DNA from: a virus
Virus record (IMG/VR): IMGVR_UViG_3300043395_001926
Coordinates: 1 to 40,743 of that record
Reading direction: 5' to 3' (one strand)
Length of the DNA: 40,743 nt
The notes under the pieces are model-generated. The model did not search any database and was not told the origin of the DNA. It was given only the letters and a program-made list of their open reading frames with translations. Shown in pieces: positions 1 to 40,743 of the stretch. Each line of letters opens with the position of its first letter. Position 1 is the first letter of the stretch. The position numbers were made by a program, and so were the translations under genes.

Positions 1-620
1 GATATCATTTTATCCATTTTAGGATTAAATGAAATATCACCATTTATTAAATAATTTATATTGTTTGATTCTAAAAAATTGATAAATAACATTAGATTAC
101 GTTCATAAATTTTTATCTGATTTTTAAAACTTATAGTTTTTTTTGTGAATTCTTTAAACATAGTTTCGTTGTTATCTATAATGTTTGTTATTTCATCAGA
201 TTGGTAAAAATATGAATTTGCAACTCCTTGCATTTTAGCAACATCAGTTTCATCAAATTCATAATTACAAATAACATAATCATCTATTTCGTTAAGATAA
301 TATTCTTTTCTACCTAACCCACTAAATTCAAATATGAACAAAGAATCATCAACATTACCATTTCGTTCTTGTATTACATCTAATGCTTTTCTATAAACAC
401 GTTCATTTCCATATCCAGATTTTGCTAAATTATGAACTTTAATATCAGATTTAATTAATATTTGCATTAAACCTGGCCAGGAAAAGTTTTTCTGATTTAA
501 TGGTATTCCTAAATGTTTATATAGAGCGATTAATTTATAATTGTATTCTTTATTAAACTCAAATCCACCTCCGGCAGTGTATGATGTTCCAAAACAATAT
601 ATGTTCTTAATCTCTTTCAT
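1..620 (-). CDS. SGNH/GDSL-hydrolase-like phage protein, 3' part missing
   Basis: The frame opens with ATG at 620 and stays open to the window edge, so at least 206 N-terminal residues are present and the C-terminus is lost. The start (MKEIKNIYCFGTSYTAGGGF) carries a G-T-S-x-T-A-G-x-G loop like the nucleophile block of SGNH hydrolases. A later NLAKSGYGNERVYRKAL stretch resembles the Gly/Asn oxyanion block. The first 14 bases overlap the end of the DUF2061 gene, so it is the last visible gene of the cysC-type operon. SGNH-like proteins are known in marine T4-like phages; substrate and activity are unknown here. The catalytic His would be beyond the edge. It could also be a non-catalytic fold relative. 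Confidence 0.55.
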   Translation of the reverse strand, partial: MKEIKNIYCFGTSYTAGGGFEFNKEYNYKLIALYKHLGIPLNQKNFSWPGLMQILIKSDIKVHNLAKSGYGNERVYRKALDVIQERNGNVDDSLFIFEFSGLGRKEYYLNEIDDYVICNYEFDETDVAKMQGVANSYFYQSDEITNIIDNNETMFKEFTKKTISFKNQIKIYERNLMLFINFLESNNINYLINGDISFNPKMDKMI

Positions 621-828
621 CTTTCTTTAACCCAAACTTAATCCATTTATACCATATACGTTCGTGGATATAATACTGAATCGGTTTATACACTAATTCT
701 GCAATACCAAACGCAGTTCCAACTTTAATTGAACCACTTATCCACCACATCAATAAAAACCCTATAAGCGTACTTAAAATACGATATGAGATGGTTTTAG
801 CAATATGTCTTCTACGTTCTACTAACAT
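607..828 (-). CDS. DUF2061 small membrane protein
   Basis: This 73-residue protein starts with a basic stretch (MLVERRRHIAKTISYRILST), has a hydrophobic segment at about 20-33 (IGFLLMWWISG), a second weaker one (VGTAFGIAELVYKPIQYYIHERIWYKW), and a charged tail. That layout and the K-T-x-S-Y-R start are characteristic of DUF2061 proteins, predicted inner-membrane proteins of unknown role. The start codon overlaps the upstream stop (TAATG at 828), which suggests translational coupling. Its place beside an APS-kinase-like and an HxGH nucleotidyltransferase gene matches bacterial neighbourhoods in which DUF2061 accompanies sulfate-activation genes. That link is from memory of the family, not tested here. 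Confidence 0.8.
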   Translation of the reverse strand: MLVERRRHIAKTISYRILSTLIGFLLMWWISGSIKVGTAFGIAELVYKPIQYYIHERIWYKWIKFGLKKDERD

Positions 829-1205
829 TATCCTTTATTTTCATCATAAGTTAATGTACCATCTGCTTTCATATGACCTGTACGAATTGCAGTTCCACTA
901 ATTGTAGCAATTTCAGTTGGTGGTTCGTGATAGATTACATCATAACCTACACCTCTACCATAATTTACTGATTCAATATCCGGAATTACTGAAATAAACA
1001 ATTTACCAGTTTGTAGTAAATCACTTAACTCTACTTTTAATTCATCAAATACTTGTTGTGCTGTTTTTGGATTGTTTTCATCTACTTGAACATCTCTAAT
1101 TGCCAACCAAACATTTTTACCTTTATTTAATTGTTGGTCTATTAACCATTGGTGGCCTTTATGCCAGTTTTGCCATCTTCCGATGTAAAGTGCGTACTTT
1201 TTCAT
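828..1205 (-). CDS. HxGH-type nucleotidyltransferase
   Basis: A 125-residue protein of the nucleotidylyltransferase superfamily. It has the N-terminal nucleotide loop GRWQNWHKGHQWL with HKGH at 15-18, and the C-terminal ISGTAIR motif at 102-108, which corresponds to the ISxTxxR motif that binds ATP phosphates. It is shorter than NMN adenylyltransferases and far shorter than ATP sulfurylase, so it is a minimal catalytic domain. ISGTxxR also occurs in ATP sulfurylases, and the next gene is APS-kinase-like, so adenylyl transfer to sulfate or a related anion is conceivable. NMN, FMN or CTP-dependent transfer are alternatives. Both ends overlap neighbours by one base (TAATG), which indicates coupled translation. 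Confidence 0.75.
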   Translation of the reverse strand: MKKYALYIGRWQNWHKGHQWLIDQQLNKGKNVWLAIRDVQVDENNPKTAQQVFDELKVELSDLLQTGKLFISVIPDIESVNYGRGVGYDVIYHEPPTEIATISGTAIRTGHMKADGTLTYDENKG

Positions 1206-1675
1206 TATAACTTATTTATTTTGTTTAGATTATTAATGAGTTTAGAAAATGAGGTTTCTACTGAATCTTTTGTAGTATCTATATCGATAAAATTTACTTG
1301 TGGTTGTTCGTAATTAGAAACATGGAAATGGTCTCTTTCTCTTGGTTCGGTAGTATGTACATATATTTCAACTATATCATTACCAATTTTATCTTTGAAT
1401 TCTTCCCTTAAATCTAAATAAGGGGCAACTAATGATACCACTACATCACACTCTGATATATGAAGATATTCTACTAATGCTTGGGCATTTTTAATATTAG
1501 TTCTTCTACCTTGTTCTGAATAATCTTTGTTTTGATAAATTTCACGTAAATGGTCTCCATCGACATGGAAAACTGATTTTCTCCAATTACGTTTTTCAGT
1601 TTGTAAAAATTTGTGTAGTTTAGTACCTAATACGGTCTTACCTGCACCTGGTTGTCCTGTAAACCAATATATCAT
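1205..1675 (-). CDS. cysC: adenylylsulfate (APS) kinase-like protein
   Basis: A 156-residue P-loop kinase. Walker A is GQPGAGKT at 7-14. VDGDHLR at 38-44 matches the LDGDxxR motif of APS kinases, GRRTNI near 56-61 matches the ERRxNI substrate segment, and VVSLVAPY corresponds to the ISPY region. APS kinase converts APS and ATP to PAPS, the donor for sulfotransfer. The length is a little short of bacterial CysC (about 200), with a trimmed C-terminus. A Shine-Dalgarno-like GAGGAG lies upstream of the ATG. It heads a tight four-gene set with the HxGH transferase, DUF2061 and SGNH-like proteins. No sulfotransferase is visible, so the fate of any PAPS is unknown. Confidence 0.8.
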   Translation of the reverse strand: MIYWFTGQPGAGKTVLGTKLHKFLQTEKRNWRKSVFHVDGDHLREIYQNKDYSEQGRRTNIKNAQALVEYLHISECDVVVSLVAPYLDLREEFKDKIGNDIVEIYVHTTEPRERDHFHVSNYEQPQVNFIDIDTTKDSVETSFSKLINNLNKINKL

Positions 1676-1730
1676 AACTTATTTTCTCCTCTTTTATATA
1701 ATATTATATATACGGAATTTAAAAATTTAT

Positions 1731-1755
1731 AAAAAAAGGGAGAATTTCTTCTCCC
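1731..1755 (-). terminator. Rho-independent terminator after the endolysin gene
   Basis: On the minus strand there is a perfect 7-bp stem GGGAGAA / TTCTCCC with a GAAA loop, followed by seven T. It begins 7 bases after the endolysin stop codon and ends the operon of virion and lysis genes. Confidence 0.9.
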
Positions 1756-1762
1756 ATTTCTA

Positions 1763-2608
1763 TTATGATAATAAAGAATAATATTCTTTAAAATGTTTAA
1801 TTCTATCAGGTAGGCCAATTGTTCCACCATTTACTCTTTTTGTAATCTTAGTTACTACTAAATCACTTGCTCCTTCATCTGCAATTTTATGTAATCCGTT
1901 CTTAGAGAAGAACCATGCTGCTGATGCTAATGCGTAAGTAGATGCAACTGAATCTGGGTTTGATGGGATATCTACACCTATTGATTTACCAAATGCAGTA
2001 TAGTTTTCTTTACCTGTCAATTGTATATATCCTCTACCTCTAAACTTATATCCTTCACCACTTGCTTCGTTTCCATTACCCATTCTATTAGAGTAAACTT
2101 TATTAGCAATCTTTTGTGGGTTTCTTGCATATGCGTTTGCAATTGCTTCAGTTGGGAAATACTTTTTGAATATACCCATCAAACCTTTTGCAGAGTAGTT
2201 TAAGTTTTCTTGTGTTAAACGGAAACCACCACTTTCATGTCCACATTGTGCTAAAAAGTGTGCAACTCTCAATGGAGTGTTAATACCAAATTTAGATGCA
2301 ACTTCTGGAATTGAATCTATTACTATTTGAGGAACGTGTCCTTTTAATTTATCTAATTTTAATCCTGCAACTTGTGATGCTGGAGTTGATACTACTGGTT
2401 GTGGAGTTGGAGCAGTTGTACTACCACTTTCCATAATCTTTGCCCATGTTCCATCACCAACAATACCATCTGGAGTTAATCCATTTTTAAGTTGGAATGC
2501 TTTTACTGCTTCTTCGGTTTTAGGACCAAAGTTACCAATTGGTTCAATTCCCAATTTGGTTTGTAATAATTTAACGTTATCGTTATTATCACCTTTTTTC
2601 AATAACAT
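1763..2608 (-). CDS. endolysin: peptidoglycan-binding domain plus GH19 lysozyme/chitinase-like domain
   Basis: A 281-residue lysis enzyme. Residues 1-58 form a PG_binding_1-type domain (GDNNDNVKLLQTKLG, then TPDGIVGDGTWAKI). A Thr/Pro/Ser linker (about 61-79) follows. Residues 85-281 are GH19-like: AHFLAQCGHESGGF with the likely catalytic Glu at 125, then YKFRGRGYIQLTGKENY, the classical GH19 substrate-cleft motif. Proteins of this build cut the peptidoglycan glycan backbone. There is no signal peptide, so access to the wall needs a holin; the two-TM protein at 12614-12880 is one candidate. AGGAGA six bases before the ATG is a good ribosome-binding site. A terminator follows the gene. Confidence 0.92.
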   Translation of the reverse strand: MLLKKGDNNDNVKLLQTKLGIEPIGNFGPKTEEAVKAFQLKNGLTPDGIVGDGTWAKIMESGSTTAPTPQPVVSTPASQVAGLKLDKLKGHVPQIVIDSIPEVASKFGINTPLRVAHFLAQCGHESGGFRLTQENLNYSAKGLMGIFKKYFPTEAIANAYARNPQKIANKVYSNRMGNGNEASGEGYKFRGRGYIQLTGKENYTAFGKSIGVDIPSNPDSVASTYALASAAWFFSKNGLHKIADEGASDLVVTKITKRVNGGTIGLPDRIKHFKEYYSLLS

Positions 2609-2643
2609 ACATATCTCCTATTCTTTATTGTAAGTTTGTTTTT

Positions 2644-2925
2644 TTATTTTACACCTTCCAAATCTTCCAATGATTGTGCAGGTGCTGCTGGTTTTACGTT
2701 ATGCCCAGGCAACATCAATGCATATTCTTTTTTCAAACGATTAAGAATTTCTGATTTAACGCGGTTAGGTAATCCTTTATGTTTAGTAGATGCGAAATCT
2801 TTAGCATCAGATTTATTCATATCTTTTGCTACTTTTGCAACTTCTGGACTTGCAGGTGTTTCACCTTTTTGTGCTGCATGAACCATACCCATAAAACGTT
2901 GTTGTGCTTTACTTTGTGCAGGCAT
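2644..2925 (-). CDS. DUF3008 family phage protein
   Basis: A 93-residue protein starting MPAQSKAQQRFMGMVHAAQK, with PASPEVAKVAKDM and KDFASTKHKGLP further on. These are the signature segments of DUF3008, a small basic protein common in T4-like phages of marine bacteria and of unknown function. The C-terminal half beyond residue 52 is helical with an Ala/Pro-rich end. GAGGAA lies upstream of the ATG. It sits between the endolysin and a run of small virion-type genes, in line with late expression. Confidence 0.85.
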   Translation of the reverse strand: MPAQSKAQQRFMGMVHAAQKGETPASPEVAKVAKDMNKSDAKDFASTKHKGLPNRVKSEILNRLKKEYALMLPGHNVKPAAPAQSLEDLEGVK

Positions 2926-2929
2926 TGAA

Positions 2930-3118
2930 TTATTCCTCTTCGTCTGTTATATATAAAATATATTTAACTGAATCAGTTGCTGGTCTATCTTCATGTCCTT
3001 CTGGGTAATGAACTTGATTTTCATCTAACCATGCTTGACATTCTTCAATTGTAGTGAAATGTTCTGTTCCTTCTACTGAATCTAAACTTCCGGCTAATGT
3101 GATTTTTGGTGTTGCCAT
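2930..3118 (-). CDS. small acidic protein, function unknown
   Basis: A 62-residue acidic protein (MATPKITLAGSLDSVEGTEH start, ITDEEE end) without membrane segment or signal peptide. I do not recognise a family. It is supported by a good ribosome-binding site (AAGGAG, nine bases before the ATG), by close packing (5 bases to the DUF3008 gene) and by its place in a run of co-directional small genes. The pattern of short strands suggests a compact alpha/beta fold. Confidence 0.65.
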   Translation of the reverse strand: MATPKITLAGSLDSVEGTEHFTTIEECQAWLDENQVHYPEGHEDRPATDSVKYILYITDEEE

Positions 3119-3139
3119 TTTATTTTTCTCCTTATTGTT

Positions 3140-3373
3140 TTAGTTATTGTGTTCTAAACCATATTTCATTATGGTTGCATCATCTAATAATTTACCATTG
3201 ATTGTACCCAATCTTTTACCTTTATAGTAAACTGACCAGTTACCTTGTGGAGTTGCATCCACAGTAATATGTTTTAGGTCTTTAATACTTCTATCTTGTA
3301 ATTGAATAGCATCTAAAAATTTCTCCGCTTTTGGAGTTAAACTAACTTCTGATAGAATATTTTTTAATTTCAT
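3140..3373 (-). CDS. small protein with capsid-targeting-like N-terminus
   Basis: I start this at the ATG at 3373 (77 residues), not at the ATG at 3445, which would lie inside the neighbouring membrane-protein gene. The chosen start gives MKLKNILSE, the same N-terminal pattern as three nearby genes. It ends in L-S-E, the kind of site cut by T4-type prohead protease. The rest (WSVYYKGKRLGTINGKLLDD) reads as a small beta-rich domain of unknown function. The upstream stop and this ATG are separated by four bases. Packaging in the head is an inference from the tag alone. Confidence 0.65.
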   Translation of the reverse strand: MKLKNILSEVSLTPKAEKFLDAIQLQDRSIKDLKHITVDATPQGNWSVYYKGKRLGTINGKLLDDATIMKYGLEHNN

Positions 3374-3377
3374 ATTA

Positions 3378-3596
3378 TTACTTTTTATACCAAATATTTT
3401 TTGGATTACTTGCATAGTTTCCATCAATTCTAATTTCCATTTCATCTACTATTTTACCAGCGATATCATCACGTCCACTAAAATGTAAAACTATAAAAAA
3501 TACCTGCATAGATAGGGCGATTACACACCATCCTGCGGTAAAGTAAACTAATCCTTTGACAAATAGGTCACCGATTTTTTGCTGTAAACCTTTCAT
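3378..3596 (-). CDS. small membrane protein, one transmembrane segment
   Basis: A 72-residue protein with a short polar N-terminus (MKGLQQKIGDLFVK), a long hydrophobic span at about 15-38 (GLVYFTAGWCVIALSMQVFF) and a charged C-terminal half. No family recognised. Its start is strongly marked: AAGGAG lies seven bases upstream and the TATTTATA motif lies 21 bases upstream of the ATG. That makes it the likely first gene of a late transcript reading through the DUF3008 and endolysin genes. Confidence 0.7.
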   Translation of the reverse strand: MKGLQQKIGDLFVKGLVYFTAGWCVIALSMQVFFIVLHFSGRDDIAGKIVDEMEIRIDGNYASNPKNIWYKK

Positions 3597-3617
3597 ACAA
3601 AACTCCTTATTATTTCA

Positions 3618-3625
3618 TATAAATA
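3618..3625 (-). promoter_or_regulatory. TATTTATA motif, candidate late promoter
   Basis: The minus strand reads TATTTATA, with 21 bases between the motif and the ATG at 3596. The same octamer stands 20-24 bases before four other starts in this window. Confidence 0.4.
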
Positions 3626-3653
3626 TAGAGTTTTTAAGGATTGATAAAAAATA

Positions 3654-4181
3654 TTAGTGTTTAACGTGTTGAACTCGCCATTTAACGTTTTTTCCACGCA
3701 ACATTTGTTTTGCTGCATCTACGTTTTTTTGGGAGTCATCTGCGAAGTAAATATCATCGTAACCTTTATTATCAATCATATCTTCAATCCAATCTGCTTT
3801 ATCTTTTGGATTGTTTGATGCTAAGGCAATTACGTTGATTTTGTTTGAATTGATACCAATATCTCTTAGGTATCTTCTAATTGGGTCTGCTGCTGCTCTT
3901 GCAGTTAGAATATAAACTGGTTCTTTTGAACTCTGAACCACTTTTCTTAATACACTTGTAATCTTTTTAATTTCTTGAGGTTGTTTTACTTGTTCGAAAT
4001 CAGTAAAATCAAATACATCACCTGGTCTTTCATTATAGATTGCGTATTGTGCAGGTGTTAATTTACTCTTTTTACCATCTTTATGGGTAATGTATATAAA
4101 TGAGGTTGTTTTGACAAGTGTATCATCAAAATCAAATATTCTTAAATTCTTACTTTCGGTAAATAAATTTCTACTAATCAT
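3654..4181 (-). CDS. HAD-superfamily phosphatase with capsid-targeting-like N-terminus
   Basis: A 175-residue HAD hydrolase. Motif I is FDFDDTL with the nucleophile D17 and acid D19, motif II is YILTAR with T93, a Lys near 126-128 (NPKDKADW) serves as motif III, and motif IV is YFADDS with D148/D149. All catalytic positions are present, so it should be an active Mg-dependent phosphatase or nucleotidase; the substrate is unknown. The first nine residues, MISRNLFTE, look like a separate tag ahead of the HAD core and resemble the L-x-E tags of neighbouring genes (here F-T-E). This could mean delivery into the head. It lies among virion-type genes. Confidence 0.85.
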   Translation of the reverse strand: MISRNLFTESKNLRIFDFDDTLVKTTSFIYITHKDGKKSKLTPAQYAIYNERPGDVFDFTDFEQVKQPQEIKKITSVLRKVVQSSKEPVYILTARAAADPIRRYLRDIGINSNKINVIALASNNPKDKADWIEDMIDNKGYDDIYFADDSQKNVDAAKQMLRGKNVKWRVQHVKH

Positions 4182-4192
4182 ATTTTTATTTT

Positions 4193-5014
4193 TTACACCA
4201 AAGCATCTAACTTTTTTTGTGTCTTTTGTAATTCTGTTTTTGCACTTTTAATATCTTGCTCTTTCCATTCAATATTTCGTTTTTTCCACCAAGTAATAGC
4301 ACGTTCGGTTTCTTCTTTGTTATATTTTTCCATTTCCGATTTACTGCCAAATCGTTCCTTTTGTTCATCGCCCAATTCATCCCATTTCAAAGGTTTTAAT
4401 TGAGCAGCAAACCAACCACCAGTAGAACTTGTTCCATAACCATCAGCACTAACTATTTTGATGATTTCTTTATCACTCATTTTAGAGTTTGTATCGATTA
4501 CTTTCTGATTATTATCAATTCGTTGTTTAAGAATTTCAATATCTTTTTGTAATTTCTCACCTTTACTCAATTTGGTCAACTCTGCTTTTAACTTTTGAGT
4601 TTCAGCAGTTTCACCTGTATATGGTAGGGTTGTTTTGGTTAAATAACGAAAGTGTAATTTTTGAATGTTGTATCCACCTGCATAGATTACTTCGGTGTTG
4701 AATGGGTATTTAGTTCCATCTCTTTCAACAACACATTTAATTTGTAATGAACCCTTATTTGAGTTCTTTACCTCAACCTGACTCATTTTATCAGTAGGTT
4801 GGGTGTATTTTTCTAATGCTTTAACCATATCATATTTCAATACGATTTCGGTATAATACGCATCATAATCACTAAACACTCTATCTTCTTTCTTATATCG
4901 TTGTTTAGTATTTTCAATAATATCGGCAATTAAGGGTTTTAACTCCGTTAATAATCGATTAATTAATGGGTTTTTAGATTGTCCCTCGTTCAATAAATCT
5001 TTTAATTTTATCAT
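4193..5014 (-). CDS. coiled-coil protein with capsid-targeting-like N-terminus
   Basis: A 273-residue protein starting MIKLKDLLNE, the clearest example of the shared tag ending in L-N-E. The middle contains a possible beta domain (about 75-140) and the parts from about 140-180 and 230-273 are Lys/Glu-rich helices likely to form coiled coils. No known domain recognised. It has its own promoter-like sequence upstream (5035-5066), predicting a leader of about 17 bases. An internal virion protein is the best guess from tag, size and context. Confidence 0.7.
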   Translation of the reverse strand: MIKLKDLLNEGQSKNPLINRLLTELKPLIADIIENTKQRYKKEDRVFSDYDAYYTEIVLKYDMVKALEKYTQPTDKMSQVEVKNSNKGSLQIKCVVERDGTKYPFNTEVIYAGGYNIQKLHFRYLTKTTLPYTGETAETQKLKAELTKLSKGEKLQKDIEILKQRIDNNQKVIDTNSKMSDKEIIKIVSADGYGTSSTGGWFAAQLKPLKWDELGDEQKERFGSKSEMEKYNKEETERAITWWKKRNIEWKEQDIKSAKTELQKTQKKLDALV

Positions 5015-5034
5015 ATCTATCTCTTATTACTTAG

Positions 5035-5066
5035 CTAATATACGATAAATTATCGAATTTACCAAA
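5035..5066 (-). promoter_or_regulatory. Bacteroidota-type promoter (TTTG-N20-TATATTAG)
   Basis: On the minus strand TTTGG at 5066-5062 and CGTATATTAG at 5044-5035 span 32 bases, the same geometry as four other sites. The -7 box has A in place of one T (TATATTAG). Predicted start lies about 17 bases before the ATG at 5014. Confidence 0.6.
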
Positions 5067-5070
5067 TTTT

Positions 5071-5385
5071 TTACCCGTTAATTAAAGGTTTTTTTGTTCT
5101 AGTTTTCTTATGTAATTCTTCGTTTTCTTTGGTAAGATATTCTACCTTAACGGATAGGGCTGCAACCTCTTTTGTAAGGGCTAAAACCATAGTACGAAGG
5201 TCATCCTTTTCCTTTGAAGATGCCTCTAATAAAGCCTCTAATTTAGAAATTCTATCTTTACAATCATGTCTGATGAAATCTTCATCTCTTTCTTTATGGT
5301 CTGCTCTCTTTTCGTAATATCTCCAAGCACCTGTTCCACCTAATACTGTTACGGCTGTTATTAAAACTGAATAAATGTTTTCCAT
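5071..5385 (-). CDS. membrane-anchored coiled-coil protein
   Basis: The ATG at 5385 is chosen because it overlaps the upstream stop (TAATG); the in-frame TTG at 5409 would lie inside the previous gene. The 104 residues start with a transmembrane segment (MENIYSVLITAVTVLGGTGA). A charged stretch (YYEKRADHKERDEDF) and a long heptad-rich helix (about 45-95: ISKLEALLEAS through VKVEYLTKENEEL) follow. Type II membrane anchor plus coiled coil is the build of inner-membrane spanins and of some phage membrane organisers. No family assigned. Confidence 0.75.
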   Translation of the reverse strand: MENIYSVLITAVTVLGGTGAWRYYEKRADHKERDEDFIRHDCKDRISKLEALLEASSKEKDDLRTMVLALTKEVAALSVKVEYLTKENEELHKKTRTKKPLING

Positions 5386-5945
5386 TATCGTTTCCCCATT
5401 ACATCCCAAGCAAAATCTATCATCTTTTTCATGCCGGAATTTATATATTTAGATTTATTTGTAGATGATAATGCATCATAAGTTTTTAAAACAGCATTAG
5501 CAGATTGAACATCTACCATTATTACTTTACCTGTCTTTTGGTCTTTTACTTTTGATGCAGAATGATTCTTTACTATATCATTAAGAACTTTAAGAACTTG
5601 AACATCTCCTCTTGGAGTTTCCACATCTGATTCATTTACTGATTCACTTTTGTATTCGTGATAGTTAGATGCAGCCTGATTGATGTAGTTTTCAGAATTA
5701 GTAATATGGTCTTGTATCCAAGCAGGAATATCCTTTTCGTTTTCACCGATTTTAGATTTTAATTCCGTTGCTGCTTTGATAATAGAATCTAATTGATTTT
5801 GAGCCATAGATACTTCGTGGTCTTCACCTTCACCTTCATTCATAGGTTTGAAAGCATTTACATACGGATTTGAGTAAACTTTACCAAGTTCAACTTGTTT
5901 ACCATTCCAATCCATTTTTGACATTACATTCTTTAAACTTATCAT
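5385..5945 (-). CDS. modular virion-type protein with ESVNE linker
   Basis: A 186-residue protein starting MISLKNVMSK, a variant of the neighbouring tag with Lys in place of Glu. Module one, about 45-96 (EVSMAQNQLDSIIKAATELK, ending NYINQAASNYHEY), is a helical segment I recognise from other marine phage proteins. It is followed by a linker SESVNES at about 99-105, then module two, about 112-186 (LKVLNDIVKN ... NAVLKTYDALSSTNKSKYIN). The same ES[VI]NE linker occurs twice in the gene at 6348-7103. ATGA overlap with the upstream gene and TAATG overlap with the downstream gene show tight coupling. Function unknown. Confidence 0.75.
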   Translation of the reverse strand: MISLKNVMSKMDWNGKQVELGKVYSNPYVNAFKPMNEGEGEDHEVSMAQNQLDSIIKAATELKSKIGENEKDIPAWIQDHITNSENYINQAASNYHEYKSESVNESDVETPRGDVQVLKVLNDIVKNHSASKVKDQKTGKVIMVDVQSANAVLKTYDALSSTNKSKYINSGMKKMIDFAWDVMGKR

Positions 5946-6346
5946 TTTTCGTTCGCCTTTTTAATACTTTGTTGTTTTTTATAATTCAAAAGAGTTTGTG
6001 AAACTGCTTTCAATTTACCTTGTTGTAGTTTGAATGTATCTGATGTTTTATCTTTCATATCATTCATTCTATCTTTGATAGCTTTAATTCTATCAGTATA
6101 TGCTTTAATTCGTTCGGTGGGTGTATTTTTATGATATTCATTTACATCACCACAACCGATTGCTTTATAAAACTTATCATAATTAAATATAATGTTTTCG
6201 TCTTTAAATTGCTGAACCATATTATCTGCAATTTCTTTACGATTATCCATATCTTTCACTTGATTCAGTATATCAATTATACCATCAACCATCTGATATT
6301 CGTTATTATCTAACTTTTCTTTTAATATGGATTTTAGTTTTATCAT
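5942..6346 (-). CDS. helical protein with capsid-targeting-like N-terminus
   Basis: A 134-residue protein starting MIKLKSILKE, a near copy of the start of the gene at 4193-5014 and ending in L-K-E. The remainder is almost entirely helical and rich in Lys/Asp/Asn (NRKEIADNMVQQFKDENIIF, then coiled-coil-like segments to the end). It overlaps the next gene by ATGA and is separated from the previous stop by one base. A small internal head protein is a reasonable guess. Nothing suggests an enzyme. Confidence 0.7.
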   Translation of the reverse strand: MIKLKSILKEKLDNNEYQMVDGIIDILNQVKDMDNRKEIADNMVQQFKDENIIFNYDKFYKAIGCGDVNEYHKNTPTERIKAYTDRIKAIKDRMNDMKDKTSDTFKLQQGKLKAVSQTLLNYKKQQSIKKANEK

Positions 6347-6347
6347 A

Positions 6348-7103
6348 CTATTTCTTTTCGTTCCAAACTACTTGTCCACCACCATCTTCGATGTGAATTT
6401 TAGCTTTTGGATTTTCTCTTCTCATTGCTTCAAAGTGTGCAGGCAAAAGATTCTTATCTTTAATACTATTCTTTTGTGCTACTACTCTGTTATTCTCAAT
6501 ACCAACTAATGACCAAGGACCAGAACCACCTTTCTTCACATCACTCATCATTCTTGACCATGATGTAGTTGCTTCGTTGATTGATTCACCTTGATATTCT
6601 GCATCTTTGTCAAGATTTAAAATGTATTTATCTTCAATATTTTGTAGATTTCTTCTCCACATTTTTAATTGCTCAGTACCCTTTTTCATTGCAGGTAATA
6701 ATGCTGCTTTCTTCTTCGGGTCATCTGTTCCAAAATACTCATCTTTCATTTTAAGTTGAGCATTTACTAACTCAGCAACTTTCTTTTGAACTGCTAAATA
6801 CTTAACATACATCTTATTGATACCAGCTTCATTTACTGATTCACCAATTCTCAATTCATCTTCAATTTGAGTAATTTCATTATAATCCATATCTTTAAGA
6901 TAATCGATTATTTTGTTACGATTAGCATTTGGATTTTTACAAACTGCAGATGCTACTTTCTTTTTAGTAAAAGAACCGCCATGGTCATACACTCTTAAAA
7001 TGTTTTTGAAATGGACATCGTTTACCCCCATTTCACTTAGTGATTTTTTAAATTCTTCTCTAACAATTCCTCTTACTACTTCTTTAATTTTACTCTCGTT
7101 CAT
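6348..7103 (-). CDS. three-module virion-type protein with ES[VI]NEA linkers
   Basis: A 251-residue protein built of three different segments. Residues 1-86 begin MNESKIKEVVRGIVREEFKK with L-S-E at 22-24. GESVNEA at 87-93 leads into a helical coiled-coil-like module (about 94-170). GESINEA at 172-178 leads into a short domain (GPWSLVGIENNRVVAQ ... AKIHIEDGGGQVVWNEK). The two linkers are near-identical and also match the SESVNES linker in the gene at 5385-5945. T4-type head protease cuts after [LI]-x-E-like sites, so I/V-N-E could be processing points, but this is inference. It has a TATTTATA motif 21 bases before its ATG. Confidence 0.75.
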   Translation of the reverse strand: MNESKIKEVVRGIVREEFKKSLSEMGVNDVHFKNILRVYDHGGSFTKKKVASAVCKNPNANRNKIIDYLKDMDYNEITQIEDELRIGESVNEAGINKMYVKYLAVQKKVAELVNAQLKMKDEYFGTDDPKKKAALLPAMKKGTEQLKMWRRNLQNIEDKYILNLDKDAEYQGESINEATTSWSRMMSDVKKGGSGPWSLVGIENNRVVAQKNSIKDKNLLPAHFEAMRRENPKAKIHIEDGGGQVVWNEKK

Positions 7104-7124
7104 GATATATGTTTTTATATTATC

Positions 7125-7132
7125 TATAAATA
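7125..7132 (-). promoter_or_regulatory. TATTTATA motif, candidate late promoter
   Basis: TATTTATA on the minus strand, 21 bases before the ATG at 7103. Downstream bases (ATAATATAAAAACA) are almost identical to those after the motif at 8478-8485. Confidence 0.45.
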
Positions 7133-7137
7133 TATTT

Positions 7138-7788
7138 TTATTTTTTTAATCGAATTTTCCAATACACTCCACCTCTGATATATGGTGTTAAATATCCATT
7201 TGTACCATCGGTTGTTTTGTTATTTACACCAATACCCAAATTGTATATTTTATTGGATTTAGAATTCATCATTACACCAACTCCTATGAAATTCACATAA
7301 TCTGCTTGATTGAATCCACCTTCAAATCCAGCATAAACTTTTCTTCTAAAAGGTTCTGGTATTTCAAGAGTATCTACTTTTGGAGTTATATTAGTAATGT
7401 ATTTTCTACCTATCAATTTGTTTTTTGAAATTGTATCGGTTATTGTAATTGAACCCTGTTGTTTTTCAAACTTGTATGTGTTTGTAAATATGTTCTTAGA
7501 ATTTAGATATTGATTTACAATAAAGTTAGTATCTACTTTTGCTTCGATTGTATCATGAACTGCATATGGTATTGGTTTCTCAACTTCGTAAGGGACAGGA
7601 ACATCAACGGGAACTTCCGTTTCTATTGTATCATGAATTGGATGTAATTCTTTACCATCAACTATAACTGGTTTTTCAACAATTGTAGTTCTATGTGGCA
7701 TTACACCGAATGGGTCAAATGATACTAATGATAATGAAATCACTAACACCAAAATAATAATATTTTTTATTTCTAAATATTTCTTCAT
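7138..7788 (-). CDS. membrane-anchored envelope protein with beta-rich C-terminus
   Basis: A 216-residue protein with an N-terminal hydrophobic anchor (about 10-24, IIILVLVISLSLVSF). A Pro/Val/Glu-rich spacer (VPVDVPVPYEVEKPIPY) is flanked by two copies of an H-D-T-I-E sequence. The C-terminal 80 residues have alternating hydrophobic strands (KVYAGFEGGFNQADYVNFIG ... YLTPYIRGGVYWKIRL) like a small outer-membrane beta-barrel or its fragment. Proline-rich spacer plus membrane anchor suggests it crosses the periplasm. It is coupled by TAATG to the coiled-coil protein gene upstream. Candidate part of the lysis or envelope-disruption set; no family assigned. Confidence 0.7.
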   Translation of the reverse strand: MKKYLEIKNIIILVLVISLSLVSFDPFGVMPHRTTIVEKPVIVDGKELHPIHDTIETEVPVDVPVPYEVEKPIPYAVHDTIEAKVDTNFIVNQYLNSKNIFTNTYKFEKQQGSITITDTISKNKLIGRKYITNITPKVDTLEIPEPFRRKVYAGFEGGFNQADYVNFIGVGVMMNSKSNKIYNLGIGVNNKTTDGTNGYLTPYIRGGVYWKIRLKK

Positions 7789-8207
7789 TACTTAACCAAA
7801 AATAATACGGTCATTATTAAAGCAATACCAGAACCTGCTTTATATACCGCGGTTTTAAATTTCTGAACTTTAAGTTCTTTTAATAACCCATTTGATTTTT
7901 CTCTTTCCAAAGAAAATTGTTGGTCTTTCTTATCTATAATAAGATTTAAGTTAGCGATTTTTTCATTCTTCAAACTGTCCTTTTGTTTGTATAGGTCAAT
8001 TTGTAGATTCTTCTCATCTAACACTTTATATACTTGCTTTAACTCAGCTTTAGCACCATCACCACTAAGAATATCCTTAATGACTAATTTTGCTATCGGT
8101 ACTTTTAATGGTACTATCGAGTCCGTTTTCATATCTGTTTGTGAAAAACCAGATAAGGTCGTGAGCAGTATAATCATTAACAGCATTAACTTTTTCATTT
8201 GTTTCAT
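7788..8207 (-). CDS. exported coiled-coil protein with C-terminal transmembrane segment (spanin-like candidate)
   Basis: A 139-residue protein with a signal peptide ending GFSQ (cleavage near residue 22), a long coiled coil (about 60-112, LDEKNLQIDLYKQKDSLKNE and on) and a C-terminal hydrophobic segment (AGSGIALIMTVLFLV). The first 131 coding bases lie inside the 3' part of the gene at 8077-8457 in another reading frame, an arrangement reminiscent of Rz/Rz1. There is no lipobox Cys, so it is not a classical o-spanin lipoprotein. ATG at 8207 or 8198 are both possible; both keep the signal peptide. Confidence 0.7.
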   Translation of the reverse strand: MKQMKKLMLLMIILLTTLSGFSQTDMKTDSIVPLKVPIAKLVIKDILSGDGAKAELKQVYKVLDEKNLQIDLYKQKDSLKNEKIANLNLIIDKKDQQFSLEREKSNGLLKELKVQKFKTAVYKAGSGIALIMTVLFLVK

Positions 8208-8457
8208 TTTTTAGTATAGTTATGTTTTTGTTTAGTGTAGTTACTCTTTCTTCTACATGAGAGATTTCAGTATCTACTTTATCTATATGAGTATCAATTA
8301 CTTTATTTGCGTTTTCAACTGAATCTATTTGATGTTGTAAAGAATCAATTTTTCGGTTATACCCTTCAACATCGGTTTTTATACCATTGTTAGTGAAAAG
8401 ATTATATCCTACTAAAACAATAAGAATAACTAATATGATATTTTTTATATATTTCAT
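8077..8457 (-). CDS. inner-membrane coiled-coil protein (i-spanin-like candidate)
   Basis: A 126-residue type II membrane protein: transmembrane segment at about 6-20 (NIILVILIVLVGYNL), then a periplasmic coiled coil (about 30-90, YNRKIDSLQHQIDSVENANK and on) and a conserved-looking end DLIWFFTNRY. This is the general build of inner-membrane spanins. Its last 131 coding bases are shared with the start of the downstream gene in a different frame. It starts 20 bases after a TATTTATA motif. Alternatives are a membrane scaffold or a holin regulator. Confidence 0.7.
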   Translation of the reverse strand: MKYIKNIILVILIVLVGYNLFTNNGIKTDVEGYNRKIDSLQHQIDSVENANKVIDTHIDKVDTEISHVEERVTTLNKNITILKNETNEKVNAVNDYTAHDLIWFFTNRYENGLDSTIKSTDSKISH

Positions 8458-8477
8458 AGTTTTTGTTTTTATATTAT

Positions 8478-8485
8478 TATAAATA
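8478..8485 (-). promoter_or_regulatory. TATTTATA motif, candidate late promoter
   Basis: TATTTATA on the minus strand, 20 bases before the ATG at 8457 and immediately after the stop of the beta-barrel gene. It would start a transcript for the spanin-like pair. Confidence 0.45.
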
Positions 8486-8486
8486 T

Positions 8487-10022
8487 TTAAAATGAAACTT
8501 TTGAACCAATTTGGAAATTATTTAATAACTTAAATTGAGGTTCAAATCCCATATTTGCTTTATACGCAAAGTTAAATCCAAATCGTTTACTTATTTTATA
8601 ATCAAATGAAGCACCTAACATTGATGATGGTACTCTTGTAACTATTGTTCCACCTGTAACTGAATTATATCCCAAAGGTGAATTCATTACGAATACTTGT
8701 GGTGATACTGTTAGTTTAGGAGAGTATTGATATGGTTTCATCCAGAATAATACTACCGATGTTGAAAATGATGATTGTAAGGTTTGAGTTGCATCTGGCA
8801 TTAATAATGTAATAAGTCCAATATTTGCACCATACGTTCCAAACTTAGGATGTGGTTTAATAAATGTATAACCCAACATTCCCATATACGTTCCTTTAAG
8901 ATATGCAGTGGTTACTGAATAACTATGTAAGGAGTGTAACTTACCATCTTCTAATCTCATTTGTGTCATACCGCCCGATAAAGCGAATTGGTCTAAGGTA
9001 CTCCATATCAATGTTGATGCAGAATATGATTTATCACCCATTAGAGAGGATTTAGAAACCCCCAAAGACAACATTGCAGAGTATCTACCATCTGCACCTT
9101 CCGTGCCTGCTAAATCGGATGCTAATAACATAGGATTAGTATTTACTGCTTTCTTCTTTTCTTCTTTTTTCTTCTCGTCCTTTTTCTCTTCTTTCTTTTC
9201 TTCCTTTTTTTCCTCTTTCTTTTCTTCTTTTTTATCTTCGGATTTTTTCTCTTCTTTCTTTTCTTCACTCTTACTTTCAGATTTCTTTTCCTCTGATTTA
9301 CTTTCAGATTTAGATTCACTTTTTGTTTCAGATTTAGTTTCTGATTTAGATTCTGACGAAGATGATGAACTACTTTCAGATTTAGTTTCAGTTTTTGTTT
9401 CCGATGACGATGATGAAGATGATGAAGATGATGATGAACTACCACCAGATGTTGAACTGCCACCAGATGTTGATGTAGATGATGAACTACTATTTGTAGA
9501 TGGTGGAGTTGAAGATGATGCTGCAGATGAACTCGCTGAACTTGCAGATGAAGATGCTGCCGATGAAGCAGAAGAACTTGCAGCAGATGATGCGGAAGAT
9601 GATGCTGCCGAACTTGCGGCAGATGATGCTGCCGAACTTGCTGCGGAACTTGCAGCAGATGATGCTGCGGTTGATGCTGCTTGGGTTGCTGCTGCCGTTG
9701 CTGCTTGTGATGCTGCTTGAGTTACTGCTTGTTGGACAGTTTGTTGAACTACTACGTTAGTTGGACACCCCATAGTAGAATAAGCCAAATAGGTTGCGTT
9801 TAACCATAATTGAACCGCACCACTTTGAACTTCTAATGGAGTAAATACTTTAACTTGGTCATAGAATGAAACTACCGCGTTACCATTAACCATTGTAGTT
9901 GTTGCAGTTTTTATTTGTCCACTACATTTATCTACGAACGTTTGAGTATAAGTTTGTGCACTTACCCTTTGAGTAACTACACATATAATCATTACTATTA
10001 AACTTACTAACCATTTTTTCAT
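8487..10022 (-). CDS. exported outer-membrane beta-barrel protein with long Ala/Ser and Glu/Lys spacer
   Basis: A 511-residue protein. A signal peptide ends VSAQ (about residue 23). Residues 24-95 form a small domain with two Cys (DKCSGQIKTATTTM ... STMGCP). Low-complexity blocks follow in order: Ala/Ser (about 103-173), Ser/Gly/Thr (173-206), ETK/SESK (207-250) and E-E-K-K repeats (250-290). Residues 291-511 have amphipathic strands typical of a transmembrane beta-barrel and end in Phe (QIGSKVSF), the usual outer-membrane signature. The E-E-K-K part should form a single rigid helix. It probably sits in the outer membrane with a periplasm-reaching N-terminus; the function is unknown. It lies beside envelope and lysis genes. 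Confidence 0.75.
   Translation of the reverse strand: MKKWLVSLIVMIICVVTQRVSAQTYTQTFVDKCSGQIKTATTTMVNGNAVVSFYDQVKVFTPLEVQSGAVQLWLNATYLAYSTMGCPTNVVVQQTVQQAVTQAASQAATAAATQAASTAASSAASSAASSAASSAASSAASSSASSAASSSASSAASSSASSASSSAASSSTPPSTNSSSSSTSTSGGSSTSGGSSSSSSSSSSSSSETKTETKSESSSSSSSESKSETKSETKSESKSESKSEEKKSESKSEEKKEEKKSEDKKEEKKEEKKEEKKEEKKDEKKKEEKKKAVNTNPMLLASDLAGTEGADGRYSAMLSLGVSKSSLMGDKSYSASTLIWSTLDQFALSGGMTQMRLEDGKLHSLHSYSVTTAYLKGTYMGMLGYTFIKPHPKFGTYGANIGLITLLMPDATQTLQSSFSTSVVLFWMKPYQYSPKLTVSPQVFVMNSPLGYNSVTGGTIVTRVPSSMLGASFDYKISKRFGFNFAYKANMGFEPQFKLLNNFQIGSKVSF
9152..9725 (-). repeat. low-complexity coding repeat (Ala/Ser then Glu/Lys codons)
   Basis: Short-period tandem repetition inside the beta-barrel gene: GCA/TCA-type codons in the N-terminal half of the spacer and GAA/AAG-type codons in the other half. 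Slippage in such DNA would change spacer length without breaking the frame only in steps of three. Open frames on the plus strand here are by-products of the repeat. Confidence 0.85.
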
Positions 10023-10024
10023 TA

Positions 10025-10237
10025 TTAATGTCTGCCTCTTCTATCATAAGGAAGAGCACGAGGTACTCTTACTCTATATGTTTGTAAAACTATACCATGA
10101 CCGGGAATCCATAATGGTGATGTGTAGGTATTGTAACGATGTCTTTCATAGTAATTATGTCTACTATAAACATCTACTCTCCTAACTGGACTACAACTTA
10201 CTAGAAATAAGAATACAAAAAATATTAGGTATTTCAT
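10025..10237 (-). CDS. small basic lipoprotein
   Basis: A 70-residue protein with a lipoprotein signal peptide: MKYLIFFVFLFLVSC, lipobox L-V-S-C with Cys at 15. The mature part is rich in Arg and Tyr (VRRVDVYSRHNYYERHRYN, YDRRGRH) and has no recognised domain. It ends two bases before the start of the beta-barrel gene, so the two are co-transcribed. Small outer-membrane lipoproteins close to lysis genes can be o-spanins, and this is a candidate. A positively charged envelope lipoprotein of other function is equally possible. Confidence 0.75.
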   Translation of the reverse strand: MKYLIFFVFLFLVSCSPVRRVDVYSRHNYYERHRYNTYTSPLWIPGHGIVLQTYRVRVPRALPYDRRGRH

Positions 10238-10252
10238 ATGTGTTTTGATTTA

Positions 10253-10969
10253 TTACACATATAAGTATATTTTTGAATTGGTATCAACGCAAATAGCACT
10301 CATATTTTCAATCCAATCACCACTATTCAGATAGCGTTTACCATTCAACGTTACATCTGCAGGTTGATGAATATGACCACACATCACACCATCACAACCT
10401 TTTAATGAACCCATAGATAACGCAGATGTTTCAAAATCATTTATGTAATTGGTTGCAACTTTTACTTTATTTTTAATCTTTTGAGATATAGATATATAAG
10501 GTAATTTTCTCCATTTACGATAGGTGTTATATACTCTATTTAACCAAAGTGCAAAATCGTATCCTACTGAACCTATCTTTGATAACCATTTATATTTGGT
10601 TATAAAAACATCAATAACATCACCATGAAAGATATAATATTTTTCACCATTAGTAAGTTTAAGAATATAGTCTTCTCTCATTTCTATATTACCAAAATGA
10701 GAACCTATAAATTCTTGTATAAACTCATCATGATTTCCTCGTATCCAAATTATTTTAGTTTTAGCAGAAATTTTTAATAATTTCTGAACTACTTTACTAT
10801 GTTTCTTTTTCCATTTAGAACCTCTATTCAGAGCCCACCCATCTACAATATCACCATTAAGAATTAATAATTCAGTTGGATGTGATTCAATGAATTCTAA
10901 AAATTCATCTACTTTACTATCTTTAATACCTAAATGTAAATCAGATACTATAATTGCTTCGTATTTCAT
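10253..10969 (-). CDS. LpxH-like metallophosphoesterase (UDP-2,3-diacylglucosamine hydrolase type)
   Basis: A 238-residue calcineurin-like phosphoesterase with all metal motifs: SDLHLG (D10, H12), NGDIVDG (D40), RGNHDE (N79-H80-D81), FHGD (H115) and the C-terminal CGHIHQP. The spacing and the H-x-D-x-H-type start agree with the LpxH/LpxG group of lipid A enzymes, which split UDP-2,3-diacylglucosamine to lipid X. An active enzyme could alter host lipid A during infection. Substrate cannot be fixed from motifs; other phage phosphoesterases of this superfamily act on nucleic acids or nucleotides. It follows the 31-codon membrane peptide by one base. Confidence 0.8.
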   Translation of the reverse strand: MKYEAIIVSDLHLGIKDSKVDEFLEFIESHPTELLILNGDIVDGWALNRGSKWKKKHSKVVQKLLKISAKTKIIWIRGNHDEFIQEFIGSHFGNIEMREDYILKLTNGEKYYIFHGDVIDVFITKYKWLSKIGSVGYDFALWLNRVYNTYRKWRKLPYISISQKIKNKVKVATNYINDFETSALSMGSLKGCDGVMCGHIHQPADVTLNGKRYLNSGDWIENMSAICVDTNSKIYLYV

Positions 10970-10970
10970 A

Positions 10971-11066
10971 TTATCGTTTTTTTGTAATTTGGTCTACAAT
11001 CATACTGATTATACCTAAAAATGTAAGAACTGCTAATGATATAATCCACGGAAATATAGTGCTCAT
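10971..11066 (-). CDS. 31-residue membrane peptide (unlisted small gene)
   Basis: ATG at 11066 to TAA at 10971 encodes MSTIFPWIISLAVLTFLGII followed by SMIVDQITKKR: one transmembrane segment and a basic cytoplasmic tail. It exactly fills the space between two genes. The upstream stop lies three bases before its ATG, and its own stop lies one base before the ATG of the phosphoesterase gene. That packing is the main evidence that it is real. The function is unknown. A small membrane peptide in a phage can be a holin/antiholin or a modulator of a host membrane protein. Confidence 0.6.
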   Translation of the reverse strand: MSTIFPWIISLAVLTFLGIISMIVDQITKKR

Positions 11067-11069
11067 GTG

Positions 11070-11765
11070 TTAATTCCAATAATTGTGTGAATGTTGAAAA
11101 AATGAATTGTTGTTTCGGTTTATGTAGCATTTTATACTTAACCAAAACATATAAAAGAAACCTTTATTTTTAAATCTTCTTGCAGATGTCCATACACCTT
11201 TAGTTTTGTGTATTTTCATTGTTTCTACTTTTTGTGAAACCCAATAATCTTCTGCAAATAAATGTGTTTCAACATATCCACCCGTTTTCCAATATGCTTC
11301 AGTTTTCCATAATTGAAATCCACCCACTGCAAAAGGTGTTCCTAACCAATTACTCATTCTTTGTTGAATATCAAATAATCGGAATATCCAATTGAATCCT
11401 TTTTCGGTTTGAAATGGGACGGTTACTAAATCGGTATTATATGATAAACAATCACCTAATACAAATTTATCTTCTAACATTATATCTGCATCTAAAAAAA
11501 GAATAAAAGGAGTAGTTACTAATTTACTACCTTTCAATCTTGCATTAGCAGGGAATCCTCCTTTAATGACTTCTATATCTAATGAGTATTTGAAATCTCG
11601 TTTAGCATAATATAAAAAATCTAAACTTTCTTTATCATTTGAATTATCTGCAATAATAATTTTTGTTCCTGCTATACCATTTTGTTTTGCAATAAATGAA
11701 ATACATTCATAGATAGTATCTTTTTCATTTTTACAAGGTATAACAATAGTTAGTTCTTCTTTCAT
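11070..11765 (-). CDS. family 2 (GT-A) glycosyltransferase
   Basis: I start at the ATG at 11765 (231 residues); an ATG at 11771 is an alternative. The longer open frame to 11807 begins with TTG and would be made of the terminator hairpin. The N-terminus MKEELTIVIPCKNEKDTIYE is a GT2 nucleotide-sugar site, LFLDADIML holds the D-x-D metal motif, and FAEDYWVSQKV is the acceptor-side ED motif with the catalytic Asp. It is isolated from the main glycosyltransferase block by the export cluster. Sugar and acceptor are unknown. Confidence 0.85.
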   Translation of the reverse strand: MKEELTIVIPCKNEKDTIYECISFIAKQNGIAGTKIIIADNSNDKESLDFLYYAKRDFKYSLDIEVIKGGFPANARLKGSKLVTTPFILFLDADIMLEDKFVLGDCLSYNTDLVTVPFQTEKGFNWIFRLFDIQQRMSNWLGTPFAVGGFQLWKTEAYWKTGGYVETHLFAEDYWVSQKVETMKIHKTKGVWTSARRFKNKGFFYMFWLSIKCYINRNNNSFFQHSHNYWN

Positions 11766-11775
11766 ATACATAAGT

Positions 11776-11804
11776 AAAAAACCCCCACTTATTAGTGGAG
11801 GTTT
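11776..11804 (-). terminator. Rho-independent terminator after the CsgG-like gene
   Basis: On the minus strand an 11-bp stem (AAACCTCCACT / AGTGGGGGTTT with one G-T wobble) and an AATA loop run into a T-tract. It lies between the CsgG-like gene (stop at 11829) and the glycosyltransferase start, closing the export cluster. Confidence 0.88.
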
Positions 11805-11828
11805 CAATATTAAGAAATTATTAAGATA

Positions 11829-12548
11829 TTATTTCTCAAATACACCTTTTTTAACCATTCTTAATAATATTCTTGCACATGCTATATCTAATGCTTTCTT
11901 TGTAGATGTACCGATTGTTGACTGATTGAACTTAACCTCATCAACAGTTGCATCTGAAAGGAATGATAATTCTCTTGTTGTTTTTGCTTCACCTAACCCA
12001 GATGCTGCAATGATTTCACCTGTCTCTGCGTTTGTGAATCTTACTTGTAAACCTAAACGAGTTACAACCATATTCTTAATACCATCTTTTAAGTTTACCG
12101 TCTCATCTTCGGAAACAGAAAAGTCATATACTTCGATTTCAACAAAGTAATGTGCTAAACGAATTTTACCTCTTCCGTCTAACTTATCTTGTGATATACC
12201 AGCTTGACTAGCCTGAAATTGCTTAACCATGCGGTTTTTGATTTCAGTTTTATCTTCTGTAAATGTAAACCTGTTAAGATTCTCCAAATATTCCATCGTG
12301 ATGTTAGCCACACCCAAACCCACTTTCTTTTCTTTGAGTTCAGGATATTGCTCATAAACTTCATCACCAATACCACATTTAAGAATTTGGATTGGAATTT
12401 GTTTACCTTCATAATCTAAAAATTGACTAATGTCTACTTTTGTTTCGAATGATGCTTTGTAATTTTCTGTCTTTGTTGTTCCCACAGTTTGAGCAACCAC
12501 AACATTGCTTAGTAAAACACCAAGCAAGAATACTAATAATTTTTTCAT
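11829..12548 (-). CDS. exported CsgG-like protein
   Basis: A 239-residue protein with a signal peptide ending VVAQ (about residue 20). The segment VGLGVANITMEYLENLNRFT and the following KNRMVKQFQASQAGI parallel the CsgG pattern of a short N-terminal strand, a non-specialist gene-product length and a rF.v.er..l..l.kE helix. LQVRFTNAETGEIIAASGLG matches the CsgG 'TGeii.s' strand. No lipobox Cys follows the signal peptide, unlike true CsgG. In bacteria CsgG forms the outer-membrane channel for curli. CsgG-like genes are also known in T4-like marine phages, role unknown. A second, shorter relative is at 18671-19174. A TATTTATA motif lies 24 bases before the ATG. Confidence 0.65.
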   Translation of the reverse strand: MKKLLVFLLGVLLSNVVVAQTVGTTKTENYKASFETKVDISQFLDYEGKQIPIQILKCGIGDEVYEQYPELKEKKVGLGVANITMEYLENLNRFTFTEDKTEIKNRMVKQFQASQAGISQDKLDGRGKIRLAHYFVEIEVYDFSVSEDETVNLKDGIKNMVVTRLGLQVRFTNAETGEIIAASGLGEAKTTRELSFLSDATVDEVKFNQSTIGTSTKKALDIACARILLRMVKKGVFEK

Positions 12549-12572
12549 ATACGTTTTTCATTTTTGTTCGTA

Positions 12573-12580
12573 TATAAATA
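12573..12580 (-). promoter_or_regulatory. TATTTATA motif, candidate late promoter
   Basis: TATTTATA on the minus strand, 24 bases before the ATG at 12548, just after the terminator at 12582-12609. It would give the CsgG-like gene its own transcript. Confidence 0.45.
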
Positions 12581-12581
12581 T

Positions 12582-12609
12582 AAAAAAAGGGAAACTTACG
12601 TTTCCCTTT
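12582..12609 (-). terminator. Rho-independent terminator after the two-TM protein gene
   Basis: On the minus strand AAAGGGAAAC / GTTTCCCTTT forms a perfect 10-bp stem with a GTAA loop and a following T-run. It starts 4 bases after the stop codon at 12614. Confidence 0.92.
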
Positions 12610-12613
12610 TAAA

Positions 12614-12880
12614 TTATCCTAATTCCTCTTCCGTTGTATCTGGTGTGGTTTCTTTCTTACCGCCAACCATTTTACCTACTTCGGCTATACCAAACGCTCC
12701 TAACGTTATATACATAAACGAATTGTAAATAAATTCATTAACAAGTAATTCTTTTCCCATGTATCCAGTCACTAAATCGGTAACTGCAAATGCTGTCATT
12801 ACTACGAATGATGCAAATCCTACGATTGTTTTCTCATTCAAATCATTTGAATCTTTGAAAATATCAGTAAATTTAGCCAT
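12614..12880 (-). CDS. two-transmembrane protein, holin-like candidate
   Basis: An 88-residue protein with a short soluble N-terminus (MAKFTDIFKDSNDLNEKT), two hydrophobic segments (about 19-40, IVGFASFVVMTAFAVTDLV; about 51-70, FIYNSFMYITLGAFGIAEV) and a charged Lys/Glu/Thr-rich tail. Two TM segments with a charged tail is the class II holin layout, but many small membrane proteins share it. AAAGGAAAC precedes the ATG, and a strong terminator follows directly. It is the last gene of the export operon read from 19174. Confidence 0.7.
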   Translation of the reverse strand: MAKFTDIFKDSNDLNEKTIVGFASFVVMTAFAVTDLVTGYMGKELLVNEFIYNSFMYITLGAFGIAEVGKMVGGKKETTPDTTEEELG

Positions 12881-12927
12881 AGTTTTGTTTCCTTTTTTTT
12901 ATATTAAAACTATGTAACCCTTATTTA

Positions 12928-13560
12928 TTATCCTACCTGTTCGGCATCTTCATCTTTAATCTTTCCACACTTTAAACACTCTTCCGTTCCATCACCATCC
13001 AAATCTCCCCAAACGTGTTCACATTGTCTATGTGCGAAATATTCATCGATTTTACCATCACCATCGAAATCTAAACCATCCATTACACCATCACCATCCT
13101 CATCGATTTCAGTTCCTTTTTTCTCTTCTTTTGGTGCTTCAATTGGAGTTTCTTCTACTACTGAAACTTGTTGAAACGTATCGTTTAATGTTTCCGTTGT
13201 TGGTAATACCAATGGAGATATATCAGTTGGTACAATTGGATTATTTGGCATATCTGCTGTATTACTTAATGATGTACCATCTTCTTCATCCATTTTTTGA
13301 ACTAACATTTTATCTTTATCAGTATCGCTGAACCAATAATCAATAATCTTACCATAAGAACCAATGAAAGCACCCAACATTAATAATAAAAGTTCTTTCC
13401 ATTCTGCAGATGCTGCAGTGTTTGTTGTAATTGCACCAAAGATACCTCCGATGATTATTACAAATGAACCCAATACTAACGCAGTGATGTACCATCTACG
13501 TCTCATCATTGCATTTAATAAATCTTTAAAACCACTTGGCGGTTGATTATTTTCTGCCAT
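12928..13560 (-). CDS. membrane protein with calcium-loop-like and zinc-ribbon-like C-terminus
   Basis: A 210-residue protein with two transmembrane segments (about 23-45, WYITALVLGSFVIIIGGIFG; about 55-72, ELLLLMLGAFIGSYG). A soluble acidic linker (about 80-145) follows, then Asp-rich loops EDGDGVMDGLDFDGDGKIDE and DLDGDGTEE of EF-hand or thrombospondin-repeat type. The last loop sits between a C-E-H and a C-L-K-C-G sequence, so four Cys/His ligands could bind zinc. Ca loops suggest that the C-terminus is outside the cytoplasm, while zinc ribbons are usual inside, so topology is unclear. No family assigned. Its start overlaps the 32-codon gene by 14 bases. Confidence 0.75.
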   Translation of the reverse strand: MAENNQPPSGFKDLLNAMMRRRWYITALVLGSFVIIIGGIFGAITTNTAASAEWKELLLLMLGAFIGSYGKIIDYWFSDTDKDKMLVQKMDEEDGTSLSNTADMPNNPIVPTDISPLVLPTTETLNDTFQQVSVVEETPIEAPKEEKKGTEIDEDGDGVMDGLDFDGDGKIDEYFAHRQCEHVWGDLDGDGTEECLKCGKIKDEDAEQVG

Positions 13561-13645
13561 ATTTTTTTCCCTCTTTGTATGCGTGGTTCATTGCCCACAT
13601 TAAAAACAATATAAAAAATAACGTAACACCTATTTTATATCCCAT
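13547..13645 (-). CDS. 32-residue membrane peptide (unlisted small gene)
   Basis: ATG at 13645 to TAA at 13547 encodes MGYKIGVTLFFILFLMWAMN then HAYKEGKKYGRK: one transmembrane segment with a basic tail. It starts three bases after the upstream stop and overlaps the next start by 14 bases, and it fills an otherwise empty gap of nearly 90 bases. The GAGG that serves as ribosome-binding site for the next gene lies within its codons. Function unknown. The layout is the same as that of the 31-residue peptide at 10971-11066, though the sequences differ. Confidence 0.6.
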   Translation of the reverse strand: MGYKIGVTLFFILFLMWAMNHAYKEGKKYGRK

Positions 13646-13648
13646 ATA

Positions 13649-13969
13649 TTACCACTTTGGAGCTTCTTCTTTAAACTCATCACCTTCTTTTTTCTTAGGC
13701 TTTGGTTGTGCTTGTGCAGGTTGTGTATTTCCACCACCAACTGCTTTTTCCTTAATGATTACAGTTTTACCACCAGCAGATTGTTGCTGAGTTTGTGTAT
13801 TTTGGATGTTGATTACTGGTGCTGCTTGTTGTACTGCAGGTTTTTCATCTTCACCACCTGATAACTTATTTGTGATAAACCCACCAACGCCTAATGTGAT
13901 TGTAGATAATAAACCAATTAAAATTCCTTTGATTGATTTTCCGGTTGATTCTTCTTGTTCTTCTGCCAT
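13649..13969 (-). CDS. membrane-anchored Gln/Pro/Lys-rich protein
   Basis: A 106-residue protein with an acidic N-terminus (MAEEQEESTGKS), one glycine-rich hydrophobic segment (about 13-34, IKGILIGLLSTITLGVGGFI) and a low-complexity tail rich in Gln, Ala, Pro and Lys. No known domain. CGGAG lies seven bases upstream of the ATG. It belongs to the export operon. The tail composition suggests a flexible, possibly extracytoplasmic, spacer rather than an enzyme. Confidence 0.7.
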   Translation of the reverse strand: MAEEQEESTGKSIKGILIGLLSTITLGVGGFITNKLSGGEDEKPAVQQAAPVINIQNTQTQQQSAGGKTVIIKEKAVGGGNTQPAQAQPKPKKKEGDEFKEEAPKW

Positions 13970-13986
13970 TTTTTTTCTCCGTTTTG

Positions 13987-14358
13987 TTATTGTATTTTGT
14001 TAAAATCTGTTATTCCTAATTGTGTACCACTTGCATCGAATAATCCTATTCTATATGCAGATGATGGTAAAGCCGATGTATATACTTTAAGTACATTATC
14101 ACCTGCTACTACGTTCATTGTTTCTTTTGATACTACTCTATTTGCAATATCAAATATTTTAATTGTTACCGATTGAGCTACATCAGTTTTTACATTCATA
14201 GCAACTTCCGATGTTACGAATGGAGTTTGTAATTTAATACCAACTGAACTAGCGATTTTTAAATCGTTAGATACTGATTGTGGTGTTGGAACAATATCTT
14301 GCTTTGTACAACCTACTAATAGGATACCAGCAAATATTAATGATAAAATCTTTCTCAT
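13987..14358 (-). CDS. lipoprotein with Ig-like C-terminal domain
   Basis: A 123-residue lipoprotein: signal peptide MRKILSLIFAGILLVGC with lipobox L-V-G-C (Cys 17). The mature part ends in an immunoglobulin-like strand pattern (VTIKIFDIANRVVSKETMN ... SSAYRIGLFDASGTQL). That pattern resembles the type IX secretion sorting domain of Bacteroidota, though a lipid anchor plus that domain would be unusual. The gene at 14355-14711 codes for a similar lipoprotein, so the two are probably ancient duplicates. Coupled by ATGA overlap to that upstream gene. Confidence 0.7.
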   Translation of the reverse strand: MRKILSLIFAGILLVGCTKQDIVPTPQSVSNDLKIASSVGIKLQTPFVTSEVAMNVKTDVAQSVTIKIFDIANRVVSKETMNVVAGDNVLKVYTSALPSSAYRIGLFDASGTQLGITDFNKIQ

Positions 14359-14711
14359 TTTAAATTAAGGGTTGTTTTTTTAAGTTCTTGTTTATTAACA
14401 TTTTCCAAAACCAAATATAAATATGGACTTTGAATCGATTTCGTATATATGTTTATTTTATTCTCACCGATTTTACCAATTATTTTTTCTTTACTTATAA
14501 CTTGATTTGTAGTTTTATCTACCAATTTTAGAATGTAAGTACTATCAGAAGTCAATTTAAACATAATTTCATCTCCATCTGAAATAGTATTATCAGTTTG
14601 GGTAAACACATCCAATTTTGTAATTGGTGGTGTTATTGGCGTAATTTCTTCCTTATGACATGAAATCATAAAAACCATACAACACAATAATATAAGTTTA
14701 ATCCATTTCAT
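14355..14711 (-). CDS. lipoprotein, likely paralogue of the downstream lipoprotein
   Basis: A 118-residue lipoprotein: MKWIKLILLCCMVFMISC with lipobox M-I-S-C (Cys 18). The mature part has strands (YILKLVDKTTNQVISKEKI, then NKINIYTKSIQSPYLYLVLE) in the same order as the Ig-like end of the 13987-14358 protein: strand, [DN]-x-x-x-x-[VI]-[VI]-S-K-E, then a Y-T-x-x turn. That shared order suggests duplication. It overlaps the lectin-domain gene by one base and the next gene by ATGA. A structural partner of the exported lectin/cohesin proteins is a plausible role. Confidence 0.7.
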   Translation of the reverse strand: MKWIKLILLCCMVFMISCHKEEITPITPPITKLDVFTQTDNTISDGDEIMFKLTSDSTYILKLVDKTTNQVISKEKIIGKIGENKINIYTKSIQSPYLYLVLENVNKQELKKTTLNLK

Positions 14712-17011
14712 TATAATACCTTTACATTTAATTTATTTAAATTAACATCTAATGTTTCCACACTCTTTACAGAAATCAATCCTAATATGTTTGTAAGGGT
14801 TGCTTTTGGTTTGAATATTATTTTGTAACTAATATTACCAATCGAACCACCCGATGTGTTTAGTGAACCTACTGCAATGAATGTACCATTGTTCTTACCA
14901 AAGTTAGTTGATGATGTATTTGTATATTCAACTTTAACAAAATCTAAAACTGAATTATCAAAAAACACATTGTATTGAGTTGCACCTATTTGATTACCAT
15001 TTGAAATCACATCAATTGTTGCAACTATATTTTCACCAACTTTTTCCATCATAATATTCGATTCTACATCTCCAATTGAAGTTGATTTAGTAGACATTGA
15101 TTTGATTGTCATTATATTTGGATTATTTGTTGCTGATGCAACAAACCCTGTTGGTTGTGATGAATGTGATAAATTTACATCACCTTTCCACGTTACATCT
15201 AAATTATATGAATTCAATACACCATTGGTAAATGTAAATGAATATTCGGATTTCTTTAAATTACCATAAGTATTCCAATTTGATTTTGTAATTCCATCAT
15301 ATATTGTTGATGGAACTAATTTCATAGCATCATTAATAGTTGGCGTTGTACTCCATAACGATGCTGTACCTTGTAAATGTTGTAATAATAAATAACAATC
15401 TCTTTCATCAAATACACCATCTTCGTTTACATCCGCGTTATTAAATTGAATACCATTTTGTAAATACTTACTTTCATTTCCCATCAAACCTCTATCAGCA
15501 TATTCTTTAAATGCTAAATACACATCTGCTACTGTTACCACACTACCCAATAGAGTTTGAGTTTGTGTAGTAGTTAAATCTGCAAATACAACTTTATGAT
15601 ATTTGAACATCATATTTTGTGTAAATGTATAATCTGCTTTGAATGCATACCAACCATCTTGTAATCTTATATTACTCTGATATGAACTTGCTGCTACTTT
15701 ACCTGCTAAATCAATTGTACCTGGAATTGTCCATTGTTTCCACCATCCATTAAAATCTAATGGATTCATTGGTCCTTCGTATATATCAAATAATTTTACC
15801 GATGTTATGGTGTTTAGATTTATACCAGTTCCATTAACTACTCTTTCATCGATTTGTAATCTATGTCCACCTAAATTAGTTTCGTATGGATTAATAAGTG
15901 ACCATTCAACTTGTCCTGGTATGATAATTGCTTTATATCCATTTGCTATTTGAGTTGCATCTAATTGTGTTGTTAAATCCACTCTACCAATACCATTCAA
16001 TGCTACACTATTTGCATTTTGAACATAGTTTACACCATCCGATGATGTTGCAATTTTAGCTTTGAATATTGTTTCATCTGCAGTTGGTCCAAAATTAAAA
16101 TTGAATTGACCTCTTAATATGTTTCCGTTTGAGTGTGATGTACTATTAGAATAAAACCCCGTAAATGTTTGGTCATCTGGATTACTCCATGTACCATATT
16201 CAATTACATACGGATTATTATACATACCATGTAAATCATTCCAACAAGCTGCACCATTCCATTTTGCTACGGGATAATCTTCACTATGGTTTGCTCCGTT
16301 TGGTTCACCACCACACCAGTTATTATATACACCTTGAACATTACCTGCAAGTTGTCCGTTTGATGTTTTCATCACTGTCCCTTTTTCAGGACCATCATCA
16401 ATCACCCAAGTTCCATCGGTTACTTTATCCGTTGCAGCAAACCATATATTAGTTTGGGGAACATTCAATTTGATAAAATCTTCCTCACCAGATGATGTTA
16501 AAGTTAAAAGGTATCCTTCTTGTCCTTTGAATGTAGTTGCATGTGCATTTGCTTTTGCAATATCATAATACGCACCGGTTGCTACGGGTTTGTAAAAGTG
16601 ACCATTTACAGGATAGTAATAATATCCCGTTGGATTTGGTGTTGCTGATACTGATAATTGAACTGCTCCTGCGGTTGCAGGTGTATTTACTTTTAAGGTT
16701 GCCAATGCGTTATTGATATTGGTCATTGTACCTGTGAAAGTTAGACGAGTTTTATTTCCCGTCATTGTATAACCTACCGATGCAGTTAAACCAGTTGTAG
16801 TGGTTAAATAGAATGTAGTTCCGGTTGGTGCAGTTGGTAATCCAATAGCACATAATAATACATCTGTTGCATTAAATCCACTTAAAGTAAAACCACTAGC
16901 ATCTTGGTCTAATGTATTAACCAAAAATGATTTTGGGTCTGGTGCATTTACTTGCTGACCAAACCCAAAATATGATGTTAATAAGAATAAAAGTGTAACT
17001 AATTTTTTCAT
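14711..17011 (-). CDS. exported protein with C-type-lectin-like, dockerin-like and cohesin-like parts
   Basis: The ATG at 17011 is used (766 residues); the open frame runs three codons further to a TTG. Signal peptide ends FGFGQ. Residues about 135-275 form a C-type-lectin-like domain: E-P-N at 236-238 and W-N-D at 257-259 correspond to the Ca/sugar-binding motifs, with Cys 233 and 256. Residues about 494-550 (VTVADVYLAF ... DVNEDGVFDERDCYLLL) look like a dockerin with one calcium loop. W-K-G-D-V-N-L-S-H-S-S follows, and the last 130 residues resemble a cohesin. It most likely binds glycans at the cell or particle surface. The next gene upstream is a paralogue of the C-terminal half. Confidence 0.75.
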   Translation of the reverse strand: MKKLVTLLFLLTSYFGFGQQVNAPDPKSFLVNTLDQDASGFTLSGFNATDVLLCAIGLPTAPTGTTFYLTTTTGLTASVGYTMTGNKTRLTFTGTMTNINNALATLKVNTPATAGAVQLSVSATPNPTGYYYYPVNGHFYKPVATGAYYDIAKANAHATTFKGQEGYLLTLTSSGEEDFIKLNVPQTNIWFAATDKVTDGTWVIDDGPEKGTVMKTSNGQLAGNVQGVYNNWCGGEPNGANHSEDYPVAKWNGAACWNDLHGMYNNPYVIEYGTWSNPDDQTFTGFYSNSTSHSNGNILRGQFNFNFGPTADETIFKAKIATSSDGVNYVQNANSVALNGIGRVDLTTQLDATQIANGYKAIIIPGQVEWSLINPYETNLGGHRLQIDERVVNGTGINLNTITSVKLFDIYEGPMNPLDFNGWWKQWTIPGTIDLAGKVAASSYQSNIRLQDGWYAFKADYTFTQNMMFKYHKVVFADLTTTQTQTLLGSVVTVADVYLAFKEYADRGLMGNESKYLQNGIQFNNADVNEDGVFDERDCYLLLQHLQGTASLWSTTPTINDAMKLVPSTIYDGITKSNWNTYGNLKKSEYSFTFTNGVLNSYNLDVTWKGDVNLSHSSQPTGFVASATNNPNIMTIKSMSTKSTSIGDVESNIMMEKVGENIVATIDVISNGNQIGATQYNVFFDNSVLDFVKVEYTNTSSTNFGKNNGTFIAVGSLNTSGGSIGNISYKIIFKPKATLTNILGLISVKSVETLDVNLNKLNVKVL

Positions 17012-17012
17012 A

Positions 17013-18674
17013 TTAATCAATTATTAGATTTATTTTATTACCACTACCATCTACTGCATCAGCTAATACAAAGTAGAATAATCCTGCGGTATTTGTTAAA
17101 GGTGTCTTAGGTGTAAATATCAACTTATAAGGAATTCCCGTTTTAATTCTAGCAGTTTTTTGTTGGTCAATCGAACCAAATGTTAATCTACCATTATCAT
17201 GAGTAGAGAAGTTTGTAATAGTAGAACCTGCGTCAAATATTACATTATCCAATGTTAATTTACTTTCATCATAATTCATAATCACTTGTAAACCTGCTAA
17301 ACCTTCTTTTGTTAAGTTTGCAGTTAATATCACTTTACCACCTTCCAATGTAGATGTTACACTTAACTTAGCAGTTTCTAATGTTTGAGATGCATAAGCC
17401 ATTGGTGCAGTTGACATTGATGCTACTCTATTCATCGTTGTGATTGCAGGATTAATTGAATTTGCATAATTACCACTTGTTACTCTACTTGCAATTTCAG
17501 TTGGTGAAGATGAATGTGACCAATCCAAATCACCACCCCATGCAAATACAGCATCTACTGCTTGAATAGGTTGTGTAATTGTTACTTTATTTGTAGGTGT
17601 TCCATCTAACCAACTTTGATTTAACAATCCACTATACCATCTAACTGATGTTGATGCTGATGATGGTAACATTGCGTTTGAATCTACATTAATACCCATT
17701 ACTTTTGCAAACATATAATATGAATCTGATTCACTAAATGTTGATTTGTTTTTTGTAATCAAACCAACTTTCTTTTCCAATGTAGGGTATGTAAAGAAAT
17801 TTGCAGTACCACTAATATCAGTTTGTGCAACACCTAAAAACGCCTTATATGCATCAGATACTGTTATAATGTTGTTCATCCAAGTCTTTTGAAACGCAGG
17901 ACCAATAAATACACCCAACGAATCACCCACTTTAACTTGTGTTGTGAATATTGCTTCACCACTTGCATCCAAAGGAGCAACTGCAATTGGTTGTTGTGTC
18001 CAATCTATCATACCACTACCATCGGTTTTCAATTTCATTAACTGAACTGAATGGTCGGTAATTGTAGTATAAGTTGATGGGAATAAAGCTCTTACTTTAA
18101 ATTGAGATGTATTACCTGTTACACCAGTTATCGTAGTCCAACCACCACCATAAATTGTACCAACTGCTGCACCTGCTGTATCAGTACCAGTTGCTAAATC
18201 TAATTTGAATATGTTGTTGTAAGTGTTTTGGTCTTTTAAGATATACTTTTGAGTTGCCATTAATCCACTAATTGAAGCATCGGCTCTTTGAATTGTTAAT
18301 TGACCAACATTCCAATCGTTATTAACTGTATAATTCCAAGGAGTCAATCCATACTGAACATCCAAATCATTATCACTTGCACCACCATTAAAGTTGAATG
18401 TATAATTATTCCAACCTGTATAGAATGTTTGTGCAGATGTTCCTTGATTAAATGCAGTTGAAACATATGCCAATGCCTTATTATTGTAATGGTATCTAAA
18501 CCAAATATAACGTGGGTTTTTAATTACTTGTCCTTTTGACAAAGTATATTTTACGGTCACAGTATCACCAACTTTTAAACCAGTTGTAGGTGATAGAGAT
18601 TGACTGATTGTCAATTGTCCAAACGATGATAGAGATACCATTAATATCCCCAAAAATAAAATTAGTTTTTTCAT
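17013..18674 (-). CDS. exported protein with dockerin-like and cohesin-like parts
   Basis: A 553-residue protein with signal peptide MKKLILFLGILMVSLSSFGQ. The middle contains ITVSDAYKAF ... STFSESDSYYMFAKVMG, which aligns by pattern with the dockerin-like helices of the lectin protein but lacks the Asp-rich loop, so calcium binding is probably lost. Next comes W-G-G-D-L-D-W-S-H-S-S-x-P-T, matching W-K-G-D-V-N-L-S-H-S-S-x-P-T in that protein. The last 130 residues are cohesin-like (VILTANLTKEGLAGLQVIMN ... IPYKLIFTPKTPLTN). It has no lectin domain. Separated from the next gene by one base and coupled upstream by ATGA. Possibly an adhesin or scaffold partner of the lectin protein. Confidence 0.7.
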   Translation of the reverse strand: MKKLILFLGILMVSLSSFGQLTISQSLSPTTGLKVGDTVTVKYTLSKGQVIKNPRYIWFRYHYNNKALAYVSTAFNQGTSAQTFYTGWNNYTFNFNGGASDNDLDVQYGLTPWNYTVNNDWNVGQLTIQRADASISGLMATQKYILKDQNTYNNIFKLDLATGTDTAGAAVGTIYGGGWTTITGVTGNTSQFKVRALFPSTYTTITDHSVQLMKLKTDGSGMIDWTQQPIAVAPLDASGEAIFTTQVKVGDSLGVFIGPAFQKTWMNNIITVSDAYKAFLGVAQTDISGTANFFTYPTLEKKVGLITKNKSTFSESDSYYMFAKVMGINVDSNAMLPSSASTSVRWYSGLLNQSWLDGTPTNKVTITQPIQAVDAVFAWGGDLDWSHSSSPTEIASRVTSGNYANSINPAITTMNRVASMSTAPMAYASQTLETAKLSVTSTLEGGKVILTANLTKEGLAGLQVIMNYDESKLTLDNVIFDAGSTITNFSTHDNGRLTFGSIDQQKTARIKTGIPYKLIFTPKTPLTNTAGLFYFVLADAVDGSGNKINLIID

Positions 18675-19174
18675 TTTGTTAAATCCTTTATTATATTTTC
18701 ACATACTTTTTTTAATGCATTACTTGTAGATTGTTGATTAAACTTACCATCATCACCAACAATTAAAGTTGAAGTTGAAATTTCTTCACTTTCACCTTTT
18801 TGTACGGTCTTTTTAATACGTTTATCACCATCCCACAATTCTGCAGATGCAATAATTTGAGTTGTTGCAACACCTTTATGGAATACACTAATATTTGTAC
18901 CCACATTTGCTACATCAAAAAACAATAACCTAACTTTGATTTTTAATTTCGAGTCTTTTGTAAGAGGATAACCTAAATCCAATAAACTTTCCTCTATGAT
19001 GTTTTTCACACCGAATGCAAGATTTTTATTTCCTGCTAGATTTCCTAATTTAATATCGTTTACAACTTCACCCACACTAATTTGTGGTAGTTCTGTTTGG
19101 GCATTTAATGACATTGAAACCAATGCAAAAAATCCTACTAATAAAATTTTAGTAAATTTTAAACCAATTTTCAT
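18671..19174 (-). CDS. exported CsgG-related protein
   Basis: A 167-residue protein with a signal peptide ending LNAQ (about residue 26). The mature part has a CsgG-like layout, short strands LKIKVRLLFFDVANVGTN and ATTQIIASAELWDGDKRIKK, and a final helix preceded by FNQQSTSNALKKVCENII. The same region in the CsgG-like protein at 11829-12548 reads FNQSTIGTSTKKALDIACARIL, so the two are related. It has the best ribosome-binding site in the window (AGGAGGT, three bases before the ATG) and is the first gene of the export operon. Confidence 0.6.
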   Translation of the reverse strand: MKIGLKFTKILLVGFFALVSMSLNAQTELPQISVGEVVNDIKLGNLAGNKNLAFGVKNIIEESLLDLGYPLTKDSKLKIKVRLLFFDVANVGTNISVFHKGVATTQIIASAELWDGDKRIKKTVQKGESEEISTSTLIVGDDGKFNQQSTSNALKKVCENIIKDLTK

Positions 19175-19177
19175 GTT

Positions 19178-19252
19178 ACCTCCTAAGTAAGTTTAGGCGT
19201 AACCTTCATTAAAATAACGTGATTTATAAAACAGATTTGTGACGAAAGTCAA
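19178..19252 (-). promoter_or_regulatory. upstream region of the export operon: sigma70-like elements and strong ribosome-binding site
   Basis: On the minus strand TTGACT (19252-19247) stands 17 bases before TTATAA (19229-19224), a classical -35/-10 layout. TATAAATC at 19228-19221 is one base off the T4 late box TATAAATA. AGGAGGT at 19184-19178 is a full Shine-Dalgarno sequence. The Bacteroidota-type TTTG box is absent, so which element is used is open. Confidence 0.4.
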
Positions 19253-19272
19253 TAATAAGTATGAATTGACAT

Positions 19273-19300
19273 AAAAAAACCCCACTATTAAGTGAGGTTT
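19273..19300 (-). terminator. Rho-independent terminator containing the stop codon of the glycosyltransferase gene
   Basis: On the minus strand AAACCTCACT / AGTGGGGTTT (one wobble pair) forms a 10-bp stem followed by a run of T. The loop TAAT contains the TAA stop at 19290-19288, so the hairpin begins inside the coding region. It ends the glycan-gene operon before the export operon promoter. Confidence 0.88.
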
Positions 19301-20181
19301 TGTAATTCTTCGTTGAAATTTTCTTCAGCAACTTTTTTAAATTCTTCCCTTCTATCCATTATACTTAAATTATTTATATAGTGGGAGTTACTTCGATATT
19401 TGTAATTTTCGCAAACAACTAAATTTTTAATTTTATATTGTTGAATGTTTATATCAGTAGTTTTCATTAATTTTTCTGCTCCCCACATTACAAATGTATC
19501 TTCATATCCATAATGACTGAATGAATTTGGAATTCCTACTCTTCGTAATAAATCTCCACTTATACAAGTAAACCATCCTCCTGCAAATTTAAATCTCGGT
19601 TGGTTTGGTATAGAATTACTGATAGGTTCTAATCCAATTTCACCTTTAATACCCGAATCTTTATATGGGTCATTTGATTTATGGTAGTTTAATGGTTTAT
19701 CGATAAATTCATTGTTTACCAAACAATCCCATGTAGTATCCCAAATACGAACTATCTCCGGTGTTATGATTGAATATGATGTTTGTTCGGAAACTAATGG
19801 TAATATACTTTCAAAATATGCAAGAGTTCTCTCATCAAATATAATATCAGTATCCAACCAAACATAATAATCGGCATCATCGTGGTCTATTAAAGTTTGT
19901 TTTCTTTGAGATACACATCCTTTAATCGAATCTTCTATTTTAAAATATTTAGAACACCAATCAACTCCATTTGATAATTTTAACATCTTATCTATAAAAA
20001 ATTGTTTTGGTAATGATGATTGATTCCAATTAACCATATCACCTGCAAGACACATTGTTACATCTAATGTCCATTCAATTTTTCTATTCAAATAATATGA
20101 TGCTCTTCTAAGTTGTGTTAGTGTATTTTCTAACTCATCTATTTCATGTGGTAATACAAATATTGATATTACAATTCTCAT
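19288..20181 (-). CDS. GT2-like glycosyltransferase
   Basis: A 297-residue GT-A-fold protein. The N-terminus MRIVISIFVLPHEIDELENT is a nucleotide-sugar entry strand, YVWLDTDIIFDE gives the D-x-D motif, and KFAGGWFTCISGDLLRRVGI followed by HYGYEDTFVMWG gives the acceptor loop with a catalytic E-D. The last codons lie in a terminator hairpin. Coupled by ATGA to the upstream gene; last gene of the glycan operon. Substrate unknown. Confidence 0.8.
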   Translation of the reverse strand: MRIVISIFVLPHEIDELENTLTQLRRASYYLNRKIEWTLDVTMCLAGDMVNWNQSSLPKQFFIDKMLKLSNGVDWCSKYFKIEDSIKGCVSQRKQTLIDHDDADYYVWLDTDIIFDERTLAYFESILPLVSEQTSYSIITPEIVRIWDTTWDCLVNNEFIDKPLNYHKSNDPYKDSGIKGEIGLEPISNSIPNQPRFKFAGGWFTCISGDLLRRVGIPNSFSHYGYEDTFVMWGAEKLMKTTDINIQQYKIKNLVVCENYKYRSNSHYINNLSIMDRREEFKKVAEENFNEELQNLT

Positions 20182-20975
20182 TTATATAACTCTTTAATTT
20201 CTTGTTTAATTTTAGGGTCTCTATCGTACTGATGAACTATTACAAATTCTTCACCATCTTGTCTATAAAATTTACCATCTTTGTAAATAGGTGTTGGTTC
20301 TAAAATTGGCAGTTCGTTTTTCTTTACCCAAACAGTTCCTAATTGCGTAGCAAATCCAGCTTCTTGTCTTACAAATTTAGTAATCGTTCTATATTGTTCC
20401 AAATTTATCAAACAATTGTATGCTGCCTGGTCAGATAATTGACCTGTATTTGCTGTTGTTTTACTCCATCTATAAATGTTGATAAACAAATCCCTTATGG
20501 TATTTCTATCACCAACAATTGTTCCTGCACAATAACTAATCTTTTCTTTTAACCCCAATTCCCATTCCATTGGAAATGATGAACCAGTATTTACTACTGC
20601 CCACGGGTCATCTTTTAGATATATACTTTCTGAAAATGCGAATAATCTTGTGTAAGAACTATTCTCTTCAATCCAATGAATAGGGTCTTTTTGAAATATA
20701 ACATCTTTAACATCTGTCCATATAATCCAATCAGTTTCATATTGATTTAAGATTACATACATATCTCTAAATCTTTGTAGAATAATATGTTCTTCTAATT
20801 GAGATTGAAATATTAACCAACCTTTTGTTGTGAGGTATTCTATAACTTCCGTAGATACATCATAAACCAACATTAACTTCTCACCATTGAATCCACTTTT
20901 CTCAATTGATTCAACGTATGGTCTAATATCATCTACTCCATATTGGGTTATACACCCCGCTATTGTGTATTTCAT
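20178..20975 (-). CDS. glycosyltransferase-like protein (GT-A fold candidate)
   Basis: A 265-residue protein. WIIWTDVKDVIFQKDP is a D-x-x-D metal-binding segment typical of a group of small bacterial and viral glycosyltransferase-like proteins, and ISYCAGTIVGDRNTIRDLF is the expected acceptor-side segment, with SDQAAYN following. The N-terminus (MKYTIAGCITQYGVDDIRPY) differs from classic GT2. One-base overlap with the upstream gene and ATGA with the downstream gene. Nucleotide-sugar donor unknown. Confidence 0.7.
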   Translation of the reverse strand: MKYTIAGCITQYGVDDIRPYVESIEKSGFNGEKLMLVYDVSTEVIEYLTTKGWLIFQSQLEEHIILQRFRDMYVILNQYETDWIIWTDVKDVIFQKDPIHWIEENSSYTRLFAFSESIYLKDDPWAVVNTGSSFPMEWELGLKEKISYCAGTIVGDRNTIRDLFINIYRWSKTTANTGQLSDQAAYNCLINLEQYRTITKFVRQEAGFATQLGTVWVKKNELPILEPTPIYKDGKFYRQDGEEFVIVHQYDRDPKIKQEIKELYK

Positions 20976-21742
20976 TATAATTCTTTTATTATTTCTAAAT
21001 CTTTCATACCTGTGATGATTTCAAATTCATTCCATTTATCACCAACTTCCCAATGTTCTGCCAATTTATCATTTTGAATGATTTGATATCCACCTAATTG
21101 CATTACAAATTGTAGAATATAATCAGCCCAACCAATGATTTTACTTTGACCTCTTAAATAATCATAATCATTCCAAAGTTTATCTTTATGGGTTTCCCAA
21201 GCATTAATAAATTCTAAACGATTAAAAAATGTTCCACCACCAGCGGCGTATCCCGGTGATGCAGGCTGACCACCTGAATTCATTATATAATTTGTAAATT
21301 CATTTGGTATTCCGTTTGGTCTCCTAACTCCAATCGGTGATGGGTCAGTTGGATGGATTGCCATTGAAAAATCAGTATCTAAAATAGTTGGATATTTTAA
21401 AACAAAATCATCTTCTTCTAGCAATAACATATATTTTGAATCAGTTTTCAAACAGGCTTCGTAAATACCTCTTACCCATTCAAATGTATATTCTCTTGGC
21501 CAACATTCTCTACCAACATCTTGTCCTGTAAAGTTTCCACAATATCCTAATTGAAAATTGTTTCTACTAAATATTGCACCGATTTCGTCACAAATCTTTT
21601 CATAATTTGTGACATCTCCTTCGTAATCTACATTAATAAAAATATTTGCATCAGGGAAAAACTTTCTTAAACTTAATACTGATTTTTTACCTGCATCTAT
21701 TTTCTTCCATGCCCACAAATATCCACTTACTATCTTACCCAT
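20975..21742 (-). CDS. glycosyltransferase-like protein
   Basis: A 255-residue protein with YMLLLEEDDFVLKYP, an E-D-D motif in the position of a GT-A D-x-D, and a Gly-rich loop (SPGYAAGGGTFFNRLEFINA) like an acceptor-site loop. Late residues GWADYILQFVMQLGG suggest the helical C-terminal part. Neighbouring genes on both sides overlap by a few bases (8 with the upstream gene, 1 with the downstream gene). Part of the glycan operon; exact family not recognised. Confidence 0.65.
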   Translation of the reverse strand: MGKIVSGYLWAWKKIDAGKKSVLSLRKFFPDANIFINVDYEGDVTNYEKICDEIGAIFSRNNFQLGYCGNFTGQDVGRECWPREYTFEWVRGIYEACLKTDSKYMLLLEEDDFVLKYPTILDTDFSMAIHPTDPSPIGVRRPNGIPNEFTNYIMNSGGQPASPGYAAGGGTFFNRLEFINAWETHKDKLWNDYDYLRGQSKIIGWADYILQFVMQLGGYQIIQNDKLAEHWEVGDKWNEFEIITGMKDLEIIKEL

Positions 21743-22403
21743 GTCTCATTAATTTATATAAATCATTATTGATTGCATTTATGTATTCATCACATACCCA
21801 TTGAACGTTTTCTTTACCAACTTGATTTACCATAGGTAAATACCAATTATGCATTGCTACATTTACACCATATGGAGGATTGGATTCCATTTCACTAATT
21901 GAATCAATTACATTCATTAACATTGAATATGGAAATACTACAAATGTATCATTTACAATTGGTAAATGAGTATATTCGGGTTCTCTCCATAGAAAATTAA
22001 ATTTAGTAAAATCGTACTGATATTCTTTAAATGGATTTTTTAAAAAATTAATATCAAAACGAGTAGATATTACCAAATCCAAATCTTCATTTAATAAACG
22101 AAGTAAACTATTCATATAAGTTGCTGAAATAGTTTTCATTCCACTTGGTAATCTATCACCTCCACCCATTGTATTATAGACAGGGTCTATAAATGTAGAT
22201 TTAATTGGCGTGTATGCTTTTAAGATATTTTCTTTTTTTGGAGAATCATATGTGAATAGATAAGAAAAAACTTCATGACCATCTTCTATTAAAGGATTTA
22301 CAACATTAGTCATAAATCCATCAATAGCATCTTCATAATTTCTATATCTACCAATTGTTCCATCATTATAGGAAACTCCAACCAAATTAATTCCTATTTT
22401 CAT
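21735..22403 (-). CDS. glycan-operon protein with STRFDI motif, GT-like
   Basis: A 222-residue protein starting MKIGINLVGVSYNDGTIGRY. LVISTRFDINFLKNP matches by pattern the VIIRSRYDLGTNLP segment of the gene at 24440-25132: a strand, then [RT]-x-R-[YF]-D. This points to a shared GT-A-like fold with Arg/Asp in place of the usual D-x-D. Residues FVVFPYSMLMNVIDSI probably form the following acceptor helix. Overlaps the GNAT gene end by 17 bases. Activity unproven. Confidence 0.6.
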   Translation of the reverse strand: MKIGINLVGVSYNDGTIGRYRNYEDAIDGFMTNVVNPLIEDGHEVFSYLFTYDSPKKENILKAYTPIKSTFIDPVYNTMGGGDRLPSGMKTISATYMNSLLRLLNEDLDLVISTRFDINFLKNPFKEYQYDFTKFNFLWREPEYTHLPIVNDTFVVFPYSMLMNVIDSISEMESNPPYGVNVAMHNWYLPMVNQVGKENVQWVCDEYINAINNDLYKLMRHG

Positions 22404-22806
22404 AAACCATTTGTATGTATTCTCTACCTCTAATTGTTTTTGTATTTCCGTTTTCTACAAACCCCAATTCAGTATAAAGATTTTTAGCAAAATTATCAAC
22501 AAATACCCAAAGAGATGCATACTCTTTATCTTTTAAATAAAGTTTATATGCTTCTCTTGCGTATCCATTTCTTCTATAATTTGGATGAATGTCTATACCA
22601 ACTTCATCTCCATTAGTTCTGATATAACCAACTTTATTATTATCAACTTCGATTATGTACCATATTGGATTTGTTTTAAAAAACCATTCATTACATTCCA
22701 ATAATGTAAATACTGAATCGTTCTCTAAATTTATTCTTGTTGTTTCATCATTTCTGACTTCTAACAAAAAAGCTAAATCTGATTGTGTTAATTTTCGTAA
22801 TAGCAT
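22387..22806 (-). CDS. GNAT-family N-acetyltransferase
   Basis: The ATG at 22806 is chosen because it overlaps the upstream stop (TAATG), giving 139 residues. MLLRKLTQSDLAFLLEVRND is the GNAT first strand and helix, VGYIR the central strand, GIDIHPNYRRNGYAREAY the acetyl-CoA pyrophosphate loop (R-R-N-G-Y-A), and FVDNFAKNLYTELGF the C-terminal motif. Immediately follows a DegT-type sugar aminotransferase, so it most likely acetylates the amino group put on a nucleotide sugar, as in the WlbB/FdtC-type or PseH-type step. Sugar unknown. Confidence 0.88.
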   Translation of the reverse strand: MLLRKLTQSDLAFLLEVRNDETTRINLENDSVFTLLECNEWFFKTNPIWYIIEVDNNKVGYIRTNGDEVGIDIHPNYRRNGYAREAYKLYLKDKEYASLWVFVDNFAKNLYTELGFVENGNTKTIRGREYIQMVYENRN

Positions 22807-23996
22807 TACCAACCTTTTTTGATACAATCAACAATGTATTGTCTTTCCTCTGGAGTAACCCACCAACCTACTGGTATTGAAACTACCTTTGGCAATACTC
22901 TATCTAATGTTGGTAGAGGACTTCTGAATTCTTTTACTGCGGTATGTTTATCGTTTCTCTCATGAACTTGTGATACTACAATACCACAATCTTTCATATG
23001 TTTGTAGAACCCATCTCTATTCTCAACTAATAAACTATAAATCCAAAATGCTGAATTGTGGTTTGGATTTCTTTCTAATAACGTTACACCATCCACACCT
23101 TTTAAGTTTTCATCATAGAATTTAGCATTCTCTCTATGTTTTCCAATGATTGTATCTGCATCTTTTAAATTCTCAATACCAACAGTTGCACATACATCGT
23201 TCATATGAAATTTGAAACCCCATTCAACAATATCTGCTTCACAACGAAAATCTTTTCTATTACCACCTCTATCAATACCATACCAACGAATCAATTTTGA
23301 ACGATTGTATAAATCTTGATGTGGTAATATCAATAACCCACCATCAATTGCAGTAATATGTTTGATTGCCTGTAAAGAATACATAACCATATTACCATGA
23401 TTACCTAACTTCTTTCCTTTATATTCAGAACCAAATGAGTGTGCACCATCTTCAATGATTGCAGGTTTGAACCCATATAACTCGAATGATTTATCTTGTA
23501 TTTTCTTTAATCTATCTAAATCTAATGGATACCCGCCCCAATGTACTGCAATGATTGCTTTTGTTTTTGGTGTGATTTTTCTTTCCAAATCATCCAAATC
23601 CATATTAAGAGTTTTCTCATCAATATCAACCCATTTGATTTTCAATCCGTTTGCCAATATAGGCCAATTAGATGCAGTACAAGTTAAAGCAGTTGCTAAA
23701 ACTTCATCTCCTTCTTTTAATCCTGGCCAGTTCTTTTCGTGAACTGAATACCCATCGGCAATAGCAACATTTGATGGTTTCTTTAATAAGTGTAAAGCAA
23801 GATGTAATCCAGATGTACCTGAATTTAAAGTTACTACTCTATCTGAATTAAAATATTCATTTAACTTTTCTTCAAATTCATCTACCTTTGGGCCTTGACC
23901 TATATAACCACTATCTAAAACTTTACCAACCTCAATCTTTGCGTTAGGATTCATATGTACTTTAAACAATTGAATCGGTGTATTGATTTTCTTCAT
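22806..23996 (-). CDS. DegT/DnrJ/EryC1/StrS-type sugar aminotransferase
   Basis: The ATG at 23996 (396 residues) is used; the frame upstream begins with TTG inside the previous gene. Signature parts: NSGTSGLHLALHLL (phosphate-binding), ATALTCTASNWPIL, AVHWGGYPLDL, IEDGAHSFGS with D183 contacting the pyridine nitrogen, and YSLQAIKHITAIDGG with the Schiff-base Lys near 212. These PLP enzymes convert keto-sugar nucleotides to amino sugars. With the GNAT next door it would make an acetamido sugar for a surface glycan. The keto-sugar precursor enzyme (dehydratase) is not in this window, so it comes from host or elsewhere in the phage. Confidence 0.93.
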   Translation of the reverse strand: MKKINTPIQLFKVHMNPNAKIEVGKVLDSGYIGQGPKVDEFEEKLNEYFNSDRVVTLNSGTSGLHLALHLLKKPSNVAIADGYSVHEKNWPGLKEGDEVLATALTCTASNWPILANGLKIKWVDIDEKTLNMDLDDLERKITPKTKAIIAVHWGGYPLDLDRLKKIQDKSFELYGFKPAIIEDGAHSFGSEYKGKKLGNHGNMVMYSLQAIKHITAIDGGLLILPHQDLYNRSKLIRWYGIDRGGNRKDFRCEADIVEWGFKFHMNDVCATVGIENLKDADTIIGKHRENAKFYDENLKGVDGVTLLERNPNHNSAFWIYSLLVENRDGFYKHMKDCGIVVSQVHERNDKHTAVKEFRSPLPTLDRVLPKVVSIPVGWWVTPEERQYIVDCIKKGW

Positions 23997-24003
23997 ATTT
24001 TTA

Positions 24004-24438
24004 TTATTTATATCGTTCAATGTAATCCGAGCATATTCCTAAACATTTAGAAACATTATCGTTGTGAATTTCTGGCATTACTGCAATACTATTGTGAATA
24101 GGTTGTTTACCAGGATATACCCATAAATGACCTCTTGATGTAATTGTTAAAGTATCTTCTTGATGCCAAAAATAATTAAATCCACCTGTTTTGTGAAACC
24201 ATTCTATTGCATCGGTATTTTTACAATGAACCCACAATCTGCCAATTCGTTGATATAACCACATTGGTGATATTTCATATTGTATTGCATCGTGTCCTAA
24301 ATAAAAAACACCATCGTTTAACCAAATATCAATCTCAACATCATACCCTGCATGTATTGCTTCATCGATATAATCTGGATGATTTTCATTTTGTGGTATT
24401 TTACCATTTATGTTTCCTCTATGTGATATTAGTATCAT
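24004..24438 (-). CDS. GDPD-like (glycerophosphodiester phosphodiesterase family) short protein
   Basis: A 144-residue protein starting MILISHRGNINGKIPQNENH. HRG with a later N-E, YDVEIDIW (E-x-D metal pair) and YLGHD are the GDPD active-site motifs in correct order. The protein ends well before the usual 240-300 residues, so the TIM barrel is incomplete and it may use a trimmed fold. It could hydrolyse glycerophosphodiesters or act in phosphoglycerol decoration of glycans. One base separates it from the upstream gene. Confidence 0.75.
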   Translation of the reverse strand: MILISHRGNINGKIPQNENHPDYIDEAIHAGYDVEIDIWLNDGVFYLGHDAIQYEISPMWLYQRIGRLWVHCKNTDAIEWFHKTGGFNYFWHQEDTLTITSRGHLWVYPGKQPIHNSIAVMPEIHNDNVSKCLGICSDYIERYK

Positions 24439-24439
24439 A

Positions 24440-25132
24440 TTATTCTATTATATTTCCGTTTTCATCTCCCCACCAAACTTTGTTTTCTCTTAGTAATTCA
24501 AAGTTTAATGTGTGATTTTTTATTGCCAAATGTTTTAATTTATAAGTATCCATCATAGATGTCCAACTGCTTTCAGCACTATTTAGTAATCCACTTTCTT
24601 TACCAACCATAACTACATCATCAAAAATGGATTTAAAAAGTTTATCACTATTTTCTTTGCCAGTGATACATAAATTATCATCAAAAAATCCACCATTAAT
24701 ATCACTATGATTAATCATATCCATATTAAGTTCTTTTAAATTTATAGGTAGATTAGTTCCCAAATCATACCTACTTCGTATAATAACATCGTAATTAATC
24801 ATAGAATCATATAATGGTTTATAACCAATTTGCCAACTATAAAACATTGGTAATTGTCTGAAACAACTCATTACATCATATTGTGGTAATGGTCTTGATT
24901 TATCTGAATGTGGTAGTTTTATACCTTTCTTATATTTTGTAAATTTAAAAGGTTCTTGTAATATAAATGATTTTGCATTTGGGTAAATGTTAGAAACTTT
25001 TTCCCATTCTTCATCTTTCCATGCATGTAAATAAACATCGGTATCATAATTTTCTACGATATATTTCCATGTTCTTTCATATCCCTCTTCAACTCTTCTG
25101 GGTAATCCAGATAACAACAATGCTACTTTCAT
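24440..25132 (-). CDS. glycan-operon protein with RSRYDL motif, GT-like
   Basis: A 230-residue protein. MKVALLLSGLPRRVEEGYER is a Rossmann-type start seen in glycosyltransferase-like proteins, DVYLHAWKDEEW follows, and VIIRSRYDLGTNLP carries the R-x-R-Y-D motif shared with the gene at 21735-22403. FFDDNLCITGKENSDKLF matches the expected acceptor-side segment. Its promoter (25137-25168) lies in the end of the upstream gene and its -10-like box stands only four bases before the ATG, so the mRNA may be leaderless. Donor unknown. Confidence 0.65.
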   Translation of the reverse strand: MKVALLLSGLPRRVEEGYERTWKYIVENYDTDVYLHAWKDEEWEKVSNIYPNAKSFILQEPFKFTKYKKGIKLPHSDKSRPLPQYDVMSCFRQLPMFYSWQIGYKPLYDSMINYDVIIRSRYDLGTNLPINLKELNMDMINHSDINGGFFDDNLCITGKENSDKLFKSIFDDVVMVGKESGLLNSAESSWTSMMDTYKLKHLAIKNHTLNFELLRENKVWWGDENGNIIE

Positions 25133-25136
25133 ATTA

Positions 25137-25168
25137 CAAATATACGAAATTATTTATGATTTTCCAAA
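25137..25168 (-). promoter_or_regulatory. Bacteroidota-type promoter, leaderless for the gene at 24440-25132
   Basis: On the minus strand TTTGG at 25168-25164 and CGTATATTTG at 25146-25137 give the exact 32-base spacing. The TATATTTG box ends four bases before the ATG, so transcription should start at or next to the start codon. Confidence 0.7.
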
Positions 25169-26517
25169 TAATATTTTAAATCTTCTGGTGTTCCTAATCC
25201 CCACATTTTTTCAATATCAAATGTTTTGATTTTTTTACCATCACCGATTGCTTCATTAAATACTGGACAAGTATAAAATTCGTTATTTGTTCTGATATTT
25301 TTTTCAATCATTTGTTCTGCATATTTTACATAATCAGAACCTTTACTCCAATAATAAACACCAACAGTTGCTATATCTGAAATTGGGTTCTTTTCTGCAA
25401 CTTCCGTAACATATCCATATTCATCAACTTTGGCAAATGACCATTTAGGGTGTGTTGCATGGAATGTTACAATACCACCATCAACTTCTTGTTCAATCAT
25501 TTTATACATAAATTCATTTGAATCCCATTCTAAGAATTGGTCAGAATTTGCCATAACTAATGGAGCATCTGAATTGATATATTCTTTTGCTAAAAGTGTT
25601 GTACATGCTGCACCTTCCGTTAAACCATCTACTTCTACAATTTTACAATTGGGAGTGATTAGGTTTAATAGAGTATCCAAATTATATTTTGCTCTATGTT
25701 CTTTTTGAACTACATAAATAAAAGTTGCATCGATATTAAGATTATCAACTACAACTTGAATCATCGGCTTACCCTCAACTTCAATAAGTGGTTTTGGGAA
25801 TGTGTAACCTGCTTGTTGGAATCTACTTCCTGCTCCAGCCATTGGAATAAGAACATTCATCTTACCACCTTGCCATTTTGGAATACTCATATACTTATTT
25901 TCTTTTAATTTTGTTTCTATTTTTTCTAATGTTAAATCCATTGGATTATCTACTCTTAATACATTTGCTCTACTTCTACTTGCAGCTAATAATCCATGCG
26001 GAGAATCTTCTACGATTAGAGTTTCTTCTGGTAAACACCCCATCATACTCATTACCTTCCAATACATTTCAGGATGTGGTTTAGAATTCTTTACATCCTC
26101 ATTAGAGATGATTAAATCCATAAACTCAATTACACCTATTTTAGCTAACATAACTAATACTGAACGTCTAATTGAGTTTGATGCAACTGCTAACTTATAT
26201 CCTCTATTTCTCAATTCTTTGAATAACTCAATTTTTTGTAAATCAAGTTGTAATTGTGAAATAGCTTCAATTGTAAGTTGTTGTTTTCTATTCCAAACAG
26301 TTTCATAGGTGTTTGGATGTAATCCTTTATTTTGTGTGAGTAGTTCTAATTTCTGATTAGTCTTTAAACCATCATAAATTGAAAGATGTTCTGCTTCTGA
26401 AATAACATATTTATCACTTTTACCAATTTCCCAAAGGGCTTGGTTTAGGGTTTTATAATGTATATCTTTAGCCTCAACTAATACACCATCTAAATCAAAT
26501 ATAATTAGTTTTGTCAT
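25150..26517 (-). CDS. fusion of HAD phosphatase and NDP-sugar pyrophosphorylase
   Basis: The ATG at 26517 is chosen from its ATGA overlap with the upstream stop (455 residues). Residues 1-200 are a HAD domain of beta-phosphoglucomutase type: IIFDLDGVL with nucleophile D8 and acid D10, VASNS, KNSKPHPEMY and VEDSPHG. From about 220, MNVLIPMAGAGSRF followed by FPKPLIEVEGKPMI is the nucleotide-binding start of sugar-phosphate nucleotidyltransferases, with VMANSDQFLEWD as the metal site. One chain would thus dephosphorylate a sugar phosphate and activate another with an NTP. Substrates unknown; such HAD-transferase fusions are seen in heptose and surface-sugar loci. Confidence 0.88.
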   Translation of the reverse strand: MTKLIIFDLDGVLVEAKDIHYKTLNQALWEIGKSDKYVISEAEHLSIYDGLKTNQKLELLTQNKGLHPNTYETVWNRKQQLTIEAISQLQLDLQKIELFKELRNRGYKLAVASNSIRRSVLVMLAKIGVIEFMDLIISNEDVKNSKPHPEMYWKVMSMMGCLPEETLIVEDSPHGLLAASRSRANVLRVDNPMDLTLEKIETKLKENKYMSIPKWQGGKMNVLIPMAGAGSRFQQAGYTFPKPLIEVEGKPMIQVVVDNLNIDATFIYVVQKEHRAKYNLDTLLNLITPNCKIVEVDGLTEGAACTTLLAKEYINSDAPLVMANSDQFLEWDSNEFMYKMIEQEVDGGIVTFHATHPKWSFAKVDEYGYVTEVAEKNPISDIATVGVYYWSKGSDYVKYAEQMIEKNIRTNNEFYTCPVFNEAIGDGKKIKTFDIEKMWGLGTPEDLKYYLENHK

Positions 26518-27269
26518 TTTCCGTATTTTGCCCAATCGTTATGTTTGAATAAACCCTCGTTGTGTCCAACTTTGAAATCTTGTCTTGGCCACCAATATGC
26601 AATCTTTCTCTCCAAATCAATACCCTCACCCATAAAAGGTTCAATCACATCTAAATAAAATTGTTTCTTATAAAGACATGGATTGTTTGTCCAATTACCA
26701 TAACGAGATGTGGTATGGAACATATCTTCCGATTTTTTAATTTGTTCTGGGAATTCAATATCAGGTTCACACCAATGAACCGAATCTAAAAGATGTGGTG
26801 ATGTAACTTCATGCCAATCATCATAGTAAGTTAGTTCTCTTCCTTTATATTGGAATGAAAAATGTGGATGACCAGGGTCTTTTCTATGTCTTAAACGAAC
26901 TACATCTAAACCCATTTCAATTGCTTGATAACTTCTTTTTAATGTGTTATATGTCGTTTCTTTATCTTCAATAAGATTCCAATCATGCTCTAAAATTAAA
27001 ACATAATCAGTTTGTGCATTTTCGGTTAAACGTTTGAATGCTTTACCAATACCTATATTTTGTTGTAATCCGATACAATCAATACCAAAATGTGATGCAA
27101 TCTTTACATCCTCTTCCGTTACTTCTTGAAAAAGAATAGTAATATCATTTACAATATCTAACAACCCATTTTGGTAATAAGTTGTCAAAGTATCTACCAG
27201 AACTTGACCAGAATGCCATGCAAGAATTCCTACTGAAATTGGTAGTTTAGTTGTAGTATTGTTTAACAT
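26514..27269 (-). CDS. GT2-like glycosyltransferase
   Basis: A 251-residue protein. LPISVGILAWHSGQVLVDTL is a GT2-like start, IGLQQNIGIGKAFKRLTENA the nucleotide-binding loop, YVLILEHDWNLIED gives E-x-D in place of D-x-D, and WTNNPCLYKKQFYL with ERKIAYWW looks like the acceptor side. Late HNEGLFKHNDW resembles the C-terminal His-containing loop. Its start overlaps the upstream gene by 23 bases. Member of the glycan operon. Confidence 0.75.
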   Translation of the reverse strand: MLNNTTTKLPISVGILAWHSGQVLVDTLTTYYQNGLLDIVNDITILFQEVTEEDVKIASHFGIDCIGLQQNIGIGKAFKRLTENAQTDYVLILEHDWNLIEDKETTYNTLKRSYQAIEMGLDVVRLRHRKDPGHPHFSFQYKGRELTYYDDWHEVTSPHLLDSVHWCEPDIEFPEQIKKSEDMFHTTSRYGNWTNNPCLYKKQFYLDVIEPFMGEGIDLERKIAYWWPRQDFKVGHNEGLFKHNDWAKYGK

Positions 27270-27999
27270 GATTCCAAATTTGTTTTATGATATGTTTTTT
27301 ATTTGTATGACCTCCCATTCTATTACCTGTAAAATGCCATACATACGAATCATTTATGAATTCACCATCATCGTATTTACTCATCACCATATTGTTCCAC
27401 TCCCAACCTAAAAATTTAATTTCCTTTGGCAAGTAACCATTTTCATCTACATATAAATCATACATAATAATGTTTACAGGTGTTTGTTCACATGCATTCG
27501 GACCAGTTGGACCTACTTTATAGAATGATGACCAATACTCATGATATTTTGGTATTTCCTTTCTGATTGCTAGATATTTTTCTTTTGAAAGTAATACAAA
27601 TCCGGTATTACAATAATTCATTGGAGGTGTTTTGATATTTGGGTTTAAATCTTTCCATTGGTCTAAATGATATTTACCAACTTTTGGGCCTCCTGCATCT
27701 CTAACCATACCCATATCATAATCCTTAGCAACTTCAAATATATTAGGTGCATCCCAACGTATCATTGTATCTGAATCCACTAAAATAACTTTATCGTAAT
27801 CTAAGTTTACTAATCTCTCATCATACCAGGGCTCATAACATCCATTACCCCACGGCTCAAAATCGTATTCTTTCTTTTCATTAGCAATGATTAATTCAAT
27901 ACCCCATTTATTACAATAGTATTTCCAACTTTCAATACCTTCAGGCCATTCAGTATCGAATCCATTATATGCCGGTATGAATATTAAATTTTTACCCAT
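27247..27999 (-). CDS. GT8-like glycosyltransferase
   Basis: A 250-residue protein. VILVDSDTMIRWDAPN holds the D-x-D metal motif, NYCNTGFVLLSKEKYLAI is the acceptor-site N-x-G-F segment, and the C-terminal YVWHFTGNRMGGH is close to the H-F-x-G-x-x-K/H motif of glycogenin/LgtC-type GT8 enzymes. MGKNLIFIPAYNGFDTEWPE is an atypical start. Ends overlap with both neighbours (8 bases upstream, 23 downstream). Donor and acceptor unknown. Confidence 0.75.
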   Translation of the reverse strand: MGKNLIFIPAYNGFDTEWPEGIESWKYYCNKWGIELIIANEKKEYDFEPWGNGCYEPWYDERLVNLDYDKVILVDSDTMIRWDAPNIFEVAKDYDMGMVRDAGGPKVGKYHLDQWKDLNPNIKTPPMNYCNTGFVLLSKEKYLAIRKEIPKYHEYWSSFYKVGPTGPNACEQTPVNIIMYDLYVDENGYLPKEIKFLGWEWNNMVMSKYDDGEFINDSYVWHFTGNRMGGHTNKKHIIKQIWNHVKQYYN

Positions 28000-28627
28000 T
28001 TTGTAATTCAGAATAATAGTTATTTTGTTTCTCTTGTCTTACAATATCTTTGTGATGATATAGAGAGAATTGTTCTTCTGCTGGAAAATTTGAGAATGTA
28101 TTATAACCGGTGATTTGTTCGTGAACTTTATTCATCCAAACTACATCATCGGTATTTTTGTAAATTCTTGTTTGGTAATCTGGAAAATTTACCCATCCTT
28201 TTTCATTTACATTCCATTTCCATTTCTGAATATGTTTGTTAGTTAAACCTTTGACAGTATTAACTCTTGGAACGAATACAATATCTACCGGATTTGAATC
28301 TAATACATCACCTAAAATTTCAATTAGATATTCATGTGGAACTTCATCCGCATCAATTTGAAAAATATAATCTTTAGTGCAGAATGATTTTAAATTATTT
28401 TTGAATGATGCAAAATCATTATCAAGTGGAAATGAAATCAATTTATGATTATCATGCATCATATCCATTACATTCAGATATTCTTTGACTTCTTGAGTTG
28501 CAGAGGATGAATCATATTGAATTACAATTTCATCTTCCTCTCTTATATGTAATTGTAAAAAGTTTAATAATGTAGTTATTTCTTCTAACTCATTACAAAC
28601 TGTTATTGCGTAACTAATACTAGCCAT
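27992..28627 (-). CDS. GT2 glycosyltransferase
   Basis: A 211-residue GT-A protein. SISYAITVCNELEEITTLLN is the GT2 nucleotide site, YIFQIDADEVPHEYL gives the D-x-D motif in its classic F-x-x-D-A-D-E form, followed by QTRIYKNTDDVVWMNKVHEQ, the acceptor loop. The C-terminus is short, so no membrane segment is present. Cytosolic enzyme of the glycan operon. Overlaps the neighbours by 8 bases each. Confidence 0.85.
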   Translation of the reverse strand: MASISYAITVCNELEEITTLLNFLQLHIREEDEIVIQYDSSSATQEVKEYLNVMDMMHDNHKLISFPLDNDFASFKNNLKSFCTKDYIFQIDADEVPHEYLIEILGDVLDSNPVDIVFVPRVNTVKGLTNKHIQKWKWNVNEKGWVNFPDYQTRIYKNTDDVVWMNKVHEQITGYNTFSNFPAEEQFSLYHHKDIVRQEKQNNYYSELQNG

Positions 28628-29141
28628 CGTTTTCGTTTATTTCTTTTTTAATATCAGTATGTCTTGTTGAAGCAGTATTACCTTCTTTAAATACTTTTTG
28701 TAAGAATCCTTCCTCAAATCGTATTTCCCACACATTTTGAATTTTATTAAGAAAATAAGTTCTATAATTATCCATTATAGGCAAATATACTTTGGAATTA
28801 TTTTTTATATAACTTTCAAAAAGTTGTCTACCATCTTTTGGTAATAACTTTAACAATTCACTTAAAGGTTGGTCTTTTTCAATAGGAATTTTTTTATTCC
28901 TTAATCTATTTAGAAGAGATAAAAAATTATCAGGTAAGATATGTGTCAATAATAGACAATGTATCTTACCCTCAAGTTTACCAATCACAAAAACATAACG
29001 AGATTCTAATCCTACTTTGGTTGGTGGAACTCCATCTTTATACGTTGAAATACGATATATATTTCTCGGTAAAATTTCAGCTCTACTAACTCTAACTTCA
29101 GGTGTTAAAATTTGTTTATATTGATTTGTGAAATTTCTCAT
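28620..29141 (-). CDS. phage protein of unknown function
   Basis: A 173-residue soluble protein starting MRNFTNQYKQILTPEVRVSR, with ESRYVFVIGKLEGKIHCLLL and NYRTYFLNKIQNVWEIRF. I recall similar proteins as conserved hypotheticals of T4-like marine phages, but no function is known. Short basic strands around ILPRNIYRISTYKDGV suggest a small beta domain. TAATG overlap with the upstream glycosyltransferase and 8-base overlap downstream place it in the glycan operon, although it need not be a glycan enzyme. Confidence 0.65.
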   Translation of the reverse strand: MRNFTNQYKQILTPEVRVSRAEILPRNIYRISTYKDGVPPTKVGLESRYVFVIGKLEGKIHCLLLTHILPDNFLSLLNRLRNKKIPIEKDQPLSELLKLLPKDGRQLFESYIKNNSKVYLPIMDNYRTYFLNKIQNVWEIRFEEGFLQKVFKEGNTASTRHTDIKKEINENDG

Positions 29142-30403
29142 TATAATTTCTTAATCTCTGGTAGTTTTAATGGAATGTGTTCTGCAACCTTAATGTATTT
29201 TGATAATAACTTACCAAACTCTTCTGTCATTTTATTCAATGAAAACTTATTTCTTATATTAGAACTTAATCCCTTAGATTGTTCTGAATATTTTGAATAA
29301 TTTTTAAACACATCTAACATTTTTTGTGCTGCAGATGAATAATTTACTGTGAACCATTGTGATTCTGCTAATAAAAACTGATTAGCTGCAGATGAATGTA
29401 CAGATGTTAATTGTCCATCTAAATATGCAGTGTGAGTTTCTGGTAAGAAATCAACTAATCCACTCCATTTAGAAACCAATATAGGTTTATCAGTCATAGC
29501 AAACTCAGCAAGTGGTCTACCATATCCTTCACCTTTTGTAAATGAAACCATTGCTTTTACTTTTGGATGATGATATAAACTAGCAATTTCAGTTGTAGTC
29601 ATATCTCCAAACAATAAATATACAGGCGGACATTGTTTACCATACTCATTTGTCAATTCCGCGATTTTAACTGCAATATTTTCTCTATCCATTACACTAA
29701 ATCCGGCAGTTGATGTTTTTAATATCAAACCAGGTTGTTTATCTTTTGGAGTATTTTTGAAAATGGTACAAAATGTTTTAATTAACATACCAACATCTTT
29801 TCTATCTTGTCCTAAATCACCACTCAACCAATGACCTACAAATAGAAAATTAAAATCAGTATCAATACCTTTCAATACATCTGAATTGTTTGATTTTTTA
29901 CCAAAGATTTCAACGTCTACTCCTTCAAATAAAACTTCGATTGGTTTGGTAATTGCTATATCTCTAATCTTTTGACCAGTAGATTTTTCTACTTCTGAAA
30001 AAGTTGTTGTTTCTAATACTTTTTTAGTAAATTCTGATGGTACTAAAATTAAATCCATTTTATTACAACCATCGATAAAATCTTTTGGTGCAATAGTGGT
30101 TTCAACTCCTGCAGTTACACCTATGTTGTATTTACCAATTGCTTGAAATTCATTAGCAACTGTAACTTGAACATATACATCAGGTTGTTTATCTAAATTT
30201 GTGATTATATTATTTATAATCTTTTGACCTAAATCGGTAGTTAAATCAATTTGATTTTGAGGTGTATTACCCCAGCGTGTTGGAACAACCTTTACATCGT
30301 ATTTATCTAAATCAAATAAACTTTGTAATAAATCTCTTGCATGGTCACCATAACCAGAGCGAGTTGCAACCGGTCCTTGAAATACTAATAATGGTTTACT
30401 CAT
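29141..30403 (-). CDS. GT-B glycosyltransferase (family 4-like)
   Basis: A 420-residue protein of GT-B layout. The N-terminal domain starts KPLLVFQGPVATRSGYGDHA with the Gly-rich acceptor loop. The C-terminal domain has NFLFVGHWLSGDLGQDRKDV at its first strand and FTKGEGYGRPLAEFAMTDKP, containing the E-x7-E donor motif. Retaining glycosyl transfer from a nucleotide sugar is expected. It shares overall design with the gene at 31097-32488 but is shorter. Cytosolic, with no membrane segment. Confidence 0.88.
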   Translation of the reverse strand: MSKPLLVFQGPVATRSGYGDHARDLLQSLFDLDKYDVKVVPTRWGNTPQNQIDLTTDLGQKIINNIITNLDKQPDVYVQVTVANEFQAIGKYNIGVTAGVETTIAPKDFIDGCNKMDLILVPSEFTKKVLETTTFSEVEKSTGQKIRDIAITKPIEVLFEGVDVEIFGKKSNNSDVLKGIDTDFNFLFVGHWLSGDLGQDRKDVGMLIKTFCTIFKNTPKDKQPGLILKTSTAGFSVMDRENIAVKIAELTNEYGKQCPPVYLLFGDMTTTEIASLYHHPKVKAMVSFTKGEGYGRPLAEFAMTDKPILVSKWSGLVDFLPETHTAYLDGQLTSVHSSAANQFLLAESQWFTVNYSSAAQKMLDVFKNYSKYSEQSKGLSSNIRNKFSLNKMTEEFGKLLSKYIKVAEHIPLKLPEIKKL

Positions 30404-30668
30404 TTCTTAATCGTTTTCTTTGTTCTTCTTGTTTTATACATCTATCGATTGACATCTCAACCAACTTTGTAATATTTTGTAATGTATTTGGTTCGTGTGG
30501 TGAATTAAACATTTGGAACTTTACGTTCTCAACTTCTTTATCAGCCAAAACGAATATATAGTAATCATCTACTATACCGGGAGTTTTATATATACTCTCA
30601 CGAGTTTTTTCTACCCTTTCTTGTTCCCAATCACCAGGAAGTCTTATTATGAATATTGGTTTACTCAT
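30396..30668 (-). CDS. small phage protein of unknown function
   Basis: Using the ATG at 30668 (two bases from the dUTPase stop) gives 90 residues; a longer frame starts inside the dUTPase gene. MSKPIFIIRLPGDWEQERVE, DDYYIFVLADKEVENVKFQM and a Lys/Glu/Arg-rich C-terminal helix. The same type of start (M-S-K-P-x-x-I-x-R) is used by small hypothetical proteins of other phages. No motif for a reaction is visible. Confidence 0.65.
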   Translation of the reverse strand: MSKPIFIIRLPGDWEQERVEKTRESIYKTPGIVDDYYIFVLADKEVENVKFQMFNSPHEPNTLQNITKLVEMSIDRCIKQEEQRKRLRNE

Positions 30669-30669
30669 A

Positions 30670-31095
30670 TTACTTACCGGTTGAACCAAATCCGCCTGTT
30701 CCTCTATCAGAATCAGATAATTCGTCTACTTCCAATAAATCAACTTGTGGATGTGGGATTATAATAATTTGACAAACTCTGTCACCTACTTTGTAAGATT
30801 CAGAATCTTTACCATATATTTTATTAAATGTAGCCTGTAATTCACCTCTATAACCACTATCAATTACACCAACTGAATTGCTTAAGTTTAATTCAGTTTT
30901 TCTGATAGATGAACGAGGGAATACTAATCCTACAAATCCTTCTGGTATTTCTAACGCGATACCCAATCCGTATGTTATTTGAGTATCGGTATCACCTAAT
31001 ATAGATGTTGCTACCAAATCCAATCCTGCATCACTTTCTTTTGCATATTGTGGAATTACAGCATTAGGATGTAATTTTTTTATTTTTACTTTCAT
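30670..31095 (-). CDS. dut: dUTPase (deoxyuridine 5'-triphosphate nucleotidohydrolase)
   Basis: A 141-residue trimeric dUTPase with all five motifs in order: SDAGLDL, PRSSI, GVIDSGYRGEL with the catalytic Asp and the Tyr that excludes ribose, RVCQIIIIP, and the C-terminal arm RGTGGFGSTG. It hydrolyses dUTP to dUMP, keeping uracil out of phage DNA and feeding dTMP synthesis. Length is standard. It lies between two glycosyltransferase-associated genes, one base away from the upstream gene. Confidence 0.97.
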   Translation of the reverse strand: MKVKIKKLHPNAVIPQYAKESDAGLDLVATSILGDTDTQITYGLGIALEIPEGFVGLVFPRSSIRKTELNLSNSVGVIDSGYRGELQATFNKIYGKDSESYKVGDRVCQIIIIPHPQVDLLEVDELSDSDRGTGGFGSTGK

Positions 31096-31096
31096 T

Positions 31097-32488
31097 TTAT
31101 GCTATTTTATATAAATTAAATCTTTCTTTTGGTTTCCAATTTTGTAAAGCAGTTTCCATACCATCTGCGAGTGTTTTACACATATACTTTGCATTCAATC
31201 CTTCATCTTTTAACATCCATTCTCTGCCCGCTAAACCTTTTGATTTTCGGTCTTCTGATGTCATATCGTACCAATAACGGATTGCATCGGAAACTTCATA
31301 AATATCAACTTTATCATCAATAATATACGGAGTTGGAACTGAACCTACTAAGGTTTGTACTTTACTGAATACTGGTTTAACCCACTCACCATGTTTTACC
31401 TTATCACCCCATTCTCTTACATCATGTAATGACCCAATCTTTACATAATCTTCTGCAGTTAATTCTTTACCATCGATTGTAAATCCACATTGGTCTTGTA
31501 ATCCACCAGTTACGTTTACGATAATCGGTGTTCCAGCCATTACTGATTCCGCAGTAACTAAACCAAATCCTTCATTACCTGCAATGTTAATTGTAGCATC
31601 AGATAAATTATATAACCAATTTAATTGTTCTTGTGAAATACGTGTTTGTGAAAATCTTACATCATAATCTGGGCAAATAGTTTCTTTAACTGCAAATAAA
31701 TCTGTTCCGTTTTCATCAATTGGAGCAGTATGCATTAATAATAAAACTTTATTTCTATCCTCTTCTGGTAATCCATCTACGAAACGTTTGTAGGCCCAAA
31801 TAACATCAGATGGTTGTTTACGTCTGATATTACGATTCATCCAAAATAAAACAAATTTGTAATCTTTATCACCTAAAATTGTTTTACGGAAATCTTCAGG
31901 TACTTCGATAGGTTTATAAGTTTCAGAATCGATACCATGTGGTACATAACTCACTTGCCAATCTTCCAAAGGTTTGAATGTTGGTTTATCATCACGTTGA
32001 CCTACTCTTTTTACAATACCATAAGTTTGTTTAGAAATACATCCTAACCAATCACAACTTTCATAGTAATCTCTATTGTATTGTGGGTCTGGTAAATCAT
32101 CCCAAATATGATAGAAGAAGATAGGAACATTTTGTCTAACCTCTGCTTCCATTTCATATAACCATCTCCAATAACGAGGGTCAGTAAAGTGTAGAATTGC
32201 ATCTGGTTGATGTCTCATGATTAATTCTCTAAGTATATTTGCATCACCATATCCACTCCACGGAATGATTTTAACTGATGCATCTGCAATACCAGATATT
32301 TTTCTAGCATCATCACCTAAATCAATTTCTTTACCATGTTCTGGATGTTGTACCGCTGCACCTAATTGTACCCAATGGTATTTGTCTAATGTCCCAAAAA
32401 TTAATTGTTTGGATACTGTTGCTATACCAGATGACATTCGAAAATCATCTGATAATAAAAGAATCTTTTTCTTTTGTTGTTCTGCCAT
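31097..32488 (-). CDS. GT-B glycosyltransferase (family 4-like)
   Basis: A 463-residue protein. ILLLSDDFRMSSGIATVSKQ is the acceptor-side Gly-rich start of GT4 enzymes, KFVLFWMNRNIRRKQPSDVI the second-domain entry with the R-K pair binding donor phosphates, and NEGFGLVTAESVMAGTPIIV the E-x7-E donor motif. Retaining transfer is expected. Typical of glycosyltransferases carried by large phages. It is the first gene of the glycan operon; a 10-base gap separates it from the RHH gene. Confidence 0.9.
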   Translation of the reverse strand: MAEQQKKKILLLSDDFRMSSGIATVSKQLIFGTLDKYHWVQLGAAVQHPEHGKEIDLGDDARKISGIADASVKIIPWSGYGDANILRELIMRHQPDAILHFTDPRYWRWLYEMEAEVRQNVPIFFYHIWDDLPDPQYNRDYYESCDWLGCISKQTYGIVKRVGQRDDKPTFKPLEDWQVSYVPHGIDSETYKPIEVPEDFRKTILGDKDYKFVLFWMNRNIRRKQPSDVIWAYKRFVDGLPEEDRNKVLLLMHTAPIDENGTDLFAVKETICPDYDVRFSQTRISQEQLNWLYNLSDATINIAGNEGFGLVTAESVMAGTPIIVNVTGGLQDQCGFTIDGKELTAEDYVKIGSLHDVREWGDKVKHGEWVKPVFSKVQTLVGSVPTPYIIDDKVDIYEVSDAIRYWYDMTSEDRKSKGLAGREWMLKDEGLNAKYMCKTLADGMETALQNWKPKERFNLYKIA

Positions 32489-32498
32489 TTAAATAAAA

Positions 32499-32693
32499 TT
32501 AAAATTGTGAACCACTAGTATGTAGTTCGGAATATTCGTTGATTTCAGTTCTAAAAGCTTCGTCCTCAATATATTTGTTAATGGAACGATTTACCAATTT
32601 TTGTAGTGTAATGTTAGAATCAAACGAAAGTTGTTTGAATTTGGAGTAAACATCTTTTACGATTTTTACTGTTGTTAATTTTGTGTTTGTCAT
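32499..32693 (-). CDS. ribbon-helix-helix DNA-binding protein
   Basis: A 64-residue protein: TTVKIVKDVYSKFKQLS forms the ribbon strand and first helix, SNITLQKLVNRSINKYIED the second helix, the standard RHH/Arc fold. The acidic, flexible C-terminus is about 20 residues. Probably binds DNA as a dimer and could control the glycan operon that follows directly, or its own promoter. CGGAGAGAG precedes the ATG, and a TATTTATA motif is 23 bases upstream. Confidence 0.8.
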   Translation of the reverse strand: MTNTKLTTVKIVKDVYSKFKQLSFDSNITLQKLVNRSINKYIEDEAFRTEINEYSELHTSGSQF

Positions 32694-32716
32694 AACTCTC
32701 TCTCCGTATGTTTTTA

Positions 32717-32724
32717 TATAAATA
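32717..32724 (-). promoter_or_regulatory. TATTTATA motif, candidate late promoter
   Basis: TATTTATA on the minus strand with 23 bases to the ATG at 32693. It is followed by TAAAAACATA, also found after the motifs at 7125 and 8478 in a slightly shifted position. Confidence 0.4.
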
Positions 32725-32753
32725 TATATACATATTTTGGAAAAAGATAAAAA

Positions 32754-33611
32754 TTATTGCCAGATTGGACAAATTTTTCTTGCTTTGAATTCACACCAAT
32801 CACAAGATTTTGATTTATTTGTAGGGAAATCAGTTTGTTTTACCTTACCTTCTTCATCATAGACAGTATCTACAAACTCCATAAAACCCTTCCAAGCATT
32901 GTTTACTGATGGTTTACCATTTGGTGGTACAAACTTAGAAATACGTGGGATAGGGAAATCTGCTTTTTCACTAATCTTACGTTTTAGGATTTGATATTCT
33001 ACTTTGATTTTGTCTAAGGGAACGTTGTATTTTTCTGAATAGAATTTCTTATACAACAACATTTGTGATGTTTTTACTTTATCTGATTTTTGGGAATCAG
33101 ACCAACCTCTAGTTGATGTTTTTAAATCGATGATGATAATATCACCCGATGATATATCTTTTAATACAATATCAATAAACCCAACAAAATTAACGCCAGG
33201 TCTAACCTCTGCGTTTAGTGGTAATTCAATTGATACTAATTCAAATCCACTTTTAGTATAAAGTTTATCTAATTTAGATTTAAAATATTGTAGAATTTGT
33301 CTACCATCTCCAAAGAATTCTTCTAATTCTTCTTTTTCACATGGAGTACCTTCTGTCATTTTGGCTTTTTCATTAGTAAAATGTTCTACTAACTTATCCT
33401 TTAACATAGTTTCCAAATCTAATTCTAATGCTTGTTTCTTTGTAACTCCGTACATAACGGAAAGAAAATGTTGAATGGTTTCGTGCATTGCCGAACCAAA
33501 TATAGTATGAATGTTTGCAGATGATTCACCTAATTTATCAATATAACTTAGTTTGAATTGTTGTTGACAACTTGTCCACATTCCATACTGACTATAACTT
33601 ACTCTTGCCAT
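32754..33611 (-). CDS. PD-(D/E)XK nuclease of Cas4/RecB type with iron-sulfur cysteines
   Basis: A 285-residue exonuclease-type protein. GSAMHETIQHFL gives the motif I His, NFVGFIDIVLKDI the motif II Asp, and IIIIDLKTSTRGW the D-x-K catalytic pair, followed by QMLLYKKFY (motif IV Q-x-x-x-Y). Cys 15 (WTSCQQQF) plus C-D-W-C and a third Cys in the C-terminal CEFKARKICPIW give the four-Cys pattern of an Fe-S cluster, as in Cas4, AddB and Dna2. Expected role: processing of DNA ends during phage replication/recombination. Its own promoter lies 16 bases upstream of the predicted leader. Confidence 0.92.
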   Translation of the reverse strand: MARVSYSQYGMWTSCQQQFKLSYIDKLGESSANIHTIFGSAMHETIQHFLSVMYGVTKKQALELDLETMLKDKLVEHFTNEKAKMTEGTPCEKEELEEFFGDGRQILQYFKSKLDKLYTKSGFELVSIELPLNAEVRPGVNFVGFIDIVLKDISSGDIIIIDLKTSTRGWSDSQKSDKVKTSQMLLYKKFYSEKYNVPLDKIKVEYQILKRKISEKADFPIPRISKFVPPNGKPSVNNAWKGFMEFVDTVYDEEGKVKQTDFPTNKSKSCDWCEFKARKICPIWQ

Positions 33612-33630
33612 TTATTGTTGTTTTATATAC

Positions 33631-33662
33631 CAAATATACGAAAAATATCTGATATTTCCAAA
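33631..33662 (-). promoter_or_regulatory. Bacteroidota-type promoter of the PD-(D/E)XK nuclease
   Basis: On the minus strand TTTGG at 33662-33658 and CGTATATTTG at 33640-33631: an exact match to both boxes with 20 bases between TTTG and TATATTTG. Predicted leader about 16 bases. Confidence 0.78.
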
Positions 33663-34112
33663 TTAAATTTTGAGTTTTAATTTAGTAATTTCCTTAGATT
33701 CTACTCCGTATTTTTCACAAATATACTTGATATGTTCTCTACCTTCCTTAGTAGAATACAATATTTCCAAATATTCTTCGGCTTGAAACTTAGAACATTG
33801 ATAATCCTTCGTTATTAGGTTTACCAACCAACTATCATATACATCATCTTTTTTACCCTTTACATAACGTAAATAATATTTTCCTTTTGGTAAAATACCA
33901 ATTAAAGCTAAATACAATTGTTTAGGTTCTAATTTTTCGGTATATGGTTGGAGTTCTGAAAGGAATTCTATCCAATCAGAATTCATAGATAAAAAACGAT
34001 GAACCATATAATTTGACCATGTCTTTTTATCTGATTCATCTAATTTATCCCAATACTTTGGGTCTTGTTCCGAAGTAATTGCCTTAATGTGGTCAAATAA
34101 GGTTTTTGCCAT
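33663..34112 (-). CDS. clamp loader small subunit, T4 gp62-like
   Basis: A 149-residue protein. Two segments match T4 gp62 by pattern. KTWSNYMVHRFLSMNSDWIE parallels the gp62 helix around Y-S-K-F-M-V-E-N-A-L-S. LALIGILPKGKYYLRYVKGK parallels the gp62 M-A-A-V-P-R-G-K-R-Y-G-K-W segment. It is shorter than gp62 (187). In T4, one gp62 with four gp44 loads the gp45 sliding clamp. The gp44-like gene is three genes upstream, supporting the call. No enzymatic motifs are expected for this subunit, so the match rests on sequence pattern and context. Confidence 0.75.
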   Translation of the reverse strand: MAKTLFDHIKAITSEQDPKYWDKLDESDKKTWSNYMVHRFLSMNSDWIEFLSELQPYTEKLEPKQLYLALIGILPKGKYYLRYVKGKKDDVYDSWLVNLITKDYQCSKFQAEEYLEILYSTKEGREHIKYICEKYGVESKEITKLKLKI

Positions 34113-34113
34113 A

Positions 34114-34374
34114 CTATTCTTCTACTTTTAAACCCGGAGGTAATAATTCATTTAATACTTCACCACAATCACCACATAAGAATAATTCTACTGGTAGAAC
34201 TTCATCCTTTGGTTTACCTGATAATAACTTTGAGATTTTACGAAATCCAAATCCTTGTACAAAAATTTCACCACCACATTTTTTACATGCAACTGCTTCC
34301 GTTTTTGTTAAATCGATTGGTGCTTCTTCTTTTGGTGCGATTGGTTGACCACTTGCTCCTAATATATTTGCCAT
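34114..34374 (-). CDS. zinc-ribbon protein
   Basis: An 86-residue protein with C-K-K-C-G-G and C-G-D-C-G-E, a rubredoxin/zinc-ribbon four-Cys site. The region between carries FVQGFGFRKISKLLSGKPKD. One base from the clamp loader subunit gene. Similar short zinc-ribbon proteins are common beside replication genes of T4-like phages. Binding partner (DNA, RNA polymerase or replication protein) is unknown. Confidence 0.8.
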   Translation of the reverse strand: MANILGASGQPIAPKEEAPIDLTKTEAVACKKCGGEIFVQGFGFRKISKLLSGKPKDEVLPVELFLCGDCGEVLNELLPPGLKVEE

Positions 34375-34380
34375 ATTTTA

Positions 34381-34686
34381 CTATTTTATAATCATTTCTA
34401 AATCCATTTCTCTACATAAGTAGTATTCGGTTTCTTCTAATTTAATTTTACGAAGACTCATACCACCGGTTGGTAACATTACTTTATCACCTACTTGTAC
34501 TTCCATAGGAATTTTTGTTCCACTTTGGGTATAAATACCATTACCAACTGAAACTACGATTCCAAATTGAGTATCACCTTGTTTAACCGAATCAGGTATG
34601 ATAATTCCACCTACGGTCTTTTCTTGTGTTTCTACCTGAATTAGGACTCTATCTCCTAATGGTTTTGCTAATTGTTCGTTTGCCAT
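34381..34686 (-). CDS. groES: GroES-type co-chaperonin (T4 gp31 counterpart)
   Basis: A 101-residue Cpn10: KPLGDRVLIQV is the first strand, KTVGGIIIPDSVKQ the mobile loop that contacts GroEL through I-I-I-P, and KVMLPTGGMSLRKIKLEETEYYLCREMDLEMI the closing strands. Host GroES is about 95 residues; T4 gp31 is 111 and replaces host GroES for folding of the major capsid protein. No GroEL is present in this window, so it must work with host GroEL or one encoded elsewhere. It lies among replication genes. Confidence 0.95.
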   Translation of the reverse strand: MANEQLAKPLGDRVLIQVETQEKTVGGIIIPDSVKQGDTQFGIVVSVGNGIYTQSGTKIPMEVQVGDKVMLPTGGMSLRKIKLEETEYYLCREMDLEMIIK

Positions 34687-34696
34687 ATATTTGTTT

Positions 34697-34906
34697 TTAA
34701 TCGAACCATTGAGTTCGGTTCGTTTTTAATTTTGTTACACCTGTTTTTCTTAATACATCTCTACCTTTTTCTTTCCATTCACCAACTACTTTTGAATCTT
34801 TACGTTTATGTAAAGCAAGTTGGTCTAAATATGAAAAAAGGTCATCATCGGATAATTTCTTTAAATCATCATCAGTTAAGGGATTCTTTGGGTCATACTT
34901 TATCAT
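34697..34906 (-). CDS. small phage protein of unknown function
   Basis: I take the ATG at 34906 (69 residues), which follows a promoter; the longer frame begins inside the promoter. MIKYDPKNPLTDDDLKKLSD is acidic, and the C-terminal half is Lys/Arg-rich (KVVGEWKEKGRDVLRKTGVT). Charge split and helical character suggest a nucleic-acid or protein-binding adaptor. No family recognised. It is the first gene before the GroES gene. Confidence 0.65.
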   Translation of the reverse strand: MIKYDPKNPLTDDDLKKLSDDDLFSYLDQLALHKRKDSKVVGEWKEKGRDVLRKTGVTKLKTNRTQWFD

Positions 34907-34923
34907 ATCAATTATTTTATACC

Positions 34924-34955
34924 TAAATATACGAAAAATATTCCAATTTACCAAA
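34924..34955 (-). promoter_or_regulatory. Bacteroidota-type promoter of the small gene before GroES
   Basis: On the minus strand TTTGG at 34955-34951 and CGTATATTTA at 34933-34924, again 32 bases in total; last base of the -7 box is A instead of G. Predicted leader about 14 bases. Confidence 0.7.
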
Positions 34956-34961
34956 TTTTTG

Positions 34962-35507
34962 TTAAGATATATTCAATATTTTTAATATATCATCTACGGT
35001 CGTTTCCCCAACCTCTACACTATAATATGATATATTATTTTTTATTAATACGTTCTCAATTTCATTATCTAAGCGGATTGATTCTGAAAGGGTTTGATAA
35101 CGTTCTTTTTCATTATAACCCCCTTCCGTTCGTTTTAACACTATATTTATCGAATCATACTGATTATGTATATCTAATACCATTTTATCAAAAGACTCCC
35201 CATATAAGGTTGCTGGGTATTCTAAACCAGTATAAGCAGAACGATAAACCAACGATAATAGAATGGGTGAATCTAAAATGATATATTCAACCTTTCCGAA
35301 ACTTTTAACAATTCCTCTATGTTGATTTGCTAAGACATATAATTGGTCTCTGATTGCAGAGTGATTTTCATCCCAAGCCAGTTGTTTTGGAAATTCATAG
35401 GGATTATCACAATTTATATGTTTCTTTTTAAGTTTATAAGTAAGACCGGAAGCAATAGAGGATTTACCAATCCCCGGCCCACCAAATAAATTTACAATTT
35501 TACTCAT
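34962..35507 (-). CDS. P-loop kinase/ATPase (AAA_28-like)
   Basis: A 181-residue P-loop protein. NLFGGPGIGKSSIASGL is Walker A, EYIILDSPILLSLVY Walker B with Asp followed by S-P, and EKERYQTLSESIRLDNEIEN a later LID-like helix. The layout is close to small phage AAA_28/thymidylate-kinase-like NTPases. A nucleotide kinase or an ATPase switch are both possible. TAATG overlap with the upstream clamp loader gene is strong evidence of co-expression. Confidence 0.82.
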   Translation of the reverse strand: MSKIVNLFGGPGIGKSSIASGLTYKLKKKHINCDNPYEFPKQLAWDENHSAIRDQLYVLANQHRGIVKSFGKVEYIILDSPILLSLVYRSAYTGLEYPATLYGESFDKMVLDIHNQYDSINIVLKRTEGGYNEKERYQTLSESIRLDNEIENVLIKNNISYYSVEVGETTVDDILKILNIS

Positions 35508-36454
35508 TAAATAATTCCGTTAATTGCTATTAAAGTTGCCATAAAAGAAATTTCTTTATCAACCACTAATGCATCCTTATGTTGTCCTTGTGCAAGTTCT
35601 AAAATAACTGCAGATGTATTACCTTGTGCGTACTCATCTACTTTTTCATAAAGATATGAATACAATTCAGTAAAATCTTGTACACGAGAATCTGCAACTG
35701 CTTGTCTTAAATTAACATAACGATTGCGTTTATCATCTTTTGATTTAAGAATTTCTACAACTTTGATTTTTATATCAGAATCTAAAATAGCACCAACATC
35801 TACCTTTAATACTCCTTTTGCAGAATTTAACTGACAAGTATTTATTATTTTACGAATATCTGGATATGATGCATCAATAATTGGAACTAATTCTTTTGGT
35901 TCAAACGATACATTTTCAGCTGATAATATTTTACTGATTTGTATCGCTACATCTTTCTTTGTAGGTGGAACAATTTGAAATGTTTGACATCTACTTTGAA
36001 TTGGTTCGATTACTTTCTGAACGTAGTTACAAGTCAAAATGAAACGACAATGTTTACTAAATGTTTCCATTAAGTTTCTTAACATAGCTTGTGCATCAGG
36101 TGTCATATAATCAAACTCATCTAATATAATAACCTTCAAATCTTTGAAACCAATTGTAGATGCAAATGATTTTACTTTGTTACGAATAATATCAATACCT
36201 CTCTCATCAGATGCGTTGATAATAATATGGTCACAATTAATAGTATTTACAATTAATTTAGCAAGTGTAGTTTTACCAGTACCTGCTCTTCCGAATAATA
36301 AAAGATGTGGAATATCGGAATTTTCAATATAACTTTGAACTTTTGTTTTTAAATGTTCATTACCAACATACTCTTCCAATTTCTTTGGACGATATTTTTC
36401 AACCCATAAGGTATTATTAGATTCTTCTTTTACTATTTCTTCAAAAAATGCCAT
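35507..36454 (-). CDS. clamp loader large subunit, T4 gp44-like (RFC/DnaX-type AAA+)
   Basis: Starting at the ATG at 36454 gives 315 residues (T4 gp44: 319); the open frame further upstream only reads through the promoter. Features: [20 protein letters not shown] (N-terminal clamp-loader signature), Walker A GRAGTGKT at 55-62, Walker B with D112-E113-x-D115, [20 protein letters not shown] with the S-R-C sensor, and [20 protein letters not shown] from the sensor 2 region. With the gp62-like protein it should open and load the sliding clamp for the phage DNA polymerase. Promoter and terminator stand directly upstream. Confidence 0.94.
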
Positions 36455-36476
36455 ATTATTTATTTTATTTATTTTA

Positions 36477-36508
36477 CAAAGATACAAAATTATTTTGTTA
36501 TTACCAAA
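36477..36508 (-). promoter_or_regulatory. Bacteroidota-type promoter of the clamp loader operon
   Basis: On the minus strand TTTG at 36508-36505 and TATCTTTG at 36484-36477, with 20 bases between; a full match to the TTTG / TAnnTTTG consensus. Predicted leader about 19 bases. The -33 box lies within the T-tract of the receptor gene terminator. Confidence 0.8.
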
Positions 36509-36511
36509 CAA

Positions 36512-36537
36512 AAATGGGAGATTTTTTTCTCCCATTT
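36512..36537 (-). terminator. Rho-independent terminator after the TonB-dependent receptor gene
   Basis: On the minus strand AAATGGGAGA / TCTCCCATTT forms a perfect 10-bp stem with a six-A loop, followed by TTGTTT. It lies 20 bases after the receptor stop codon. Core GGGAGA is shared with the terminator at 1731-1755. Confidence 0.88.
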
Positions 36538-36556
36538 AAGTTTAGTTTATTTTTGG

Positions 36557-39100
36557 TTAGAAACTAACTTTCAAACTAAAGTTTTGGTTAATTCCCCATC
36601 CTTTGAAACCACTACCTAATGTACCTACTGCAGTACCACCGGCATCGTTTGCTTCAACCCAATAGTTTTGGTCGAATAAGTTATACACTTGATATTGTGC
36701 ATATGATTCATAACCTAACAATTTGAATTTATATCCAACTCTTGCATCAGTTACACCGAATGCAGGTAATTGATATGGTTGAGTTGTTACTGCTGGGTTT
36801 GTACGAGATGTTGGGTCATAGTATGCAAAATACTTATCGTTGTAAGTATAAGTTGCTGATACATCTAAACCTTTTGTTACTTGGTAACGTGTGTACACAC
36901 CTAATTGTGTTTGAGGTTGGTCACCTACATATAATCCATCTGAATAGATATTTGTTTTAACATCAACATTTTTAATGTCATCTCTAATAACTGCTGATGC
37001 ATTACCTTTCCATTTCCAATCACCGAATGATGCAAATCCATTAACATCTAACTTAGAAGTAACTTTAACTGCTGCTTCAAATTCTAAACCTTGATGTAAT
37101 GCACCTTGGCCAGTAATTAATGCTCTATATTGAGTACCATCTGCGTTTGTTAATAATGGAGATGTTAGAGAACGATTTTGGAAATCGGTATAATATGCGT
37201 TTGCTTTGAAACGGAATGCTCTACTACGGAAACCATATCCCACTTCATATGCAGTTGCTTCTTCATTCTTAATATTTGAGTTCACCGCATTACCACTATT
37301 GATTGCAGTAGCAGTTGCGGGTGATGCTCCGTTAAAAATGAATGAAAAATAAGGTGCTCTACTATATTGACCAGCGTTTACAAAAACATTGTTCTTTTCA
37401 TCTAAATTATAGTTGAAACCTGCTTTATAGTTATAACCTGTAATGTTTACTTTTTCAGAAAACTTTTCAGTATGAGTTGCGTTATATCTATCTACACGTT
37501 GATATTGTGTTTGAGAAATTGCACCTTGCACAAATGCTGATAATTTATCTTTTGAATATTCCAATTGTCCGAATGTACCTTCGTAATCAACTAAACCATC
37601 ATTATCATAAGCAACACGATTGTTTTCAGGAGTAATTTTTGTGATATCAATATAATCACTTGCATTCGGGTCAACAGTTGCGTTTGGAGTGAAGATATCT
37701 TTATAATAAGAACCACCGATTAAATCTCTCATTTCACGGAAGTGAGTTCCTTTATAAGTTCTAGCATCAACACCCAATGTTAAGTTTAAGTTATCAGTTA
37801 AATCGTGATTTAAAGTTGATAACACACCATACCAAGTGTGGTTGTTGATTGAGTTACGAATACCATATTTTGAACCAGTTGTAGATGCTGCGTTAATTGA
37901 AACTTGTGGGTCTAATACTAAATGTCCTTCTGCATCTCTAACAATTGTAGAAGCATAAGAACCGATTGCACCACTACCACCACCATGTCCGATTGATGCG
38001 TATGCTGATGTATTCAATTGAGTCTTTGGAGAAATTGTCCAATAGTGATTCAAACTGAAAATTGGTTTATGATAATAGTTTGTTGCGATATTCTTTTGTT
38101 CACCATTAATAGTGTAAATATCTTTGTTATATTTCAAACCATATTTTTCATATTCAGCAGGAGTTAAACGAGATGTTCTTTGTCCGTGTTCTTGTGGAGC
38201 ACCGATTGCTGTGAACTGAATCTTATGTTTTAAACCTAAATCTTTAGCGTAAGATAAGAAATAAGAATATGCGTTTGTATAAGTTCCATCAATATACCCA
38301 TTACCTGCAGTTTTACTACCTACGAAAGAAAATGCTCCGTATTTAGTATTACCAGTTGATAATGATAATGTAGTTTTACTCATACCATAATCAGTTAATG
38401 ATTGTTGGATAGACCCACCCTTTTCAGCATCAGTAGTTTTAGTGATAATATTCATTGTACCACCAACTGATTGAATTGCTAATTTAGATGCCCCTAAACC
38501 TCTTTGAACTTGCATTTGTTTTAACGCATCACCGATACCTGCCCAGTTTGAGAAATAAACCCAACCTGATTCCATATCATTTACCGGAACACCATTGATT
38601 AAGATTGCAACGTTCTTTTGGTCAAATCCTCTAATGTTGATACGAGAATCACCAGTACCACCACCACCTTTTGTAATAAATGCAGATGGAGTGATTTTTA
38701 CTAATTCAGGTAATTCTTGTGAACCTAAGTTCTCAACTGCAAATTTTGTTGTAATTGATGAAATAGCTGCTGGAGTTTTTCTATCAATACCATAAGATGC
38801 AATTACAGCCACTTCTTTCAAACCGATTGAAGTTGATTGTAATTCAATTGTAACACCATCTTTTGCAGGCACTTCTTTTGTTGTATAACCTACAAATGAT
38901 ATTTTTAAATTATCACCTTGTTTTGCTGTTTTAAAATCAAATGTACCATCTAACCCAGATGTTACACCGCCTTTAGCAGTACTAATTGTAGCACCTGCCA
39001 GTACCTCTTTCGTTTGTGCATCAACAACTTTACCTTTAATTTGTCCAAATGAAACAAATGAGGTAAGTGTAATACCCAAAAGTAATAATACTTTTTTCAT
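36557..39100 (-). CDS. TonB-dependent outer-membrane receptor, SusC/RagA-like start
   Basis: A complete 847-residue receptor. Signal peptide ends VSFGQ (about residue 20). A CarboxypepD_reg-like domain (about 21-95: IKGKVVDAQTKEVLAGATIS, then ISFVGYTTKEV) is followed by the plug (about 105-225: ITPSAFITKGGGGTGDSRIN, then INGVPVNDMESGWVYFSN and SVGGTMNIITK). A 22-strand-type barrel follows to the C-terminal Phe (NFSLKVSF). Such proteins import iron complexes, vitamins or glycans with TonB energy. Both ends look intact, so this should be functional. A TonB box is not obvious. No neighbouring SusD gene is present. Finding it in a phage is unusual. Confidence 0.93.
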   Translation of the reverse strand: MKKVLLLLGITLTSFVSFGQIKGKVVDAQTKEVLAGATISTAKGGVTSGLDGTFDFKTAKQGDNLKISFVGYTTKEVPAKDGVTIELQSTSIGLKEVAVIASYGIDRKTPAAISSITTKFAVENLGSQELPELVKITPSAFITKGGGGTGDSRINIRGFDQKNVAILINGVPVNDMESGWVYFSNWAGIGDALKQMQVQRGLGASKLAIQSVGGTMNIITKTTDAEKGGSIQQSLTDYGMSKTTLSLSTGNTKYGAFSFVGSKTAGNGYIDGTYTNAYSYFLSYAKDLGLKHKIQFTAIGAPQEHGQRTSRLTPAEYEKYGLKYNKDIYTINGEQKNIATNYYHKPIFSLNHYWTISPKTQLNTSAYASIGHGGGSGAIGSYASTIVRDAEGHLVLDPQVSINAASTTGSKYGIRNSINNHTWYGVLSTLNHDLTDNLNLTLGVDARTYKGTHFREMRDLIGGSYYKDIFTPNATVDPNASDYIDITKITPENNRVAYDNDGLVDYEGTFGQLEYSKDKLSAFVQGAISQTQYQRVDRYNATHTEKFSEKVNITGYNYKAGFNYNLDEKNNVFVNAGQYSRAPYFSFIFNGASPATATAINSGNAVNSNIKNEEATAYEVGYGFRSRAFRFKANAYYTDFQNRSLTSPLLTNADGTQYRALITGQGALHQGLEFEAAVKVTSKLDVNGFASFGDWKWKGNASAVIRDDIKNVDVKTNIYSDGLYVGDQPQTQLGVYTRYQVTKGLDVSATYTYNDKYFAYYDPTSRTNPAVTTQPYQLPAFGVTDARVGYKFKLLGYESYAQYQVYNLFDQNYWVEANDAGGTAVGTLGSGFKGWGINQNFSLKVSF

Positions 39101-39157
39101 GTTTGTTTTGTTGTTTTAGTTAAAAAATATGTAATTCATATAATAAAAAGGTTTCCC

Positions 39158-39403
39158 TTATTTATTCGATAATAATAATTCCTTTTGTGGCATAAAATCA
39201 TCAGCTCCACCAGTTGTATAAGGTGGATTGAAATTATTTTTATGTTTAGGGGAATTAGTTCCGTGTTCTGGCTTCCATTCGTTGCCAGACTCGACTGAAT
39301 TTAGAGTGGATTGAATCTCCCTCCATTGTGAAGAAGTGATGTTGTTATCATCAACTGCTCTTATAAAACCTCTCAACCAGAATGTAAATTCGTGTGATGT
39401 CAT
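39158..39403 (-). CDS. small phage protein of unknown function
   Basis: An 81-residue soluble protein starting MTSHEFTFWLRGFIRAVDDN, followed by ITSSQWREIQSTLNSV, and a Pro/Gly-rich disordered end (NNFNPPYTTGGADDFMPQ). Proteins with this EFTFWLRGF start are familiar as phage hypotheticals of unknown role. A weak AAGG-GAAA-CCTT hairpin with T-run lies just after its stop, so it may be separated from the receptor gene transcript. Confidence 0.7.
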   Translation of the reverse strand: MTSHEFTFWLRGFIRAVDDNNITSSQWREIQSTLNSVESGNEWKPEHGTNSPKHKNNFNPPYTTGGADDFMPQKELLLSNK

Positions 39404-39432
39404 TGTAGATAAGTATTGTATATATTGAAAAA

Positions 39433-40743
39433 TTATTGGTTTATAATAAAGTTTCTGAAATAATCCAATTCATTATAAATCCAATCTAATATTATTTTTT
39501 TGTTCTCTTTTATTTTAGGTAAATTTTCCAAATAAATTCGTTTAGCATCTTCTAATGAAATTTTTTCTAATGCTTCAATTACAAAATCTACCTGTTTAAG
39601 TGGGTCTTCGGTTTCTAAAAATAAAGGATTTATTCCCAATTCTTTTATAAAAGTATGTCCACCTAATTTTTCAAATTCTCTATAAAATTTATTTGCACCT
39701 ACGGATATGAATAACTTTTCAAAGAATAATCCATGATATGTTTTTTCAGACCAGAAATCAAACATTTTGTTGAATAAAATATGAGTTTCTGCTACAATTT
39801 CAATGTAACTATTGTTGTATTCTTTATTTATTATATTTTGTGTTGTATATTCAAAACGTTTGTGTTCACCCAATGGGTCTACAATTTTATCATAATACGA
39901 AAGTGGTTTATAAAAATCAGTATTCCAATAATCAAATACTTCTTGTTTTAATAAATTTGTACCATCGGTATTTGGATTATGACTTTTGATTTGTGTAGCG
40001 TATTCATCAAAAAAGAATTTATTCATAGTTACATATCCTTTATCAACCAAACCATTTTCTATTATTTTGTTGATAAAATATAATCTATGATAACGAGGTT
40101 TACCACCTAACATACCAAACACCTTATCCCTATCATCAGTAGGTTCTACTAACCCATTTACCCAATCAAAAAATGTTTCTTGACCATTTAAAATTTGGTG
40201 CCAGTTATTAGGTGAAACTTCAAACGCAAGAATATCGTAAATATAATTCCAAAGTGAATTGAATGTATTTACTCTTGTATTTTTCAATCCTTCAAATAAA
40301 GGATAATCTGCAAGTTTGATGTAATCAAAATCATAGTCATAATTACATGCAGTATAATGGTCTACTTCATAATCCAATGGTTCAAAATATGCTAATCCAA
40401 ATGCAATTCTACAATTACGTTCTTTATATATTTGTTCTAATTTTTTAAGAAACCCAATACCATACACTCTAAATATTTTAACCCACACTCCTACAAATTG
40501 CCATCTATCTAAAATGAAAGTTGTATTTTCTGGTGGATTAATAAAAAGAGAATGTTGATTAGTATTAAAGAAATCATAATTAGCAATATTGTTACCTAAA
40601 TTATTTTCTCTACTCCAATGAATTGCTGTTTCATCAAAATCTGAATATAATTTTATTTGATATTCTTTACCTTCATGTGTAAGAGTGAATATTTTATATT
40701 CTTTGTTACCATCAGTTTGTTTAAATTTGGATTTACCAAATAG
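39433..40743 (-). CDS. large protein with glycosyltransferase-related C-terminus, 5' end outside the window
   Basis: The frame is open from the right edge to the stop at 39433, at least 436 residues; the GTG at 40488 is internal, since the 85 codons before it are in frame and stop-free. Within the last third, FDFWSEKTYHGLFFEKLFIS and then YREFEKLGGHTFIKELGINP match by pattern a segment found in phage and viral glycan-related proteins (a T/S-E-K-T-W/Y motif, then G-F/H-x-T-F). No donor motif visible in this part. The N-terminal part is missing, so the function is open; a glycan-modifying enzyme is the best guess. Confidence 0.6.
   Translation of the reverse strand, partial: LFGKSKFKQTDGNKEYKIFTLTHEGKEYQIKLYSDFDETAIHWSRENNLGNNIANYDFFNTNQHSLFINPPENTTFILDRWQFVGVWVKIFRVYGIGFLKKLEQIYKERNCRIAFGLAYFEPLDYEVDHYTACNYDYDFDYIKLADYPLFEGLKNTRVNTFNSLWNYIYDILAFEVSPNNWHQILNGQETFFDWVNGLVEPTDDRDKVFGMLGGKPRYHRLYFINKIIENGLVDKGYVTMNKFFFDEYATQIKSHNPNTDGTNLLKQEVFDYWNTDFYKPLSYYDKIVDPLGEHKRFEYTTQNIINKEYNNSYIEIVAETHILFNKMFDFWSEKTYHGLFFEKLFISVGANKFYREFEKLGGHTFIKELGINPLFLETEDPLKQVDFVIEALEKISLEDAKRIYLENLPKIKENKKIILDWIYNELDYFRNFIINQ

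Follow-up and report, generated by a model that had tools for sequence, protein, structure and literature searches.

The DNA analysed here (the window), a fragment of a virus record, has 40,743 bases and a G+C content of 31%; its open reading frames were called with a simple script, not with a trained gene finder. It carries replication genes of the T4 type, namely clamp loader subunits at 35507-36535 and 33663-34112 and an exonuclease at 32754-33611, and a DNA search with its first 8.3 kb found no near-identical DNA among named phages. The clamp loader adjoins a complete TonB-dependent outer-membrane receptor (plug and barrel, 36557-39100, Pfam 1e-21) with a secretion signal-like start, which is unusual in a phage, and a phage-encoded GroES-like co-chaperonin (Cpn10) is located at 34381-34686 (4.5e-24). 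The genes considered below form an island on the minus strand with the following features, where arrows mark known or predicted points of cleavage.

1763..2608, minus strand: endolysin, flanking the putative cargo island, likewise in the relative G002
2644..2925, minus strand: DUF3008 protein (PF11450), 93 aa, Pfam 2e-7
3140..3373, minus strand: tagged protein, 77 aa; tag MKLKNILSE at 3347-3373, kept in relatives
3654..4181, minus strand: tagged HAD-family phosphatase, 175 aa; tag MISRNLFTE at 4155-4181
4193..5014, minus strand: tagged protein, fold not matched, 273 aa; tag MIKLKDLLNE at 4985-5014
5385..5945, minus strand: two-module protein; leader type C at residues 1-37 (5835-5945, ending KPMNE)
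5942..6346, minus strand: tagged protein, 134 aa; tag MIKLKSILKE at 6317-6346
6348..7103, minus strand: three-module polyprotein; leader type B, MNESKIKEVVRGIVREEFKKSLSE, at 7032-7103
6828-7031, 6573-6827 and 6351-6572, minus strand: modules of 6348-7103, from comparison with relatives
6828..6842, minus strand: predicted gp21-type site ESVNE↓A, residues 88-92 of 6348-7103
6573..6587, minus strand: predicted gp21-type site ESINE↓A, residues 173-177 of 6348-7103

Directly upstream of the island, and transcribed in the same direction, lies a gene for a low-complexity protein (8487-10022) that contains extended (AASS)n and (KKEE)n tracts and whose start resembles a signal peptide. Three genes at 607-1675, encoding an APS kinase-like protein, a 125-aa protein without assignment (MKKYALYIGRWQNW) and a DUF2061 membrane protein, adjoin the island in the window as well as in the relatives G002, G003 and L005. 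A search of IMG/VR with the tagged protein 4193-5014 yielded eight relatives, with contigs that include sequences of 287, 289, 195 and 176 kb.

Four distinct genes within 3140-6346, all on the minus strand, open with a tag of 9-10 residues (MKLKNILSE at 3373, MISRNLFTE at 4181, MIKLKDLLNE at 5014 and MIKLKSILKE at 6346), at the positions reported in the initial annotation, and the bodies behind the tags mostly fall in different families, in agreement with its description of these proteins as otherwise unrelated. The first of these starts is an in-frame ATG 24 codons into the longest open reading frame (3140-3445), and the relatives G003 240655 and L005 7557 begin exactly at the equivalent ATG. 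A fifth start that had been added to the set, MISLKNVMSK at 5945, is indeed present; it lacks the terminal E, and the earliest plausible site in its protein is at residue 37 (NPYVNAFKPMNE↓GEGE), and it is therefore a different, longer leader. The list of five had overlooked a sixth member, 6348-7103, which also has a longer leader, and the description of the set had missed three longer leader types and the multi-module polyproteins with repeated internal sites. Each protein appears to be headed by a leader of type A (the short tag, MIKLKxLLxE), B (a longer amphipathic helix), C (ending NPYxxAF...E) or D (the DUF3008 domain).

The tag pattern is found at 4 of the 57 gene starts in the window compared with 1 of 202 internal methionines (Fisher p 0.009), and the tagged starts cluster within 7 of the 57 genes (p 0.003). 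The pattern originally proposed misses MISRNLFTE, which is one residue too short for it. The suggested search for further tagged starts was productive when a generalised pattern was used: the window and nine related sequences contain the tag at 44 of 1507 gene starts and at 1 of 4778 internal methionines (p ~1e-26, uncorrected for relatedness and overstated, as are the other p-values, because related sequences are not independent samples). Among 207 further loci the counts are 73 of 3262 starts and 7 of 11237 internal methionines, and G006 contains up to seven consecutive tagged genes. The short leader is thus common to otherwise unrelated proteins, as in T4-type cargo with a capsid-targeting sequence (CTS), and the tags end in the gp21 motif [LI]-x-E, the exception at P3 being the FTE of the HAD protein.

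The tag of 4193-5014 is conserved in all close relatives, with M1, I2, L4, L8 and E10 invariant in the alignment, and is retained in family members that are just ~44-50% identical overall to the window protein. Such persistence speaks against the notion that a single leader was recently duplicated, or spread by gene conversion, to give the shared starts with no selection acting on the peptide. Five tags in G006 are nearly identical, as that notion would predict, but the tags differ at synonymous codon positions, within G006 as well, which indicates that they are not recent DNA copies and that the peptide is conserved, not the DNA. Gene conversion of the tags was rejected on these codon differences, and we regard an origin by unselected copying in general as extremely improbable. 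Residues 110-127 of 4193-5014 (IYAGGYNIQKLHFR) recur in otherwise different virus contigs (L179-L203), which hints at a common small motif or fold.

The body of the HAD-family protein also occurs behind different leaders, namely MIKLKDLLVE in G005, L008 and L009 and a 43-aa leader ending FESVNE in L112. This protein matches PHROG 415 (polynucleotide kinase, 2.5e-8), and the HAD motifs DFDDT, LTAR, KADW and ADDS, recognised by eye, correspond to the expected DxDxT, T/S, K and DD; a PDB sequence search gave no significant match, and tblastn against named phages gave one distant match. Pfam and PHROG matches of tagged proteins below the cut-off were weak and were treated as chance. The homologue of 5942-6346 in G005 (123311) has the tag MIKLKTILNE and adjoins head genes.

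Two window proteins (5385-5945 and 6348-7103) and dozens of proteins in the relatives are strings of modules joined by ESVNE-type sites. The modules are small and mostly basic, with up to seven per protein in the longest strings (L267 11178-12992 and L091 9790-11793). The internal ESVNE site of 5385-5945 lies at 5631-5645, and the last module, which follows it, is homologous to the last module of a 407-aa polyprotein in G002 that is headed by the same DUF3008 leader domain as the protein at 2644-2925. The DUF3008 domain in the window ends with LEDLEGVK and a stop codon; G002 continues with LEDLEGVNE↓GVIS. The layout of 6348-7103, for which tblastn against named phages gave no match, is leader ...SLSE↓MGVNDVHFK...ESVNE↓AGINKMYVK...ESINE↓ATTSW. 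Its second module is a free 90-aa protein in L009 with the start MIKLNDLIKE↓AGIPKMYVK, and sits behind NENVNE in L001. Module order is permuted in G002 83864, where this second module of the window protein comes first, preceded by a leader of type B that ends SLSE, and is followed by the MGVND module, which stands after LTE.

When proteins were cut into modules at tags and E[SGN]x?[VILM]NE sites, 64 module families with at least two members were obtained. Ten of these are found both at the protein start or behind a tag and behind an internal site, about 30 of the 64 have at least two different upstream partners, and the content of one and the same locus differs strongly between close relatives. 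Module, leader and cut site thus appear interchangeable, so that the cargo set could be reshuffled by recombination. The pelagiphage HTVC008M, a T4-like outgroup, contains no ES[VI]NE and just scattered weak tag matches, which indicates that this polyprotein grammar is not general to T4-like phages.

The internal sites stand out in several comparisons. In the first set of relatives we counted 29 instances of ES[VI]NE and at most 4 (median 0) of any of 59 scrambles of the motif; in the further loci there are 77, compared with at most 10 for scrambles. In a separate test that makes no use of the site motif, we located mosaic boundaries, defined as positions where two proteins become homologous, internally, at different offsets. 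Such boundaries lie near [VIL]NE in 242 of 1686 cases, compared with 88 ± 9 when positions are drawn at random from those proteins; among scrambled motifs, E[VIL]N alone attains the upper limit of its random range (34 versus a maximum of 34), the others remaining inside theirs. The residues before the MxxNDxH module are E at P1 and one of L, V, I and M at P3 in 15 of 15 distinct contexts, with most other positions varying, and the AGxPKMYVK module has E at P1 in 9 of 12 contexts, two of the three exceptions having KE four residues further upstream; neither set of counts is independent, because the contexts are related by descent. P3 of the internal sites is mostly V, whereas the T4 motif has L or I, and this counts against cleavage by a gp21-type protease. 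One could also suppose that ESVNE-type stretches are mere flexible linkers and that the tag, a short amphipathic peptide, targets something other than the prohead, such as a membrane, the phage nucleus or degradation. The conserved linker positions are P1 Glu and a hydrophobic P3, however, scrambles of the same composition are rare, and the tag is found on genes beside gp21 and resembles the propeptide of T4 gp24, all of which makes this explanation very unlikely.

Structure prediction is consistent with the placement of internal sites in linkers, at least for 6348-7103. The AlphaFold2 model of this protein contains confident folded blocks at residues 30-83 and 97-168, and ESVNE (88-92) and ESINE (173-177) lie in lower-confidence stretches that join or follow the blocks. 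The third module is of low confidence, and the pTM of 0.37 indicates that the folded blocks have no fixed mutual placement. Residues 1-15 of the 4193-5014 model, which include the tag, have pLDDT < 50 and are predicted to be disordered. Neither model had a significant match in the PDB; the top matches, PI3K subunits with E-values > 0.05 and low TM-scores, were taken as chance similarity of long helices. The module families have a median pI of 9.2, whereas that of the relatives' proteomes is 5.9, as would suit proteins packaged together with DNA.

The initial annotation interpreted the tag as a signal for capsid targeting and gp21 cleavage, which presupposes a prohead protease. No match to one was found in the window, a fragment that was searched without a positive control, but each of the four large relatives (≥176 kb) has matches to gp21 (PF03420) and gp23 (PF07068) above the cut-off. 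Their gp21 retains the His and Ser columns of the T4 protease, their gp23 contains LLDE↓AT (LLDE↓TT in one) placed like FLTE↓AE in T4, and their head genes are ordered as in T4 (terminase, portal, small core genes, gp21, scaffold, gp23). Tagged genes are located directly around gp21 in G002, G003, G005 and G006, with starts such as MIKLTNIIKE, MKLKNLLNE and MIRLSKIVNE in G002, MIRLKDLLKE in G006, and similar ones in G003 and G005. T4 gp21 is described as cleaving after L/I-X-E (PMC9026906). The head-gene region of three of the four large relatives also includes a gene for ribosomal protein S21, which is likewise encoded by freshwater Bacteroidetes phages of up to 331 kb (PMC9723584), and a Bacteroidetes host is therefore likely for the lineage of the window.

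The protease and gp23 of the relatives, the tags beside gp21, the [LI]-x-E ends and the gp24-like shape of the tags are strong indirect evidence for capsid targeting and gp21 cutting of the tagged proteins, although the original account of this process was incomplete. The leader would place each protein in the prohead core beside the gp22/gp21 scaffold. During maturation the gp21 homologue would cleave after [LIVM]-x-E and remove the leader, and cuts at ESVNE/ESINE-type linkers would release small proteins, two to seven per polyprotein, that fold independently and are mostly basic. The freed modules would remain in the head with the DNA and be delivered on infection.

The same cleavage could serve a different end. 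The tagged proteins and polyproteins might be prohead core or DNA-condensing structural proteins that are cut by gp21 and act inside the head, in size control or charge neutralisation, and are not injected effectors. The basic module families would suit such a role, several members lie beside gp21, where T4 has the core proteins 67 and 68, and T4 core proteins are reported to be cleaved into many fragments (PMC9026906). On the other hand, the cargo includes an enzyme of the HAD family that retains its motifs, folded domains and not scaffold-like coils are predicted for at least two modules, and the cargo at one locus varies strongly among close relatives, a pattern that fits an arms race better than a structural function. 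We consider a purely structural role unlikely, though less so than the other alternatives discussed above.

These results lead us to propose that the island of this large T4-like lake phage quite probably encodes capsid-targeted cargo that gp21 divides into individual proteins and that is delivered along with the DNA. Packaging and injection with the DNA are suggested by analogy with T4, and the delivered proteins may counter host defence or take over the host; Pfam and PHROG searches detected no defence or host-takeover function in most modules. We also lean, with less assurance, towards the wider notion that interchangeable cargo polyproteins diced by the prohead protease are widespread in large freshwater T4-like phages, providing a grammar for swapping counter-defence proteins in which one gene can yield up to seven effectors. 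If so, the T4 internal-protein system would be extended from a few tagged proteins to a modular, fast-changing cargo supply, and a sequence rule (leader plus [LIVM]-x-E sites) would predict head-packaged proteins from raw genomes. The 64 module families, mostly without known function, would become candidate injected anti-defence or host-takeover proteins, and the use of phage heads to deliver proteins could draw on the leaders and cut sites.

The tag alone represents a known type of system; for module strings exchanged at prohead-protease sites, our surveys of the open-access literature on polyprotein cargo, DUF3008 and CTS (subscription papers and preprints being outside their scope) found no description of the system. 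In common with T4 IPI-III, Alt and gp24, unrelated proteins carry an N-terminal peptide of ~10 residues ending in [LI]-x-E, and a gp21-type protease is present, here in the genomes of relatives. The likeness to IPI-III drawn in the initial annotation holds for length and end, but with little identity the comparison in sequence is loose: the T4 internal proteins start MKTYQEFIAE↓A, and the closest match in shape to the tags described here is the gp24 propeptide MAKINELLRE↓ST. T4 ipII and ipIII adjoin the lysozyme gene e, and the island in the window is flanked by an endolysin. Unlike the T4 internal proteins, the cargo described here uses several leader types, its tagged genes can stand as many as seven in a row (G006), and some of its members are multi-module polyproteins in which internal ESVNE sites recur; T4 Alt is described as the sole one known to be cut at both ends (ITE-6 and LTE-619; PMC5694885).

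Large phages such as phiKZ and SPN3US likewise have many head-internal proteins cleaved after a short motif ending in E. The phiKZ motif is given as S/A-X-E and the propeptides of giant phages as mostly long, and the accessible text of these sources describes no exchange of modules at the sites (PMC5694885, PMC9026906). The nearest concept to the module strings is that of polyvalent proteins, which have 2 to 15 domains per chain; packaging and delivery along with the DNA are predicted for many of them, and their authors liken them to polyproteins (Iyer et al. 2017, PMC5512222). They share with the proteins described here the presence of several different domains per chain (up to seven modules in our data), but depend on an embedded peptidase and large enzymatic domains, whereas the sites found here suit a separate gp21, and Pfam searches of ten polyproteins found no peptidase domain or known polyvalent-protein enzymatic domain.

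DUF3008 proteins of the cyanophages S-SCSM1 (L285, 6001-6210) and S-ShM2 (L284, 5995-6465) end in or continue into TFKEFLEYIE and TYEEFVSE, much like TYQEFIAE in the T4 internal-protein leader, which suggests a wider role for DUF3008 as a leader domain associated with the head. Virion proteins of S-SCSM1 were identified by mass spectrometry, an NMNAT enzyme among them (PMC9602691). The NMNAT gene starts with MKSFLQFLKE↓AAES, and a DUF3008 protein of 69 aa from this phage carries a virion-protein annotation; both observations, made in a different lineage, support the view that the short tag and the DUF3008 leader mark virion cargo.
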